Below, one piece after another: positions 1 to 64,000 of a stretch of DNA of 64,000 nucleotides. This DNA comes from Sulfitobacter sp. (GTDB taxonomy: Bacteria > Pseudomonadota > Alphaproteobacteria > Rhodobacterales > Rhodobacteraceae): NCBI GenBank assembly GCA_029252045.1, contig JAQXCD010000020.1:233685-297684 (forward strand), written 5' to 3'. Each line of letters opens with the position of its first letter. Positions within the stretch are counted from its first letter, which is position 1. A program made the translations under genes and the position numbers. The notes beneath the pieces are model-generated. The model did not search any database, was not told the origin of the DNA, and saw only the letters and a program-made list of their open reading frames with translations.

Positions 1-2
1 TT

Positions 3-575
3 ATCGGCGTTGTCATCATGCAGCGCCCGTGGGAATCCTCAGCCAGTCTGGATATCTCGCGCATCGTTCTAATGCTGCCAGTACTGGCCGCCCTCACCTA
101 TGCGCTGAACCAACTTATGACCCGCAAACTGGGCGTTAAGGCCCCCGCCTCGGCACTTGCGATCTACATTCAAGGCAGTTTCATTCTGGTCTCGGTCTGC
201 TTTTTCCTTGTTGCAGGTGATGGCCGCTTTGCTGCACACACAACAAACGGATCGTTGCAATTCTTGCTGCGCGCCTGGGTCTGGCCTGCCCCCGAAGACT
301 GGAAAGTTCTGATAGGTATGGGCGTAAACGGCGCGCTGATCGGCTATTGCCTCAGTCAGGCCTACCGCCTGGCAGACGCCGCAACAGTTGCCCCTTTTGA
401 ATACATCGGTCTGCCCATGGCGGTGCTCTGGGGGCTGTTCATCTTCGGAGATCTGCCAACTTGGGAAATCTGGGCGGGCATCGTGCTGATCCTGTCCTCA
501 GGCCTGTTTGTCTTTTTCCGCGAGCGTACAAAGGCGCGGCGCGTGACCCAGCGGCCCGTCGCCAGACGGCATTAA
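3..575 (+). CDS. DMT/EamA-family transporter, C-terminal part (5' end outside window)
   Basis: Hydrophobic TM-rich ORF in EamA style; frame is open upstream of the ATG at 18 to the window edge. Confidence 0.75.
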   Translation: MGVVIMQRPWESSASLDISRIVLMLPVLAALTYALNQLMTRKLGVKAPASALAIYIQGSFILVSVCFFLVAGDGRFAAHTTNGSLQFLLRAWVWPAPEDWKVLIGMGVNGALIGYCLSQAYRLADAATVAPFEYIGLPMAVLWGLFIFGDLPTWEIWAGIVLILSSGLFVFFRERTKARRVTQRPVARRH

Positions 576-1537
576 GCTGTTACGTCAATTATAACCTTAC
601 CTGTTGCCTCACGGCGGCGCAGCAGGTCCAACCCCGCATTAGCCTCGCGCAGGGGCAGGATGTTGCTGACATACGGCTTGATCTTGCCCTCAATGTACCA
701 GCCGATCAAAGTCGCGAAGCTGTCGGTCAGTGCTTTGGGGTTCAGCCTTGCATAGCCACCGATATAGAGGCCCAGAACAGTCATATTTTTCACCAGTAGG
801 ATGTTTGCCGGAATTTGCGGCACGTCACCGCTGGCAAACCCCAAAGGCAGCAACCGTGCCCCCTGATTGCAGGCGCGAAAAGCCGCATCAAATTGCGCAC
901 CCCCAATCGGATCATACAGCACATCGGCCCCGCCCAGCGCTTTGACCTGCGCGCGGATGTCTGCGGTGTCGGAATCGATCATATGGTCCGCGCCCATCTG
1001 CTTGCAGATTTCCAGCTTATCCGCGCCGCGTGCGCAGGCGATCACTTCCGCGCCCATCAGCTTGCCCAACTCCACCGCCGTGAGGCCAACACCGCCGGAC
1101 GCCCCCAGCACCAACAGCCGCTCACCCGCCTTGAGGCGTGCGCGCTCTTCCAGCGCCAGATGGCTGGTCCCGTAGGTGATCAGAAAAGCCGAAGCATCGG
1201 TGAAGGGCATCATATCGGGGATCGGGACACATACAGACGCGGGAACCGCCGCATATTCCGCCAGCCCGTTCTTACCGCTATAGGCCGCGACCCGCTGGCC
1301 CACGGCCAGATGCGTCACATTCGATCCAACCGCCGCCACAACCCCCGCCATTTCCATCCCCATGGTAAACGGCAGTGGCGGCTTTTCCTGATAGGTGCCC
1401 TTGATCAGCAGCGTATCACCAAAGTTCAGACCACAGGCGGCCACCTTGATCACGACCTCCTCTGCCGCAGGCTGGGGCATTGCCAGTTCCTGCAGGGACA
1501 AAGGGGTATCAAAAGCTGTGACTTGCATAGCGAACAC
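572..1537 (-). CDS. NADPH:quinone oxidoreductase / zinc-type alcohol dehydrogenase-like protein
   Basis: MDR-family sequence with Rossmann motif LVLGASGGVGLTAVELGKLMGAEVIA. Confidence 0.9.
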   Translation of the reverse strand: MFAMQVTAFDTPLSLQELAMPQPAAEEVVIKVAACGLNFGDTLLIKGTYQEKPPLPFTMGMEMAGVVAAVGSNVTHLAVGQRVAAYSGKNGLAEYAAVPASVCVPIPDMMPFTDASAFLITYGTSHLALEERARLKAGERLLVLGASGGVGLTAVELGKLMGAEVIACARGADKLEICKQMGADHMIDSDTADIRAQVKALGGADVLYDPIGGAQFDAAFRACNQGARLLPLGFASGDVPQIPANILLVKNMTVLGLYIGGYARLNPKALTDSFATLIGWYIEGKIKPYVSNILPLREANAGLDLLRRREATGKVIIDVTA

Positions 1538-1593
1538 AGGCGCGGCTCCTTATTGGAAATTCCTAGGCAGTCTGTCCTGTGGTCCAGATATGT

Positions 1594-1701
1594 TCAAGCC
1601 GCAGACGGCATTATTGCCAAACGGATCAGATAGGCGACAATGCCCAGCGCACTCACGCTGATCAACCATATCAGCACAAACCACCCTAAACGCTTCAGCA
1701 T
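1594..1701 (-). CDS. 35-aa DUF2474/CydX-like cytochrome bd small subunit (not in ORF track)
   Basis: Read on minus strand: MLKRLGWFVLIWLISVSALGIVAYLIRLAIMPSAA*; start ATG shares one base with cydB stop (TGATG); single TM helix directly after cydB. Confidence 0.8.
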   Translation of the reverse strand: MLKRLGWFVLIWLISVSALGIVAYLIRLAIMPSAA

Positions 1702-2702
1702 CAGTGATACCCGTCGGAGGGGTTAATCTTGCCGCAGAAGACCCAATAGGAATAGGCGGTGTAGATCAGGATCATCGGAACCAGAACAACGGTACCAACC
1801 AGTGCAAACCACAGGCTTTCATCCGGGGCAGCAGCCTCGACGATGGTCAGGGAGGGAGGCACGATATAGGGATAAAAGCTGATCCCGATCCCGATGAACC
1901 CCAGCACAAACAGCGCCTGCGCACAAAGAAACGGACGCATTTCCTGTCGCTTGCGCAGACCAAAAAACAGCCCCGCAGCCGCCACCAACGCCGGTACAAT
2001 TACGCTAAAGGCAACTGTGGGCCATGCAAACCAACGCGCGAAATAAACCGCATCCAGAAAGGGCGTCCACAGGCTGACGATGCCCATGCAGACGACCGTG
2101 CCAATGGCAGCGGGCCACGCAAGGCTGCGCATATGCGCCTGAATACGCCCCGTCAGTTTCAGGTTCAGCCATGTCGCACCCAACATGGCATACCCCAGCA
2201 CCAGCGCCATACCGCAGAGTAACGAGAACGGGGTGAGCCAATCCCACCAGCCGCCGGCATAGGCACGGTCTGCAATTTCGATCCCCTGCACCAGCGCACC
2301 AAGGGCGATCCCCTGACACAGCGCCGCCGTCAGTGACCCGCCAAAGAACGCCATATCCCACAGCCGTTTCCAGCGCACGGTTCGCCAGCGGTATTCAAAC
2401 GCGACACCGCGAAACACCAGTCCCAGCAACATCAAGGTAATCGGCATGTATAGCGCCGACATAACCACCGCATAGGCCAGCGGGAACACAGCAAACAACC
2501 CGCCACCCCCCAAGACCAGCCACGTCTCGTTGCCATCCCAGACAGGAGCAACCGAGTTCATCATCACGCTACGCTCCTCCTCGTCATCGGTGAGAGGAAA
2601 CAGCAATCCAATTCCCAAATCGAATCCGTCCAGAATGACATAAGTAAGCACGGCAAAGGCGATTATGCCTGCCCAAATAAACGACAGATCAAGCCCCAGC
2701 AT
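1701..2702 (-). CDS. cydB: Cytochrome bd-type ubiquinol oxidase subunit II
   Basis: CydB-like sequence (DGFDLGIGLLFP); start set at MLGLDLSFIW inside the 1701..2795 ORF. Confidence 0.93.
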   Translation of the reverse strand: MLGLDLSFIWAGIIAFAVLTYVILDGFDLGIGLLFPLTDDEEERSVMMNSVAPVWDGNETWLVLGGGGLFAVFPLAYAVVMSALYMPITLMLLGLVFRGVAFEYRWRTVRWKRLWDMAFFGGSLTAALCQGIALGALVQGIEIADRAYAGGWWDWLTPFSLLCGMALVLGYAMLGATWLNLKLTGRIQAHMRSLAWPAAIGTVVCMGIVSLWTPFLDAVYFARWFAWPTVAFSVIVPALVAAAGLFFGLRKRQEMRPFLCAQALFVLGFIGIGISFYPYIVPPSLTIVEAAAPDESLWFALVGTVVLVPMILIYTAYSYWVFCGKINPSDGYH

Positions 2703-4128
2703 CCTCAGCCTCCTTGAGGTGTTTGCGGTTTCCCGCCGCAAGTGGCCCCCCCGCGGTGCGGATCGGTCCTTCTTCCCGCAAGGCTTTAGCGGCACTCTTT
2801 TTGACAGGCGCGTTCATCATTCGCAGGAGATAGTAAGTGCCAGCACCAAACACGAAGAAATACACAATGATGAAGGCCGTCAATGAGGCCGCCACCGCAG
2901 GTGCTGCCACAGGTGACAAGCTGTCAGATGTGCGCAGCAATCCGTAAACGGTGAACGGCTGGCGCCCGACTTCGGTGGTGATCCACCCGGCCAACACGGC
3001 AACAAATCCTGCCGGTCCCATCATCAGGGCCGCGCGGTGCAACCATTGTGTCTGATACAAGCGCCCGCGCATCCGCTGGATCAACGCCCAGCCACCCAGC
3101 CCTAACATCGCAAAACCAGGTGCAATCATCACACGGAACGACCAAAATACAATTGCCACCGGCGGCTCGTCCTCGTCCGGTATCGTTTCCAATCCGGCCA
3201 GAGGTGCGTTCAGGTCATGTTTGAGGATCAGCGAGCTGAGTTTGGGAATCTGGACTGCATAGTCGATACGCTTGTCCGCCGCGTTCGGGATACCGAACAG
3301 AATCAGCGGCGCGCCGTCAGGGTGACTGTCATAGTGCCCCTCCATCGCCATTACTTTGGCCGGTTGATGCTCCAACGTGTTCAGCCCGTGGAAATCACCT
3401 GCAAGAATTTGCAGCGGCGTCACAACAATCAACATCCACATCGCCATCGCCATCGCCATCGAGAACATCTTTCGGCTGGGCAGATCGAACCTGTCACGCA
3501 GCAGATGCAGCGCGCCAACAGCGCCAACAACCAGCGCCGTGGTCAGGTAGGCCGCCAGCACCATATGCACCAGGCGGTAAGGGAAGGACGGATTGAACAC
3601 GATGGCCCACCAATCCTCGGGCACAAACTGCCCGACATCGTTGATCCCGTAACCTGCGGGCGTTTGCATCCAGCTGTTTACCGACAAGATCCAAGTGGCG
3701 GACAGCAACGTACCAAAGGCCACAACGGCAGTGGCCAACATGTGTAGCCTGTCGCCAACACGTTCACGCCCGAACAGCATGATGCCCAAGAAGCCTGCTT
3801 CAAGGAAAAACGCAGACAGCACCTCATAGGCCATCAGCGGCCCGACAACCGGCCCCGCTTTATCCGAGAAAACCGCCCAGTTGGTGCCAAACTGGTAAGA
3901 CACCACAATGCCCGAAACCACGCCCATGGCAAAAGCCACCGCGAATATCTTTTTCCAGTATTCAAAAAGCTGCTTGTAGGTCTCGTTGCGCGTGCGCAGC
4001 CATAGCGCGTTCAGGACTGCCAGATAGCTGGCCAGCCCGATCGAGAAAGCAGGAAAGATAATATGGAAAGATATTGTAAAGGCAAACTGGAACCGCGCCA
4101 GCACCTCCGCTGAGAGACCGTCAAACAT
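2689..4128 (-). CDS. cydA: Cytochrome bd-type ubiquinol oxidase subunit I
   Basis: CydA-like MFDGLSAEVLARFQFAFTISFHIIFPAFSIG; overlaps cydB. Confidence 0.95.
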   Translation of the reverse strand: MFDGLSAEVLARFQFAFTISFHIIFPAFSIGLASYLAVLNALWLRTRNETYKQLFEYWKKIFAVAFAMGVVSGIVVSYQFGTNWAVFSDKAGPVVGPLMAYEVLSAFFLEAGFLGIMLFGRERVGDRLHMLATAVVAFGTLLSATWILSVNSWMQTPAGYGINDVGQFVPEDWWAIVFNPSFPYRLVHMVLAAYLTTALVVGAVGALHLLRDRFDLPSRKMFSMAMAMAMWMLIVVTPLQILAGDFHGLNTLEHQPAKVMAMEGHYDSHPDGAPLILFGIPNAADKRIDYAVQIPKLSSLILKHDLNAPLAGLETIPDEDEPPVAIVFWSFRVMIAPGFAMLGLGGWALIQRMRGRLYQTQWLHRAALMMGPAGFVAVLAGWITTEVGRQPFTVYGLLRTSDSLSPVAAPAVAASLTAFIIVYFFVFGAGTYYLLRMMNAPVKKSAAKALREEGPIRTAGGPLAAGNRKHLKEAEDAGA

Positions 4129-4217
4129 ACGACATCCTTTCATCGAATACCAAGATGCCTACGCCTGCCGCCCAGCGCATAAAACAAGAAATATTGCCGC
4201 AGGCTGGTTTCGCAGTA

Positions 4218-5552
4218 TTACTCTGGGGAAAACTGCAAAACGACGCGCAAACCGGGCTCTGCGTCCTCGAATAGCAAGTCCGCGCCGTGCAACCGTGCCA
4301 CTGCCTCCACAAGGCTGAGCCCCAAGCCGTTGCCCACCGTATTCCTGCTCCGGTCCAGACGGTAGAGGCGTTGCGTTACACGACCACGCTCGTCTTCGGG
4401 AATGCCCGGCCCGTTGTCAGCCACAATCAGCTTCACGCCATGCTCCGTTACCCCAAGGCCCACATTTATCGCTGCCCCCTCCCCCGTGTGACGCAGCGCA
4501 TTTTCCAGCAAATTGGCCAGCATTTGCCCCAATAGAGTCTTTTCACCCGAAACCTTCAGGCTCTCCGGCCCCTCGTACACCAGGGTCTGCGCCCGCAAAG
4601 CGGCTGAAGGCTCGTAGACTTCAACCATGGTGCGGCACAATGCGGCCAGATCAACCGGCGTAAATTGTGCCTTGAGCGCACCATTCTCGACCTGCGTCAG
4701 CTGGAGCAAGGAGTGGAACACAGCCGAGATTCCATCCACCTCATCGCGTGTTTTCGCCACCAGTTCGGCGGCCTCGCCATCCGGCACGACATCCGCCAAG
4801 GCCTCCAGCTGAAGCGAGACCCGCTGCACAGGTGTTTTTAGATCATGTGCGATGTCCGAGGACACCTGACGCAAGGCCGTGACCGAACGCTCCTGCGCGC
4901 CCGCCATGCCGTTCACCGCCGTCCCGATGCGCAGCAGATCATCGGACCAGCGCGGCCCCGTCTGCACGCGTGCGGCCAGATCACCACTGGTCAACCGGTC
5001 CAACGCGGCGCGCACAACCTCGACATGCCGTTGCGAGCAGCGGGCAAGGAAAAGGCCGCCAGACAACGCAATCAACACAGTAGGCAGAAGGCTGATCCAC
5101 AAGATATTCAAGAACACAGGGCGCAATGCCTCAATCTCGGCGCGGCTACGGGCAATGGTCAGACGGCCACCGTGCAACCGAGTGCTCAGCGCCAGATATT
5201 CGCCATTCAACTCGGCGCGCCCCGCTTCCAGCGAGATGATGTGAAACCCCTCGTCATCCCGGGCCACGGCACCGTTGCCATAAATCTGGCCTGTGCGGGT
5301 GACATAGCTGAGGACCAGACGGTCGGGGTCGGTCCCCTCGGATTCGGCCTGCACCAGCAGGGCCACAGCACGCGCGGAAGGGGCTGCGCGGAAACCGGCA
5401 ATGTCCTGCGCCAGATCATCGCGGATGGATTGCTCAAACGCGGAGCGGCTGAAGGCATAGCTGGCACCAAGGCTCAGCAGGCTAACTGTCCCGAAGAGCA
5501 CCACCAACACCAGCGCCAGTTGCAGCGGCATCGAGCGCCACAGCCGTCTCAC
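4218..5552 (-). CDS. Sensor histidine kinase (HAMP, HisKA, HATPase)
   Basis: H-box SSDIAHDLKTPVQRVSLQLEAL; N/G boxes NLLENALRHTGEGA and DNGPGIP. Confidence 0.93.
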   Translation of the reverse strand: MRRLWRSMPLQLALVLVVLFGTVSLLSLGASYAFSRSAFEQSIRDDLAQDIAGFRAAPSARAVALLVQAESEGTDPDRLVLSYVTRTGQIYGNGAVARDDEGFHIISLEAGRAELNGEYLALSTRLHGGRLTIARSRAEIEALRPVFLNILWISLLPTVLIALSGGLFLARCSQRHVEVVRAALDRLTSGDLAARVQTGPRWSDDLLRIGTAVNGMAGAQERSVTALRQVSSDIAHDLKTPVQRVSLQLEALADVVPDGEAAELVAKTRDEVDGISAVFHSLLQLTQVENGALKAQFTPVDLAALCRTMVEVYEPSAALRAQTLVYEGPESLKVSGEKTLLGQMLANLLENALRHTGEGAAINVGLGVTEHGVKLIVADNGPGIPEDERGRVTQRLYRLDRSRNTVGNGLGLSLVEAVARLHGADLLFEDAEPGLRVVLQFSPE

Positions 5553-6220
5553 CCGTCGATCCTGTAGCCGGCACCGCGTACCGTCTTGATCAACTCGGTG
5601 ACGAAAGGCTTATCAACTTTGGCCCGCAACCGGCTGACGTGGGTTTCAACCACATTGGTCATTGGGTCAAACGACAGGTCCCAAACACCCTCCAACAGCA
5701 TCGTACGCGTTTGCACGCGGCCCTTGCGGCGCAGCAAAAACTCAAGCAACGCAAATTCACGCGGCAGCAAATCAATCACCTGCCCCTCACGGGTGACCCT
5801 GCGCGTCAGTAAATCCAGTGTCAGATCACCGGCATGTAGCGCTGTTTCCTTCTCGACCGCCTGCGGACGGCGGCCAAGTGCAGCGACGCGTGCAGACAAC
5901 TCTCCAAACGCAAACGGTTTCACCAGATAATCATCCGCGCCCGCGTTCAGCCCGCCAATCCGGTCCTCGACCGATCCCATCGCCGTCAGGAACAGCACGG
6001 GCGTGGCATTACCCGCGCCGCGCAGGGTCTTGACCAGCGTCAGGCCATCCACCTGCGGCAGCATCCGGTCCACAATCAGCACATCGTGGCCGCCACCCGT
6101 GGCAGCAACCAGCCCCTCGCGACCATTGGAAACCAGATCGACCACATGCCCCTCCTCGCGCAAACCGCGCGCGATATAGGTGCCAGTGGTGATGTCATCT
6201 TCGATCACAAGTATTTTCAT
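5549..6220 (-). CDS. OmpR-family response regulator
   Basis: MKILVIEDD receiver domain plus winged-helix C-terminus; overlaps kinase start by 4 nt. Confidence 0.93.
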   Translation of the reverse strand: MKILVIEDDITTGTYIARGLREEGHVVDLVSNGREGLVAATGGGHDVLIVDRMLPQVDGLTLVKTLRGAGNATPVLFLTAMGSVEDRIGGLNAGADDYLVKPFAFGELSARVAALGRRPQAVEKETALHAGDLTLDLLTRRVTREGQVIDLLPREFALLEFLLRRKGRVQTRTMLLEGVWDLSFDPMTNVVETHVSRLRAKVDKPFVTELIKTVRGAGYRIDG

Positions 6221-6370
6221 AATGCCCTATATAGCGCCTTGCGCAGCCCGCTGCATCCCGCCTGTGCGTTACAGTTTTGTATAGTACGCGCGGGCTGTCC
6301 CGTAACCTTTGCACCCCATCTTGGCTTCAATCGCAACCAGATGCACGCCAGATGCAAAAAAGGACTTACC

Positions 6371-7453
6371 ATGACATCTTTGCTCTCGAAATCCGCCCCG
6401 ATCGCCCTTGCAGCCGCATTGGCCCTGTCGCCTATGCTGGCCCCCACTGCTGCCTTTGCCGTGCCCGCCGGAGGATACGGTGATCTGGTCGAGCAGGTCG
6501 CCCCTGCCGTTGTCTTCATCGAGGTCACCAGCATGGCCCCCGCAGGTGCAACGCTGCCTGACAACATGCCAGAAGCCTTGCGTAAACAGTTCGAAAACCA
6601 GATGCCCCAAAACACCCCGCAAGGCGGGCTCGGCTCCGGTTTTCTGATTTCGGCGGACGGCAAGATTGTCACGAACAATCATGTCGTTGCAGATGCCCAG
6701 AGCGTTCGGGTGACGCTGACGGACGGTCGCAAATTCGATGCCGTAGTTATTGGCGCTGATCCTGCAACCGACGTCGCGTTGCTGTCGATCAAGGCGGATG
6801 TTGATCTGCCCTTTGTAAAATTCGGCACCTCCGAGACGATGCGCGTCGGCGATGAAGTTGTGGCGGTGGGCAACCCCTTCGGCCTAAGCTCAACCGTGAC
6901 CAGCGGAATAATCTCGGCCAAATCGCGCGACATCCACTCGGGCCCCTATGACGAATTCATCCAGACCGATGCGGCCATCAACCGTGGCAATTCGGGTGGG
7001 CCGTTGTTTAACAACGCAGGGGATGTGATCGGGATGAACACTGCCATCATCTCGCCGGGCGGCGGATCTGTCGGGATCGGTTTTGCCGTGCCGTCCGATG
7101 TTGTGCGCGAAGTTGTGGCTGATCTGGAAGATGACGGCACGGTCACACGCGGCTGGTTGGGTGTGAGCATCCGCCCGATGAGCGATGAAGTGGCCGAGGT
7201 GCTGGGCTATGACAGCGCCACAAGCGCCGTCGTTGATATGGTCGCAGCAGACAGTCCCGCCGCCACGGCCGGATTGGAAAAGGGCGACATCATTCTGGAT
7301 TTTGACGGCACCACGATCACCGACCTGCGCGACCTCACACGCGCGGTTGCTGCAAAAAATCCGGATGATGCTGCAACTATCTCGATCCTGCGCCGTGGGA
7401 AGGAAGTCACGTTGGACGTTACAATCGGTCTGCTCGCACAACAGAAGGCGTGA
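6371..7453 (+). CDS. DegP/HtrA-like trypsin-like serine protease with one PDZ domain
   Basis: Signal peptide MTSLLSKSAPIALAAALALSPMLAPTAAFA; catalytic GNSGGPL; PDZ at C-terminus. Confidence 0.92.
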   Translation: MTSLLSKSAPIALAAALALSPMLAPTAAFAVPAGGYGDLVEQVAPAVVFIEVTSMAPAGATLPDNMPEALRKQFENQMPQNTPQGGLGSGFLISADGKIVTNNHVVADAQSVRVTLTDGRKFDAVVIGADPATDVALLSIKADVDLPFVKFGTSETMRVGDEVVAVGNPFGLSSTVTSGIISAKSRDIHSGPYDEFIQTDAAINRGNSGGPLFNNAGDVIGMNTAIISPGGGSVGIGFAVPSDVVREVVADLEDDGTVTRGWLGVSIRPMSDEVAEVLGYDSATSAVVDMVAADSPAATAGLEKGDIILDFDGTTITDLRDLTRAVAAKNPDDAATISILRRGKEVTLDVTIGLLAQQKA

Positions 7454-7519
7454 CATAGGCTTTACCGCGCCGGACCCCAAGGCACGCTAAGGCTGCCTGT
7501 TACACCATAGCCGGTTAGG

Positions 7520-7557
7520 CGCCCCGATGTATGCTACACATCGGGGCGTTCTTTTTT
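7520..7557 (+). terminator. Rho-independent terminator after DegP-like gene
   Basis: cgccccgatgt-atgctac-acatcggggcg followed by ttctttttt. Confidence 0.85.
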
Positions 7558-7645
7558 CGGTCACCAGACGGCCGTTGCGACCAGCAGGAATGTCGCACCC
7601 ACAATGACTGGCGCAGCCCAGCCCGTTAATATAATTCATCCGGTG

Positions 7646-8008
7646 ATGAGCAGGCTTGTTTATACCACCCTGAAAAATGCCATGCTGGCCGCGCTGATGT
7701 TTGCGCTGCTCGCCTTGCCGTTTGTCCACCGCGCAGGGGCCGAGCCGGTATCAGCAGAAATAACCCAGTTCATATCCATGGGCGGCGATCTGGCTGATAT
7801 CTGCGGCGAACGCGGGGATCACAAGGCGGGTGGTTGCGAAAGCTGCAATATTGCAGCTGCGATGATGTTGCCACTGCATGCCCGCCTGTTGCACCCCGCG
7901 TTTACCCCAACGCCCCTTGATCCGGTGATTATACGCGGGACTGATGCCCCCCTTCCTGCCCCCCACGCAACACCTCCTGTACGCGCACCCCCTGCGCGCA
8001 TGACGTAA
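7646..8008 (+). CDS. DUF2946-like small exported protein
   Basis: N-terminal hydrophobic segment, CESCNIAAAM motif; directly upstream of a PCu(A)C gene. Confidence 0.55.
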   Translation: MSRLVYTTLKNAMLAALMFALLALPFVHRAGAEPVSAEITQFISMGGDLADICGERGDHKAGGCESCNIAAAMMLPLHARLLHPAFTPTPLDPVIIRGTDAPLPAPHATPPVRAPPARMT

Positions 8009-8072
8009 ATACATCTCTAATTTTCGTCATTTGACATGCAGAAAAATGCTGCATGAACCACAGGAAAAAACC

Positions 8073-8582
8073 ATGAAAACTTTCATCCAAACCGCTGTCG
8101 CGGCGCTCCTTCTGACAGGCGCTGCACAGGCGCAAGACTATACCCTCGGCGGGATTACCGTCACACACCCGATGGCCTTCGAGACCGCAAAAAACGCGAA
8201 TGTCGGGGGCGGCTATATGACCATTGAAAACACAACCGACACCGCAGACAAACTGCTGGAAGTCCGCGTGGCGGATATCCCGCGTATCGAGTTGCACCTG
8301 TCCGAGACAGATGCAAACGGGATCGCCCGCATGACCAAGCAAGACGGCATCGAAATACCGGCAGGTGAAACCGTTCTGCTACAGCCCGGTGGCCTGCATG
8401 TGATGTTTATGGAACTGGGCGGCAACGCGTTTGAGCTGGACGAGAAAATCAGCGCGACGCTGGTGTTCGAAAACGCCGGCGAAATGAACGTGGAGTTTGA
8501 TGTCGAAGCGCGAAGCGCAGGGGATCACGGCGGCATGGACCATTCCAAAATGGGCCACGGCACCATGAAGAAATCCGACTAA
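8073..8582 (+). CDS. PCu(A)C-family periplasmic copper chaperone
   Basis: Signal peptide; H/M pattern IELHLSETDANG-IARM..GGLHVMFMEL; His/Met-rich tail GDHGGMDHSKMGHGTMKK. Confidence 0.9.
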   Translation: MKTFIQTAVAALLLTGAAQAQDYTLGGITVTHPMAFETAKNANVGGGYMTIENTTDTADKLLEVRVADIPRIELHLSETDANGIARMTKQDGIEIPAGETVLLQPGGLHVMFMELGGNAFELDEKISATLVFENAGEMNVEFDVEARSAGDHGGMDHSKMGHGTMKKSD

Positions 8583-8625
8583 ACTCTCGCCAAACAACCG
8601 GGCAGGCCGTGGGCGCATGGCCTGC

Positions 8626-9057
8626 CTACAACGATGCAATCTTCTCCAGACAACGGTTGAGCACTTCGCGCTCCTCGGGGGTAAAGTGCGATGAAAGTGA
8701 CGCGTCATATGCTTTGGCTGCTTGATAGAGGTCCGCATAGACCGCCTGCCCTTGCCGCGTCAGCGCCAATGTCTCATGTCTGCGATCCTGCTCTTGCGGG
8801 GTGCGAACAAGATACCGCTTTTTCTCCAGCGCACTAACGGCACGGCTAACCTTGGTTTTGTGCATGCTTGCACGGTCACAAATGGTCTTCGCCGTCATCC
8901 CGCCATAGCGGCCCAGATGGAACAACACCCGCCACTCCGTCCGCAACATACCATAACGCTGGCGGTAGTTTTTCTGGAACCCGATGCTGGTGGCCTCCGC
9001 CGCCTGATTAAGCGCGTAGGGTAAAAACCGGCCCAGATCAAAATCGTTATTGGACAT
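8626..9057 (-). CDS. MarR-family transcriptional regulator
   Basis: wHTH sequence KTKVSRAVSALEKKRYLVRTPQEQDRR. Confidence 0.9.
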   Translation of the reverse strand: MSNNDFDLGRFLPYALNQAAEATSIGFQKNYRQRYGMLRTEWRVLFHLGRYGGMTAKTICDRASMHKTKVSRAVSALEKKRYLVRTPQEQDRRHETLALTRQGQAVYADLYQAAKAYDASLSSHFTPEEREVLNRCLEKIASL

Positions 9058-9076
9058 TTTTTCAACTTACCTGTTG

Positions 9077-9096
9077 TTAGTTACATTTCAAACTAA
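9077..9096. promoter_or_regulatory. Candidate operator between marR and hmgA
   Basis: TTAGTT-acatttca-AACTAA dyad in the divergent intergenic region. Confidence 0.45.
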
Positions 9097-9129
9097 TACC
9101 TCATGTGGCACCGCGTAAAGGGAAACACG

Positions 9130-10491
9130 ATGACCAACACACCTGTTCCGCATGGATTACAAACTGCCGCCACACCGGTTGGCACCCACGAAGGATATAT
9201 GCCCGGTTTCGGGAACGACTTTGAGACAGAGGCCCTGCCCGGTGCTCTGCCGCAGGGCATGAACTCGCCTCAAAAAGTCAACTATGGCCTTTATGGCGAA
9301 CAGCTGAGTGGCACCGCCTTTACTGCACCCAGTCACCAGAACGAGCGTACATGGTGCTACCGCATCCGCCCCTCAGTCAAACACACACACCGGTTTGAGA
9401 AGATTGATCTGCCCTACTGGAAGTCCGCTCCCAATATTGACCCCGACGTTTTATCGCTGGGACAATACCGCTGGGATCCCGTGCCGCATTCTGACCAGCC
9501 GCTGACATGGCTGACCGGCATGCGCACCATGACAACTGCGGGTGATGTGAATACACAAGTTGGCATGGCAAGCCACGTCTATCTGGTCACAAAATCGATG
9601 AAGGATGCGTATTTCTTTTCCGCTGATTCCGAACTACTGGTCGTGCCCCAAGAAGGCCGCCTGCGTTTCGCAACCGAGTTGGGCGTGATCGACATCGAGC
9701 CGCAAGAAATCGCCATCATCCCGCGCGGTCTGGTCTACCGTGTTGAAGTGCTGGAAGGCCCCGCCCGCGGCTTTGTCTGCGAAAACTACGGCCAGAAGTT
9801 CCGCCTCCCCGGTCGCGGCCCCATCGGCGCCAACTGCATGGCAAATCCGCGTGATTTCAAAACACCTGTTGCCGCCTTCGAGGACCGTGATGCGCCCTCC
9901 ACCGTGACGATCAAATGGGCGGGCCAGTTCCACGAGACCAAGATCGGCCATTCGCCTTTGGACGTTGTCGCATGGCATGGCAACTATGCGCCCTGCAAAT
10001 ACGATCTGCGCACCTATTGCCCTGTCGGCGCGATCCTGTTTGACCACCCCGATCCGTCCATTTTCACCGTTTTGACCGCCGACAGCGGCGTTGAAGGCAC
10101 CGCCAACATCGACTTTGTTCTGTTCCGTGACCGCTGGATGGTGGCCGAAGATACCTTCCGGCCGCCATGGTACCACAAGAACGTCATGTCCGAGCTGATG
10201 GGCAATATCTTCGGCATCTATGACGCCAAGCCCAAGGGTTTCATCCCCGGCGGCATGAGCTTGCACAACATGATGCTGCCCCATGGCCCTGACAAAAATG
10301 CATTTGAAGGCGCCTCAAACAGCAATCTGGGTCCAGAGAAGCTCGAAAACACCATGTCGTTTATGTTCGAGACCCGCTTCCCGCAGCACCTAACCGCCTT
10401 TGCGGCCAAAGAGGCACCGCTACAGGACGATTATATCGACTGCTGGACAGATCTGGAGAAGAAATTCGACGGCACGCCGGGCAAGAAATAG
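9130..10491 (+). CDS. hmgA: Homogentisate 1,2-dioxygenase
   Basis: [26 protein letters not shown]...[16 protein letters not shown] is characteristic. Confidence 0.97.
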
Positions 10492-10661
10492 TGGAAGTTG
10501 TGATTGCGATCATTCTGTTCATCGTCGTCTGCGCAGGCCTGATGCTATGGGACTATTACAAACCCGCGCGCTTTCGCACGACCTATCGAAACGTCGCTGA
10601 AAGGCGCCGCTGGACTGGCGATTTTGGCTACCGCGGTGATGGAGATGGCGGCGGCGATTGA
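10491..10661 (+). CDS. 56-aa small membrane protein with Gly/Asp tail (GTG start, not in ORF track)
   Basis: [59 protein letters not shown] overlaps hmgA stop (TAGTG); one TM helix. Confidence 0.6.
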   Translation: MEVVIAIILFIVVCAGLMLWDYYKPARFRTTYRNVAERRRWTGDFGYRGDGDGGGD

Positions 10662-10704
10662 AAAACAGTGCGGCCTCCCCGCACCACGGAACTAAGGAAC
10701 AACA

Positions 10705-11958
10705 ATGAAACTGATGAAATCATGGGTAAAAAGCGCCAACAGCGCCGACACCCAATTCCCGCTCAACAACCTGCCTTACGGCGTGTTCACCACCGACAAG
10801 CTTGAGCCGCGCTGCGGCGTGGCCATCGGTGACATGATCCTTGATATGTCCGCCGCCGAAGAAGCAGGCCTGATCGAGCTGGCCGAAGATCCTGTGTTTG
10901 ATGTCCCCTACTGGAACGATGTGATGGAACTGGGGCCAGAGGCATGGGTCGCCCTGCGCGCGCGCCTGCAACAACTGCTCGCCGAAGGCTCGGCCGAGCA
11001 GGCATCGGTCGCACCATTACTTTTTCCCATGTCAGCGGCCCGCATGGAACTGCCAATGGTTGTGGCAGAATACACAGACTTCTACGCAGGTAAACACCAC
11101 GCTACGAATGTCGGCACCATGTTCCGCGGCGCCCAAAACGCCCTGCCGCCCAACTGGCTGCACATCCCCATCGGCTACAACGGCCGCGCGTCATCTGTTG
11201 TTGTCTCCGGCACAGACATCATCCGCCCAAATGGCCAGACCAAGGCCCCCACAGCAGACACACCTTCCTTTGGCCCCTGCAAACGCCTCGACATCGAGCT
11301 GGAAATGGGCACCATCGTCGGCAGCGCATCCGAACTGGGCCACCCTGTGACAGTAGCCCAGGCGGATGAAATGATCTTCGGCTACGTTCTGCTGAACGAC
11401 TGGTCCGCGCGTGACATTCAGGCGTGGGAATACCAGCCCCTTGGCCCCTTTCAGGCAAAAGCATTTGCCACTTCAATCAGCCCGTGGATCGTCACCCGCG
11501 CCGCGTTGGAGCCGTTCCGCACATCCACACCAGAGCGCGAAAAGGAATTGCTGCCCTACCTGCTTGAGCCAAAACCAATGCTCTATGACATCGCCCTCAG
11601 CGTGACCATGCAGGCCGAAGGCGGTGAGGTCAAAACCATCTGCGAGACGAACTACAACGAGATGTACTACTCCGCCCCGCAACAACTGGCCCACCACGCA
11701 AGCTCCGGTTGCGCTATGACACCGGGTGACTTGCTCGGCTCCGGCACCATCTCCGGCCCCGAAAAACACCAGCGCGGCAGCCTGCTGGAACTCAGCTGGG
11801 GCGGCCAAGAGCCGATAGATATCGGCAACGGCCAAACCCGCAGCTTTATCGAAGACGGCGACACGCTGACCCTGCACGGCGCGGCCATCGGTGACGGCTA
11901 CAAAATCGGCTTCGGCACCTGCACAGGCACCATCAAACCCGCCATCAAATTCCCGTAA
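10705..11958 (+). CDS. fahA: Fumarylacetoacetase
   Basis: FAH-like sequence with DFYAGKHHATNVGTMFRG and LLNDWSARDIQAWEYQPLGPF. Confidence 0.96.
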   Translation: MKLMKSWVKSANSADTQFPLNNLPYGVFTTDKLEPRCGVAIGDMILDMSAAEEAGLIELAEDPVFDVPYWNDVMELGPEAWVALRARLQQLLAEGSAEQASVAPLLFPMSAARMELPMVVAEYTDFYAGKHHATNVGTMFRGAQNALPPNWLHIPIGYNGRASSVVVSGTDIIRPNGQTKAPTADTPSFGPCKRLDIELEMGTIVGSASELGHPVTVAQADEMIFGYVLLNDWSARDIQAWEYQPLGPFQAKAFATSISPWIVTRAALEPFRTSTPEREKELLPYLLEPKPMLYDIALSVTMQAEGGEVKTICETNYNEMYYSAPQQLAHHASSGCAMTPGDLLGSGTISGPEKHQRGSLLELSWGGQEPIDIGNGQTRSFIEDGDTLTLHGAAIGDGYKIGFGTCTGTIKPAIKFP

Positions 11959-12050
11959 CGCAACAGGGGCGGATCACCCCGCCCCTTGCACCCTTTTCCA
12001 TATCCCATTCCACCCAACGCCCCAAACACACCCGAAGTTAGGACAGACCC

Positions 12051-13001
12051 ATGGCCAAAGCATTTGCCTCCCAAGGCGACATGACTGAAAAGAAAATCAC
12101 CTTCGACGAAATCGGCCGCGATTTGTGGGCCTTCACCGCCGAGGGTGATCCGAACTCTGGCGTGATCATCGGCGACGAGAGCGTTATGATCGTTGAGGCG
12201 CAGGCCACCCCGCGTCTGGCGAACAAAGTGATCGAGCAGGTCCGCAAAGTCACCGACAAACCGATCAGCCACGTTGTGCTAACCCACTATCACGCCGTGC
12301 GCGTGCTGGGCGCATCGGGTTACGGCGCAGACCAGATCATCATGGGCGAAGCCGCCCGTGGCATGGTGATGGAGCGCGGGCAAGAGGACTGGGATTCCGA
12401 GTTCCAACGCTTCCCCCGTCTGTTCGAGGGCTACGAATCCATCCCGGGTCTCACCTTCCCCACCACCACCTTCAATGACCGCATGACCGTACATCTTGGC
12501 AAACGCCGCGTGGACCTGATGCACCTTGGTCGCGCGCATACGGCTGGGGATATCGTGATTCATGTCCCCGACGAGAACGTGATGTTCACCGGCGATATCG
12601 TCGAGGATCACTCGGCCTGCTATTGCGGTGATGGCCATTTCGCCGATTGGGGCAATACGCTGGATGCCATCAAGGCCTACGATGTAAATTCCATCGCGCC
12701 CGGTCGCGGCGGTGCCCTCATTGGCAAAGAAGCCGTGAACCGCGCCATCGAGAGCACGCGTGACTTCGTCAATTCCACCTACGCCCCCGCCGCGCGCGTG
12801 GCGGCCCAAGGCGGCACGCTCAAGCAGGCATGGGACGCGGTGCGCGCCGAATGTGACCCCAAGTTCAAGGATTACGCAATCTACGAGCACTGCCTGCCCT
12901 TCAACGTGGCCCGCGCCTATGACGAAGCCCGCGGCATCACCCACCCCCGCATCTGGACCGCCGAACGTGATCTGGAAATGTGGGCAGCCCTTCAAGGCTA
13001 A
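12051..13001 (+). CDS. MBL-fold metallo-hydrolase
   Basis: Metallo-beta-lactamase-like VVLTHYHAVR, GRAHTAGDIVIHVPDENVMFTGDIV. Confidence 0.88.
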   Translation: MAKAFASQGDMTEKKITFDEIGRDLWAFTAEGDPNSGVIIGDESVMIVEAQATPRLANKVIEQVRKVTDKPISHVVLTHYHAVRVLGASGYGADQIIMGEAARGMVMERGQEDWDSEFQRFPRLFEGYESIPGLTFPTTTFNDRMTVHLGKRRVDLMHLGRAHTAGDIVIHVPDENVMFTGDIVEDHSACYCGDGHFADWGNTLDAIKAYDVNSIAPGRGGALIGKEAVNRAIESTRDFVNSTYAPAARVAAQGGTLKQAWDAVRAECDPKFKDYAIYEHCLPFNVARAYDEARGITHPRIWTAERDLEMWAALQG

Positions 13002-13068
13002 ATCAAGCGAGGAGCGGGCGCCGCCAGCGAGGAGCGCCCGTTCAAATACCAACAGGGAGACACGCACA

Positions 13069-14688
13069 GTGGTCGCAACACGCTATAAAACTGCCTTCCA
13101 GCTTTACCCCTATGCCAAGGTCGCAGCGCAGGATAATGCCCCCCTCCGCCATCCTGTTGTGATTGTCGGTGGCGGCCCTATCGGTCTTGCGTTGGCACTT
13201 GATCTGGGTCTCAAAGGCACGCCCGCACTGGTGCTGGATGACCATGACGGTGCAGGCCTGGGCTCCAAGGCGATCTGTTTTGCCAAACGCACGCTGGATA
13301 TCACAAACCGTCTTGGTGCGAGCCAAGCCATGGTCGACAAAGGTGTGGTCTGGAATGTGGGCAAGGTCTTCCACGCCGACCACAAAGTGTTTGATTTCAA
13401 CCTGCAACCCGAAGCAGGCCACCGCAATCCCGCCTTCATCAACCTGCAACAACCCTATTTCGAGAAATATCTCGTCGATGCGATTCATGCCGCCCAAGCG
13501 GATGGGGCACCGATTGAAATCAGGGGCCGCAACTGCGCAACTGCTCTGGAAAATCACGGCACCTACAGCACCCTGACCGTCGACACCCCCGATGGCCCTT
13601 ACCAGCTTGAGGCGGATTACCTGATCGCTTGTGACGGCGCGCGCTCGCCGCTGCGCGACATGATGGGGCTCACCTTTGATGGCCGTGTGTTCGAGGATAA
13701 CTTTCTGATCGCCGATGTGCATATGAAGGCCGATTTTCCGACCGAACGCTGGTTCTGGTTCGAGCCGCCGTTCAAAGGTGCCGGACAATCCGCCCTGCTG
13801 CACAAACAACCCGACGACATCTGGCGCATCGACTTCCAGCTGGGCTGGGACATCGACCGCGAGAAGGAGCTGGACCCTGCCCGCATCCGCGCGCGTGTGG
13901 ACGCCATGCTGTCATCGCAGGCAGGCCATGTGCCGGAATACGAGCTGGAATGGACCTCGATCTATACCTTCCAATGCCGCCGGATGGCCAAGTTTCGCCA
14001 TGGCAATGTGATCTTTGCTGGTGACTCTGCGCATCAGGTCTCGCCCTTTGGCGCACGCGGCGCGAACTCCGGTGTGCAGGACGCTGACAATCTGGCGTGG
14101 AAACTTGATCTGGTACTTAAAGGTCTGGCAGATGACAGCCTGCTCGACACCTACGCCACCGAACGGGAGCACGGCGCGGACGAGAATATCCTGAACTCGT
14201 CGCGGGCTACGGATTTTATGACCCCGAAATCTGACGTTTCCAAAACCTTCCGTAACGCGGTGCTGGAACTGGCAAACAAACATGCCTTCGCCCGCCCCTT
14301 GGTGAACTCGGGCCGCTTGTCCGTTCCTTGCAATTATTGCGGCTTCCCGCTGTTTGGCGAGGATGTGCTGGCAGGGCCGGACGCGACAGCCCCCGGCATG
14401 CCCTGTGCCGACGCGCCCCATCGAGACGGGTTTATTCTGGATCATCTGGGGGGGGATTTCACCATTCTCGCCATCGGATGCGACGCAAAGGAGGTTGCGG
14501 CGCACGGGCTGACGGCCCGCGTGGTCACGGCAGATGCGCCGTCACCGGAACTGGTCAAACGCTATCTGGGCGATACCCCCCAAGCAGTCTATCTGATCCG
14601 GCCTGACCAACATATCGTTGCCCGCTGGCCCGCATTCAACGCGGATGCCATCGCCGCTGCCTTGAAAACCGCAATTGGAAAAGCCTGA
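13069..14688 (+). CDS. FAD-dependent aromatic monooxygenase (MhpA/MhaA-like)
   Basis: GTG start; VVIVGGGPIGLALALDLGLKG dinucleotide-binding motif and VIFAGDSAHQVSPFGARGANSGVQDADNLAWKL. Confidence 0.88.
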   Translation: MVATRYKTAFQLYPYAKVAAQDNAPLRHPVVIVGGGPIGLALALDLGLKGTPALVLDDHDGAGLGSKAICFAKRTLDITNRLGASQAMVDKGVVWNVGKVFHADHKVFDFNLQPEAGHRNPAFINLQQPYFEKYLVDAIHAAQADGAPIEIRGRNCATALENHGTYSTLTVDTPDGPYQLEADYLIACDGARSPLRDMMGLTFDGRVFEDNFLIADVHMKADFPTERWFWFEPPFKGAGQSALLHKQPDDIWRIDFQLGWDIDREKELDPARIRARVDAMLSSQAGHVPEYELEWTSIYTFQCRRMAKFRHGNVIFAGDSAHQVSPFGARGANSGVQDADNLAWKLDLVLKGLADDSLLDTYATEREHGADENILNSSRATDFMTPKSDVSKTFRNAVLELANKHAFARPLVNSGRLSVPCNYCGFPLFGEDVLAGPDATAPGMPCADAPHRDGFILDHLGGDFTILAIGCDAKEVAAHGLTARVVTADAPSPELVKRYLGDTPQAVYLIRPDQHIVARWPAFNADAIAAALKTAIGKA

Positions 14689-14690
14689 CC

Positions 14691-14870
14691 ATGCTGACTC
14701 TCATGCCAAATCTACCTGATCCGGACGGGTTCTATGACGAGTTGATCCGCGCGCATTCGGGTCTGAGCCAAGAGCAAAGCGATGCCTTTAACGCGCGCCT
14801 GATCCTGACGCTGGCCAATCACATCGGCGACCGCGCGGTGCTGACAGCAGCACTGGAGGCCGCAAAGTGA
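14691..14870 (+). CDS. 59-aa DUF2783-like protein (not in ORF track)
   Basis: MLTLMPNLPDPDGFYDELIRAHSGLSQEQSDAFNARLILTLANHIGDRAVLTAALEAAK*; 2 nt after the monooxygenase stop; overlaps maiA GTG start. Confidence 0.8.
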   Translation: MLTLMPNLPDPDGFYDELIRAHSGLSQEQSDAFNARLILTLANHIGDRAVLTAALEAAK

Positions 14871-15484
14871 GTGGTGTTGTCCTATGGGATTATCCGAAAT
14901 CTTCTGCCAGCTACCGTGTGCGGATTGCGCTGAACCTCGCGGGGATCGAGTACGAGATCAAAACGGTCGACCTGCTGGCCAAAGACCACAAAACTGCAGA
15001 GCATCTGGCGCGCAATCCGCAAGGTTTTGTGCCTGTGTTGGACATCGACGGCCACCGTTTGACCCAATCACTTGCGATCCTTGAGTATCTTGATGCAACA
15101 CGCGGCCTAGGCTTGCTACCGACGGACCCCGTACAACGCGCGCGGCAAACGGCCCTTGCCCATGCGATTGCTGTTGATCTGCATCCGGTCTGCAACCTGT
15201 CCGTCGCAGGCTATGCGACCAAAGGTGAGGAACCTGCACGCACCAACTGGATGCGCCACTTCATCGCGCCGCGCATGGCAGCGTTTGAAGACATGCTGAA
15301 GGACTTCACCCAAGCTCCCTTCTGCTGTGGCAACACCCCCGGTCTGGCCGATATCGTGCTGATGCCGCAGATTTATAACGCCAGGCGGTGGGGTGCGGAT
15401 TATTCCGGTTGTTCGCGGATCGCTTCAGTCGAGCAGGCCTGCTCGGCCCACCCTGCCTTTATCGCCGCACATCCTGACCGTTAG
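14867..15484 (+). CDS. maiA: Maleylacetoacetate isomerase
   Basis: Zeta-class GST-like SSASYRVRIALNLAGIEYE; in the hmg/fah cluster. Confidence 0.93.
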   Translation: MSGVVLWDYPKSSASYRVRIALNLAGIEYEIKTVDLLAKDHKTAEHLARNPQGFVPVLDIDGHRLTQSLAILEYLDATRGLGLLPTDPVQRARQTALAHAIAVDLHPVCNLSVAGYATKGEEPARTNWMRHFIAPRMAAFEDMLKDFTQAPFCCGNTPGLADIVLMPQIYNARRWGADYSGCSRIASVEQACSAHPAFIAAHPDR

Positions 15485-17313
15485 ATATAGACGCCCGAGA
15501 AAACGATCGCGAGCCCGCCGAGGACCATGCCAACTGTCGGCAACACCTTGCGGGCTGCGATTAATCCATAAGACACCAGCGCCAGCCCGACAGCGATCCG
15601 CAGCATCGCCACCAGTGCAGCCAACGGCGCTTCGGCCAGCCGTAACACATCAGGGTTCGCGATCATGCCGAGCGGAATAATATAGAGGCCAACGCCCAGC
15701 GCCATCGCGGTCAACGCAACCTTGAGCCAGCTCTCGCCGATCATCCCAGCCGCAATAAAGACGGCACCGCAAACAGGCGGTGTAATGGTGGACAGCAGCG
15801 CAAACCAGAACACAAACAGATGCGCCTGCAACGGCTCAAGCCCCAGCTGCATCAGCGCAGGGCCCGCGACAGATACGCAGATGACATAAGCTGCCGTCGT
15901 CGGCACCTCCATGCCCAGCAGCAAGCAGGCAAGTGCGGTCAGCAATAGTGACGGCCAAAGCAACCCGCCCGATCCTTCCAGAATGAGCGAGGTGATTTTG
16001 ACGCCCAACCCCGTGATCGACAGCACCCCGATTATGATTGACGCACACAGAATGATAGACGCAATCATCGACACCTGCTTGGCCGCCGTCATAATCGCAC
16101 TCACGAGCCGGTCGATGATCTGGTCACGGCGGCTCTGTAAATTACCGTTGATTAGCAGCAGCAACGCCCCTGCCAGAATAGCCAGTGCAGCCGAATACTC
16201 TGGCGTAAATTTCGCACCGAACATCGCCCAGAGCAGGACGGTGAACGGCACCAGAAAAAACAGCGATGTCACAATCACATCGCGCCGCGTCGGCTGGTCG
16301 GCAGCATCCACGCCTTTCAGATCGAACCGGCTGGCGTAGGCATTGATGCCAACCCAGACTGCGAGAAAATAGAGGAATGCGGGCAATATCGCCGCCGCCA
16401 TAATCGAGGTGTAGGGCACGCCTGTCAGCTCAACCATCACAAAGGCGCCTGCCCCCATCAAGGGTGGCATGATCTGGCCACCTGACGATGCCACAGCCTC
16501 AACTGCCGCAGCCAGACGTTTGGGATACCCCAGCTTTGTCATGGCAGGCAGCGTCACTGCCCCTGTCGATGCCACATTGGCCGAAGCCGAGCCGGAGATT
16601 GACCCGAAAAGCGCAGAGGAGATGACCGACACCTTCGCCGCGCCGCCTTTGAGCCGCCCTGCCGCTGCCGCAGCCACGTTCATAAATCCCTGCCCCGCCT
16701 CGCCCGCGTTCAGTACTGCGCCAAAGATCACAAAGATCGCGACCACACCCACGGACACACCGGTCAGCGAGCCCCAGATGCCGCCTTCGGCAATTGTCAG
16801 CGTCCCTAGAAAACTGGCGGTGGGTGTGCCGGAATGGCCGAACTGGCCCGGAATATACTGCCCATAGAGACCGTACAGCAGCGCCAGCCCCGCGACCACG
16901 GGCAGTGGCCAGCCGATCGCACGGCGTGCAGTCTCAAGCGTGACGCCAAGCAAGACGATGGCCACGCCGAACTGAAAGTTCCCTTCAAGAAATCCGTATT
17001 GATCCCCCAAACGGTCACTGTTGACCGCCACCCAAAGGGCAGCACCAACGCCAAGTGCCGCAAGGGCGGCCCCGCTGAAACGACCGATAGGAGTTGTGGC
17101 CCCCAGCACCAAAGCAAAAGGCAGAATAAGAGCCATATGAAGCGGGCGGCTGACCAAATTCGGCACCAAGCCCGAAAAGATCAGCGCAAGGTGATAGCCC
17201 ACAAGGCAAGCCGCCAGAAGCAGCCAAAATCCAGCGCTCAGCCAGCCTTTGGGTAACATTTCCATATTCGGGTCTCTGGGTTGTGGGGCAGGCCAAAACG
17301 CTCTCTGGCCCAC
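15481..17313 (-). CDS. TRAP transporter permease, fused DctQM type (TAXI system)
   Basis: 610-aa polytopic protein; VPTTAAYVICVSVAGPALMQLG and GSISGSASANVASTGAVTLPAM motifs. Confidence 0.92.
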   Translation of the reverse strand: MGQRAFWPAPQPRDPNMEMLPKGWLSAGFWLLLAACLVGYHLALIFSGLVPNLVSRPLHMALILPFALVLGATTPIGRFSGAALAALGVGAALWVAVNSDRLGDQYGFLEGNFQFGVAIVLLGVTLETARRAIGWPLPVVAGLALLYGLYGQYIPGQFGHSGTPTASFLGTLTIAEGGIWGSLTGVSVGVVAIFVIFGAVLNAGEAGQGFMNVAAAAAGRLKGGAAKVSVISSALFGSISGSASANVASTGAVTLPAMTKLGYPKRLAAAVEAVASSGGQIMPPLMGAGAFVMVELTGVPYTSIMAAAILPAFLYFLAVWVGINAYASRFDLKGVDAADQPTRRDVIVTSLFFLVPFTVLLWAMFGAKFTPEYSAALAILAGALLLLINGNLQSRRDQIIDRLVSAIMTAAKQVSMIASIILCASIIIGVLSITGLGVKITSLILEGSGGLLWPSLLLTALACLLLGMEVPTTAAYVICVSVAGPALMQLGLEPLQAHLFVFWFALLSTITPPVCGAVFIAAGMIGESWLKVALTAMALGVGLYIIPLGMIANPDVLRLAEAPLAALVAMLRIAVGLALVSYGLIAARKVLPTVGMVLGGLAIVFSGVYI

Positions 17314-17321
17314 CCCGAGGT

Positions 17322-18281
17322 TTATTTCTGCGCGTCTGTCAGGGCGATGCCCGCTTCTACATAGTAGCGCTGTGCACCGGGATGAATGGTGCCCTCAATG
17401 GTTGCCATCAGACCCTCGTTGACGCCATTCCACCACGGGGAGTTTTCACCCAGCTTGGCTTTGCTTTCCCAGAATGTCTTGGTCAATTGATAGGCAGCCT
17501 CGTCGTCCATTGCAGTGGTTGCATAGGCCACAACAGGCAGGGATGTCGTGCGAATGTCCGCCTCCTGACCCGCATATGTGCCTGCGGGGATCACCAGCGT
17601 AGTACGCTTGGTCTGTACAATTTGATCATCGCTCAGCGACAGGACGTTTACCGTTGTGGAGGCCGCTGCCTCGATCACGTTAGGGGCTGGCCATGACCCT
17701 GCTGTCACAAAACCGTCGATCTGGCCGTTCTTCAGGGCAGCAACTGCGTTAGACAATTCGGCATCAGCGATTTTAACCTTATCCTTCAGGCCAAACAGCT
17801 CGATATACTTCTCGCCTTCCGTCGCCCCGAACGAGCCTTTGCCCAGCAGGATCGTCTTGCCTTCAAGGCCTGCCAAATCGGTCACACCACTGTCAGCCGA
17901 CATGACAAAATGCATCGTCAGCGAAGGGATCGGGAACAACGCACGGATGGTATCAAAGGCAGGATCACCCTTGCCGTCGAACATGGCTTTACCGCCCTGC
18001 GCCAACCGGACCAATGCGGGGGGCGTTGTGAAGACATAGTCACCGCCACGCGCACGCACCTCCATCACGTTCTGGACCGAGCCTTGGCTCTCCTCAACGG
18101 TGACAATCACCTCACCATCCGTACCGGCCTTCATGGCCTCGGCCAGCTCGACACCCATCTGGTAATAGGATGATCCGGTTTTGGCGGATTTATAGGTAAT
18201 GCGGGTCTCTGCGGATGCGGACGTGAGGCCCAATGTCGTCAGGGCAATCGCGGCAACTGCGGATTTCAATAGAGTTTTCAT
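17322..18281 (-). CDS. TAXI-family TRAP transporter solute-binding protein
   Basis: Signal peptide MKTLLKSAVAAIALTTLGLTSASA; TGSSYYQMGVELAEAMK. Confidence 0.92.
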   Translation of the reverse strand: MKTLLKSAVAAIALTTLGLTSASAETRITYKSAKTGSSYYQMGVELAEAMKAGTDGEVIVTVEESQGSVQNVMEVRARGGDYVFTTPPALVRLAQGGKAMFDGKGDPAFDTIRALFPIPSLTMHFVMSADSGVTDLAGLEGKTILLGKGSFGATEGEKYIELFGLKDKVKIADAELSNAVAALKNGQIDGFVTAGSWPAPNVIEAAASTTVNVLSLSDDQIVQTKRTTLVIPAGTYAGQEADIRTTSLPVVAYATTAMDDEAAYQLTKTFWESKAKLGENSPWWNGVNEGLMATIEGTIHPGAQRYYVEAGIALTDAQK

Positions 18282-18505
18282 CTGAACTCCTCCTTCAGGA
18301 TGTGATCTTCGTGCACAAGTCGTGACCTGCCTGACGCAATTGCGCAAGATCGGATGGCAGAAAACATTGACAGGTCGTAGTACAACAGGCGCGGCTCGCC
18401 TTTGAACTTCAAACAAGCCATTTGCCCAGAAAGCATAAAGGACAAGCGCGCGAAGGGTCTAATGTGTATGCATTAGACCGCGCGAAACTTGTCAAAAAAG
18501 AGAAG

Positions 18506-18582
18506 TGGTGCACCCGAAAGGATTCGAACCTCTGGCCCCCTGATTCGTAGTCAGGTGCTCTATCCAGCTGAGCTACGGGTGC
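18506..18582 (-). tRNA. tRNA-Arg (anticodon ACG), CCA encoded
   Basis: Minus strand GCACCCGTAGCTCAGCTGGATAGAGCACCTGACTACGAATCAGGGGGCCAGAGGTTCGAATCCTTTCGGGTGCACCA folds as a cloverleaf. Confidence 0.97.
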
Positions 18583-18593
18583 ACTGTGTGGGC

Positions 18594-18622
18594 GGTTTAG
18601 TATCAGCGCGCGGGCAATGCAA
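18594..18622 (-). promoter_or_regulatory. Candidate promoter of tRNA-Arg
   Basis: TTGCAT-17-TAAACC just upstream of the tRNA. Confidence 0.5.
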
Positions 18623-18662
18623 GCCCTGATAAAGACCAAAATCAACCACATAGCAAAAAAGT

Positions 18663-20048
18663 TTAAATCGTCCCGTCCCCTTTGGGTAGAGTGATCAAAA
18701 ACTCCGTGCCGCTGGCATCTGTGCGGGTCAGCGCAATGTCCCCGCCATGGCCACGCAACAGCTCGGCTGAAATAGCCAGCCCCAGACCGGACCCACCTTT
18801 GCGCACAGAACCCTGAAAGGGCGCAAACAGGTGCTCTTGCGCCTTTGCAGCCAGTCCCGGCCCCGTATCACGCAACCCAATCAACCACGCATCGGGTGTC
18901 TCGGTTGCTCTTATGCCAATCTCGCCCTCGATCCTTGAGGCCATAATCGCCTGACGCGCATTGCGAACCAGATTGCCCAGAACACGGTATAATTGCTCTG
19001 GGTCGGCCCTGATAAAGAGATCAGCCGGCACATCCATATTGAACACCAGCGGGAACTCCCCTGCGGCTAAACGCTCGCTGTCGAGAACGTCGTCTACCAC
19101 ATCCGCAAGGCGGACTTGTGTCAGGGTCGGGCCCGGCTCTTCTGCCCGACCAAAGGCCAGCGTCGATTCGCACAGATGTACCGCACGGGTGATGGACCCC
19201 ACCAACTTGGGCGCCATCCGCGCAACGACTGGGTCTTCGGACATTTCTATCCGGTCCGTAAACAGTTGCGCCGAGGTCATGATATTGCGCAAATCATGGC
19301 TGATCTTGCTCACGGCAGACCCGAGCTGAGCCAAACGCTCTTTCTGGCGCAGCGCACTGGTCAATTCTGTTTGCAACGCTTTCAACGCCTCTTCTGCCTC
19401 GCGCAGTTCAGTCACACCTGCGGAAGGTACGATGATCCGGCGCGCATCCTCGGGGGCCGCAGCATAGCGCTGCATATGGGCGACGACGCCTTTGATGGGC
19501 TTCACCAAAAACACGCGCATCGCCAGAAACAGGAGTATCGCTGTAAAGACGGAGATTACAGCTGACAGCAGCAGGATACGCAGGCCGTAATCGATCATGG
19601 CGGTGCGCATCGGGCCAGTGTCCATTGTGACTTCGATCAGCAGGCCTGCATCCCGTACGGGTGCACCGATGACGCGGATTACTTTATTCTCGGGCGTCAA
19701 CAGACGCATCATTGCATCACGGATCAGGACTGACGCCGAATCGTTTCGCAAATCAATTGTGCGGTCGATCATCTGGGGCATCGGTGAGGACAGCACAAGC
19801 TGGCGCATCTCGTCACGGCGCAGCACCACGTTGAACACCTCTGCGTTGCGCAGCAATTCAGCCTCAAGCGCGGGGTCCAGCATATCATCCGCCAGCAACG
19901 TCAATGACGCAATCTGCGCCCGCTCCAGCCGGTTGAGCATGTAATCCTCGCGGAACCGCGCGATGGAAGGCACAAAAATAAGCACCTCGGCCAGCATGAC
20001 AAACACTGTCGTCAGGATCAGCAAACGACCTGAGAGCGAATTAATCAT
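18663..20048 (-). CDS. Sensor histidine kinase
   Basis: HAMP-like region; KISHDLRNIMTSAQLF; NLVRNARQAI; GSVRKGGSGLGLAIS. Confidence 0.9.
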   Translation of the reverse strand: MINSLSGRLLILTTVFVMLAEVLIFVPSIARFREDYMLNRLERAQIASLTLLADDMLDPALEAELLRNAEVFNVVLRRDEMRQLVLSSPMPQMIDRTIDLRNDSASVLIRDAMMRLLTPENKVIRVIGAPVRDAGLLIEVTMDTGPMRTAMIDYGLRILLLSAVISVFTAILLFLAMRVFLVKPIKGVVAHMQRYAAAPEDARRIIVPSAGVTELREAEEALKALQTELTSALRQKERLAQLGSAVSKISHDLRNIMTSAQLFTDRIEMSEDPVVARMAPKLVGSITRAVHLCESTLAFGRAEEPGPTLTQVRLADVVDDVLDSERLAAGEFPLVFNMDVPADLFIRADPEQLYRVLGNLVRNARQAIMASRIEGEIGIRATETPDAWLIGLRDTGPGLAAKAQEHLFAPFQGSVRKGGSGLGLAISAELLRGHGGDIALTRTDASGTEFLITLPKGDGTI

Positions 20049-20100
20049 GATCCAACTTTCCAATCACAACAAACGGCAAGGGAGAGGCGCACCCCTTCCA

Positions 20101-21519
20101 TTAAGGCACAAACCGCTGAACTAGCCCCACAACGCGTTTAACCATATCACTCTCGAACAGGCGCGGTCCAAAGTATGCACCAGCGGCGCGTTTGTTGATC
20201 TCGCCGATGGTCGGATAGGGCGCAACCATCGCAGCAATCTGGCTCATTTTCATTTTGTTGGCCAATGCCAAAGCCCATAGATTAATCAGCTCTCCGGCCT
20301 GATACCCGACAATTGACGCGCCAACGGGACGGCCCTTCACGACCATCACCTTGATAAAGCCCTTTGTCTTACGCTCGGCTATCGCGCGGTCATTGTGGGA
20401 ATAGTGGAACCGGACCACTTCAAGCGCGCTGCCGTGTTTGTCTTTGGCTTGCGCCTCGGTCAGGCCGACCTGCGACAGTTCGGGATCGGTATAGGTGGCC
20501 CATGGGATATGCGCGATTTTGGCCTTGGACGGCAGGCCAAACAGCATAGAGCGGATGATAACACCGGCATGGTATCCCGCCACATGGGTGAATTGCAGGC
20601 TGCCTGCCACATCGCCAATCGCGTAGACGCGCCTGTTGCTGGTGCGCAGGCTGTCATCCACTTCAATCCCGTTGCGCGATGGCTTGATCCCGCCCGCTTC
20701 CAGATCCAGCTTGGACGTATTTGCCCGCCGCCCCACCGCCATCAGCAGATGCGAGCCCTTGAACACACGCCCGTCCTGGGTTTCGATCTCGATTGCCCCT
20801 GCCTTACCGCGCACTTCAGCCGCCAGCGCATCCTCCGCAATCTCAACGCCTTCTTCTTTCAACGAAGACAGCACAACCTCGGCCAGCTCAGGGTCATCCT
20901 TGCCCAAGGCCTTTGCACCTTCGATCACGGTGACTTTACACCCCATGCGAATATGGGCCTGCGCCATTTCCATCCCGATGGGCCCACCGCCAACAATGAG
21001 TAGATGCTCGGGCGCCTCGCGCAGATCAAACAGCGTCTCGTTTGTTTCGTAAGGGACGGTATCCAAACCCGGAATTGGCGGAACAAGCGGAGAGGACCCT
21101 GTAGCGATAACGATCCGCCGCGCCTTGATCACCGTATCCCCCGCCTGCACTTCGGTCGGGGAGATAAAGCGGCCATATTCGCGGATCACATTGATCCCGA
21201 AGCCCTCGAACCGTTCCTGACTGTCCACAGGCGCGATGGTCGCAATCACGTCCGCCACATGGTCCTTGGCGGCTGCGTAATCCACAGCACCCGCTGCATC
21301 CGCCACACCAAATTGCGCACTATGCTGTTGCCCGTATGCAGCCTTACCCGTCGCAATCAGCGCTTTGGACGGAACGCATCCAAAGTTCAGGCAATCGCCG
21401 CCCATCTTGTGACCCTCCAGCAGAACCACATCCGCGCCCATCTGTGCGGCCCCTGCAGCCACGGACAAGCCACCCGACCCTGCACCAATGACCAGAATGT
21501 CTGTTTTGATATGTTTCAT
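20101..21519 (-). CDS. Mercuric reductase-like FAD/pyridine nucleotide-disulfide oxidoreductase
   Basis: GAGSGGLSVAAGAAQMGA; redox motif GGDCLNFGCVPSKALI. Confidence 0.92.
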   Translation of the reverse strand: MKHIKTDILVIGAGSGGLSVAAGAAQMGADVVLLEGHKMGGDCLNFGCVPSKALIATGKAAYGQQHSAQFGVADAAGAVDYAAAKDHVADVIATIAPVDSQERFEGFGINVIREYGRFISPTEVQAGDTVIKARRIVIATGSSPLVPPIPGLDTVPYETNETLFDLREAPEHLLIVGGGPIGMEMAQAHIRMGCKVTVIEGAKALGKDDPELAEVVLSSLKEEGVEIAEDALAAEVRGKAGAIEIETQDGRVFKGSHLLMAVGRRANTSKLDLEAGGIKPSRNGIEVDDSLRTSNRRVYAIGDVAGSLQFTHVAGYHAGVIIRSMLFGLPSKAKIAHIPWATYTDPELSQVGLTEAQAKDKHGSALEVVRFHYSHNDRAIAERKTKGFIKVMVVKGRPVGASIVGYQAGELINLWALALANKMKMSQIAAMVAPYPTIGEINKRAAGAYFGPRLFESDMVKRVVGLVQRFVP

Positions 21520-21521
21520 GG

Positions 21522-22259
21522 TTACAGGTCCTTTTTGCCGGTGAGGGCTTTGATCACCACGGGCAGGAGCGACAAAGCGCAGAGCCCCAGAATGGGAAGC
21601 AGAATATGCGGCTCGAAGATAATGCCAAAATTAGGGGTCTCGCCACGGGCAAACACCTCACCCAATCCCGCGCCTACAGAGGTGTAAACCAGCGAACCGG
21701 GGATGATGCCCAAAAACGTCGAGATCACAAAGCGCCGCAGCGGTACGCCCAGAAACGCAGGAATCAGATTTGCCACAAAGAACGGAACAGCCGGCACCAG
21801 ACGGATGAAGAACAGCATCGACCACTGATTCTCGTCCAGACGCTTCTTGATCCGCGCGACCATACCCGCCGAGGTCTCCATTCGCGCTTTCAGCTTTTCA
21901 CCCAGCCCCATACGCGCCACCAGAAAAATAAGCGTCGCACCTATAGTCGCCGCCATCACGTTAAACGCAGCGCCCAGCGCAGTGCCGAACAGAAATCCCC
22001 CCGTCAGAGTCGCGATCAGCGCACCGGGCAGGGAAAATGTCACAATCAGGATGTAGGCGATAAAGAAGCCCAGAACAGTCAGTACAAAATGGCTGTCACG
22101 AAAGGCGAGCAACGCCTCGCGGTTATCGCGCAGCGCTTCAAAACCAAGGTAGTCCCGCAGCGCAAAAGCACCAAGAGCTGCCACAGTTACAATCAGGACC
22201 AGCGGGCCAAACCGCACAATACCGGACTTTTTATCTTCAGTCGTCGTCATACCTGTCAT
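21522..22259 (-). CDS. TVP38/TMEM64 (VTT-domain) membrane protein
   Basis: LPGALIATLTGGFLFGTALGAAFNVMAATIGATLIFL and IRLVPAVPFFVANLIPAFLGV. Confidence 0.88.
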   Translation of the reverse strand: MTGMTTTEDKKSGIVRFGPLVLIVTVAALGAFALRDYLGFEALRDNREALLAFRDSHFVLTVLGFFIAYILIVTFSLPGALIATLTGGFLFGTALGAAFNVMAATIGATLIFLVARMGLGEKLKARMETSAGMVARIKKRLDENQWSMLFFIRLVPAVPFFVANLIPAFLGVPLRRFVISTFLGIIPGSLVYTSVGAGLGEVFARGETPNFGIIFEPHILLPILGLCALSLLPVVIKALTGKKDL

Positions 22260-22551
22260 CTTTCGCGCTCCTGCCCCGATTTGTCTCCCCCTAGATGCGC
22301 TTTTGCGCGGAACAAGGACACCCCGCTCACGCGCGCTTGATCGGGCGTGTGGCAAATCATGGCCCAACAGACGCTTTTGAGGGGCTATTGAAATATATCC
22401 CGTCATGGCACAGGATATTTATTGCAGATCAATGCAGTTTCCCGCCTCGCAGGGTTTGACTTGGGGCGCTCAGCGCTTTAGAGGACGGGTCTGAATTGAC
22501 GTGTATCGGCGAATCCGCTGCGCACAAGTTATACTAGATGGAGACGGAGCG

Positions 22552-22686
22552 ATGAAACGCACCTTTCAACCCTCGAACCTCGTCCGCAAGCGCCGCCACG
22601 GTTTCCGTGCACGCATGGCAACTAAAGCAGGTCGCAAGATCATCAATGCTCGTCGTGCCCAAGGCCGTAAAGAGCTGAGCGCGTAA
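22552..22686 (+). CDS. rpmH: 50S ribosomal protein L34
   Basis: [44 protein letters not shown]. Confidence 0.98.
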
Positions 22687-22707
22687 TACACGCCTAAGGC
22701 TAATGTT

Positions 22708-23127
22708 ATGACACCGTCGGAGACTGACCTGATTGGCATAACCGCCAAAGGGGATAAGTATACGACGGTTTTGTCATATCTGGCTCCGACTGTTCTAACC
22801 CAACGCCGCGACTTCCAGCGCGCAGCTCGCGGCAAGCGGGTCGCAATGGCTGGATTTGTGCTGCAATCCCTGCGCCGCCCCGAAGGCGAGACGGAGGGGA
22901 TCCGCATTGGCTATACCTGTTCCAAAAAAGTCGGCAACGCTGTGGCCCGCAACCGCGCCAAGCGCCGCTTGCGCGAAATTGCCCGCGCCATTCTGCCGGT
23001 CAAAGGTATTGAGGGGCACGACTATGTCCTGATCGGTCGCAATGGTGCGACCGCGAACCTTCCCTACGCACAGCTGTTGGCGGATCTGGAGAAATCACTG
23101 GCAATCCTACATGGTCCCCGCAAGTGA
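22708..23127 (+). CDS. rnpA: Ribonuclease P protein component
   Basis: GYTCSKKVGNAVARNRAKRRLREIAR motif. Confidence 0.96.
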   Translation: MTPSETDLIGITAKGDKYTTVLSYLAPTVLTQRRDFQRAARGKRVAMAGFVLQSLRRPEGETEGIRIGYTCSKKVGNAVARNRAKRRLREIARAILPVKGIEGHDYVLIGRNGATANLPYAQLLADLEKSLAILHGPRK

Positions 23128-23351
23128 CCCCCGTCGCCCGCATCATTGCCCTGCCCGTTTACGCCTACCGGCTGATATTCAGCCCATGGGTCGGGTTTAA
23201 TTGCCGCTACCAGCCCACCTGTTCCGCTTATGCGCTTGAAGCACTTGAGACACACGGTGCATTAAAAGGCAGTCTGCTTGCCGCACGACGTATCGGGCGC
23301 TGTCACCCCTTCGGCAGCGATGGATACGACCCCGTGCCAGATAAGGACTAA
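23124..23351 (+). CDS. yidD: Membrane protein insertion efficiency factor YidD (GTG start)
   Basis: YRLIFSPWVGFNCRYQPTCSAYALEAL and GRCHPFGSDGYDPVP. Confidence 0.95.
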   Translation: MTPVARIIALPVYAYRLIFSPWVGFNCRYQPTCSAYALEALETHGALKGSLLAARRIGRCHPFGSDGYDPVPDKD

Positions 23352-23354
23352 CGC

Positions 23355-24062
23355 ATGGAAACCGGCTTTTTCAAATGGGTTTGGCGCTTCAACGCGCTTG
23401 CAATCGCATTGGTCGCATTGCTGGCTCTAGGCGCCATCACCTATGAGCTTGGCCGCGACTTGGCCCGCACGCTGTTCCCCACACGAACCACAAACACTCT
23501 TGTTATGAACCCCGCAGATGCACCGGGGGAGGCCGTTATAGATGACACAATCAAACGTTATTTCGGCACTCCTTCTGCGGCCACAGCAGACGGCACCTAC
23601 GCACTGCCGCTCTATGTCGAACAAACCTATTCCAACCGGAGTATCAGCAAGAGCAGTGTTGGAAATCTGGTAAACTACCGCATCGTCCAAACTGCGCCGC
23701 AATCAAACCGCTGGCTTTTCCCTCCTGCCGAACGGCTGATCCTGAATACCTACGCGCTTGTCTTGCGGGAAAGCGGTCAGGCCAATCTGCCAATGGGGCA
23801 ACTGATGACCGTCACGGATTCAGACACCAATGAAGACGGCCGCCTATCGCCGCAGGACACGACCAGCGCGTTTCTCACGGATGCAACTTGGGGTGAACCG
23901 GTTAAAATTGTCGATGGTGTACACTCATTGCTGTCCCACACTGTGCGCACATCCGACATGCTTGATCTGATCTATAACACGGACGCAGGCACCCATATCG
24001 CACAGGTGAGCCTGCTCAGCGGTGCGATCCTCTCGCAGCAGATTGTCACGCCAGAAGACTAG
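23355..24062 (+). CDS. Membrane-anchored hypothetical protein with one EF-hand-like loop
   Basis: One N-terminal TM helix; loop DTNEDGRLSPQD. Confidence 0.75.
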   Translation: METGFFKWVWRFNALAIALVALLALGAITYELGRDLARTLFPTRTTNTLVMNPADAPGEAVIDDTIKRYFGTPSAATADGTYALPLYVEQTYSNRSISKSSVGNLVNYRIVQTAPQSNRWLFPPAERLILNTYALVLRESGQANLPMGQLMTVTDSDTNEDGRLSPQDTTSAFLTDATWGEPVKIVDGVHSLLSHTVRTSDMLDLIYNTDAGTHIAQVSLLSGAILSQQIVTPED

Positions 24063-24125
24063 CCACTACCGCTTTAGTTTGTTTAAACCCAACGCTAAAA
24101 GGGGTCATTCCAAGAGGACCGTGCC

Positions 24126-24965
24126 ATGCTTGATCAACCCGAAGACATTCACGCCCTGTTTAACGGCGCACCGCAAACGACCGAGTTCAAGAAGCTGCGC
24201 AAACGCATCGTACGCCAGACCCGCGAAGCGATTGACCAATACGGCATGATTGAGCCCGGAACCAAATGGCTGGTCTGTCTGTCAGGTGGCAAAGACAGCT
24301 ACACTCTTTTGGCCGTCCTGCATGAATTGCAATGGCGCGGCCTGCTCCCTGTCGAGCTGTTGGCGTGTAATCTGGATCAAGGGCAGCCCGGCTTTCCCGC
24401 CACTGTCTTGCCCGAGTTCCTAGAGAAAATGGGTGTGAAGCACCGGATCGAGTATCAGGACACCTATTCCATTGTGATGGATAAAATCCCTGCGGGCCGC
24501 ACGTTTTGCGCGCTGTGTTCACGCCTGCGGCGTGGCAACCTCTACCGCATTGCCCGCGAGGAAGGATGCTCGGCTGTGGTGCTGGGCCATCACCGCGATG
24601 ATATTCTGGAAACATTCTTCATGAATCTCTTTCATGGCGGCCGTTTGGCAACCATGCCACCCAAGCTGCTGAACGAGGAAGGTGATCTGTTTGTCTACCG
24701 CCCGCTGGCGCATGTGGCCGAAGTAGATTGCGAAAAATTTTCCGCCTCGATGAAGTATCCGATCATTCCGTGTGACCTGTGCGGTTCACAGGACGGGCTG
24801 CAAAGACAACAGGTCAAAGCGATTCTCGACGGGTGGGAACGCAACAGCCCCGGTCGGCGTCAGGTTATGTTCCGCGCCCTTACAAACGCGCGGCCCTCCC
24901 ATCTTCTGGATAACAAACTCTTTGATTTTGCAGGTCTAACGCGGGACGCGGACAATTCTAACTAA
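24126..24965 (+). CDS. ttcA: tRNA 2-thiocytidine(32) synthetase
   Basis: PP-loop [27 protein letters not shown]. Confidence 0.95.
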
Positions 24966-25067
24966 GTTGCAGTAAAGAAGCCCAAGGTCATTAACTTCAG
25001 GTTGTTTCCATTCCCGCTACGGTAGCCCGAATGGAGCGCACATGCGGTCCCAACCGGAGGAACGTCT

Positions 25068-26630
25068 GTGCAGCACAGCAAGTTAAGCAGCCATGTTTCC
25101 AGCATGGCAATTATACGCAAACGCATTTTTCTGCTACTCACCAGCCCTCCAGCCCTGGCCTTTGTCCCCGCCTTCTCACTCGCCGCATTTTGGTTTGGCG
25201 GTGAAGGAGCGCTGCTGGTGGTCGCGGCACTTATACCTGTTATATATCTGCTGTTCGGCGGCGTTGGTGCAGCCGTAGACCACCTGCATTCCAGCATAAT
25301 AACACGCCACGGGCTGCTCCGGCGCGGACCTATGGCTGAAAGATGCGAGGCCGTTTTTACAGAAGCCACCGAAACCGGATTGGACTCCTGCATTCATGTC
25401 ATCGAAATCGAAAAATTTTCCGAGTTGGTTGAACAATATGGTCCTGCCGCCGGTGACACCATTATCCAGCGCATTGGCGAACGTTTGAGCAGCACCATGC
25501 GGGACGACGACGCGATCGGACAAATCGGCGACGCGCGCTTTGCAGTTTGCGCACACCCCGTCCGACAGCTCTCACTCGAGCTGTGTATCCAACTGGCAGG
25601 CAGGCTTCAAAGTGCCGCAGAAGAAGCAATATCGATTGATGGAACCGTCATTTATGTGGACGTTTGCATCGGTTTTTACCAGCAATCCCGCGCGCCCGAA
25701 AACCAAGGAAGCCACTGGCTGGAAGCCGCCTGCATTGCCTTGCGCAGCGCACAGGCGCGGGGCGCATCCAGTATTCGCGCCTACTCCGATCAAATGCATC
25801 AGGAACGGAAGACGCGACGCGCCCTGACCGACGATGTTGTTGCAGCACTGGAGGCAGGTGAGATCGCCCCTTGGTTTCAACCTCAGGTATGCACCGATAC
25901 GGGCCGCATTACGGGTTTTGAAGCTTTGGCGCGTTGGACCCACCCTATCAGAGGTGTCATCCCGCCGGCAGAGTTCCTGCCCGCTGTCGAAGCAACAAAC
26001 CAACTTGAACGCCTTGCAGAAGTAATGATGTATCATAGCTTTCGGGCCCTCAAGCAGTGGGACGCAGCGGGTGTGAAAATCCCTCAGGTCGGAGTCAATT
26101 TCGCTGGAACCGAACTTGGAAACCCCCGTCTTCTGGAAAAGATCAAATGGGATCTCGACAGGTTCGAACTTACGCCGGACAGGTTAGCCGTGGAAATTTT
26201 GGAGACCGTTGTTACAGATTCGGCCGATGATGTGATTACCAGAAACATCGCCGCGCTAAGTGCTTTGGGATGCAGGATCGACCTGGACGATTTTGGCACA
26301 GGAAATGCGTCGCTGGCAGCGATACGGCGATTTGCTGTAAACAGAATCAAGATTGACCGGAGTTTTGTAGTGCGCGCAGACCGAGACCCGGGCCAGCAAC
26401 GCATGATAAGTGCAATCCTCACGATGGCCGAGCGTCTGCAAGTCGAGACTCTCGCCGAAGGGGTCGAAACTGTCGGCGAACATGTGTTGCTCGCCCAGTT
26501 GGGCTGCAACCATGTTCAGGGCTTTGGCATCCCCCGCCCAATGCCTTTCGACCAGACACTGGACTGGATACATGCGCATAATGCAAAGCTCAACGATGTG
26601 CCCCAAATCCTTCAGACCAGAAGAAAATAA
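25068..26630 (+). CDS. EAL-domain c-di-GMP phosphodiesterase with degenerate GGDEF domain
   Basis: FEALARW and IDLDDFGTGNASL retained; GGDEF signature degenerate (IGDARF). Confidence 0.9.
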   Translation: MQHSKLSSHVSSMAIIRKRIFLLLTSPPALAFVPAFSLAAFWFGGEGALLVVAALIPVIYLLFGGVGAAVDHLHSSIITRHGLLRRGPMAERCEAVFTEATETGLDSCIHVIEIEKFSELVEQYGPAAGDTIIQRIGERLSSTMRDDDAIGQIGDARFAVCAHPVRQLSLELCIQLAGRLQSAAEEAISIDGTVIYVDVCIGFYQQSRAPENQGSHWLEAACIALRSAQARGASSIRAYSDQMHQERKTRRALTDDVVAALEAGEIAPWFQPQVCTDTGRITGFEALARWTHPIRGVIPPAEFLPAVEATNQLERLAEVMMYHSFRALKQWDAAGVKIPQVGVNFAGTELGNPRLLEKIKWDLDRFELTPDRLAVEILETVVTDSADDVITRNIAALSALGCRIDLDDFGTGNASLAAIRRFAVNRIKIDRSFVVRADRDPGQQRMISAILTMAERLQVETLAEGVETVGEHVLLAQLGCNHVQGFGIPRPMPFDQTLDWIHAHNAKLNDVPQILQTRRK

Positions 26631-26749
26631 CAGAAAAATACAGCAATACACCTGCGACAAAGCCGGAGCTGCGGGCGAATCCGCTTGACCTTTGGTGCGC
26701 TCCGTTGTGTACCCACCAGACAGTTTTCAGACATCAGGTGGCGGTGCCA

Positions 26750-28576
26750 ATGGACGATCAGAACAAGAACCTAATCATTGCAACAGCTCTCAGTTTTGTT
26801 GTGATCCTTGTGTGGTTTGTACTCTTTCCACCGCCAGAGGCCGACACGCCGATTGACGGGGCATCCATTTCCCAGACTGCTCCGGCGGATGGTACCCTCG
26901 TCACACCCAGCGCAGATGTGCCTGCGGCCGCTGTAACGGAAACTGCCAGCGCGGCTACCACGCCAAGCGCGTTGGAAAATGCCCCCCGCGTTGCAATTGA
27001 AACGCCTCGCGTCAGCGGCTCGCTGTCGCTCCTAGGGGGCCGTATCGACCAGCTGTCACTGGTAGACTATAAGACATCTCTGGATGCGGATGCGACGATC
27101 GTCGAAATTCTGTTTCCAGCAACTGAACCAAACGCGCAATACGCGCTGCATGGCTGGGCCGCCGCCGCAGGTGTCGACCCGACAGCCGTCCCCGGCCCCA
27201 ACACGCAGTGGGAACTGGCAAAAGGTGAAACACTGGGTGTAGAAACACCTGTGACCCTTCGTTGGGACAACGGCGCAGGTCTGGTTTTCTCTAAGAAAAT
27301 CGAAATTGACGACCAGTTCATGTTCACGATTACCCAGTCTGTAGAGAACTCCGGCGAAGTTGCGGCATCTGTTGCACCCTATGCGGTTCTCGCCCGCCAT
27401 GGCATTCCACCGGATTTGAAGAACTTCTTCATTCTACATGAAGGTGTAGTTGCCATGACTGATGGTGAATACTCGGAAATCGACTGGAAAGACATGCCGG
27501 AGTTCGAGTTGAACCCGCGCACGGGTGCCCGCGAGCAAGTACGCAATATCACGGAAAACGGCTGGATCGGTTTTACTGATCACTTCTGGATGAGTGCGCT
27601 TATCCCCGTTCAGGGAACCGCCTTCAAATCCGTTGCAAAATATAACGAGCGCAGCGATATTTACCAAACCGAAGCGGTAAGCCCCGTACAGACAGTTGCC
27701 CCCGGCCAAAGCATTTCAAACACCACCCAGTTTTTTGCAGGTGCAAAAGAATGGGACGTGCTGAACGCATATGAGCAGGCCGGTGTTTACAACTTTATTG
27801 ATTCCATCGACTGGGGTTGGTTTGCCTTCTTGACCAAGCCGATCTTCTGGCTGTTGCATCACCTGAATATTTTGATCGGCAACATGGGTGTATCCATCAT
27901 CTGCCTGACACTGCTGATCAAGGCGCTTTTGTTCCCGCTGGCGTATAAATCATACGTCTCGATGGCCAAGATGAAAGAGCTTCAGCCGAAGATGGAAAAG
28001 CTGAAAGAAGAAGCCGGAGACGACCGTCAGAAAGTGCAGCAGGGCATGATGGCCCTCTACAAAAAAGAGAAAGTGAACCCGGCCGCCGGGTGTCTGCCAA
28101 TCTTGCTGCAAATTCCGATCTTCTTCTCGCTCTACAAGGTGATCTTTGTCACGATCGAGCTGCGCCATGCACCGTTCTTTGGCCCCTTTCAGGATCTGAG
28201 CGCACCCGACCCGACGTCGATCTTCAACTTCTACGGCCTGCTTCCTTGGGGCGTGCCAGAAGTCGGCAGCATCATGGCACTTGTATTCATCGGTATTCTG
28301 CCGCTGCTTCTGGGTATTTCCATGTGGCTGCAGCAAAAACTGAATCCAGCACCCACTGACCCGACACAACAGATGATCTTTGCGTGGATGCCATGGGTCT
28401 TCATGTTCATGCTGGGCAGCTTTGCCTCCGGTCTGGTCGTTTACTGGATCGCGAACAACACCATCACCTTTACCCAGCAATATCTGATCATGCGCAGCCA
28501 GGGTTACAAACCTGACCTGCTGGGCAATATCAAAGGCGGGTTTGGCCGTAAGGCCAAGGCGGGGCCGAAAAAGTGA
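26750..28576 (+). CDS. yidC: Membrane protein insertase YidC
   Basis: MDDQNKNLIIATALSF; NPAAGCLPILLQIPIFFSLYKV. Confidence 0.97.
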   Translation: MDDQNKNLIIATALSFVVILVWFVLFPPPEADTPIDGASISQTAPADGTLVTPSADVPAAAVTETASAATTPSALENAPRVAIETPRVSGSLSLLGGRIDQLSLVDYKTSLDADATIVEILFPATEPNAQYALHGWAAAAGVDPTAVPGPNTQWELAKGETLGVETPVTLRWDNGAGLVFSKKIEIDDQFMFTITQSVENSGEVAASVAPYAVLARHGIPPDLKNFFILHEGVVAMTDGEYSEIDWKDMPEFELNPRTGAREQVRNITENGWIGFTDHFWMSALIPVQGTAFKSVAKYNERSDIYQTEAVSPVQTVAPGQSISNTTQFFAGAKEWDVLNAYEQAGVYNFIDSIDWGWFAFLTKPIFWLLHHLNILIGNMGVSIICLTLLIKALLFPLAYKSYVSMAKMKELQPKMEKLKEEAGDDRQKVQQGMMALYKKEKVNPAAGCLPILLQIPIFFSLYKVIFVTIELRHAPFFGPFQDLSAPDPTSIFNFYGLLPWGVPEVGSIMALVFIGILPLLLGISMWLQQKLNPAPTDPTQQMIFAWMPWVFMFMLGSFASGLVVYWIANNTITFTQQYLIMRSQGYKPDLLGNIKGGFGRKAKAGPKK

Positions 28577-29313
28577 CGAAGGTAACGGCGCTTTGGCGCC
28601 ACCCTATCAAGAGCCACGGGCGTGAGGCGCTAACGCGTGTCACGCTGACCCAAGGCCGGTCGATGCCCTATGACCGCCTCTGGGCCATTGCCCATGACGC
28701 GGCGAAGGCCGACGGATCCGAGTGGGTTGCATGCCAGAATTTCAGCCGTGGTTCAAAATCTCCTGCATTGATGGCGATAAATGCCACCCTTGACGAGGCG
28801 GCTGAAACGCTAACCCTCACCCATCCGGATCGTCCCGATCTGACCGTGCAGCCTGACACCCAGGGCGCAGCCTTGCTGGATTGGGTCCGTCCCCTTGTCG
28901 ATGCCGCCCGCGCACAACCCGCAAAAGTGATGCGCTTGGACCAACGCGGGTACACAGACACGCCATATGCCTCTGTGTCGCTGTGCAGCCAATCTTCGCA
29001 AAGCGACCTTGAACGCCTGACAGCTGCACCTTTGCAATCGGAGCGCTGGCGCGGGAACATCTGGTTTGAGGGTTCGGCCCCCTGGGAAGAATTCAACTGG
29101 ATCGGCCGTGAGCTGCGACTAGGGACCACCCGCCTGCGTGTTGAAGAGCCCATTCAGCGCTGCATGGCGACAACTGCAAACCCCCACACAGGTGTACGCG
29201 ATGTCGACACCCTGAAAGCCCTGAACATGTTGGGGCATCAGAATTTTGGCATTTATGCCACCGTTATCGAGACGGGTGACGTCGCCCTTGGTGACCAGCT
29301 GGAGCTTATCTAA
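28573..29313 (+). CDS. MOSC-domain protein
   Basis: MOSC N-terminal start (ALWRHPIKSHGREAL) and RCMATTANPHTGVRDVDTL. Confidence 0.9.
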   Translation: MTKVTALWRHPIKSHGREALTRVTLTQGRSMPYDRLWAIAHDAAKADGSEWVACQNFSRGSKSPALMAINATLDEAAETLTLTHPDRPDLTVQPDTQGAALLDWVRPLVDAARAQPAKVMRLDQRGYTDTPYASVSLCSQSSQSDLERLTAAPLQSERWRGNIWFEGSAPWEEFNWIGRELRLGTTRLRVEEPIQRCMATTANPHTGVRDVDTLKALNMLGHQNFGIYATVIETGDVALGDQLELI

Positions 29314-29963
29314 TGAAAATGCCTTTCCCTCTCGCTGAAGAACCTGATGCGCAGTCCATTGAAAAAGGCCGCCTGTTGTTTGCGGGACAAACCGAGTTTG
29401 TGAAAGGCGTGGTTGCCATGTCCGGCCTGCCCGATGCCGACCGCATCGAGGTCTGTTTTGCTGGTCGCTCCAACGTCGGAAAATCAACGCTGATCAATGC
29501 GTTGACCGGGATGAAGGCGCTGGCACGCGCGTCCAACACCCCCGGCCGAACGCAGGAAATCAACTATTTCACCGCCGGAGAAGACCTCTACCTCGTCGAC
29601 CTTCCCGGTTATGGCTACGCCAACGCACCGCTACCGATTGTGGAAAAGTGGCAGCGGTTGCTCAAGCAGTTTCTGCAAGGTCGCCAAACCCTGCGCCGCG
29701 CCTTTGTGCTGATTGACGCCCGCCACGGCGTCAAAGCTGTCGATGACGAAATCATGAGCCTGCTCGACAGCGCCGCTGTGACATTTCAGGCCGTACTGAC
29801 CAAAGCCGATAAGGTGAAGGAAGTTGAGCGCGAAAAGATTCTGGATCAGGTGCGTGGTGCGCTTGCCAAACACCCCGCCGCCTACCCCGAGATCATCGTG
29901 ACCTCGTCAGAAAAGGGGTGGGGCATTCCAACCCTGCGGACAGTGATTGCCACGCTGAAATAA
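29313..29963 (+). CDS. engB: Ribosome biogenesis GTP-binding protein YihA/YsxC
   Basis: GRSNVGKSTLINAL; TPGRTQEINYF; DLPGYGYA. Confidence 0.96.
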   Translation: MKMPFPLAEEPDAQSIEKGRLLFAGQTEFVKGVVAMSGLPDADRIEVCFAGRSNVGKSTLINALTGMKALARASNTPGRTQEINYFTAGEDLYLVDLPGYGYANAPLPIVEKWQRLLKQFLQGRQTLRRAFVLIDARHGVKAVDDEIMSLLDSAAVTFQAVLTKADKVKEVEREKILDQVRGALAKHPAAYPEIIVTSSEKGWGIPTLRTVIATLK

Positions 29964-30000
29964 GCGCCTATGATCCAGTGACACCCTTGGGACCATGGAC

Positions 30001-30864
30001 ATGAGAAAACAAGATATGAACCGCGATTGGGCTGCTACAGCCGCTACACTGTCACAGGCACTGCCTTATATGCAGCGCTATAATGACGCCATCGTTGTGA
30101 TCAAGCTGGGCGGTCATGCGATGGGCAGCGACGAGGCGATGATCGAATTTGCCCGCGATGTCGTGCTGATGCGCCAAGTGGGTGTAAACCCCGTGATCGT
30201 GCATGGCGGCGGCCCCATGATCAACGATATGCTCAAGCGGCTGGACATCAAATCCGAATTTGTGAACGGCAAACGCGTGACAGATGCCGCCACGATGGAA
30301 GTCGTCGAAATGGTCCTGTCAGGCCTTGTGAACGCAAAGATCGTACAGGCAATTTCAGCGCAAGGTGGCCGGGCTGTCGGTGTCTCCGGCAAGGACAGCG
30401 GCCTGATCATCTGTGAGCCGGAAGATCCGGCACTTGGGCTGGTTGGGAAACCGACACAGGTGAACCCGCGTCTGTTGTGGGATATGGCCGAAAAAGAATT
30501 GATCCCCGTGATTGCGCCATTGGGTATGGGCATGAACGGCGAGACTTTTAACATCAACGGCGATACCGCCGCCGGCGCGATAGCCGCCGCACTCAAGGCC
30601 GACCGCCTGCTGCTGCTCACCGATGTATCCGGCGTCAAAAACGCTTCCGGTGAAGTGCTGACAGAACTGACGGCAAGCCAGATCAAGAGCATGACAGCAG
30701 ATGGCACAATTGCTGGCGGGATGATTCCCAAGACGCAGACTGCGTTGGATGCTCTGAATGCAGGCGTCCGCGCCGCCGTTATCCTTGACGGACGGGCGCC
30801 CAACGCCTGTCTGCTGGAGCTGTTTACAGAGCATGGTGCAGGTTCGATCATTCGCGCCGGCTAA
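30001..30864 (+). CDS. argB: Acetylglutamate kinase
   Basis: [27 protein letters not shown]; start could instead be 30016. Confidence 0.96.
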
Positions 30865-31503
30865 ATGCAGGTGTTCGACAGTATCAATCCGTTAGAAACC
30901 GCACTGGCGCCCCATGGCTTGATGGTCATGGGGCACCTGCCGCACCCTGACAATCCACAGTTAAGCATAGTTCTCGTCGGTGCAGACCGCGGGTTTTGGC
31001 ACGTGTTCACAGATGCACCCGAATCCCGCGATGGCTTGCCTGATCCGATTGACCGCTGGTCAAAGCGGGTGCTGCGGCCAATGGCCAAGGAATGCCTTTT
31101 CCCGTCCGATGGCCCACCCTATGCACCGTTCATCGCTTGGGCGCGGGCCACCAACCGCTTCTGGCAAAGCCCTACGGGGATGTTGGTTCATGATACGGTA
31201 GGGCTGATGATATCTATACGGGGCGCATTGATCGTTGATCTGCACCTTCCCGAACCAACCGTTTCAGACCCTCCCTGTGCCACATGTGTGGGCCGCCCTT
31301 GCGTCACGGCCTGCCCTATCGGGGCCTTGTCGGATACCGCATCCTACGACGTGCCAGCCTGCAAGGCGTTTATCGACAGCGAACCGGGGACAGCTTGCAT
31401 CACCCAAGGCTGCGCCACACGCTTGGCCTGCCCTCTCAGCGAAGCCTTTGACAGACAAACGGAACAAAACGCATTCCACATACGCGCTTTTAGGGGAAAC
31501 TGA
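30865..31503 (+). CDS. Ferredoxin-like 4Fe-4S protein
   Basis: CATCVGRPCVTACPIGAL and further Cys motif CITQGCATRLACP. Confidence 0.8.
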   Translation: MQVFDSINPLETALAPHGLMVMGHLPHPDNPQLSIVLVGADRGFWHVFTDAPESRDGLPDPIDRWSKRVLRPMAKECLFPSDGPPYAPFIAWARATNRFWQSPTGMLVHDTVGLMISIRGALIVDLHLPEPTVSDPPCATCVGRPCVTACPIGALSDTASYDVPACKAFIDSEPGTACITQGCATRLACPLSEAFDRQTEQNAFHIRAFRGN

Positions 31504-31997
31504 TGAAACGACTAATTCTCATGCGCCATGCAAAATCGGACTGGAGCGACCTGACCGCGTCAGATCACGAACGCACCCTGAATGCACGCGGCAGGACCAG
31601 TGCAGACGCGTTGGGCAACTGGCTGCGAGCGCAGTCTATTACGCCTGACCATGTACTATGCTCGGACGCTGCCCGCACATGTGAGACGCTTGCGCGTTTG
31701 TCATTGGGTGATGTGGCAACGACGACAACCCGTGCGCTCTATCTGGCGGAGCCGGACGTCATGCTCAGTAAACTGCGGGCCTGCGAAGAGGATTGCATTC
31801 TATTGATCGCCCACAATCCGGGCTGCGGCATGCTGGCAGAAATGCTTCTGAACAACCCGCCCACACATCCGGCATTCTATAGTTACCCGACAGGTGCGAC
31901 ATTGATCGCTGACTTTGAAATCACCTCATGGCGTGAGGTGCGCATTGGCACTGGCATCACAACAGGGTTTGTTGTGCCCCGTGACCTCATAGAATAA
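31503..31997 (+). CDS. SixA-like histidine phosphatase
   Basis: LILMRHAKSDW RHG motif. Confidence 0.9.
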   Translation: MKRLILMRHAKSDWSDLTASDHERTLNARGRTSADALGNWLRAQSITPDHVLCSDAARTCETLARLSLGDVATTTTRALYLAEPDVMLSKLRACEEDCILLIAHNPGCGMLAEMLLNNPPTHPAFYSYPTGATLIADFEITSWREVRIGTGITTGFVVPRDLIE

Positions 31998-32021
31998 GGG
32001 CGGAAGTTTCCCTCCGCCCTT
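31996..32021. terminator. Bidirectional hairpin between convergent sixA-like and aapP
   Basis: aagggcgga-agtttccc-tccgccctt. Confidence 0.7.
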
Positions 32022-32045
32022 GTATTCGGAATTCGTTTGAGCGGC

Positions 32046-32816
32046 TTAGTGCCCTAGAATCTGGCTCAGGAACAGTTGTGTCCGTGGACTTTGCGGGTTG
32101 TTAAAAAACTCTTCCGGCTCGTTCTGCTCAACAATCTGGCCTTGATCCATAAAGATAACGCGGTTGGCTACCTGACGGGCAAAGCCCATCTCGTGCGTTA
32201 CGCAAATCATGGTCATGCCTTCTTCGGCAAGCTCAATCATCGTATCCAACACTTCCTTGATCATCTCGGGATCGAGCGCCGATGTCGGCTCATCAAACAA
32301 CATGATACGTGGCTTCATGCACAGACTGCGTGCAATCGCCACACGTTGCTGCTGTCCACCAGAAAGCTGGCCTGGGTATTTGTCCGCCTGATCAGGGATT
32401 TTCACCTTTTCAAGGTAATGCATTGCCACTTCTACGGCCTCTTTCTTGGGTGTCTTACGCACCCAAATAGGAGCCAAGGTCAGGTTCTCAAGAATCGTCA
32501 AATGCGGGAAAAGGTTGAAGTGCTGGAAGCACATGCCGACTTCGGACCGGATTTTATCGATGTTCTTGAGGTCCGACGACAGCAGCGTTCCGTCCACCTC
32601 GATCGAGCCCTTTTGATGCTCTTCCAGCGCGTTGATGCACCGGATCAGCGTGGATTTGCCCGAACCCGAAGGCCCGCAGACAACGATCCGCTCACCTTGA
32701 TACACTGTCAGATCAATGTCGCGCAGCACATGGAATGTGCCGTACCACTTGTTCATGTTCCGAATGGAGATCGCTACTTCGTCGGATACTTTGAGTTTTT
32801 GTTCTGTATCAGCCAT
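32046..32816 (-). CDS. aapP: General L-amino acid ABC transporter ATP-binding protein
   Basis: [30 protein letters not shown]. Confidence 0.95.
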
Positions 32817-32828
32817 GTTCCGGCCTCC

Positions 32829-34127
32829 TTAACGATGATCTGTCGCAAGACGGCGTTCCAGCCACTGCGAATATTGTGAAATGCCGTAGCACACGACGAA
32901 GAACAGCAGCGCGGCGAACCCGAAGAGCTCCCAGTACACGCCATTCCAGTCTGTGGAGGCGAGGATAGGACCGCGGATCATACCGACCATGTCGAACATC
33001 GAGATGACAGAGACGAGCGTGGTGTCCTTGAACAAGCCAACGGCGATGTTCACGATGCCGGGGATCGAGATTTTCAAGGCCTGTGGAAGGATGATCAACC
33101 GCATGGCTTGCGCATAATCCAGCCCCAGACTGTTTGCTGCCTCATATTGACCTTTGGGCAAAGCAGCGAGACCGCCACGAATAACCTCAGCGATATAGGC
33201 GGCGGAGAAAATGGTAATCATGATTACCACGCGCAAGAACAGGTCAACAGTGGCATCCGGCGGGAAGAAATACGCCAGCATTACACTTGCCACAAACAGC
33301 AGTGTGATCAGTGGCACACCGCGAATGAACTCGATGAAGATCACACAGATCCATTTGATCAGCGGCATGGAGCTTTGACGTCCCAGCGCCAGCGCAATCC
33401 CCAACGGGATGGACAGCGAAACGCAGGTCAGACCCAGCATCAGGTTTAGCATAAAGCCACCCAGATCACGGGAGGGCACAGCGCCAAGTAGCGGGGTTTC
33501 TGGTGCAATTGCTGCAACCACAAAGCTGCTGATGTACCAGACGATCGCAGCGCCAGCGACACCGCCGAAGAACCCGAGTGCGAAGTTTTGTGCGACGAAA
33601 CGTGCGTACACAAAATACCCTGCGATGAACCCTACCATCGCAAAAATCGGTATCCAGATTGTGCCACCCCAAATCAACCAGTACGCGATGAATGGAAAGA
33701 GGGCTGTGAAGATCAGGAGTTTACGCGGCAGGTCAAAAAACAGCACGGGCGCCAATGCGAAAAACATCAGAAAAAGCGCCAGCGTTGGCCGCCAGTAATA
33801 TTCGGACGGATATTTGAAACCAAACAGCAGCTGGTGCCAACGATCAGAGAGAACCGCGAAGCAGGCAGCCGATTCGCCCTGAAGGATTTCGCGGCATGCT
33901 GTCAGCGATGGCGCATCCCAGATACCACCCAATATCCAAGGCATAGTCGAGCTGAGGACAAGGAAGATTACGTATATCGATGCCACAGTAAGCAGTGCGT
34001 TGGGCCATGTGGCGAACAGATTGTCGCGCATCCATTTGATAGGCCCTGCCGCATTGGACGGTGCAGGCTGCTGCGGGATTTCAGTTGTGCGCACGAAGGC
34101 TACGGAGTGTTCATGTGTACCTGACAT
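32829..34127 (-). CDS. aapM: General L-amino acid ABC transporter permease
   Basis: His/Glu/Gln/Arg/opine-type permease; EFIRGVPLITLLF and AANSLGLDYAQAMRLIILPQALKISIP. Confidence 0.93.
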   Translation of the reverse strand: MSGTHEHSVAFVRTTEIPQQPAPSNAAGPIKWMRDNLFATWPNALLTVASIYVIFLVLSSTMPWILGGIWDAPSLTACREILQGESAACFAVLSDRWHQLLFGFKYPSEYYWRPTLALFLMFFALAPVLFFDLPRKLLIFTALFPFIAYWLIWGGTIWIPIFAMVGFIAGYFVYARFVAQNFALGFFGGVAGAAIVWYISSFVVAAIAPETPLLGAVPSRDLGGFMLNLMLGLTCVSLSIPLGIALALGRQSSMPLIKWICVIFIEFIRGVPLITLLFVASVMLAYFFPPDATVDLFLRVVIMITIFSAAYIAEVIRGGLAALPKGQYEAANSLGLDYAQAMRLIILPQALKISIPGIVNIAVGLFKDTTLVSVISMFDMVGMIRGPILASTDWNGVYWELFGFAALLFFVVCYGISQYSQWLERRLATDHR

Positions 34128-34128
34128 A

Positions 34129-35367
34129 TCAGCGCTCCTTCAGCTTCATGGATTTGTTGTAAACGTTCATCACAGCCGAAATCGTGAGCGAAATGATCAG
34201 ATAGAAGGCCATCAGCAGCAGCACGCATTCAATCGCACGCCCCGTCTGGTTGAGCGTGATACCCCCCAGTGTGGCCGTGATATCAGCATATCCCACAAGA
34301 ATCGCCAGTGACGAGTTCTTGGTGATGTTCAAATACTGGGAGATCAGCGGTGGAATGATAACCCGCAATGCTTGCGGCAGGATGACAAGGCTCATGATAC
34401 GGCCCTGACGGATGCCCAGTGCTGCTGCGGCTTCGGTCTGCCCTTTCGAGACAGCCTGAATACCAGCCCGCACGTTTTCCGCGATAAACGCGCCCGTGTA
34501 GACAGACAAGGCCAACCAAAGCGCAATCAGTGGCGCACCAATTTTGATACCGCCGGAAAAGTTAAAACCCTTCAGCTCCGGAATGTCCCAGTGCAGGCCA
34601 AAGACAAGCGCAAAGGCAATGAGCGGCAGAAACCAGATGGTCAGATTGGGCAACAGTGTTCCAGGACGCACGCCGGTTGCTTCCTGAATGCGGCTCGCGC
34701 GAGCGGTCACAAACCGTGCGCCAAAGAATGAGCCTGCAAGCAGGGCAAGAACCATAAGCCAGTTTAGCGCACTCCCCTCACCGCCGCCGAAACCACGTGT
34801 AAAATAAGGACCAGGTATATAGACGCCACGGTTTGTGAAGGCGAACAGATCAAACAACATCGAGGACGTCGCATTATCACCGCGGAACTCGTTCGGACCA
34901 GGCAAAGTAACGGTCATGATCGTGAAGATAATGATGATCCAGATCAGGACGGGAATATTGCGGAAAATCTCGACGTAGAAAGACATCAGTTTCCGCACAA
35001 GCCAGTTGTTCGAGAGGCGCAGAACACCTGCGATCACACCTAACACAGTTGCTGTAACGCAAGCGAGAAAGGCGACCAGCAGCGTGTTGATGATGCCAAC
35101 AAAGGCCGCCCGCAAGTTTGTAGACTGGCTGGTGTAGTCAATCAACGTCTGGTTGATATCATAGCCCGCAGCATTGCCCAGAAACGCGAACGAAATGTTC
35201 AGGCCGAAAGCACGCAAGTTTGCAGCAAGGTTTGAATATAGATAGGCCAGTGCCAAGGCCAGTGCAATTGCCGCGATGACCTGTAGTGTCATCGACCGGT
35301 ACCGTGTGTCGTTCAACAGCATAGACAGCCGGAACGAGCCCTTAGGTGGGTCCGAGATTGTCGACAT
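34129..35367 (-). CDS. aapQ: General L-amino acid ABC transporter permease
   Basis: FRNIPVLIWIIIIF; EAAAALGIRQGRIMSLVILPQALRVIIP. Confidence 0.93.
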   Translation of the reverse strand: MSTISDPPKGSFRLSMLLNDTRYRSMTLQVIAAIALALALAYLYSNLAANLRAFGLNISFAFLGNAAGYDINQTLIDYTSQSTNLRAAFVGIINTLLVAFLACVTATVLGVIAGVLRLSNNWLVRKLMSFYVEIFRNIPVLIWIIIIFTIMTVTLPGPNEFRGDNATSSMLFDLFAFTNRGVYIPGPYFTRGFGGGEGSALNWLMVLALLAGSFFGARFVTARASRIQEATGVRPGTLLPNLTIWFLPLIAFALVFGLHWDIPELKGFNFSGGIKIGAPLIALWLALSVYTGAFIAENVRAGIQAVSKGQTEAAAALGIRQGRIMSLVILPQALRVIIPPLISQYLNITKNSSLAILVGYADITATLGGITLNQTGRAIECVLLLMAFYLIISLTISAVMNVYNKSMKLKER

Positions 35368-35457
35368 TATATGTATCCCCGTGGTCCCGGTCTGTTTTCA
35401 TGCGTCTTTTGACGTCAGTGCCGGGTCATTTATTTTGGTCGTCGGATCGTAGGCCAC

Positions 35458-35485
35458 AAAGGGCGCCGCATATGCAGCGCCCTTT
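35458..35485 (-). terminator. Intercistronic hairpin between aapJ and aapQ
   Basis: aaagggcgc-cgcatatgca-gcgcccttt directly after aapJ stop. Confidence 0.6.
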
Positions 35486-35497
35486 GCGTTAGTTCGT

Positions 35498-36514
35498 TTA
35501 ACGGAACGGTGGTGTGTACAGCAGACCGCCGTCTGTCCACTGCGCGTTCAGACCACGTGCAAGACCGATTGGTGTCTCTTCGCCGAGGTTCTTCGCAAAG
35601 ATCTCGCCGTAGTTACCCTGTGTTTCGATTGCGCGCTTGGCCCACTCTGCGTCCAGACCCATCATCGCGCCCAGATCACCTTCGGTGCCCAGCAGACGTG
35701 CAACTTCTGGCTTGTCTGTAGCAGCTGCCATCTCGTTGACGTTTGCGGATGTAACGCCCAGCTCTTCAGCTGCGATCAGTGCGTTCAATGTCCACATTAC
35801 GATATCGCCCCACTCGTTGTCGCCGTGGCGAACCAACGGGCCGAGTGGCTCTTTGGAGATGATTTCGGGCAGCAGCATGTGGTCGTTCGGTGCTTCGAAT
35901 GTCGCACGTGTGGACGCCAGACCGGAAGCATCTGTTGTGTAGGTGTCACATGCACCAGCAAGGTACTGCTGTGTGCCTTCTGCGTTTGTCTCGATTGGCA
36001 CGGGCTCGTAGCTGATGTTGTTCTTGCGGAAGTAATCCGCCAGGTTCAGCTCGGTTGTTGTGCCTGTCTGGATGCAGACAGTTGCGCCATCAAGGTCTTT
36101 TACGGACGTAACGCCCAGTGCCTTGGGAACCATGAAGCCTTGGCCATCGTAGTAGTTTACACCAACGAAGTCGAACTTCAGGTCTGTGTCACGGGACATT
36201 GTCCATGTGGTGTTACGCGCCAGCATGTCGATTTCGCCGGAGGACAGCGCCGTGAAGCGTGTCTTGCCTGTTGTCGGAACGAATTCAACAGCAGTTGCAT
36301 CGCCCAGAACGGCAGCAGCAACAGCACGGCAAACCGCAACGTCAAAGCCTTCCCATTCGCCGCTGGCGTTTGGTGCCGCGAAGCCTACCAGACCAGTTGT
36401 AACGCCGCAGTTCAGTTTACCGCGTGCTTTTACGTCGTCCAGCGTACCAGCTGATGCTGCAACGGCAGACAAACCAGCGATCGTCAGTGCGCCAAGAATA
36501 ATTGATTTTTTCAT
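35498..36514 (-). CDS. aapJ: General L-amino acid ABC transporter substrate-binding protein
   Basis: MKKSIILGALTIAGLSAVAASAGTLDDVKARGKLNCGV. Confidence 0.95.
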   Translation of the reverse strand: MKKSIILGALTIAGLSAVAASAGTLDDVKARGKLNCGVTTGLVGFAAPNASGEWEGFDVAVCRAVAAAVLGDATAVEFVPTTGKTRFTALSSGEIDMLARNTTWTMSRDTDLKFDFVGVNYYDGQGFMVPKALGVTSVKDLDGATVCIQTGTTTELNLADYFRKNNISYEPVPIETNAEGTQQYLAGACDTYTTDASGLASTRATFEAPNDHMLLPEIISKEPLGPLVRHGDNEWGDIVMWTLNALIAAEELGVTSANVNEMAAATDKPEVARLLGTEGDLGAMMGLDAEWAKRAIETQGNYGEIFAKNLGEETPIGLARGLNAQWTDGGLLYTPPFR

Positions 36515-36709
36515 TGTTACCTCTTCCTGATTTTCCACCACTTTTCGGGTGGATAAGCCGGCGCTTTACACGCCGGTGGTGATACTGCACGGACGATGCC
36601 CGTACAGTGGCGCTCATTTTGGGCGGATTCCCGCATAAAGGTCAAGAGTAGTGAGTTCGAAATCGCCCATCACTAGCGCGATAGCGGAAACAACGGGCGG
36701 ATTGCCTGA

Positions 36710-37423
36710 TTATCTGGTCTTTGCCAGATCAAACATCCGCTTTGCATGCAAAAAGGCTATCCGCTTGACCTCCGCAAGCGCAGTTGCATCCTCGTCCTCG
36801 CCCCATTGTTCTTCTTGCCACAGCTCGTCCAGACGCGACAAGGTCCAGACAGCGTCGGCTGGACGTGCATCAAGTGCCGCTGCGAATCCCAGCACCAAAG
36901 AGCCGGACATGCTTACAAGATCATGAAAGGCCGCCAGCTCAAACGCATCTAGCGCAAATGTGCGGTGCCGAAGCGTTGCAACAGCCGCCCCGTCTTGCGG
37001 GATATGCATAACGCCCGTGCGCGTGAGAAGCCGTGCCCCAAGTGCGTCAGCCGCCCAATCCAGCAAAGGATCCCAATGCGCGGCCTGCCGTGCCACCAGT
37101 TCTTCAGGTGCATCAGCACGGTAGCACAACAAATCACTGTCCCCGTAGGCCGCCAGCATTTCAGCAACTTCGGCATGCTGTACCGTCACTTTGTCGATAG
37201 CGGCGTTGGCCGTCTTTGTAACGGGCATCGTGTTGGGATTGATCACATCAACCTGCGCATCCCACTCTTCTGCAATCGCCGCGGCCATCGCCTGTGTCGG
37301 TACGATCAGCGCCTGCTTGGCTGGCGTTTTGACAGCCCTGCCGTCAAGGTGCACGGCGTATCCGTCATCTGTTTGTGCAACTGCCGCTGCTTTCCAGAAT
37401 CGCTTCGCTTTCCAGTCAGCCAT
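36710..37423 (-). CDS. ATP12-family F1-ATPase assembly chaperone
   Basis: KRFWKAAAVAQTDDGYAVHLDGRAVKTPAKQALIVPT. Confidence 0.93.
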   Translation of the reverse strand: MADWKAKRFWKAAAVAQTDDGYAVHLDGRAVKTPAKQALIVPTQAMAAAIAEEWDAQVDVINPNTMPVTKTANAAIDKVTVQHAEVAEMLAAYGDSDLLCYRADAPEELVARQAAHWDPLLDWAADALGARLLTRTGVMHIPQDGAAVATLRHRTFALDAFELAAFHDLVSMSGSLVLGFAAALDARPADAVWTLSRLDELWQEEQWGEDEDATALAEVKRIAFLHAKRMFDLAKTR

Positions 37424-37426
37424 GTC

Positions 37427-38113
37427 TCAACCCTTCCAGATCGTATCCAGCAGCGCAGGCACTGCATCAAAGCTCTGCACCATGTGCTTTGCAGCGCTCA
37501 ACCGGTCAGGGCTGTGGTAGCCCCAACTGACGCCGATGCCCGTAATATCCGCAGCCGCTGCCATTTCCATATCAAAGCTCGTATCGCCCAGCATCACAGC
37601 ATCCGCCGCCTCGACCCCTGTGTCCCGCAGCGCTTGTAGCAACATTGAGGGATGCGGTTTGGAGGGGTGAAAATCCGCAACCTGCTGGGTAATGAACATC
37701 CCCTCAAGGCCGTGCGCCTCGATAAGTTTATCCAGACCACGGCGGGATTTCCCCGTGGCGACCCCTAGCAAAACATCGGGTTGCGCCTGCAAAGCATCCA
37801 GCGCGGCACGCGCACCCGGATAGAACGGGGACGAAACCTCGCCGCCCTGATCGGCGCGCAAAGCCATGTAAGCGTCTTTATACCCCTGCACCAACCGCAC
37901 AAGCGTGGCCTCGTCCGCATCCGGCGCGAGAATCGGCATCAGCACGTCCAGCGACAGACCGACCACACCCAAAATCTCGACACGCGAGGGGGTAGCGATC
38001 CTTTCGGCTTCAAAGGACAAACGCATCGCGCCCAGAATATCGGATTGGCTGTCAACAAGCGTGCCGTCGACATCAAAAATCACCAACCGCAAGGGCGAAG
38101 AACTCATCCCCAA
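37427..38113 (-). CDS. HAD-family hydrolase (phosphoglycolate phosphatase-like)
   Basis: VIFDVDGTLVDSQ; MLGDTSFDMEMAAAA. Confidence 0.9.
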   Translation of the reverse strand: MGMSSSPLRLVIFDVDGTLVDSQSDILGAMRLSFEAERIATPSRVEILGVVGLSLDVLMPILAPDADEATLVRLVQGYKDAYMALRADQGGEVSSPFYPGARAALDALQAQPDVLLGVATGKSRRGLDKLIEAHGLEGMFITQQVADFHPSKPHPSMLLQALRDTGVEAADAVMLGDTSFDMEMAAAADITGIGVSWGYHSPDRLSAAKHMVQSFDAVPALLDTIWKG

Positions 38114-39153
38114 TTTTCTCCAAACGGGTCGTCAGGGGCAAACTTGGTGTACCACGCAAACGTATCCCAAGTGCGCTGCATATGCTCGGGGATGGGTGCC
38201 ACAAGATTGAGCATCGCTTTGGTCGCGGGATGCTGGATGGTCAGGCTGCGTGCATGCAGGTGCAGCTTTTTGGAGATATCGCCCCCCAATTGTGCGCCCC
38301 AGCCGTCACCCATGTTTTCCTGGCCTGAGCCACCGTATTTGCCATCACCCACAATCGGGTGGCCAATCTCGGCCATGTGTACACGCAGTTGGTGCGTCCG
38401 GCCCGTGACGGGGCTAAGCGCCATCCATGCCGTCCGCGTACCCGCCTGCTCCAGCACGGTATAGTCGGTGGTCGCGCGTTTGGCGCCTTCGGTATCGTCG
38501 ATATCACGCGGGTGAACCGCGACCATCTTTTCGCCTTCGCCACGCGCACCGTGGCCGCCCTGCTTGACCAGACCGAATTTGATCGTGCCGTTGCGGGGAT
38601 GCGGCACACCTGCCACCGCTGCCCAATAGATTTTGCGGGTCTCGCGGTGGCGGAAGTTTGCAGTCAGCGCCTTGGCCGCTTCGCGCGTCCGCGCCAGCAG
38701 CAACACACCCGATGTGTCCTTGTCCAAGCGGTGCACAAGGCGCGGTTTCTCGTCCAACTCAAACATCAACGCCTCGGAGAGCGCATCAACATGCCGCTCC
38801 CCCTGCCCCGATCCACCTTGAACCGGCAAGCCCGGAGGCTTGTTCAGCGCAATCACATGTTCGTCGCGGTAGATGACACAAGCGCGGATCATCTTGGCTT
38901 CGGCATCCGTGACCGTTGTCCGTTTCGGTGGCGGCGGTGCCTCGCCTTCGGGCAGCGGCGGAATTCGGATCTGCTGGCCGACCTCGATCCGGGTCGAGCC
39001 TTTTACGCGGCCACCATCCACACGGATTTCTCCCTTGCGGCACATCTTTTCGATGCGGCCTTGCGGTATTTGCGGGAAGACCTGCTTGAACCAGCGGTCC
39101 AGCCGCTGATCCCCGTCACCCTCTGCTACGGTAAGTGTTTGAACACGGCTCAT
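38104..39153 (-). CDS. rluC: RluA/RluC-family 23S rRNA pseudouridine synthase
   Basis: S4-like N-terminus; VHRLDKDTSGVLLLAR; GRTHQLRVHMAEIGHPIVGDGKYGG. Confidence 0.93.
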   Translation of the reverse strand: MSRVQTLTVAEGDGDQRLDRWFKQVFPQIPQGRIEKMCRKGEIRVDGGRVKGSTRIEVGQQIRIPPLPEGEAPPPPKRTTVTDAEAKMIRACVIYRDEHVIALNKPPGLPVQGGSGQGERHVDALSEALMFELDEKPRLVHRLDKDTSGVLLLARTREAAKALTANFRHRETRKIYWAAVAGVPHPRNGTIKFGLVKQGGHGARGEGEKMVAVHPRDIDDTEGAKRATTDYTVLEQAGTRTAWMALSPVTGRTHQLRVHMAEIGHPIVGDGKYGGSGQENMGDGWGAQLGGDISKKLHLHARSLTIQHPATKAMLNLVAPIPEHMQRTWDTFAWYTKFAPDDPFGENWG

Positions 39154-39530
39154 GCGAATACCCCTCTGGCGATCCATAGCCCCAACATCAGCCCCCCAAG
39201 GCTCAGCGCCACCGACAAGGCCACATAGGCACCCGCCGCCGCAATCTGGCCCCTCTCCATCAGCGTCACCGCCTCCAGCGAAAACGCCGAAAACGTGGTA
39301 AAGCCGCCCAGCAGGCCCGTCATTACAAACGGGCTAAGATGAGTCAGGCCCTTGTTGGCCGCAGCCACCACAAAAACACCCATCAAAAACGAGCCCGCAA
39401 TGTTGACCGTCATGATAGCCAGCGGAAAATCCATAGGACCCGTCATGCGCATCATGCCCACGCCCGCAAGATAGCGGCACGCGGCACCAATGGCACCACC
39501 AAGAGCAACAAGGGAAACAGTTGAAATCAT
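39150..39530 (-). CDS. crcB: Fluoride efflux transporter CrcB
   Basis: ALGGAIGAACRYLAG; MTGLLGGFTTFSAFSLE. Confidence 0.95.
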   Translation of the reverse strand: MISTVSLVALGGAIGAACRYLAGVGMMRMTGPMDFPLAIMTVNIAGSFLMGVFVVAAANKGLTHLSPFVMTGLLGGFTTFSAFSLEAVTLMERGQIAAAGAYVALSVALSLGGLMLGLWIARGVFA

Positions 39531-39571
39531 AGCGTCCCAATCGCGCGGGCGCGGCCCAGAGTCAACTGCAC

Positions 39572-40876
<1,305 letters not shown>

Positions 40877-40880
40877 GCCG

Positions 40881-42257
40881 CTACCCCCTGAACCGCATCT
40901 GGATGCGCTGCGCCCCGCGCTGCACGCTCATCTCGATCGCACGCACCTTGCCGGACAACAGATCGGCCGCGATGTCGGGATGCGTCAGCGCCACACCGTT
41001 AATGGTCAACACGACATCACCCTTGCGCAGCCCCGCGCGGGCCCCAAAAGGTCCGGCATCCATCACAGCAACTCCCTCAACCTCCAGCGGCAGGTTCAGT
41101 TCTGCCAGAACCGCCGGATTGATCCGCGCTAATGTCAGGCCCGGAAAGGCGCTCCGCTCTGGCAAGGTCAGCGCATCACGCGCAGGCACTTCAGGGGCCG
41201 CGATCAGATCAACCATCGTCATCTGGTCCTCGCCCTGCCTGCTGAACTGCACTTCAACTTCCGTGCCAAGGCCGGCGACGCTCATCCTATAGACCATTTC
41301 TGACGGGGTATTCACCGACTGGCCACCAACGGCCAGAATGACGTCTCCAACCTCAAGTCCCGCTTTGCTGAACGGACTGGCAGAATGCAGCCCCGAGATG
41401 ATGATTCCACCTGACCGATCGAACCCAAGCGTCGCTGCCATATCAGAATCGAGTGGCTGACCGCTAATCCCCGCCCAAGGCCGCCCGAAGGACCTGCGCC
41501 CTTCTACCGCTTGCGCCACAAACTCTGCGACCAGATCAGCGGGAATCGCAAAGCCGATGCCGTTTGATCCACCGGACCGCGACAGAATTGACGTGTTAAT
41601 TCCGATAAGTCGCCCTGAAACATCCACCAAAGCACCGCCGGAATTGCCCGGGTTAATCGGCGCATCGGTTTGGATGAAATAACCGCGCCCCTGACCACCC
41701 GAGTTGCCCGATCGCGCCAAGCCGGACACAATCCCGCTGCTCACGGTTTGGCCCACACCAAATGGATTGCCAATCGCCAGCGTCAGTTCTCCCACCTCGA
41801 CGCTGCCACTCTCGCGCAACTCCAAGAATGGAAGCGCCTCAGGTGCTACGATCTTCAATATGGCCAGATCGCTTTCCTCGTCACCGAGCAAAACCCGCGC
41901 AGAAAACTCCCGCCTGTCGGTTAGAACCACACGAATATCCGTTGCCATCCCGACAACGTGATAGTTGCTTACAACAATACCGTCTGCGGAAAGAATAACA
42001 CCCGACCCAAGCGAGTTTTGCACCCGTGGTTTGCGGTCCGTTGCCGGATCACGGAAAAACCGCTCGAAAAATGGGTCGGCCTGCAAAGGGGTTTTGCGCG
42101 GCTCGCTCACCGTTCGGGCATAGATGTTCACAACTGCAGGGGCGGCCTGTTTGACGACAGGCACAAAACTCATCTGCAGCGCGGCAGCGGTTTGCGGAAC
42201 CTGCTGCGCGGTTAGAGATGTGGCGAATAGGGCGAGGATAAATACAAAATATTTCAT
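40881..42257 (-). CDS. Do/DegQ-family serine endopeptidase with two PDZ domains
   Basis: Signal peptide MKYFVFILALFATSLTAQ; NPGNSGGALVDVSGRLIG. Confidence 0.93.
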   Translation of the reverse strand: MKYFVFILALFATSLTAQQVPQTAAALQMSFVPVVKQAAPAVVNIYARTVSEPRKTPLQADPFFERFFRDPATDRKPRVQNSLGSGVILSADGIVVSNYHVVGMATDIRVVLTDRREFSARVLLGDEESDLAILKIVAPEALPFLELRESGSVEVGELTLAIGNPFGVGQTVSSGIVSGLARSGNSGGQGRGYFIQTDAPINPGNSGGALVDVSGRLIGINTSILSRSGGSNGIGFAIPADLVAEFVAQAVEGRRSFGRPWAGISGQPLDSDMAATLGFDRSGGIIISGLHSASPFSKAGLEVGDVILAVGGQSVNTPSEMVYRMSVAGLGTEVEVQFSRQGEDQMTMVDLIAAPEVPARDALTLPERSAFPGLTLARINPAVLAELNLPLEVEGVAVMDAGPFGARAGLRKGDVVLTINGVALTHPDIAADLLSGKVRAIEMSVQRGAQRIQMRFRG

Positions 42258-42338
42258 CCCCCAGATATGCGCAGCCAACCGCGCGCATGCAACCGCTCTA
42301 TCTTTCTTGGCCCAAAATACTCATGCACTCCAGACAAA

Positions 42339-42372
42339 CAAAAAACCCCGCCAAATGGCAGGGCTTTCCGTC
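42339..42372 (-). terminator. Terminator after rplQ
   Basis: Minus strand AGCCCTGCC-ATTT-GGCGGGGTTTTTTG. Confidence 0.85.
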
Positions 42373-42390
42373 TCACCAAGAGATGGGAAA

Positions 42391-42807
42391 TTATTCGTCG
42401 GCAGCTTCTGCTGCAACGCGGGCTTTGTCTGCGGCGCCTTTGGCGTCGCGGTCGCGGTCCACAAATTCGATGATCGCCATTGGCGCCATGTCACCGTAAC
42501 GGAAACCGGCTTTCAACACGCGCACATAGCCACCCTGACGGTCCTTGTAGCGGGGGCCGAGGATGTCGAACAATTTTGTAACGTACTGGTCTTCTTTCAG
42601 GCGCGCACGGGCCTGACGGCGGGCGTGCAGGTCCCCGCGCTTGGCAAGTGTGATCATCTTCTCGATGATTGGGCGCAATTCTTTTGCTTTTGGCAGGGTT
42701 GTCTTGATCTGCTCATGCTCGATCAGCGAGCCGGCCATGTTGGCCCAGAGCGCCTTGCGGTGCTCATGTGTGCGGTTCAGACGGCGGTATCCACGTGCGT
42801 GACGCAT
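42391..42807 (-). CDS. rplQ: 50S ribosomal protein L17
   Basis: [29 protein letters not shown]. Confidence 0.98.
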
Positions 42808-42906
42808 GTTAAGTCTCCATTAGATATGCCCTCTACGGGCGGTTTTACTTTGTCTGGCTGGCGTGCGTAGCGCCAACTCTCCTTGGGGCGGTATGCCCGG
42901 ATTTCA

Positions 42907-42953
42907 GGGGGTGCTATATGTGCACCCCCCGTACACCCCCCGTACATCGGGGG
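42907..42953 (-). repeat. G/C-run inverted and direct repeats between rpoA and rplQ
   Basis: gggggtgc-tatatgt-gcaccccc hairpin, then ccccccgtaca twice, then cggggg. Confidence 0.75.
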
Positions 42954-42967
42954 AATGCCATTTGGCT

Positions 42968-43984
42968 TTAGAAGTTGTCTTCGAACTTCTTGGCCAGATC
43001 TTCGATGTTGTCCGGTGGCCAGTCCTCGACGTCCATGCCAAGGTGCAGACCCATGCCCGACAACACTTCCTTGATCTCGTTCAAGGACTTGCGGCCAAAG
43101 TTCGGTGTGCGCAGCATTTCGGCTTCGGTCTTCTGGATCAGATCGCCAATATACACGATATTGTCGTTCTTCAGGCAGTTGGCGGAGCGTACGGACAGTT
43201 CCAGCTCGTCCACTTTCTTCAGCAGAAGCGGGTTGAACTCGAGACCGTCATCATCGTCCTGACGCGAAGCAGACTCAGGCTCGTCGAAGTTGACGAAGAT
43301 ACCCAGCTGGTCCTGAAGGATACGCGCAGCAAATGCTACCGCATCGTCAGGTGTCAGCGAACCGTCGGTCTCGATCTTCATTGTCAGCTTGTCATAGTCC
43401 AGAACCTGACCTTCACGGGTCGGCTGAACATCGTAGCTTACTTTTTTCACAGGCGAGTAGATCGCGTCGATCGGGATCAGACCAATGGGCGCATCTTCTG
43501 GCTTGTTCTTGTCAGCAGCAACGTAGCCTTTGCCGGTGTTAACCATCAGTTCCATGTAGATATCTGCACCATCGTCGAGGTGGCAGATGACATGGTCACG
43601 GTTCAGAATCTCGATGCCGGACGATTCGCTGATATCACCAGCGGTCACAACACCAGGGCCCTTCGCGGAGATCGACAGGCGCTTTGGCCCTTCGACTTCC
43701 ATGCGGATGGAAACACCTTTGAGGTTCAGAATGATGTCAGTGACGTCTTCACGCACGCCGGCAACAGATGAGAACTCGTGCAGAACGTTGTCGATCTGTA
43801 CGGATGTGATCGCAGCACCTTGCAGCGACGACATCAGAACGCGACGCAGCGCGTTGCCCATTGTGAGACCGAAGCCGCGCTCGAGCGGTTCTGCAATCAC
43901 AGTGGCCTGACGCGCAGGATCATTGCCGGGTTTAACATCAAGCTGTGTTGGCTTGATCAGTTCGGCCCAATTTTTGTGGATCAT
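42968..43984 (-). CDS. rpoA: RNA polymerase subunit alpha
   Basis: [31 protein letters not shown]-like sequence; alpha-CTD. Confidence 0.98.
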
Positions 43985-44126
43985 ATGTCCCTCCATTCCT
44001 GTCCGCGCCCGTATGTCCAACCGGGGCCAACTCCCGAGGTTTCAAAAAGTCGCGCACATTTTGCACGCTGTAGAAAGTCGAATAGGGTCCGCGCGAAACG
44101 CGGACCCTGATAACAAAATGTATCGC

Positions 44127-44516
44127 TTAAACGCGGCGGCGCTTTGGCGGACGGCAGCCGTTGTGGGCCATTGGTGTCACATCACGGATAGAGGTGATGT
44201 TGAAACCTGCCGCTGCCAGTGCGCGCAATGCGCTTTCACGGCCGGAACCGGCGCCCTGCACTTCGACTTCCAGCGTTTTCACGCCGTGATCTTGCGCTTT
44301 CTTGCCTGCATCTTCGGCGGCCATCTGAGCAGCATAAGGAGTCGATTTACGCGACCCTTTGAAGCCCATTGTACCGGCTGAGGACCACGCAATTGCGTTA
44401 CCCTGAACATCGGAGATGAGGATTTTTGTGTTGTTGAAAGAAGAGTTCACATGCGCAACACCAGCTGCGATGTTCTTGGAGACCTTCTTCTTGGTGCGTT
44501 TTGCTTCACGTGCCAT
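44127..44516 (-). CDS. rpsK: 30S ribosomal protein S11
   Basis: [30 protein letters not shown]. Confidence 0.98.
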
Positions 44517-44531
44517 TAGCTGAGCCCTCCC

Positions 44532-44900
44532 TTATTTCTTCTTACCGGCAATGGCCTTAGCAGGGCCTTTGCGCGTGCGAGCGTTGGTGTGTGTACGCTG
44601 ACCGCGTACAGGCAAGTTGCGACGGTGACGCAGGCCACGGTAGCTACCCAAATCCATCAAACGTTTGATGTTCATCTGGGTGTCACGGCGCAGATCGCCT
44701 TCTACCATATAGTTTTCGTCGATATGCTCGCGAATTTTCAGGATCTCGGTGTCTGACAGCTCGTTGATACGACGTGCAAGATCGATACCAACAGCTTCGC
44801 AGATTGCGACCGCTGAAGAGTTACCGATACCAGTGATATATGTGAGGGCGATTGGAACCCGCTTTGCAGTCGGGATGTTTACGCCGGCAATACGTGCCAC
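44532..44900 (-). CDS. rpsM: 30S ribosomal protein S13 (GTG start)
   Basis: [26 protein letters not shown]. Confidence 0.97.
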
Positions 44901-45055
44901 GTTTGCAATTCCTTTTCGTTGCGGGTCCGTTATACCAGACCCTTTTTTCACAACGTAAGCCCGAGGCGTAAGGCCACCGGGCTACAGCTGATTAGGTAAT
45001 ATTGCGGATCGGGAGCGACCCTGTTCCGCAAAATGATTCTCTTTCGAGATAGCGC

Positions 45056-45084
45056 TAAGTATGGGCCTTCGGGAGCAAGGTCAA
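45056..45084 (-). promoter_or_regulatory. Candidate promoter of rpsM-rpsK-rpoA-rplQ block
   Basis: TTGACC-17-TACTTA on minus strand, about 155 nt upstream of rpsM. Confidence 0.65.
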
Positions 45085-45206
45085 GGTGCCTAAGCTCCGC
45101 TGGTCAATACAACTGCCGCGCGTCTGTTGTGAGTGGATTGTTCAGTCACAAATGCCAACCCGGCGCCAACAAGATTGCTGCCGCCGAAGCGTGACCCTCT
45201 TTTCGA

Positions 45207-45788
45207 TTATGCGCCGAGGATCGCCGATATTTCCGAGGCGACTTCTTCCATTGTGCCCAGACCGTTCACGCCACTCAGGTCACCCTTTGCGTAGTAGTAG
45301 CCGATCAGCGGCGAGGTCTGTTTGTAATAGGCCATCAGCCGTGTCTTGAGGCTTTCTTCATTGTCGTCCGCACGGGCCGTCCCCCCCGCAGCGACAGCTT
45401 CGGCAGCACGCCCGACAATCCGCGACACGAGGATTTCATCGTTTACCTGCAATTCGATTGCATGATCGATCGTCTGGCCCATTTCGGACATCAGCGCACC
45501 CAGCGCGTCAGCCTGCGCGAGTGTGCGTGGAAAGCCGTCAAAAATGAAGCCGCCATTATTGCCGCCCGCTTCCAACTGCTCACGGATCAGGCCGATCACA
45601 ATCTCGTCTGTCACCAGATTGCCTGCATCCATAACAGCGGCAACGGTCTTACCCATCTCGGTACCAGAAGTGCGTGCAGCACGCAGCATATCGCCTGTTG
45701 AAAGTTGGAACATGTTACGGCCATCAACCAGCTTTTGTGCTTGGGTGCCTTTGCCTGCACCTGGGGGTCCGAGAAGGATAATATTCAT
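45207..45788 (-). CDS. adk: Adenylate kinase
   Basis: [20 protein letters not shown]. Confidence 0.98.
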
Positions 45789-47149
45789 TTGCGCGCAGGG
45801 CTCCGTTTTTTGCGGCCTTTGCCGGATTTGCCGCGCAACTGCGACTTCTCCAAAAGACCTTCATATTGATGTGCCAAGAGATGGCTTTGTACCTGTTGGA
45901 TAGTATCCATTGTTACCGATACGACAATCAATACCGATGTGCCGCCAAAGTAAAAAGGAATGGCGAACTGGCCGCGCAAAATTTCCGGAAGGATACAAAC
46001 AGCCGCCAGATAGGCAGCGCCGAGGACCAGCACGCGGTTTACAACGTACTCCAGATATTCGGCTGTTTTCTTACCCGGACGGATACCCGGTACAAAGCCG
46101 TTCTGGCTTTTCAGGTTGTCCGCAACATCGTCAGGTTTGAACGAGACGTTGAAGGTATAGAAGTACGCGAAGAACACGATCATCGCGATGAAGAATAGCA
46201 AGTACAGCGGCTGACCCGGGCCGAAGTTGGCCAGCAGCCATGACATGACCGGGCTGGTCGAGCTGCCGGAGAACGTGCTGATGGTCACCGGCAGCAGCAA
46301 CAGCGAGCTGGCGAAGATCGCAGGGATAACGCCGGCCGGGTTGACCTTGATTGGCAAGTGGCTGGAGCCACCGTCATAGACCTTCATGCCGACTTGGCGG
46401 CGCGGGTACTGGATATGGATCTTGCGCAACGCGCGCTCCATAAACACCACAAACATAATCGTGAGGATCACCATCGCCAGAACCGCGACAATCACCGCAG
46501 GGCTGATGGCGCCGGAACGGCCAGAGGCAAAGAACTGCGCGATAGCGGCAGGAACTTCAGCGATAATGCCGACGAAGATGATCAGGGAGATACCGTTACC
46601 GATGCCGCGTGCGGTGATCTGCTCACCCAGCCACATCAGGAACATGGTGCCGCCGATCAGCGTGATCATGCAGGCGATGCGGAAGTACATGCCGGGGTCA
46701 GCGGCGATATCGCCTGCCTCCAGCGACACAGCCAAGCCGTAGGACTGCACCGTGGCCAATGCCACAGTACCCCAACGGGTGTATTGGTTGATTTTCTTGC
46801 GCCCTTGTTCGCCCTCTTTTTTGAGCTGTTCCAGCGCGGGAACCATAGACGTCAGAAGCTGGACGATGATCGAAGCGGAGATGTACGGCATAATGCCCAA
46901 GGCAAAGATGCCCATACGGCCAAGCGCACCACCGGTAAACATCGAGACCATGCCGCCGATGCCCTGCCCCGCGCTTTCCATGAACTCGCGCAGCGCTGCA
47001 CCGTCGATACCTGGCACAGGGATAAATGTCCCCAGACGGTAGACGATCAACAGACCAAGCGTGAACAGAATGCGGTGGCGCAGGTCGGTTGCCTTGCCAA
47101 AGGCGGACCAGCTTGAATTCGCGGCCATATTCTCGACGGCAGATACCAT
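45785..47149 (-). CDS. secY: Preprotein translocase subunit SecY
   Basis: [24 protein letters not shown]. Confidence 0.98.
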
Positions 47150-47172
47150 GTGGAGGCTCTCTTTTTGAACAA

Positions 47173-47209
47173 AAACGCCGCCCGAACCGTTTTCCGGTGG
47201 GCGGCGTTT
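47173..47209 (-). terminator. Terminator/attenuator hairpin between rplO and secY
   Basis: Minus strand AAACGCCGCCC-ACCGGAAAACGGTTC-GGGCGGCGTTTTTG. Confidence 0.8.
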
Positions 47210-47226
47210 GGGAAAACTTGAAGCAC

Positions 47227-47255
47227 TATGTAAGCGGCATCGCCGCCGCTCACAA
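47227..47255 (-). promoter_or_regulatory. Candidate promoter of secY-adk
   Basis: TTGTGA-17-TACATA between the rplO stop and the hairpin. Confidence 0.5.
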
Positions 47256-47265
47256 GACCGAAGCG

Positions 47266-47751
47266 TTACTCGGCAGCTTCAACCGCTTTGGAAGATACTT
47301 TGACAGTCAGGCTACCGCCCGCCTTTTCAACAGCTTCGATAGCAGTTTTCGATGCGCCTGTGACGTCCAGATTCATCTTTGCGGATACGTCGCCTTTTGC
47401 AAGGATACGGATACCGTCGCGCTTGCGACGTACAACACCGGCAGCAACCAGTGCGTCCTCGGTGATGACAGCTTTGATGTCCAGCTTGCCTGCGTCTACG
47501 AACTTCTGGATCAGGCCCAGGTTCACAGCGGAGTATGTCTTGCGGTTCGGCTTGGTAAAGCCACGCTTTGGCAGACGTTGGTAGAGGGGCATCTGGCCGC
47601 CTTCGTACCCTTTGATCGCCACACCCGAACGGGATTTCTGACCTTTGATACCACGGCCACCGGTTTTACCAGTGCCGGAACCAGGACCGCGACCAACGCG
47701 TTTGCGTGGTTTTGTGGCGCCTGGATTGTCTGAAAGTTCATGCAGCTTCAT
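47266..47751 (-). CDS. rplO: 50S ribosomal protein L15
   Basis: [43 protein letters not shown]. Confidence 0.98.
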
Positions 47752-47844
47752 GTCGCTTCTCCTTTTGCCGGAAATGCCCCCCAGCGACGGGAGTGGGCAG
47801 ACGCGGCGTTACGATTCTGGTGGACGGCACGCGCCCACTGGTGG

Positions 47845-47873
47845 CGTATAGGCGATGCCTGTCGGTGAGGCAA
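47845..47873 (-). promoter_or_regulatory. Candidate promoter of rplO
   Basis: TTGCCT-17-TATACG on minus strand. Confidence 0.6.
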
Positions 47874-47886
47874 GAGGCCAGCGCCC

Positions 47887-48881
47887 TTAGAACCCCAACA
47901 GTTTGGTAAGGCGCAGGCGCGCTGCAATCGCACCAAGGATCAACGGAGCAATTATCCCGACGGCCAGTGTCGCCGCGAGGATCACACTCACCTCACTCAT
48001 ACCAACTTTTAGCAGGATGATCCGTATTGCTGCGGAGAATACAGTGTGGGTCAGATAGATCACCATGGAGGCGCGACCAAGGCACGCAGGCTCCGCAATA
48101 GCAAAACAGCAGGCCCATTGTCTGCCCCCCGATCAAGGCACAGCCATGCACCCCATGCCAACACAACAAGTACAAACGAGTGCAGCACGGAGGTCTTCTC
48201 ACCCTGCACGGCCCATATCAGCGCTGCAAATCCGAAGGCACAAACCAACCCTGCGACAGCCGGGACGCGGTAGGCCGTGAGCCCGCCCGCCGCGATGCCG
48301 ATCAGGAAATACGGGAAATGTTAGAACATTGGCCCCCAGATGAGTGAGGGAACGGGGATGTAGGGGTTTAGTGCAGCCCAGATGACCGCAACGCCTGCAC
48401 ATACCCCCCGCAGAACATTCGGACCAATCCGGTCAGGCACCAAGGCATAGCCGAAGACAAGCACGCTTTGGCAAATGAAGAGCGCCCAAAGGAACCACAA
48501 ATGCTCATAGGGCGGCAGCGGGATGATCGGGATTTTTTGAAGCCCAACCGGATTGTTAACCGATTGCCCCACTGCGAGCTTGAGCCCGAAGAATATCCAG
48601 CTCCATAGGGCCATCGGCCAGAGCAAGCGGGTGAGGCGCCCCCTCATCAGGGGTTTTGTTCCGTATTTCTGGAGCGTTTCCAGAAACAACAGGCCGGAGA
48701 GAAAGAAGAACAGCGGCATATGGAACGCATAGATTGCATAATCCACGAGCCTGAACAGCGCTTCGTCCGGCAAGAGCCCTGCACCACGGGCACCCCGCCA
48801 TGCATGGCCAAACACAACCAGCAGAATCCCGATTCCCTTCGCGCTATCCAAGGCATCAAGTCGGGCGGTCGGAGCGGTCAT
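47887..48881 (-). pseudogene. Acyltransferase-3-family membrane protein, disrupted
   Basis: N-part RLDALDSAKGIGILLVVFGHA; in-frame TAA at 48321-48323 followed by continued homology-like HFPYFLIGIAAGG; frame change near 48075-48090 into LGRASMVIYLTHTVFSAAIRIILLK...LLGF*. Confidence 0.8.
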
Positions 48882-49015
48882 TTAGCAGGTTCTCTTGTGG
48901 CTAGCGGGAGGCGTTTGAAGTTTCTTAACCGGTTCAGACCAGCGAAATTAGTGGAATAGATGGCAACATCGGTCCAATATCTGGACTTCCGATATTGACC
49001 CTCGCCCTCTAAACG

Positions 49016-49052
49016 CAAAACGCCCCACAGGGACCTGCGGGGCGTCGCGTTT
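49016..49052 (-). terminator. Terminator after rpmD
   Basis: Minus strand CGCCCCGCAGGTCCCTGTGGGGCGTTTTGCGTTT. Confidence 0.8.
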
Positions 49053-49089
49053 CGATGCGAGACATCAAATCTGCAAACTTCGTTTGAAG

Positions 49090-49278
49090 TTAGCCTTTTT
49101 CTTCGAGGATCTCGACCATGTGGCTGATCTTGCGGATCATGCCGCGCACGGAAGGTGTATCTTCCAGTTCGCGAACACGGTGCATTTTGTTCAGACCCAG
49201 ACCGATCAGCGTTGCACGCTGGTCTGCGGGGCGGCGGATTGGCGAGCCAACCTGCTTGATAACAATAGTCTTAGCCAT
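49090..49278 (-). CDS. rpmD: 50S ribosomal protein L30
   Basis: [32 protein letters not shown]. Confidence 0.97.
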
Positions 49279-49280
49279 GC

Positions 49281-49871
49281 TTATGCCTCCTCAGCCACTT
49301 GGGTGGACGAGTCACTTGCATCGTCACGCTTTGGCAGGATGTCGGCCACTTTCTTACCGCGACGCTGCGCGACAGAACGTGGAGACTGTTCTTTTTTCAA
49401 TCCGTCCATCGTGGCGCGGATCATGTTGTAAGGGTTCTGGGAACCGATGGACTTGGACACAACGTCCTTGATGCCCAGCATTTCGAACACGGCACGCATT
49501 GGACCACCGGCGATGATGCCTGTACCCTCTGGTGCTGTGCGCATGACCACTTTGCCGGCACCGTGACGGCCCTGCATATCGTGGTGCAACGTGCGGCCTT
49601 CGCGCAGCTGAACGCGGATCATCTGGCGCTTGGCCTGCTCGGTTGCCTTGCGGATCGCCTCAGGCACCTCTTTGGCTTTACCTTTGCCGAAACCGACACG
49701 ACCTTTTTGGTCACCAACAACTACAAGAGCGGCGAAACCGAAGCGCTTACCACCTTTTACAGTTTTGGAAACACGGTTGATCGCGACAAGGCGATCAGCG
49801 AATTCCGGTGCTGCTTCTTCGCGGGGACCGCGGCGGTTGTTGTTGCCGCCTCTGTTATCTTCTCTGGCCAT
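49281..49871 (-). CDS. rpsE: 30S ribosomal protein S5
   Basis: [37 protein letters not shown]. Confidence 0.98.
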
Positions 49872-50017
49872 GTCGGCCTCCTTAAACTTGCGGGCAAGTG
49901 CCCTGTTTTCACAATCCTGGTGGGACAAGTCCCCCGGATCATCGAGAGGCACAATGTACGGACCTCTTCAAAAGCATGCGCCCCCGACCTGCTAACGCAG
50001 AGCGGGGGCTGCACTAT

Positions 50018-50377
50018 TTAGATCTTCAAGCCACCTTCGCGGGCAGCGTCGGCCAAGGCCTTCACTTTACCGTGGAAGAGGTAACCGCCGCGATCGAAGT
50101 AAGCAACTTCTACACCAGCAGCCTTGGCACGCTCGGCAATTGCCACGCCTACCTTGGTTGCTGCTTCGATGTTGTTCTTACCCACAACGCCAAGAACCTT
50201 CTCAAGCGACGAGGCGGAGGCGACTGTTACGCCATTCACATCGTCGATCAGCTGAACGCTGATGTTCTTGTTGGAGCGGTGCACGCTGAGGCGCATGCGC
50301 CCACGGTTCGTGCGACGAAGTTTGTTCCGAACGCGCAGGCGGCGTTTGATGAACAGTTGTCTTTTGCTGTTTGCCAT
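50018..50377 (-). CDS. rplR: 50S ribosomal protein L18
   Basis: [28 protein letters not shown]. Confidence 0.98.
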
Positions 50378-50388
50378 CTGTGCGTTCC

Positions 50389-50922
50389 TTACTTCTTCTT
50401 GCCTTCTTTGCGGAAGACGAACTCACCCTTATAGCGGATGCCTTTGCCCTTATAGGGCTCGGGCTTACGCCATGCGCGAATGTTCGCAGCGACTTGACCA
50501 ACAAGTTGTTCGTCAATGCCTTCCACAATGATTTCAGTCTGCTTTGGCGCCGTTACAGTCACGCCTGCTGGCGGTGTGTAATCGACGTCATGGGACAGGC
50601 CGAGGTTCAGTTTCAATGTGTTGCCGGTCATGGCAGCACGGTAACCAACACCCTGGATTTCAAGCTCTTTCTTGAAACCGTCGGTGACGCCAGTGACAAG
50701 ATTGCGAACCATAGTGCGGGACATGCCCCACTGCTGGCGCGCACGCTTGGACTTGCCGCGTGGCGTGATTGTTACGGCACTGTCTTCGACCGTGAACGTA
50801 ACATCATCTGTTGCTTTGAAGGTCCGGACCCCTTTGGGGCCTTTCACTTCGATGGTCTGGCCGCTGACCGAAGCGGTAACACCGCTGGGCAGGTCGACGG
50901 GCTTTTTACCAATACGAGACAT
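50389..50922 (-). CDS. rplF: 50S ribosomal protein L6
   Basis: [31 protein letters not shown]. Confidence 0.98.
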
Positions 50923-50932
50923 GATCTACTCC

Positions 50933-51325
50933 TTAGAATACGGTGCAGAGCACTTCGCCGCCAACATTGGCAGCGCGCGCAGCAGCGTCCGACATCACAC
51001 CTTTTGGGGTGGAGACAATCGACACACCAAGGCCCTGACGGACTGTTGGGATGTCTTGTGCGCCCAAGTAAACGCGACGACCGGGTTTGGAGACCCGCTT
51101 CAGTTCACGAATAACAGGTTCGCCCTCGTAGTACTTCAGGCTGATTTCGATGGCAGGGTGGCCGTCGGCGCCTGTCATCTTTTCATAGCCACGGATGTAG
51201 CCTTCGTCCGCCAGCACGTCCAGTACCCACGCACGCAGCTTGGAAGCTGGTGTCATGACTGTGGACTTGCCGCGCAACTGGCTGTTGCGGATGCGTGTCA
51301 GCATATCTGCGATAGGATCGGTCAT
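50933..51325 (-). CDS. rpsH: 30S ribosomal protein S8
   Basis: [30 protein letters not shown]. Confidence 0.98.
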
Positions 51326-51338
51326 CTAATATGCTCCC

Positions 51339-51644
51339 TTACCAGCTCGACTTGACCATGCCGGGGATCTGGCCAGCGGAGCCCAGATCACGCAGCGCGA
51401 TACGCGAGATTTTCAGTTTACGGTAATAAGCGTGCGGACGGCCTGTCAGCTGGCAACGGTTGTGCAGACGCACAGCCGAAGAGTTGCGTGGCAGTTTCGC
51501 AAGCGCGAGGGTTGCCCGGAAACGCTCGTCCATCGGCTTTTCTTGGTCGTTGATAATTGTCTTCAACTCCAACCGCTTGGCGGCGTATTTCTTCACCAGT
51601 GCTTCACGCTTGGTTTCGCGTGCGATCATGGATTTCTTAGCCAT
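51339..51644 (-). CDS. rpsN: 30S ribosomal protein S14
   Basis: [40 protein letters not shown]. Confidence 0.98.
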
Positions 51645-51662
51645 ATCTATTCCTCTCCGCGC

Positions 51663-52226
51663 TTAGGAAGTGAAGGGCATGTTGAAAAGCTTCAACATTG
51701 CCTTCGCTTCGGCGTCGGTTTTCGCTGTAGTAGCGATTACGATGTCCATGCCCCAGTTTTCGTCGATTTTATCGAAATCGATTTCGGGGAACACGAGGTG
51801 CTCTTTCAGGCCCATGGCATAGTTGCCGTTGCCATCAAAAGATTTGCCGTTGATGCCGCGGAAGTCGCGGATACGAGGCATTGCAACTGTGATCAGACGA
51901 TCAAGGAATTCGTACATCCGGTCACCACGAAGAGTAACCTTGGCACCCAGTGGCATTTCTTCCCGTACCCGGAAACCCGCGATGGATTTCTTGGCGATGG
52001 TTGTCAGTGCTTTCTGGCCCGCGATCAGTGTCAGGTCTTCCTGAGCGGATTTGGCTTTCTTGCTGTCACGGACAGCTTCTGCGCCACAACCGATGTTCAG
52101 GACGATCTTGTCCAGACGGGGGATCTGCATGTCGTTGGTATAGCCGAATTCTTCTTTCATCGCCGCGCGGATGCGGTTCTGGAAATCGGCCTTGAGGCGG
52201 GGTGTATAAGCTGCAGTATCGAGCAT
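51663..52226 (-). CDS. rplE: 50S ribosomal protein L5
   Basis: [24 protein letters not shown]. Confidence 0.98.
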
Positions 52227-52531
52227 CAGATTACGTCCCCTGTTGTCTTGGCGAAGCGAACTTTGTTTTCGCCGTCCATTTTGAACCCAACGCGTGTCGG
52301 CTTGCCGTTGGCATCCTTGATCGCGAGGTTGCTCAGATCGATCGGCATCGCCTTTGGGATGCGACCGCCCTGAGATGTCTGGGTCTGGCGTGTGGCACGG
52401 ATGTAGACGTTAATGCCGTCTACAACAGCCTTGCCTGTTTTTGGGTCAACGGAGGCAATCTTGCCTTCCTTGCCTTTGTCCTTGCCGGCAAGAACGATGA
52501 CAGTGTCACCTTTTTTGAGCTTAGCAGCCAT
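52226..52531 (-). CDS. rplX: 50S ribosomal protein L24
   Basis: [25 protein letters not shown] motif. Confidence 0.98.
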
Positions 52532-52533
52532 GG

Positions 52534-52902
52534 TTACAGCACCTCCGGAGCGAGCGAGATGATTTTCATGAAGTTCTTGGCGCGCAGCTCACGAACAACT
52601 GGTCCGAAGATACGGGTACCAACTGGCTCGTTGTTGTTATTCAGGATAACAGCAGCGTTGCGATCAAAACGGATGGCTGTGCCATCGTCACGACGAACTT
52701 CTTTTGCGGTACGAACGACAACGGCTTTACGCACGTCACCTTTCTTAACACGGCCGCGTGGAATGGCTTCCTTTACCGACACGACAATAATGTCGCCGAC
52801 GGATGCGTACTTACGCTTGGAACCACCCAGGACCTTGATGCACTGAACACGGCGAGCGCCGCTGTTGTCAGCAACATCCAGGTTGGTCTGCATCTGGATC
52901 AT
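52534..52902 (-). CDS. rplN: 50S ribosomal protein L14
   Basis: [33 protein letters not shown]. Confidence 0.98.
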
Positions 52903-52963
52903 TTGGTTTCTCCCGACCTGTAGGGGGCGATGCGTGCCTGATCCCTAGGGTTTCGATTAAGTT

Positions 52964-52982
52964 GTTATCCGAAATGGATAAC
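52964..52982 (-). repeat. Perfect intercistronic hairpin between rpsQ and rplN
   Basis: GTTATCC-gaaat-GGATAAC, 7-bp stem. Confidence 0.7.
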
Positions 52983-53014
52983 GCGACCACCTATGCAGGC
53001 AGCCGCGTGAACAA

Positions 53015-53251
53015 TCATGCTTCCGCGATGATTACTTCCCAACGCTTGGTTTTGGAACGTGGTGCACATTCGATGATGCGAACTTGCTCGCCCACTTTGA
53101 ATGTGTTGTTTTCATCGTGCGCCCGGTATTTTTTGGACTTACGGATGGTCTTTTTCAGAACCGGGTGCGTAAAGCGACGCTCTACGGATACGGTTACTGT
53201 CTGTTCATTGGCGTCCGAGGTTACGGTGCCTGTCAGGATACGCTTTGGCAT
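53015..53251 (-). CDS. rpsQ: 30S ribosomal protein S17
   Basis: [36 protein letters not shown]. Confidence 0.97.
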
Positions 53252-53266
53252 AGGTCTAGGCTCCTC

Positions 53267-53473
53267 TTACGCGTCTGTCGCTGCGGCTGCAGCTTTCATG
53301 TTCAACACAGTCTTCACGCGGGCGACGTCACGCTTGACGGAACGCAGGCGCGATGCATTTTCCAGCTGGCCGGTGGCTTGCTGGAAGCGCAGGTTGAACG
53401 CTTCTTTTTTCAGGTTAACAAGTTCATCGCGGAGCTGGTCCGGCGTCTTGTCGTGCAGTTCTTTGGCGATCAT
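53267..53473 (-). CDS. rpmC: 50S ribosomal protein L29
   Basis: [39 protein letters not shown]. Confidence 0.97.
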
Positions 53474-53620
53474 GCCATTTCCTTTCAACATCACCAGTAG
53501 GCCCCGAGAGGGTGACCATGATTCTGATGGAGTTCATGATGAAGCTGCCGTTTAGGCGCAATACTCCCGCAGCGCAACCCTAAAGGCGCGAAACACTCCG
53601 GTAGATTTCCGTATCTATAG

Positions 53621-53645
53621 TAGCGCCCGTTTCTGAATGGCGCTA
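53621..53645. promoter_or_regulatory. Candidate operator dyad upstream of SDR operon
   Basis: TAGCGCC-n11-GGCGCTA adjoining a TATAGT -10-like element. Confidence 0.4.
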
Positions 53646-53673
53646 GTTTCGCCTCAAACCAACGGAGGCAGCC

Positions 53674-54426
53674 ATGACAGACAAAATCGCTCTTGTGACA
53701 GGGGCTGCGCGGGGGATCGGGCTGGCCACCACAAATACCCTGATCGCACAGGGCTGGCGGGTGGCGATGGTCGACCGTGACGTCGATACGCTGCGCGATG
53801 CTGCCGCGCCCCTGAATGCGGCAAGCGCCTTTGTGCATGACGTCTCTGACCCAGATCAAGTGTCAGAGATGATCACGGCAGTGACCCGCAGCTTTGGCCG
53901 TATCGACGCTGTGGTAAACAATGCCGGTGTCGCCGATTTCGGCCCGATCGAGCAAGCCGACTTTGCCCGCTGGCGCACAGTGATGCAGACCAATCTGGAC
54001 GGGGTTTTTTTGGTCAGTCAGGCCGCCATCCCCGCCCTGCGTGAAACCAAAGGCGCGCTGGTGAACATCGCGTCAATCTCTGGTCTGCGCGCGTCAACCC
54101 TGCGGGTGGCCTATGGCACCTCCAAGGCCGCTGTGATCCACCTGACCAAACAGCAGGCAGCCGAGCTAGGCGAATACGGCATCCGCGCCAATTGCGTCTG
54201 TCCCGGCCCCGTGCGCACCAAACTGGCTATGGCTGTGCATACCCAAGATATCATTGACGCCTACCACGATGCCATCCCGCTGAACCGCTACGGCAGCGAG
54301 ACCGAGATCGCCGAGGTGATCGCCTTTCTGTGTTCAGACAAGGCCAGCTATGTCACTGGTCAGGTCATCGCCGCAGACGGCGGTTTTGAAAGCACAGGCG
54401 TCGGCCTGCCCTCACTCAGGAGCTAA
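53674..54426 (+). CDS. SDR-family oxidoreductase
   Basis: TGAARGIGLATTNTLIAQGW; NNAGVADFG; YGTSKAAVIHL. Confidence 0.93.
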   Translation: MTDKIALVTGAARGIGLATTNTLIAQGWRVAMVDRDVDTLRDAAAPLNAASAFVHDVSDPDQVSEMITAVTRSFGRIDAVVNNAGVADFGPIEQADFARWRTVMQTNLDGVFLVSQAAIPALRETKGALVNIASISGLRASTLRVAYGTSKAAVIHLTKQQAAELGEYGIRANCVCPGPVRTKLAMAVHTQDIIDAYHDAIPLNRYGSETEIAEVIAFLCSDKASYVTGQVIAADGGFESTGVGLPSLRS

Positions 54427-54429
54427 CAC

Positions 54430-55041
54430 ATGCCCGAAATCAAATCCCTTTTCGTAACCCGCCTGTACCATGCCAGCTTAGACGGCATTGACGCGGATGA
54501 GTTGGAGAAATCCTGCTATTCCATAGCCGAGGACGACGAGGCAGGGCAAGAGTGGTGTGAGGAGAACGGCTATCCCGGTTACACCTCTTATGCCTCGCTG
54601 ACCGATCTTGGCTGGCGCTTTCCGATCTTTGCGGATGTGATCAAAGCGGTTGATGCGCATGTGGCGGCTTTTGCGGAAGACTTGCAGCTGAACCTCGACG
54701 GGCGCGCGCTCAAGCTGGAAGACATCTGGATCAACATCCTGCCCGAGGGTGGCACCCATTCGGGCCACATCCACCCGCACTCGGTGATTTCGGGTACAAC
54801 CTATGTTGCGATGCCGGACGGCGCGAGCACGATCAAATTCGAAGACCCGCGCCTGCCCATGATGATGGCCGCCCCTGCCCGCGTCAAAGACGCGCGTGAG
54901 GAGCTGCGGACCTTTACCTATGTCGCACCTGCCGTGGGGGATGTGCTGCTCTGGGAGAGTTTCATTCGGCATGAGGTGCCGATGAACATGTCTGAGGAAG
55001 ACCGGATTTCGGTGTCGTTCAACTATAGCTGGCAGGGATGA
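54430..55041 (+). CDS. TIGR02466-like putative 2OG-Fe(II) oxygenase
   Basis: EDIWINILPEGGTHSGHIHPHSVISGTTYVAMPDGAS; LLWESFIRHEVPMNMSEEDRISVSFNYSW. Confidence 0.82.
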   Translation: MPEIKSLFVTRLYHASLDGIDADELEKSCYSIAEDDEAGQEWCEENGYPGYTSYASLTDLGWRFPIFADVIKAVDAHVAAFAEDLQLNLDGRALKLEDIWINILPEGGTHSGHIHPHSVISGTTYVAMPDGASTIKFEDPRLPMMMAAPARVKDAREELRTFTYVAPAVGDVLLWESFIRHEVPMNMSEEDRISVSFNYSWQG

Positions 55042-55628
55042 TATTGAAGGGTGACCTACGCGGCGTGCCGCTTTCCGATCTGTCGGTCGAGGATGGCATC
55101 CGCCCGCTACGCCCTGATCTGGGCGCGGTGCCAGCGCACCAACGACAGCCCGGCAAGCACCTTGCAGCCATTCACCGCCACTATCTGATAGAGATGGGCC
55201 GCATCGCGCAGGTCCTGCGCCGGATCGAGGCCGGCGAGGCGCCGCCTGCCGAACTCAAGCACATCGTGCTGAACGCGGAGATGACCCAGAACTTTCGCGC
55301 CTTCGGTACAATTTGCGGGCAGGAGTGCCGGGTGCTGACCATGCACCATGACATCGAAGAACAGTCGATCTTTCCCCAGCTGCACGCCAGTGGATCAGAA
55401 GCGATGCGGAAGATCGTGGACCGTTTGCGAGCGGAGCATCTGGTTGTTCATGAACTGCTGGAGCGGCTGGCCGCCGTGGCGGATGATCTGGCCGCAACCC
55501 CCGATGCAGAGACGTTTGCGCAGGCCGGCGCGATATTCGACAAGCTGTGGGAGGTGGTCAAATCCCATTTCCACTACGAGGAGACCACGCTGGCAGAGGC
55601 TCTGGGGTATTACGGCGTCATGGTCTGA
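55038..55628 (+). CDS. Hemerythrin HHE-domain protein
   Basis: HRHYL; HHDIEEQSIFPQL; HFHYEE; overlaps previous stop (ATGA). Confidence 0.85.
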   Translation: MILKGDLRGVPLSDLSVEDGIRPLRPDLGAVPAHQRQPGKHLAAIHRHYLIEMGRIAQVLRRIEAGEAPPAELKHIVLNAEMTQNFRAFGTICGQECRVLTMHHDIEEQSIFPQLHASGSEAMRKIVDRLRAEHLVVHELLERLAAVADDLAATPDAETFAQAGAIFDKLWEVVKSHFHYEETTLAEALGYYGVMV

Positions 55629-55632
55629 GGGC

Positions 55633-55830
55633 CTACTTCTTCTTGCGCGCCGCTTCCTGCTCCTTGACCAAAGCCTTCTCTTCTTTGGTCATCTTGTTGC
55701 CCCACTGGTTGTTGGACAGACCCAGATCGGCAGGCATGGGCTTGGTCTTGCCCTTCTTGATCGCGCCGCCTTTGTTAAGGAACTCGGCGATGAGGTCTTC
55801 ATCGGTGGTGGGTTTGGGAACTTGTTTCAT
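55633..55830 (-). CDS. 65-aa Lys-rich hypothetical protein
   Basis: Complete ORF MKQVPKPTTDEDLIAEFLNKGG...EQEAARKKK, convergent with hemerythrin gene. Confidence 0.65.
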   Translation of the reverse strand: MKQVPKPTTDEDLIAEFLNKGGAIKKGKTKPMPADLGLSNNQWGNKMTKEEKALVKEQEAARKKK

Positions 55831-55932
55831 GTGGGTGGCTCCTTTTGGTGTTGGAGTTGATAATTGTTTGAAATTATCTCAATTTATGCGAAATGACCAA
55901 TTTGCATATTATATTCTCCGAAAATTTCTTAA

Positions 55933-56438
55933 CTAGAGTTTTACTGCATTCCCAGTGCGCCAAGCGTGAGCGCTACCGTCAGCTCGTAATGCGCAGCGAT
56001 AGGGTGAAACCCACTGTGACATTGATATTCCGTCTCGAATCTCAAGAATAGGAATTTCGATGCTGATGTCTGATATATGACCCCTCGCGATTTTTTCGAT
56101 TAGTGTTCTGATTTGCTCGTCAATCAATAAATTTGCCTCTTCGGGCCAGTGCCAATTAAATAGGCCAGCATCTTCCTGAGCGGCGGCAGCAATCAGATCA
56201 AAACAGGCGTCTGTGGGCTCCTCAATCCAGCCTCACCCATTTCTTCAAAGGCCCTTAATTCAGACCTGTGTCCTTCCTCAGCTTCCAAGGCTTTTCGTGC
56301 AGCTTCGCGCTCTTCTTCAACAAGAGCCGCTTCCAACCTGCTGGCAAGATCAAGATGCCGTTGCTGGTTAAAGCTAAAAGAAATTCCGGCGAGTACGACA
56401 AACAGTATACCGAGAAGAATATAATAACGGCGATTCAT
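55933..56438 (-). pseudogene. Probable frameshifted small membrane-anchored protein gene
   Basis: N-part 56193..56438 MNRRYYILLGILFVVLAGISFSF...FEEMG; second frame open 55933..56232 GWIEEPTDACFDLIAAAAQEDAGLFNWHWPEEANLLIDEQIRTLIEK... with no start near its 5' end. Confidence 0.5.
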
Positions 56439-56533
56439 TTTAGCGCTCCTTAGCCATCAAAGGTCTCCGCTCAGGTTAGATTAATATTGGTATTCAACGC
56501 CGTGGAAAAGTAGATTTTTCAAACAACTAAAAT

Positions 56534-56572
56534 GAAAAAGCCCCCGCTGTTTATCACAGCGGGGGCTTTTTT
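56534..56572. terminator. Strong bidirectional terminator downstream of rplP
   Basis: agcccccgctgt-ttatc-acagcgggggct, perfect 12-bp stem, T/A runs both sides. Confidence 0.92.
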
Positions 56573-56608
56573 ATCTCTATAACTTGGTCAGTGAAGGTGC
56601 GCAGCTAG

Positions 56609-56632
56609 TGCGCACCCTACATAGGGTGCGCA
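56609..56632. repeat. Near-perfect palindrome 3' of rplP
   Basis: tgcgcacccta-ca-tagggtgcgca. Confidence 0.75.
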
Positions 56633-56646
56633 TTTATGCGCACCGT

Positions 56647-57060
56647 TTACCAATCCTCGCGTACGACTACGCGCGTTTTGATTGGCAGCTTCATCGCTGC
56701 GAGGCGCAGGGCCTCACGGGCGATGTCGTCACCTACACCGTCGATTTCGAACATGACGCGGCCTGGCTTTACTTTGCATGCCCAGAAATCCACGGAACCT
56801 TTACCTTTACCCATACGCACTTCGACGGGCTTGGAGGTTACTGGAACATCCGGGAAAATGCGGATCCAGACACGGCCCTGACGCTTCATGTGGCGCGTCA
56901 TGGCACGGCGTGCAGCTTCGATCTGGCGCGCTGTGATACGCTCAGGCTCGGTTGCTTTGAGACCGTAAGTGCCAAAGTTCAGGTCAGACCCGCCCTTCGC
57001 AAGGCCCTTGATGGAACCTTTGAACTGCTTACGGAATTTGGTACGTTTTGGCTGTAGCAT
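56647..57060 (-). CDS. rplP: 50S ribosomal protein L16
   Basis: [30 protein letters not shown]. Confidence 0.98.
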
Positions 57061-57072
57061 CTATTCTACTCC

Positions 57073-57780
57073 TTAACGCCGACCGCCGGCACCGCGAGGT
57101 GCTGGGCCGTCTTGGATTTCTTGTAACTTACGATCATGCGCAGCTGGATCATGTTCCATGATCTCGCCTTTGAAGATCCAGGTCTTGATCCCGATGATAC
57201 CGTAAGCAGTCATCGCTTCTACATGTGCATAGTCGATGTCCGCACGCAGAGTGTGCAACGGAACGCGACCTTCACGGTACCATTCGGTACGCGCGATCTC
57301 GGCACCGCCGAGGCGACCCGCGAGGTTCACACGGATACCAAGGGCACCCATACGCATGGCGTTCTGTACCGCACGCTTCATGGCGCGACGGAAAGAAACC
57401 CGGCGTTCCAGCTGCTGTGCAATGCTCTCACCAACAAGGGCTGCATCCAGTTCCGGCTTGCGGACTTCAACGATGTTGAGGTGCAATTCGGAAGCGGTGA
57501 ACGCGGCAAGTTTCTTGCGCAGACCTTCGATGTCTGCACCTTTCTTGCCGATGATCACACCAGGGCGTGCTGTGTGGATTGTAACGCGGCACTTCTTGTG
57601 TGGGCGCTCAATGATCACACGGGAGATACCCGCCTGATGGCATTCTTTCTTGATGAACTTGCGGATGGCGAGATCTTCCAGAAGAAGGTTCCCGAAATCC
57701 TTGGTATCGGCGTACCAGCGGCTATCCCATGTACGGTTAACCTGAAGGCGCATGCCGATTGGATTGACTTTATTACCCAT
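57073..57780 (-). CDS. rpsC: 30S ribosomal protein S3
   Basis: [33 protein letters not shown]. Confidence 0.98.
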
Positions 57781-58160
57781 TATGCTTGCTCCTCAACCTG
57801 ACGCACGACGATGGTGATTTCCGCAAACGGCTTCATGATCTTGCCGAAACGGCCACGCGCACGTGGACGACCACGCTTGAGTGTCATGTTTTTGCCGACA
57901 TAGGCTTCGGACACGATCAGCTCGTCCACGTCGAGGTTGTGGTTGTTCTCGCCGTTGGCGATCGCGGACTGAAGGCATTTCTTCACGTCGATTGCGATAC
58001 GCTTTTTGGAGAAAGTGAGGTCCGTCAGGGCCTTTTCCACTTTCTTGCCACGGATCATCGCGGCAACGAGGTTCAGTTTCTGCGGCGACGTCTTCAGCAT
58101 GCGCAGTTTTGCACGTGCTTCGTTGTCTGCCACGCGGCGGGGATTTTTATCCTTGCTCAT
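57780..58160 (-). CDS. rplV: 50S ribosomal protein L22
   Basis: [35 protein letters not shown]. Confidence 0.98.
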
Positions 58161-58163
58161 GAC

Positions 58164-58442
58164 TTACTTCCGCTTCGATTTCTTGTCTGCAGCGTGACCG
58201 TAATAGGTACGAGTTGGCGAATACTCACCAAACTTCTGACCGATCATGTCTTCGGTGATCGTTACTGGGATGTGCTTCCGACCGTTGTAGATGCCGAACG
58301 TCAGGCCAACAAACTGCGGAAGAATAGTAGAACGACGGGACCAAATCTTGATAACATCGCTGCGGCCGGATTCCTTGGCAACTTCGGCTTTCTTAAGCAC
58401 GTAGCTGTCAACGAATGGACCTTTCCATACAGAACGAGACAT
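58164..58442 (-). CDS. rpsS: 30S ribosomal protein S19
   Basis: [20 protein letters not shown]. Confidence 0.98.
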
Positions 58443-58445
58443 ATA

Positions 58446-59288
58446 TTAACGCCCCTTTTTCTTGGCGTGCCGGGACCGAACGATAAGACGGTTGGACGCT
58501 TTTTTCTTGTTACGTGTCTTGGCACCCTTCGTCGGCTTACCCCAAGGAGTAACCGGGTGACGACCACCAGACGTACGACCTTCACCACCACCGTGTGGGT
58601 GGTCGACCGGGTTCATGACGACACCACGAACAGACGGGCGCTTGCCATAGTGGCGCATACGGCCGGCTTTACCCATGTTCTGGTTGGAGTTGTCAGGGTT
58701 GGACACGGCACCAACGGTGGCCATGCATTCCTGACGCACGAGGCGAAGTTCACCCGAGCTCAGACGGATCTGAGCGTAACCACCGTCACGACCTACGAAC
58801 TGGGCGTAGGTGCCGGCTGCGCGGGCAATCTGCCCACCCTTGCCTGGCTTCATTTCGATGTTATGGATGATTGTGCCGATAGGCATGCCCGAAAACGGCA
58901 TCGCGTTGCCCGGCTTGATGTCTGCTTTGGCAGCAGCAATGACCTTATCGCCAACAGCCAAACGCTGTGGGGCAATGATATAGGCCTGCTCACCATCGGT
59001 GTATTGAACGAGCGCGATGAACGCGGTGCGGTTCGGGTCATATTCGATCCGAGCGACAACAGCTTCCATGTCGAGCTTGTTACGTTTAAAATCTACGATG
59101 CGGTAAAGGCGTTTTGCCCCGCCGCCACGACGACGTGATGTGATCCGTCCGGTGTTGTTCCGTCCGCCCGACTTGCTCAGACCCTCAGTGAGGGCCTTAA
59201 CTGGGCGACCTTTCCAAAGCTCCGAACGGTCAATCAGCACCAACCCACGTTGGCCAGGCGTCGTCGGTTTGTACGACTTAAGTGCCAT
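58446..59288 (-). CDS. rplB: 50S ribosomal protein L2
   Basis: [58 protein letters not shown]. Confidence 0.98.
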
Positions 59289-59392
59289 GTTTGCTACTTC
59301 CGTTTGCTTGGCGGACCGCTAGTGCGGCCCTGATGTATGAAGGCCCCCGTAGGTGCCCGATGATATGCTTGCCCAAGTTGGGCGAACAACAA

Positions 59393-59414
59393 AGCCCCAG
59401 ACGAATCTGGGGCT
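59393..59414 (-). terminator. UUCG-loop hairpin with T-rich tail in the rplB leader
   Basis: Minus strand AGCCCCAGA-TTCG-TCTGGGGCT-TTGTTGTT, 9-bp stem. Confidence 0.7.
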
Positions 59415-59427
59415 GTGCCGATGTGGT

Positions 59428-59456
59428 CTGATAGGGGGTGGGATGGGGTTGGTCAA
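59428..59456 (-). promoter_or_regulatory. Candidate promoter of rplB-rpsS-rplV-rpsC-rplP block
   Basis: TTGACC-17-TATCAG on minus strand. Confidence 0.65.
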
Positions 59457-59590
59457 GGGGGACTTGACCGGAACTAATTCAGAGATCAACGGCGAACATA
59501 AGCCCCATTGTAAGAAGGGTCACCACATCGACTGAGTACCAATCGGTTCCCTTGAATTGATATCTGACAGAAGAACTCAAAATTTCCGCC

Positions 59591-59908
59591 TCAAGACTGT
59601 CCACTAAAAGCTATTTCCGCTCCTGACGCCCGATATCGCATCCCATCATAGCGCGTCGTCACCATTGAACTAAACTCCGACGGAATTACTTGCCGACTGT
59701 CAATGAAGTCCAATTCAGTTCCGGTGCTTCGGCCTTCACGCCAAACCGTTCCCGAAAGGCTGGCTACCGATTGATCGGGAAAAGCAATTTGATCGTCAAC
59801 TATCATATCAGAATCATCAGTCGGCCCGTAAGGCGAAAGCGAGAAGCAAAATAATTTCCTTGTCTCGTAGTTGATTGAGCAATCATTCGGACCATCTGGC
59901 CCCACCAT
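59591..59908 (-). CDS. Hypothetical protein, possibly 3' part of a broken gene
   Basis: Open reading frame between rplB and rplW; adjoins a start-less frame 59883..60188. Confidence 0.4.
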   Translation of the reverse strand: MVGPDGPNDCSINYETRKLFCFSLSPYGPTDDSDMIVDDQIAFPDQSVASLSGTVWREGRSTGTELDFIDSRQVIPSEFSSMVTTRYDGMRYRASGAEIAFSGQS

Positions 59909-60150
59909 TTCGAAGTAATTGGCTTAGGTCAGCCCTTTGACCGTTTATGGCGAAGGCAGAATATACGCTCTCGTCTCTACTTTGCACTACCGTTCGCGAG
60001 CCTGACGGCCAGTAGAAATCAATAATACATCCATCTTCGCCGCACTCTCGCAATTCCTTTCGGCATGGCTCAACATCAAACAGTTGAGTAGCATCAACCG
60101 ACGAAACGCGGCAGTAGCTACCGACTGCACCATCGTTTGACGCCGCAACT

Positions 60151-60390
60151 CTATCTAGCGTTAGCCCCCATATTAGTTGCTCGTGAACTCAAGAGCTCGC
60201 GCAATGCTTCGTTTTCTGTCTCGTCAATAACGGTAGCAACAATTGAGGAGCATTGGTCTAAGCTAATCCCCTCAATTCCATAAAACACAAACTCGAGGCA
60301 ATTCCGTTCATTTGATTCCATGCTTTCTTCTTCAGCAGCCAATGGACCAAAGCTCAGACAAACGACACTTAGCGAAATTAAGAACCGCAT
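60151..60390 (-). CDS. Small exported hypothetical protein
   Basis: Signal-peptide-like MRFLISLSVVCLSFGPLAAEEE. Confidence 0.55.
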   Translation of the reverse strand: MRFLISLSVVCLSFGPLAAEEESMESNERNCLEFVFYGIEGISLDQCSSIVATVIDETENEALRELLSSRATNMGANAR

Positions 60391-60446
60391 ACAGGCTACC
60401 TCCAACTTGAGTGTTCGAGAGTACGGAAAGACGACTTCATTGCAAA

Positions 60447-60478
60447 CAAAAAGGCCCCGCAGTTCACACTGCGGGGCC
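60447..60478 (-). terminator. Terminator after rplW
   Basis: ggccccgcagt-tcac-actgcggggcc, minus-strand tail CTTTTTGTTTG. Confidence 0.9.
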
Positions 60479-60508
60479 CCTCTAATTCTCAACCGTAAAA
60501 CCTAAACC

Positions 60509-60805
60509 TTACAGGCCAGTGGATACGTCGATTGTGTTGCCCTCTTCGAGCGTCACGTAGGCTTTCTTCACGTCTTTACGCGTACCAAGCTGGCCGCGGA
60601 AACGCTTAACTTTACCTTTAGTGATCGTCGTGTTGACCGCTTTGACCTTTACACCAAAGAGCGTTTCAACCGCTTCTTTGATCATTGGCTTGTTCGCCGC
60701 GATATTGACCTCGAAAACGACGGCGTTGTTTTCAGACGCCATTGTTGCTTTCTCGGTGATGATCGGCTTGCGGATCACGTCGTAGAGTTCTGCTTTGGTG
60801 CTCAT
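60509..60805 (-). CDS. rplW: 50S ribosomal protein L23
   Basis: [47 protein letters not shown]. Confidence 0.98.
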
Positions 60806-61419
60806 GACAAACGGGCCTCCAGTGCTTCGAGACCAGCCTTCGTCAGCACAAGTGTGTCCGACTTCAGGATGTCATAAACGTTCGCACCCATAACAGGTAG
60901 AGCGTTGATCGATGTGATGTTGCGTGCTGCAACGGCGAAATCTTCGTTCACAGTCGCATCGATGATCAAGCAACGCTTCCAACCCAGTGCGCCGACCGTT
61001 TTGGCCAATGCAGAAGTCTTCGCGTCTTTGATGTCGATGTTGTCCACGATGACCAACTCACCGGCAGCTACTTTAGCTGACAATGCGTGGCGAAGACCCA
61101 ACTTGCGGAACTTCTTTGTCAATTCGTGGCCGTGGCTGCGAGGTGTTGGACCTTTGTAGATACCACCACCGCGGAAGATCGGAGCAGAACGTGCACCGTG
61201 ACGCGCGCCGCCGGTACCTTTCTGACGATAGATCTTCTTTGTGGAGTACTTAACTTCGGACCGGGTTTTCACCTTGTGCGTACCAGCTTGCGCATTGTTG
61301 CGCTGCCAGCGGACGACGCGGTGCAGAATGTCGATGCGTGGTTCAAGACCGAAGATGGCCTCGTCCAGATCAACAGACCCTGCTGCTTTGCCGTCAAGTT
61401 TGATTGCTTCAGCTTTCAT
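60802..61419 (-). CDS. rplD: 50S ribosomal protein L4
   Basis: [45 protein letters not shown]. Confidence 0.98.
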
Positions 61420-62239
61420 TGGAGGAATCTCCTTCCGGTGTCGCTGTTTCGACTGCATCTTCTGCGGCCTGTTCAGCTTCTGCGGCTGCGGCTGCTGCTG
61501 CGGCTTCTACTGCTGCTGCTTCTGCGGCTGCGGCTTCGGCCATTTTTTCAGCTTCTTTGGCAGCGGATGCCAAGGCTGCTGGGTAGATCACGTTGTCAGA
61601 CGCTGGCTTCTTAACCGCATCCTTGATTGTGACCCAGTTGCCTTTGGAACCTGGTACGGCGCCTTTGACCATGATCAAACCACGGTCGGCATCTGTTTTC
61701 ACAACCACAAGGTTCTGCGTCGTAATCTTCGCATTACCCATGTGACCGGCCATCTTCTTGCCTTTGAAAACCTTACCGGGATCCTGACACTGACCAGTGG
61801 AACCGTGTGAGCGGTGCGAAATCGACACACCGTGTGTCGCGCGCAAACCACCAAAGTTCCAACGCTTCATCGCACCGGCAAAACCTTTACCAATGGACGT
61901 ACCCGAAACGTCAACGAATTGACCCTCGAAGTAATGCGAAGCAATGATTTCTTCGCCAACGGCGATGAGGTTGTCTTCGGACACGCGGAATTCGCAAACC
62001 TTACGCTTTGGTTCAACATTTGCTTTCGCAAAGTGACCACGCATCGGAGCAGATGTCCGCTTGGCTTTTGCCGTACCGGCGCCGAGTTGAACAGCAGAAT
62101 AGCCATCCTTTTCAGCAGTCCGCTGGGCTACAACCTGCAGCTTGTCGAGTTGTAGAACGGTCACAGGAATCTGCTTTCCGTCCTCTTGAAAAAGGCGGGT
62201 CATACCCAACTTTTTAGCGATTACACCAGAGCGCAACAT
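61409..62239 (-). CDS. rplC: 50S ribosomal protein L3 with Ala/Glu-rich C-terminal extension
   Basis: [33 protein letters not shown]; tail [47 protein letters not shown] overlaps rplD start. Confidence 0.97.
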
Positions 62240-62253
62240 AATCATCCGCTCCT

Positions 62254-62565
62254 TTATACTTTGATCTCGACGTCAACACCGGCAGCAAGGTCGAGCTTCA
62301 TCAGCGCGTCTACTGTTTGTGGTGTTGGGTCGACGATATCCAGCAGACGCTTGTGCGTGCGGATTTCGAATTGATCACGGGATTTCTTGTCGATGTGAGG
62401 TCCACGAAGAACTGTGAATTTCTCAATCTTGTTTGGAAGCGGAATAGGTCCGCGTACCGAAGCACCTGTGCGTTTGGCGGTGTTTACGATTTCCTGTGTC
62501 GACGCATCGAGCACACGGTAATCAAACGCCTTCAAACGGATGCGGATGTTCTGGCTGGCTGCCAT
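62254..62565 (-). CDS. rpsJ: 30S ribosomal protein S10
   Basis: [39 protein letters not shown]. Confidence 0.98.
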
Positions 62566-62641
62566 GTTCATCACCCTTCATTTGGGCTTAGATCGGAGAG
62601 GAGGACCGTGGCTCATCCACACCCCTCATCGCGTCTTTATG

Positions 62642-62681
62642 TCCAACGTAAACAGGGCACGCATGTCGCACCCTCGTTGGA
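62642..62681 (-). promoter_or_regulatory. Candidate 5'-terminal leader hairpin of S10 mRNA
   Basis: Minus strand TCCAACG[AGGGTGC-gacatgc-GTGCCCT]gttta-CGTTGGA; begins about at the predicted start site. Confidence 0.55.
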
Positions 62682-62688
62682 TAGGGGG

Positions 62689-62717
62689 GCTATAGGGGGA
62701 GTCGGGGGATGTGGCAA
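62689..62717 (-). promoter_or_regulatory. Candidate S10-operon promoter
   Basis: TTGCCA-17-TATAGC on minus strand upstream of rpsJ. Confidence 0.7.
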
Positions 62718-62757
62718 GTGCGGAGTTTGAAGGGGGTTGGTTTTGCCCTGAACGCTC

Positions 62758-63828
62758 TCAGACGGCATGGGGGCGCAGTTTATCGACTTCGTCGCGATAG
62801 GGCGCAGCCCCAACAGGAAGGTCGCGGATGATCACCGCATCCTGATGACGAAGCTGTTTGACCAGAACGGGGACAAGCCGCCGGAATGCGGCCCAGATGG
62901 AAGGATCAGGCGGCGGCATATCATGTTTGATCAGAGTATGAAGTTTGGGCAAATTATAATAAGGGACCATCGTAAACATGTGATGTTCAAGGTGATAGTT
63001 CATGTTGAGATAGATAAAGCGGCTGACAGGGTTCATCAGCACAGTTCGCGTGTTCAACCGATGATCTGACACGTTTTCGGCCAGCCCGAGGTGTTGTAGC
63101 AGCCCCGTCATCACATGATGCCACGCCCCGTACAGACGCGGCAGGCCGATCAACATCAGCGACAATATCGACCCCATCCATAGTGATGTGGCGACGGTGA
63201 CAGCATAGATCAGCAACCAGATGCGCGCGACCAAAAACAGGCGTGCGTGGTCTTTGGTCGCGACATACATTGCCTCTTGCGGGGCGATGCGCCCGCTGGC
63301 GTGCAGGATCATGCTTTTGAACGCGTGATAGACATCAACGACGCCCGTAAACGCCAAGGCAACGCGCAGTAAATCAGGTGGCCGCATCGCGACAATTTCG
63401 GGATCGCGCCCAACAACGACGGTGTCGGTGTGATGACGCACGTGGCTGGCCCGCCAAACAACCGGATTCCGCATCATCATGAAACAGGCAATCTGATAAA
63501 CGACAGCATTCATCCAAGGCGTTTTGAACGCGGTCTTGTGGCCGCATTCATGCCACCGAGAATCTGCGCCGGATCCGTATAGAACCCCGTAGATAATCCA
63601 GAATGGAGCAGACCACCACGACGGCCACAGCGCAATTGCGATGGTTGCGGACACAATCAATGCGCCAAGCCAGAGCGCTGTATCACGCAGGGCCATCGCG
63701 TCCGATTTTTGCATCAAGGCCCTGATAGCCTGTGGGTCAACTGTCGGGCGAAACCAATTCGGATTGGCGGTGCCGTTTAAGGCCGCGATGCTGTCCCCCT
63801 CGTCTGAAAGTTTGTAATTCTGGGTCAT
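62758..63828 (-). CDS. Membrane fatty acid desaturase-family protein
   Basis: Histidine boxes HECGH, HVRHH and HLEHH. Confidence 0.92.
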   Translation of the reverse strand: MTQNYKLSDEGDSIAALNGTANPNWFRPTVDPQAIRALMQKSDAMALRDTALWLGALIVSATIAIALWPSWWSAPFWIIYGVLYGSGADSRWHECGHKTAFKTPWMNAVVYQIACFMMMRNPVVWRASHVRHHTDTVVVGRDPEIVAMRPPDLLRVALAFTGVVDVYHAFKSMILHASGRIAPQEAMYVATKDHARLFLVARIWLLIYAVTVATSLWMGSILSLMLIGLPRLYGAWHHVMTGLLQHLGLAENVSDHRLNTRTVLMNPVSRFIYLNMNYHLEHHMFTMVPYYNLPKLHTLIKHDMPPPDPSIWAAFRRLVPVLVKQLRHQDAVIIRDLPVGAAPYRDEVDKLRPHAV

Positions 63829-63891
63829 AAAAAAAGCTAGCGCCGGGTCTACGTTGCGTCAACGGTTTGGTGACAGTCGACCAACGCAAAA

Positions 63892-63920
63892 GGCCCCCGC
63901 GTTTGCGGGGGCCGTTTTAT
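63892..63920. terminator. Hairpin terminator near window end
   Basis: ggcccccgc-gttt-gcgggggcc followed by gttttatttctt. Confidence 0.8.
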
Positions 63921-64000
63921 TTCTTCTAGCCTTTAGCGTTCATCCGCTCTCGTCATTTGCAAGCAAACGACTGCCGCGGATGCACGCTGCTAAGTTTGCT

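Follow-up and report, generated by a model that had tools for sequence, protein, structure and literature searches.

The S10 operon offers a textbook example of autogenous control, described in E. coli and proposed, with unrelated structures, elsewhere. In E. coli, ribosomal protein L4 regulates the operon at the levels of both transcription and translation (PMC10931766). For the alphaproteobacteria, passages in the main text of the survey by Eckert and Weinberg list an L2 leader and no S10 or L4 leader (PMC7247131). Motifs from the Rhodobacterales have also been analysed, in a study whose main text makes no reference to ribosomal genes (PMC8632094).

We examined the rpsJ (S10) locus in a 64,000-nucleotide stretch of contig JAQXCD010000020.1 from a Sulfitobacter sp. 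(We call the whole stretch the window, and positions are counted within it.) The 5' UTR of rpsJ holds a covarying structured RNA, present at this position in 115 genomes, and covariation and position are the grounds for placing it in the class of ribosomal-protein leaders. We think it quite likely, judging from sequence comparisons, that it acts as such a leader, and that a free protein encoded by rpsJ-rplC-rplD-rplW represses the start of S10 translation.

The rpsJ promoter and the 5' hairpin

The features of the locus are:

62689-62717, minus strand: promoter, with TTGCCA at 62717-62712, a 17-nt spacer, and TATAGC at 62694-62689
62642-62681, minus strand: 5' hairpin, with basal stem TCCAACG/CGTTGGA, apical stem AGGGUGCG/CGUGCCCU, and GUUUA in the 3' bulge
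62654-62674, minus strand: terminator-like tip of this hairpin, GC-rich and followed by GUUU, identified by a pattern scan and in relatives (putative function)
62588-62641, minus strand: conserved 3' element, directly downstream of the 5' hairpin, which matches our model R1 with 59.9 bits
62573-62587, minus strand: Shine-Dalgarno hairpin GCCC-AAAUGAA-GGGU, directly 5' of the start codon
62254-62565, minus strand: rpsJ (S10), the first gene of the unit (Pfam Ribosomal_S10, PF00338, 6.6e-38), with its ATG at 62565-62563
60509-62245, minus strand: rplC (L3), rplD (L4), and rplW (L23), the remainder of the unit (Pfam PF00297, PF00573, and PF00276)
59291-59358, minus strand: L2-Alphaproteobacteria leader (RF03142), which opens the next unit (rplB and onwards; Rfam 54.4 bits, above the gathering score)

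Along the minus strand, a fatty-acid desaturase gene (62758-63828) is followed by the promoter and leader and then by rpsJ-rplC-rplD-rplW. Reading the sequence, we predict that transcription starts at 62682, which is 7 nt beyond TATAGC and about 117 nt before the rpsJ ATG. The initial annotation had proposed both this promoter and a start near 62682, and the sequence is as it described. Furthermore, TTGNCN-17-TA occurs at the equivalent position in 48 leaders of relatives. (Our regular expression required the TTGNCN/TA form and permitted spacers of 16-18 nt; all 48 spacers are 17 nt.) That these elements are conserved amid varying flanking sequence speaks for a genuine promoter of the split-off S10 unit. 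A generic sigma-70 scan did not call TTGCCA-17-TATAGC, since it requires a T at the end of the -10 hexamer, which TATAGC does not have. Among the rpsJ promoters of the 48 relatives, none of the -10 hexamers ends in T (TATAGC, TATACG, TATAGA, and others). Hexamers of this kind, without the final T, go with CarD-assisted promoters in Rhodobacter.

The S10 operon is interrupted in this genome: about 1.2 kb separates rplW from rplB and contains two open reading frames (113 and 105 amino acids; 59591-60492, minus strand), neither of which has a match in Pfam. A terminator-like hairpin, AGCCCCAGA..TCTGGGGCT-TTGTTGTT, lies at 59414-59393 on the minus strand, ahead of the L2-Alphaproteobacteria leader, and no sigma-70-like promoter was called between the two.

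The 5' hairpin had also been drawn correctly in the initial annotation, both in its coordinates and in its pairs. TCCAACG (62681-62675) pairs with CGTTGGA (62648-62642) to give 7 base pairs, and these enclose the pairing of AGGGTGC (62674-62668) with GTGCCCT (62660-62654), which includes two G-U wobble pairs. The 41-nt stretch folds with -20.0 kcal/mol, as compared to -9.97 +/- 2.35 kcal/mol in shuffled sequences (z = -4.27; 0 of 200 shuffles), so this fold is not due to chance.

To describe the hairpin across relatives, we used an alignment of 30 leaders with their own promoter (A3). In the apical stem, 97% of cells are paired, and 7 of the 10 pairs have changed on both sides. For instance, the usual stem is CGGGGUGCG/CGCGCCCCG, where one relative (L022) has CGACCCGCGUG/CACGCGGGUCG and another (L025) has CAAGGCCGCGU/ACGCGGCCUUG. 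We compared the helix as a whole to simulations that keep the rate of each column and place substitutions randomly on the tree; none of 1,000 simulations matched the observed pairing or the observed number of double changes. No single pair in the 5' hairpin covaries at E < 0.05 against a tree-based null, so the support for this hairpin comes from the helix-level test and the shuffles. The basal 7-bp stem is weak as a conserved helix: 55.7% of its cells are paired, with p = 0.06 and 0.03 in the helix-level tree test. (The highest covariation score among its slid-partner controls is 0.157.)

The 5' hairpin is tied to leaders in which rpsJ has its own promoter, and it is missing where rpsJ follows tuf. 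It is the lineage-restricted, less conserved half of the leader, and the core lies just downstream.

The conserved element R1 and the Shine-Dalgarno hairpin

The structure of R1 is based on an alignment of 62 leaders (A2). From the outside in, it has a helix P1 (GGGUU/AACUC and equivalents), a bulged C, GA/UC pairs, an asymmetric internal loop, a second helix P2 (GWRG.../...CYWC), and an apical loop. The internal loop is 1 x 3 nt, with N opposite C-[UA]-[CA], and the apical loop is either the five bases RUGRK or an alternative, AAUUCC. The covariation score of the alignment is 0.553, versus 0.216 when shuffled and at most 0.137 with slid partners. Six of the 18 pairs (10-52, 9-53, 16-45, 20-40, 23-37, and 24-36) have E < 0.05 against the tree-based null, and none of 1,000 simulations attained the observed values in the helix-level tree test. 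Next to the loop, pair 12-51 is an invariant G-C in A2 and is A-U in L012-L018 (the GAI101 group).

Both helices change sequence completely within A2 while the letters of the loop, C-[UA]-[CA] and C/GA, are kept. A caveat is that the pattern used to gather the sequences prescribed some of these letters, so their invariance is partly built in; the covariation of the helices is not affected. C11 is invariant in A2 even though the collecting pattern did not fix it.

Between R1 and the start codon is a short hairpin (3-5 bp) at the Shine-Dalgarno sequence. Its arms differ among leaders (ATCCC/GGGAT, GCC/GGC, ACCCT/AGGGT, and others), and 93% of 72 leaders have such a hairpin with a score of at least 9. 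Its shortness counts against it, as does the frequency of chance hairpins, which reach this score in 29% of mononucleotide-shuffled linkers. The Shine-Dalgarno hairpin would be the likely switch of the S10 leader.

The initial annotation had looked to covariation among rpsJ leaders, and we found it in the six pairs of R1 and, at the level of the helix, in the apical stem of the 5' hairpin, but not in any single pair of that hairpin. As for its proposal that a candidate S10 leader starts with this hairpin, the apical stem stands (at the helix level) and the basal stem is weak, while the core and the Shine-Dalgarno hairpin lie downstream and had been overlooked. The broader claim of an S10-operon leader RNA with a sequence unlike that of E. 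coli is well supported by conservation across the family, by covariation, and by the 115 genomes with R1 before an S10 match. The suggestion that it is an alphaproteobacterial analogue was too wide: matches are confined to the Rhodobacteraceae in a 387-genome sample of the class, and the named loci agree.

Distribution and permuted forms of the leader

A covariance model of R1 finds a single copy in the genome itself, at rpsJ (62588-62641). We examined S10 loci from 29 further genomes of the genus, and among 199 genomes of Rhodobacteraceae, 120 have matches to R1. Of the 166 such genomes that have an S10 match, 115 carry R1 15-39 nt ahead of it (116 matches; median, 25 nt). Matches elsewhere are weak fragments, with the exception of one genome (G249) whose S10 position was absent from the list. 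Searching the class sample with stricter filters gave no R1 matches outside of the Rhodobacteraceae, and among the named loci, R1 is absent from those that clearly belong to other families. Carriers with names include Ruegeria, Leisingera, Roseovarius, Shimia, Loktanella, Thioclava, and Paracoccus. About 30% of the S10-positive Rhodobacteraceae genomes have no R1 match, and these must regulate the S10 operon in another way.

Outside of the genus, the leader is mostly found between tuf and rpsJ (40 leaders have the end of EF-Tu upstream), and the others have their own promoter. Since R1 is kept in both arrangements, it travels with rpsJ and not with the upstream gene, as expected for an operon-specific control site.

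Some of these loci are unusual in other ways. In one genome (G191:C71:105672-106569; L043 and L044), rpsJ is present in tandem copies, each with its own conserved element, due to a duplication or an assembly artefact. Also, alphaproteobacterial S10 genes occur in records titled as an Exiguobacterium profundum metagenome-assembled genome (L231, CP059262.1) and as Oceanobacillus sp. (L224, WNWL01000001.1); these titles look wrong.

In seven Rhodobacteraceae genomes that lack R1 at rpsJ (about 4% of genomes), we found AACCTMTSGG...AYGTT in the same place. (Across whole genomes, this pattern has many chance matches; seven are at rpsJ.) Three more sequences of this form, from the named loci L195, L202, and L231, bring the total to 10. 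They fold as AGAAC-CUC-UYGG...CCRA-U-GUUCU or as GAAC-CUA-UKG...UA-C-GUUC, and 94.4% of cells in the 10 sequences are paired, versus at most 47.8% with slid partners. These folds share with R1 the three-base bulge, the UC/GA step (or UU/AA or UG/UA), and the single opposite base; the inner and outer helices are swapped, and the C that is bulged in canonical R1 takes part in a pair.

We infer that the permuted forms may be functionally identical to canonical R1. If so, the binding core of the leader would have two topologies at rpsJ that are circular permutations of each other: most Rhodobacteraceae would have GUU-C-GA-N-GWGG...CCWC-CWM-UC-AAC, and relatives of Rhodobacter would have AGAAC-CUC-UYGG...CCRA-U-GUUCU or GAAC-CUA-UKG...UA-C-GUUC. 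We hold this reading tentatively, at slightly under an even chance. A natural permutation, if it is real, would pick out the nucleotides read by the protein, whatever scaffold they sit in; and if both forms bind the same protein, they amount to a natural experiment on how that protein recognizes RNA.

Another group, the Cereibacter-type relatives (L083, L086, L101, L128, L130, and L203), has a different hairpin before rpsJ, UUGGMAGAGGGGCGGG...CCCG...CCCGCCAA, along with the same kind of Shine-Dalgarno hairpin, GCCCGAGGGC. This is possibly a third, unrelated S10 leader.

A model for control of the S10 unit and its relation to known leaders

In the mechanism that we propose, transcription would begin near 62682 from the conserved promoter, and the RNA would fold into the 5' hairpin with its terminator-like tip, the two-helix element R1 (62588-62641), and the hairpin that covers the Shine-Dalgarno sequence (62573-62587). 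When rRNA is in short supply, free S10, L3, L4, or L23 would bind the internal loop of R1. The bound protein would stabilize the Shine-Dalgarno hairpin, so that translation of S10 and of the genes coupled to it would drop. The structure of R1, its place before rpsJ, the recurrence of the Shine-Dalgarno hairpin, and the apical stem of the 5' hairpin are results of the computational comparison.

Because the L2 leader opens the next unit, the plausible ligands are limited to the products of this one, and the ligand is probably S10, L3, L4, or L23. We favor L4, only because it has this role in E. coli, and by that analogy its chances are about even; S10, L3, and L23 are possible.

The 5' hairpin is less likely to be the binding site, because leaders behind tuf lack it and because it is formed before R1. 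Instead, it may stabilize the 5' end or act as a weak, basal attenuator. The first of these roles, in which the hairpin shields an abundant mRNA from a 5'-dependent RNase and has no protein ligand, is a reasonable possibility at somewhat less than an even chance, and it is compatible with what we propose for the remainder of the leader. It fits with a stem that begins at predicted nucleotide 1 or 2 and with the link between the hairpin and leaders that have their own promoter. But a double-stranded 5' end would require the basal stem, which is weakly conserved.

Alternatively, the hairpin itself could be the regulated part: it would attenuate transcription at about +30, and a ribosomal protein or NusA would govern it, as happens in the S10 leader of E. 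coli. The terminator scan called the tip (62674-62654) once, where 0.3 calls were expected, and compensatory changes maintain the apical stem. In 29 of 48 relatives, at least three of the five bases after the stem are T, with UUUUU at most (in L032, L049, L073, and L178). However, the U-run is only GUUU in this genome and is broken in many relatives, so the tip appears terminator-like only weakly. Also, the better-conserved R1 is made after the polymerase has passed the hairpin, which leaves no simple means of control, and the hairpin is missing where rpsJ follows tuf. We consider regulated attenuation to be unlikely.

Returning to R1 as the site of control by a ribosomal protein, we scanned 23S rRNA for a mimic of its internal loop and found only chance-like matches in a simple two-strand scan, which works at the level of sequence and does not reach mimicry in three dimensions. 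(The genome itself has no 23S match, and we used the 23S rRNA of a congener, L157, with its 5' end partly masked.) Published ribosomal-protein leaders often lack an rRNA mimic (PMC7247131). The result of the scan would also suit an R1 that senses something else (a protein from outside the ribosome, a small molecule, or the growth state), which may be the case for some cis-regulators of ribosomal genes; but R1 is strictly associated with rpsJ. As a single bulged hairpin, it has the size usual for ribosomal-protein leaders and would be a small riboswitch, which again argues against a different ligand, and we think that one is improbable.

It is similarly doubtful that the structures are constitutive elements that tune translation or processing, with no feedback (for example, a site for RNase III or RNase E in the interval between tuf and rpsJ). 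Outside the genus, most relatives do have R1 between these two genes in a single gene string, where processing sites are plausible, but the survival of the loop letters through complete changes of the helices, and the apparent permuted form, speak for a loop that is recognized specifically.

A leader found across the Rhodobacteraceae, a family with tractable hosts such as Rhodobacter and Ruegeria, would close a gap in our picture of S10 operon control. It would also show how a leader can be replaced or re-plumbed, with its own promoter or behind tuf, and in canonical or permuted form, while a few nucleotides of the loop are retained.

Among known elements, none of the Rfam 15 families scored above its gathering score at 62563-62717 (a sub-threshold chance match to H19_3 had E = 3.2). 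On our best reading, the Rhodobacteraceae S10 leader would be new within the known class of ribosomal-protein leaders: it has no counterpart in Rfam or in the literature that was searched, and an earlier publication, or a listing in the supplement of a survey, is possible.

Four described leaders are closest. First, the L4-Archaeoglobi leader (PMC7247131) also precedes an operon that encodes L4, but it is archaeal, lies before rplC, and belongs to an unrelated lineage, and the rpsJ leader region has no Rfam match. Second, the motif RLC-47-1 of the Peptostreptococcaceae (PMC11109978) is another candidate leader directly 5' of rpsJ; it is from a clostridial family. Third, RF03142 is a ribosomal-protein leader of the alphaproteobacteria (Eckert and Weinberg 2020, PMC7247131), and it is in the same gene cluster and the same window. 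Unlike R1, it precedes rplB and is a different motif: it does not match 62588-62641, and a search of 62520-62760 gave no match to it even at E = 10. Fourth, compared by description and not by alignment, our leader differs from the E. coli S10 (L4) leader in being short (about 117 nt) and in having its terminator-like hairpin upstream of the conserved element. Like the E. coli leader, it is a structured 5' UTR of the S10 operon with a hairpin near the Shine-Dalgarno sequence and a terminator-like hairpin upstream, and by analogy, translational autocontrol is likely here as well.
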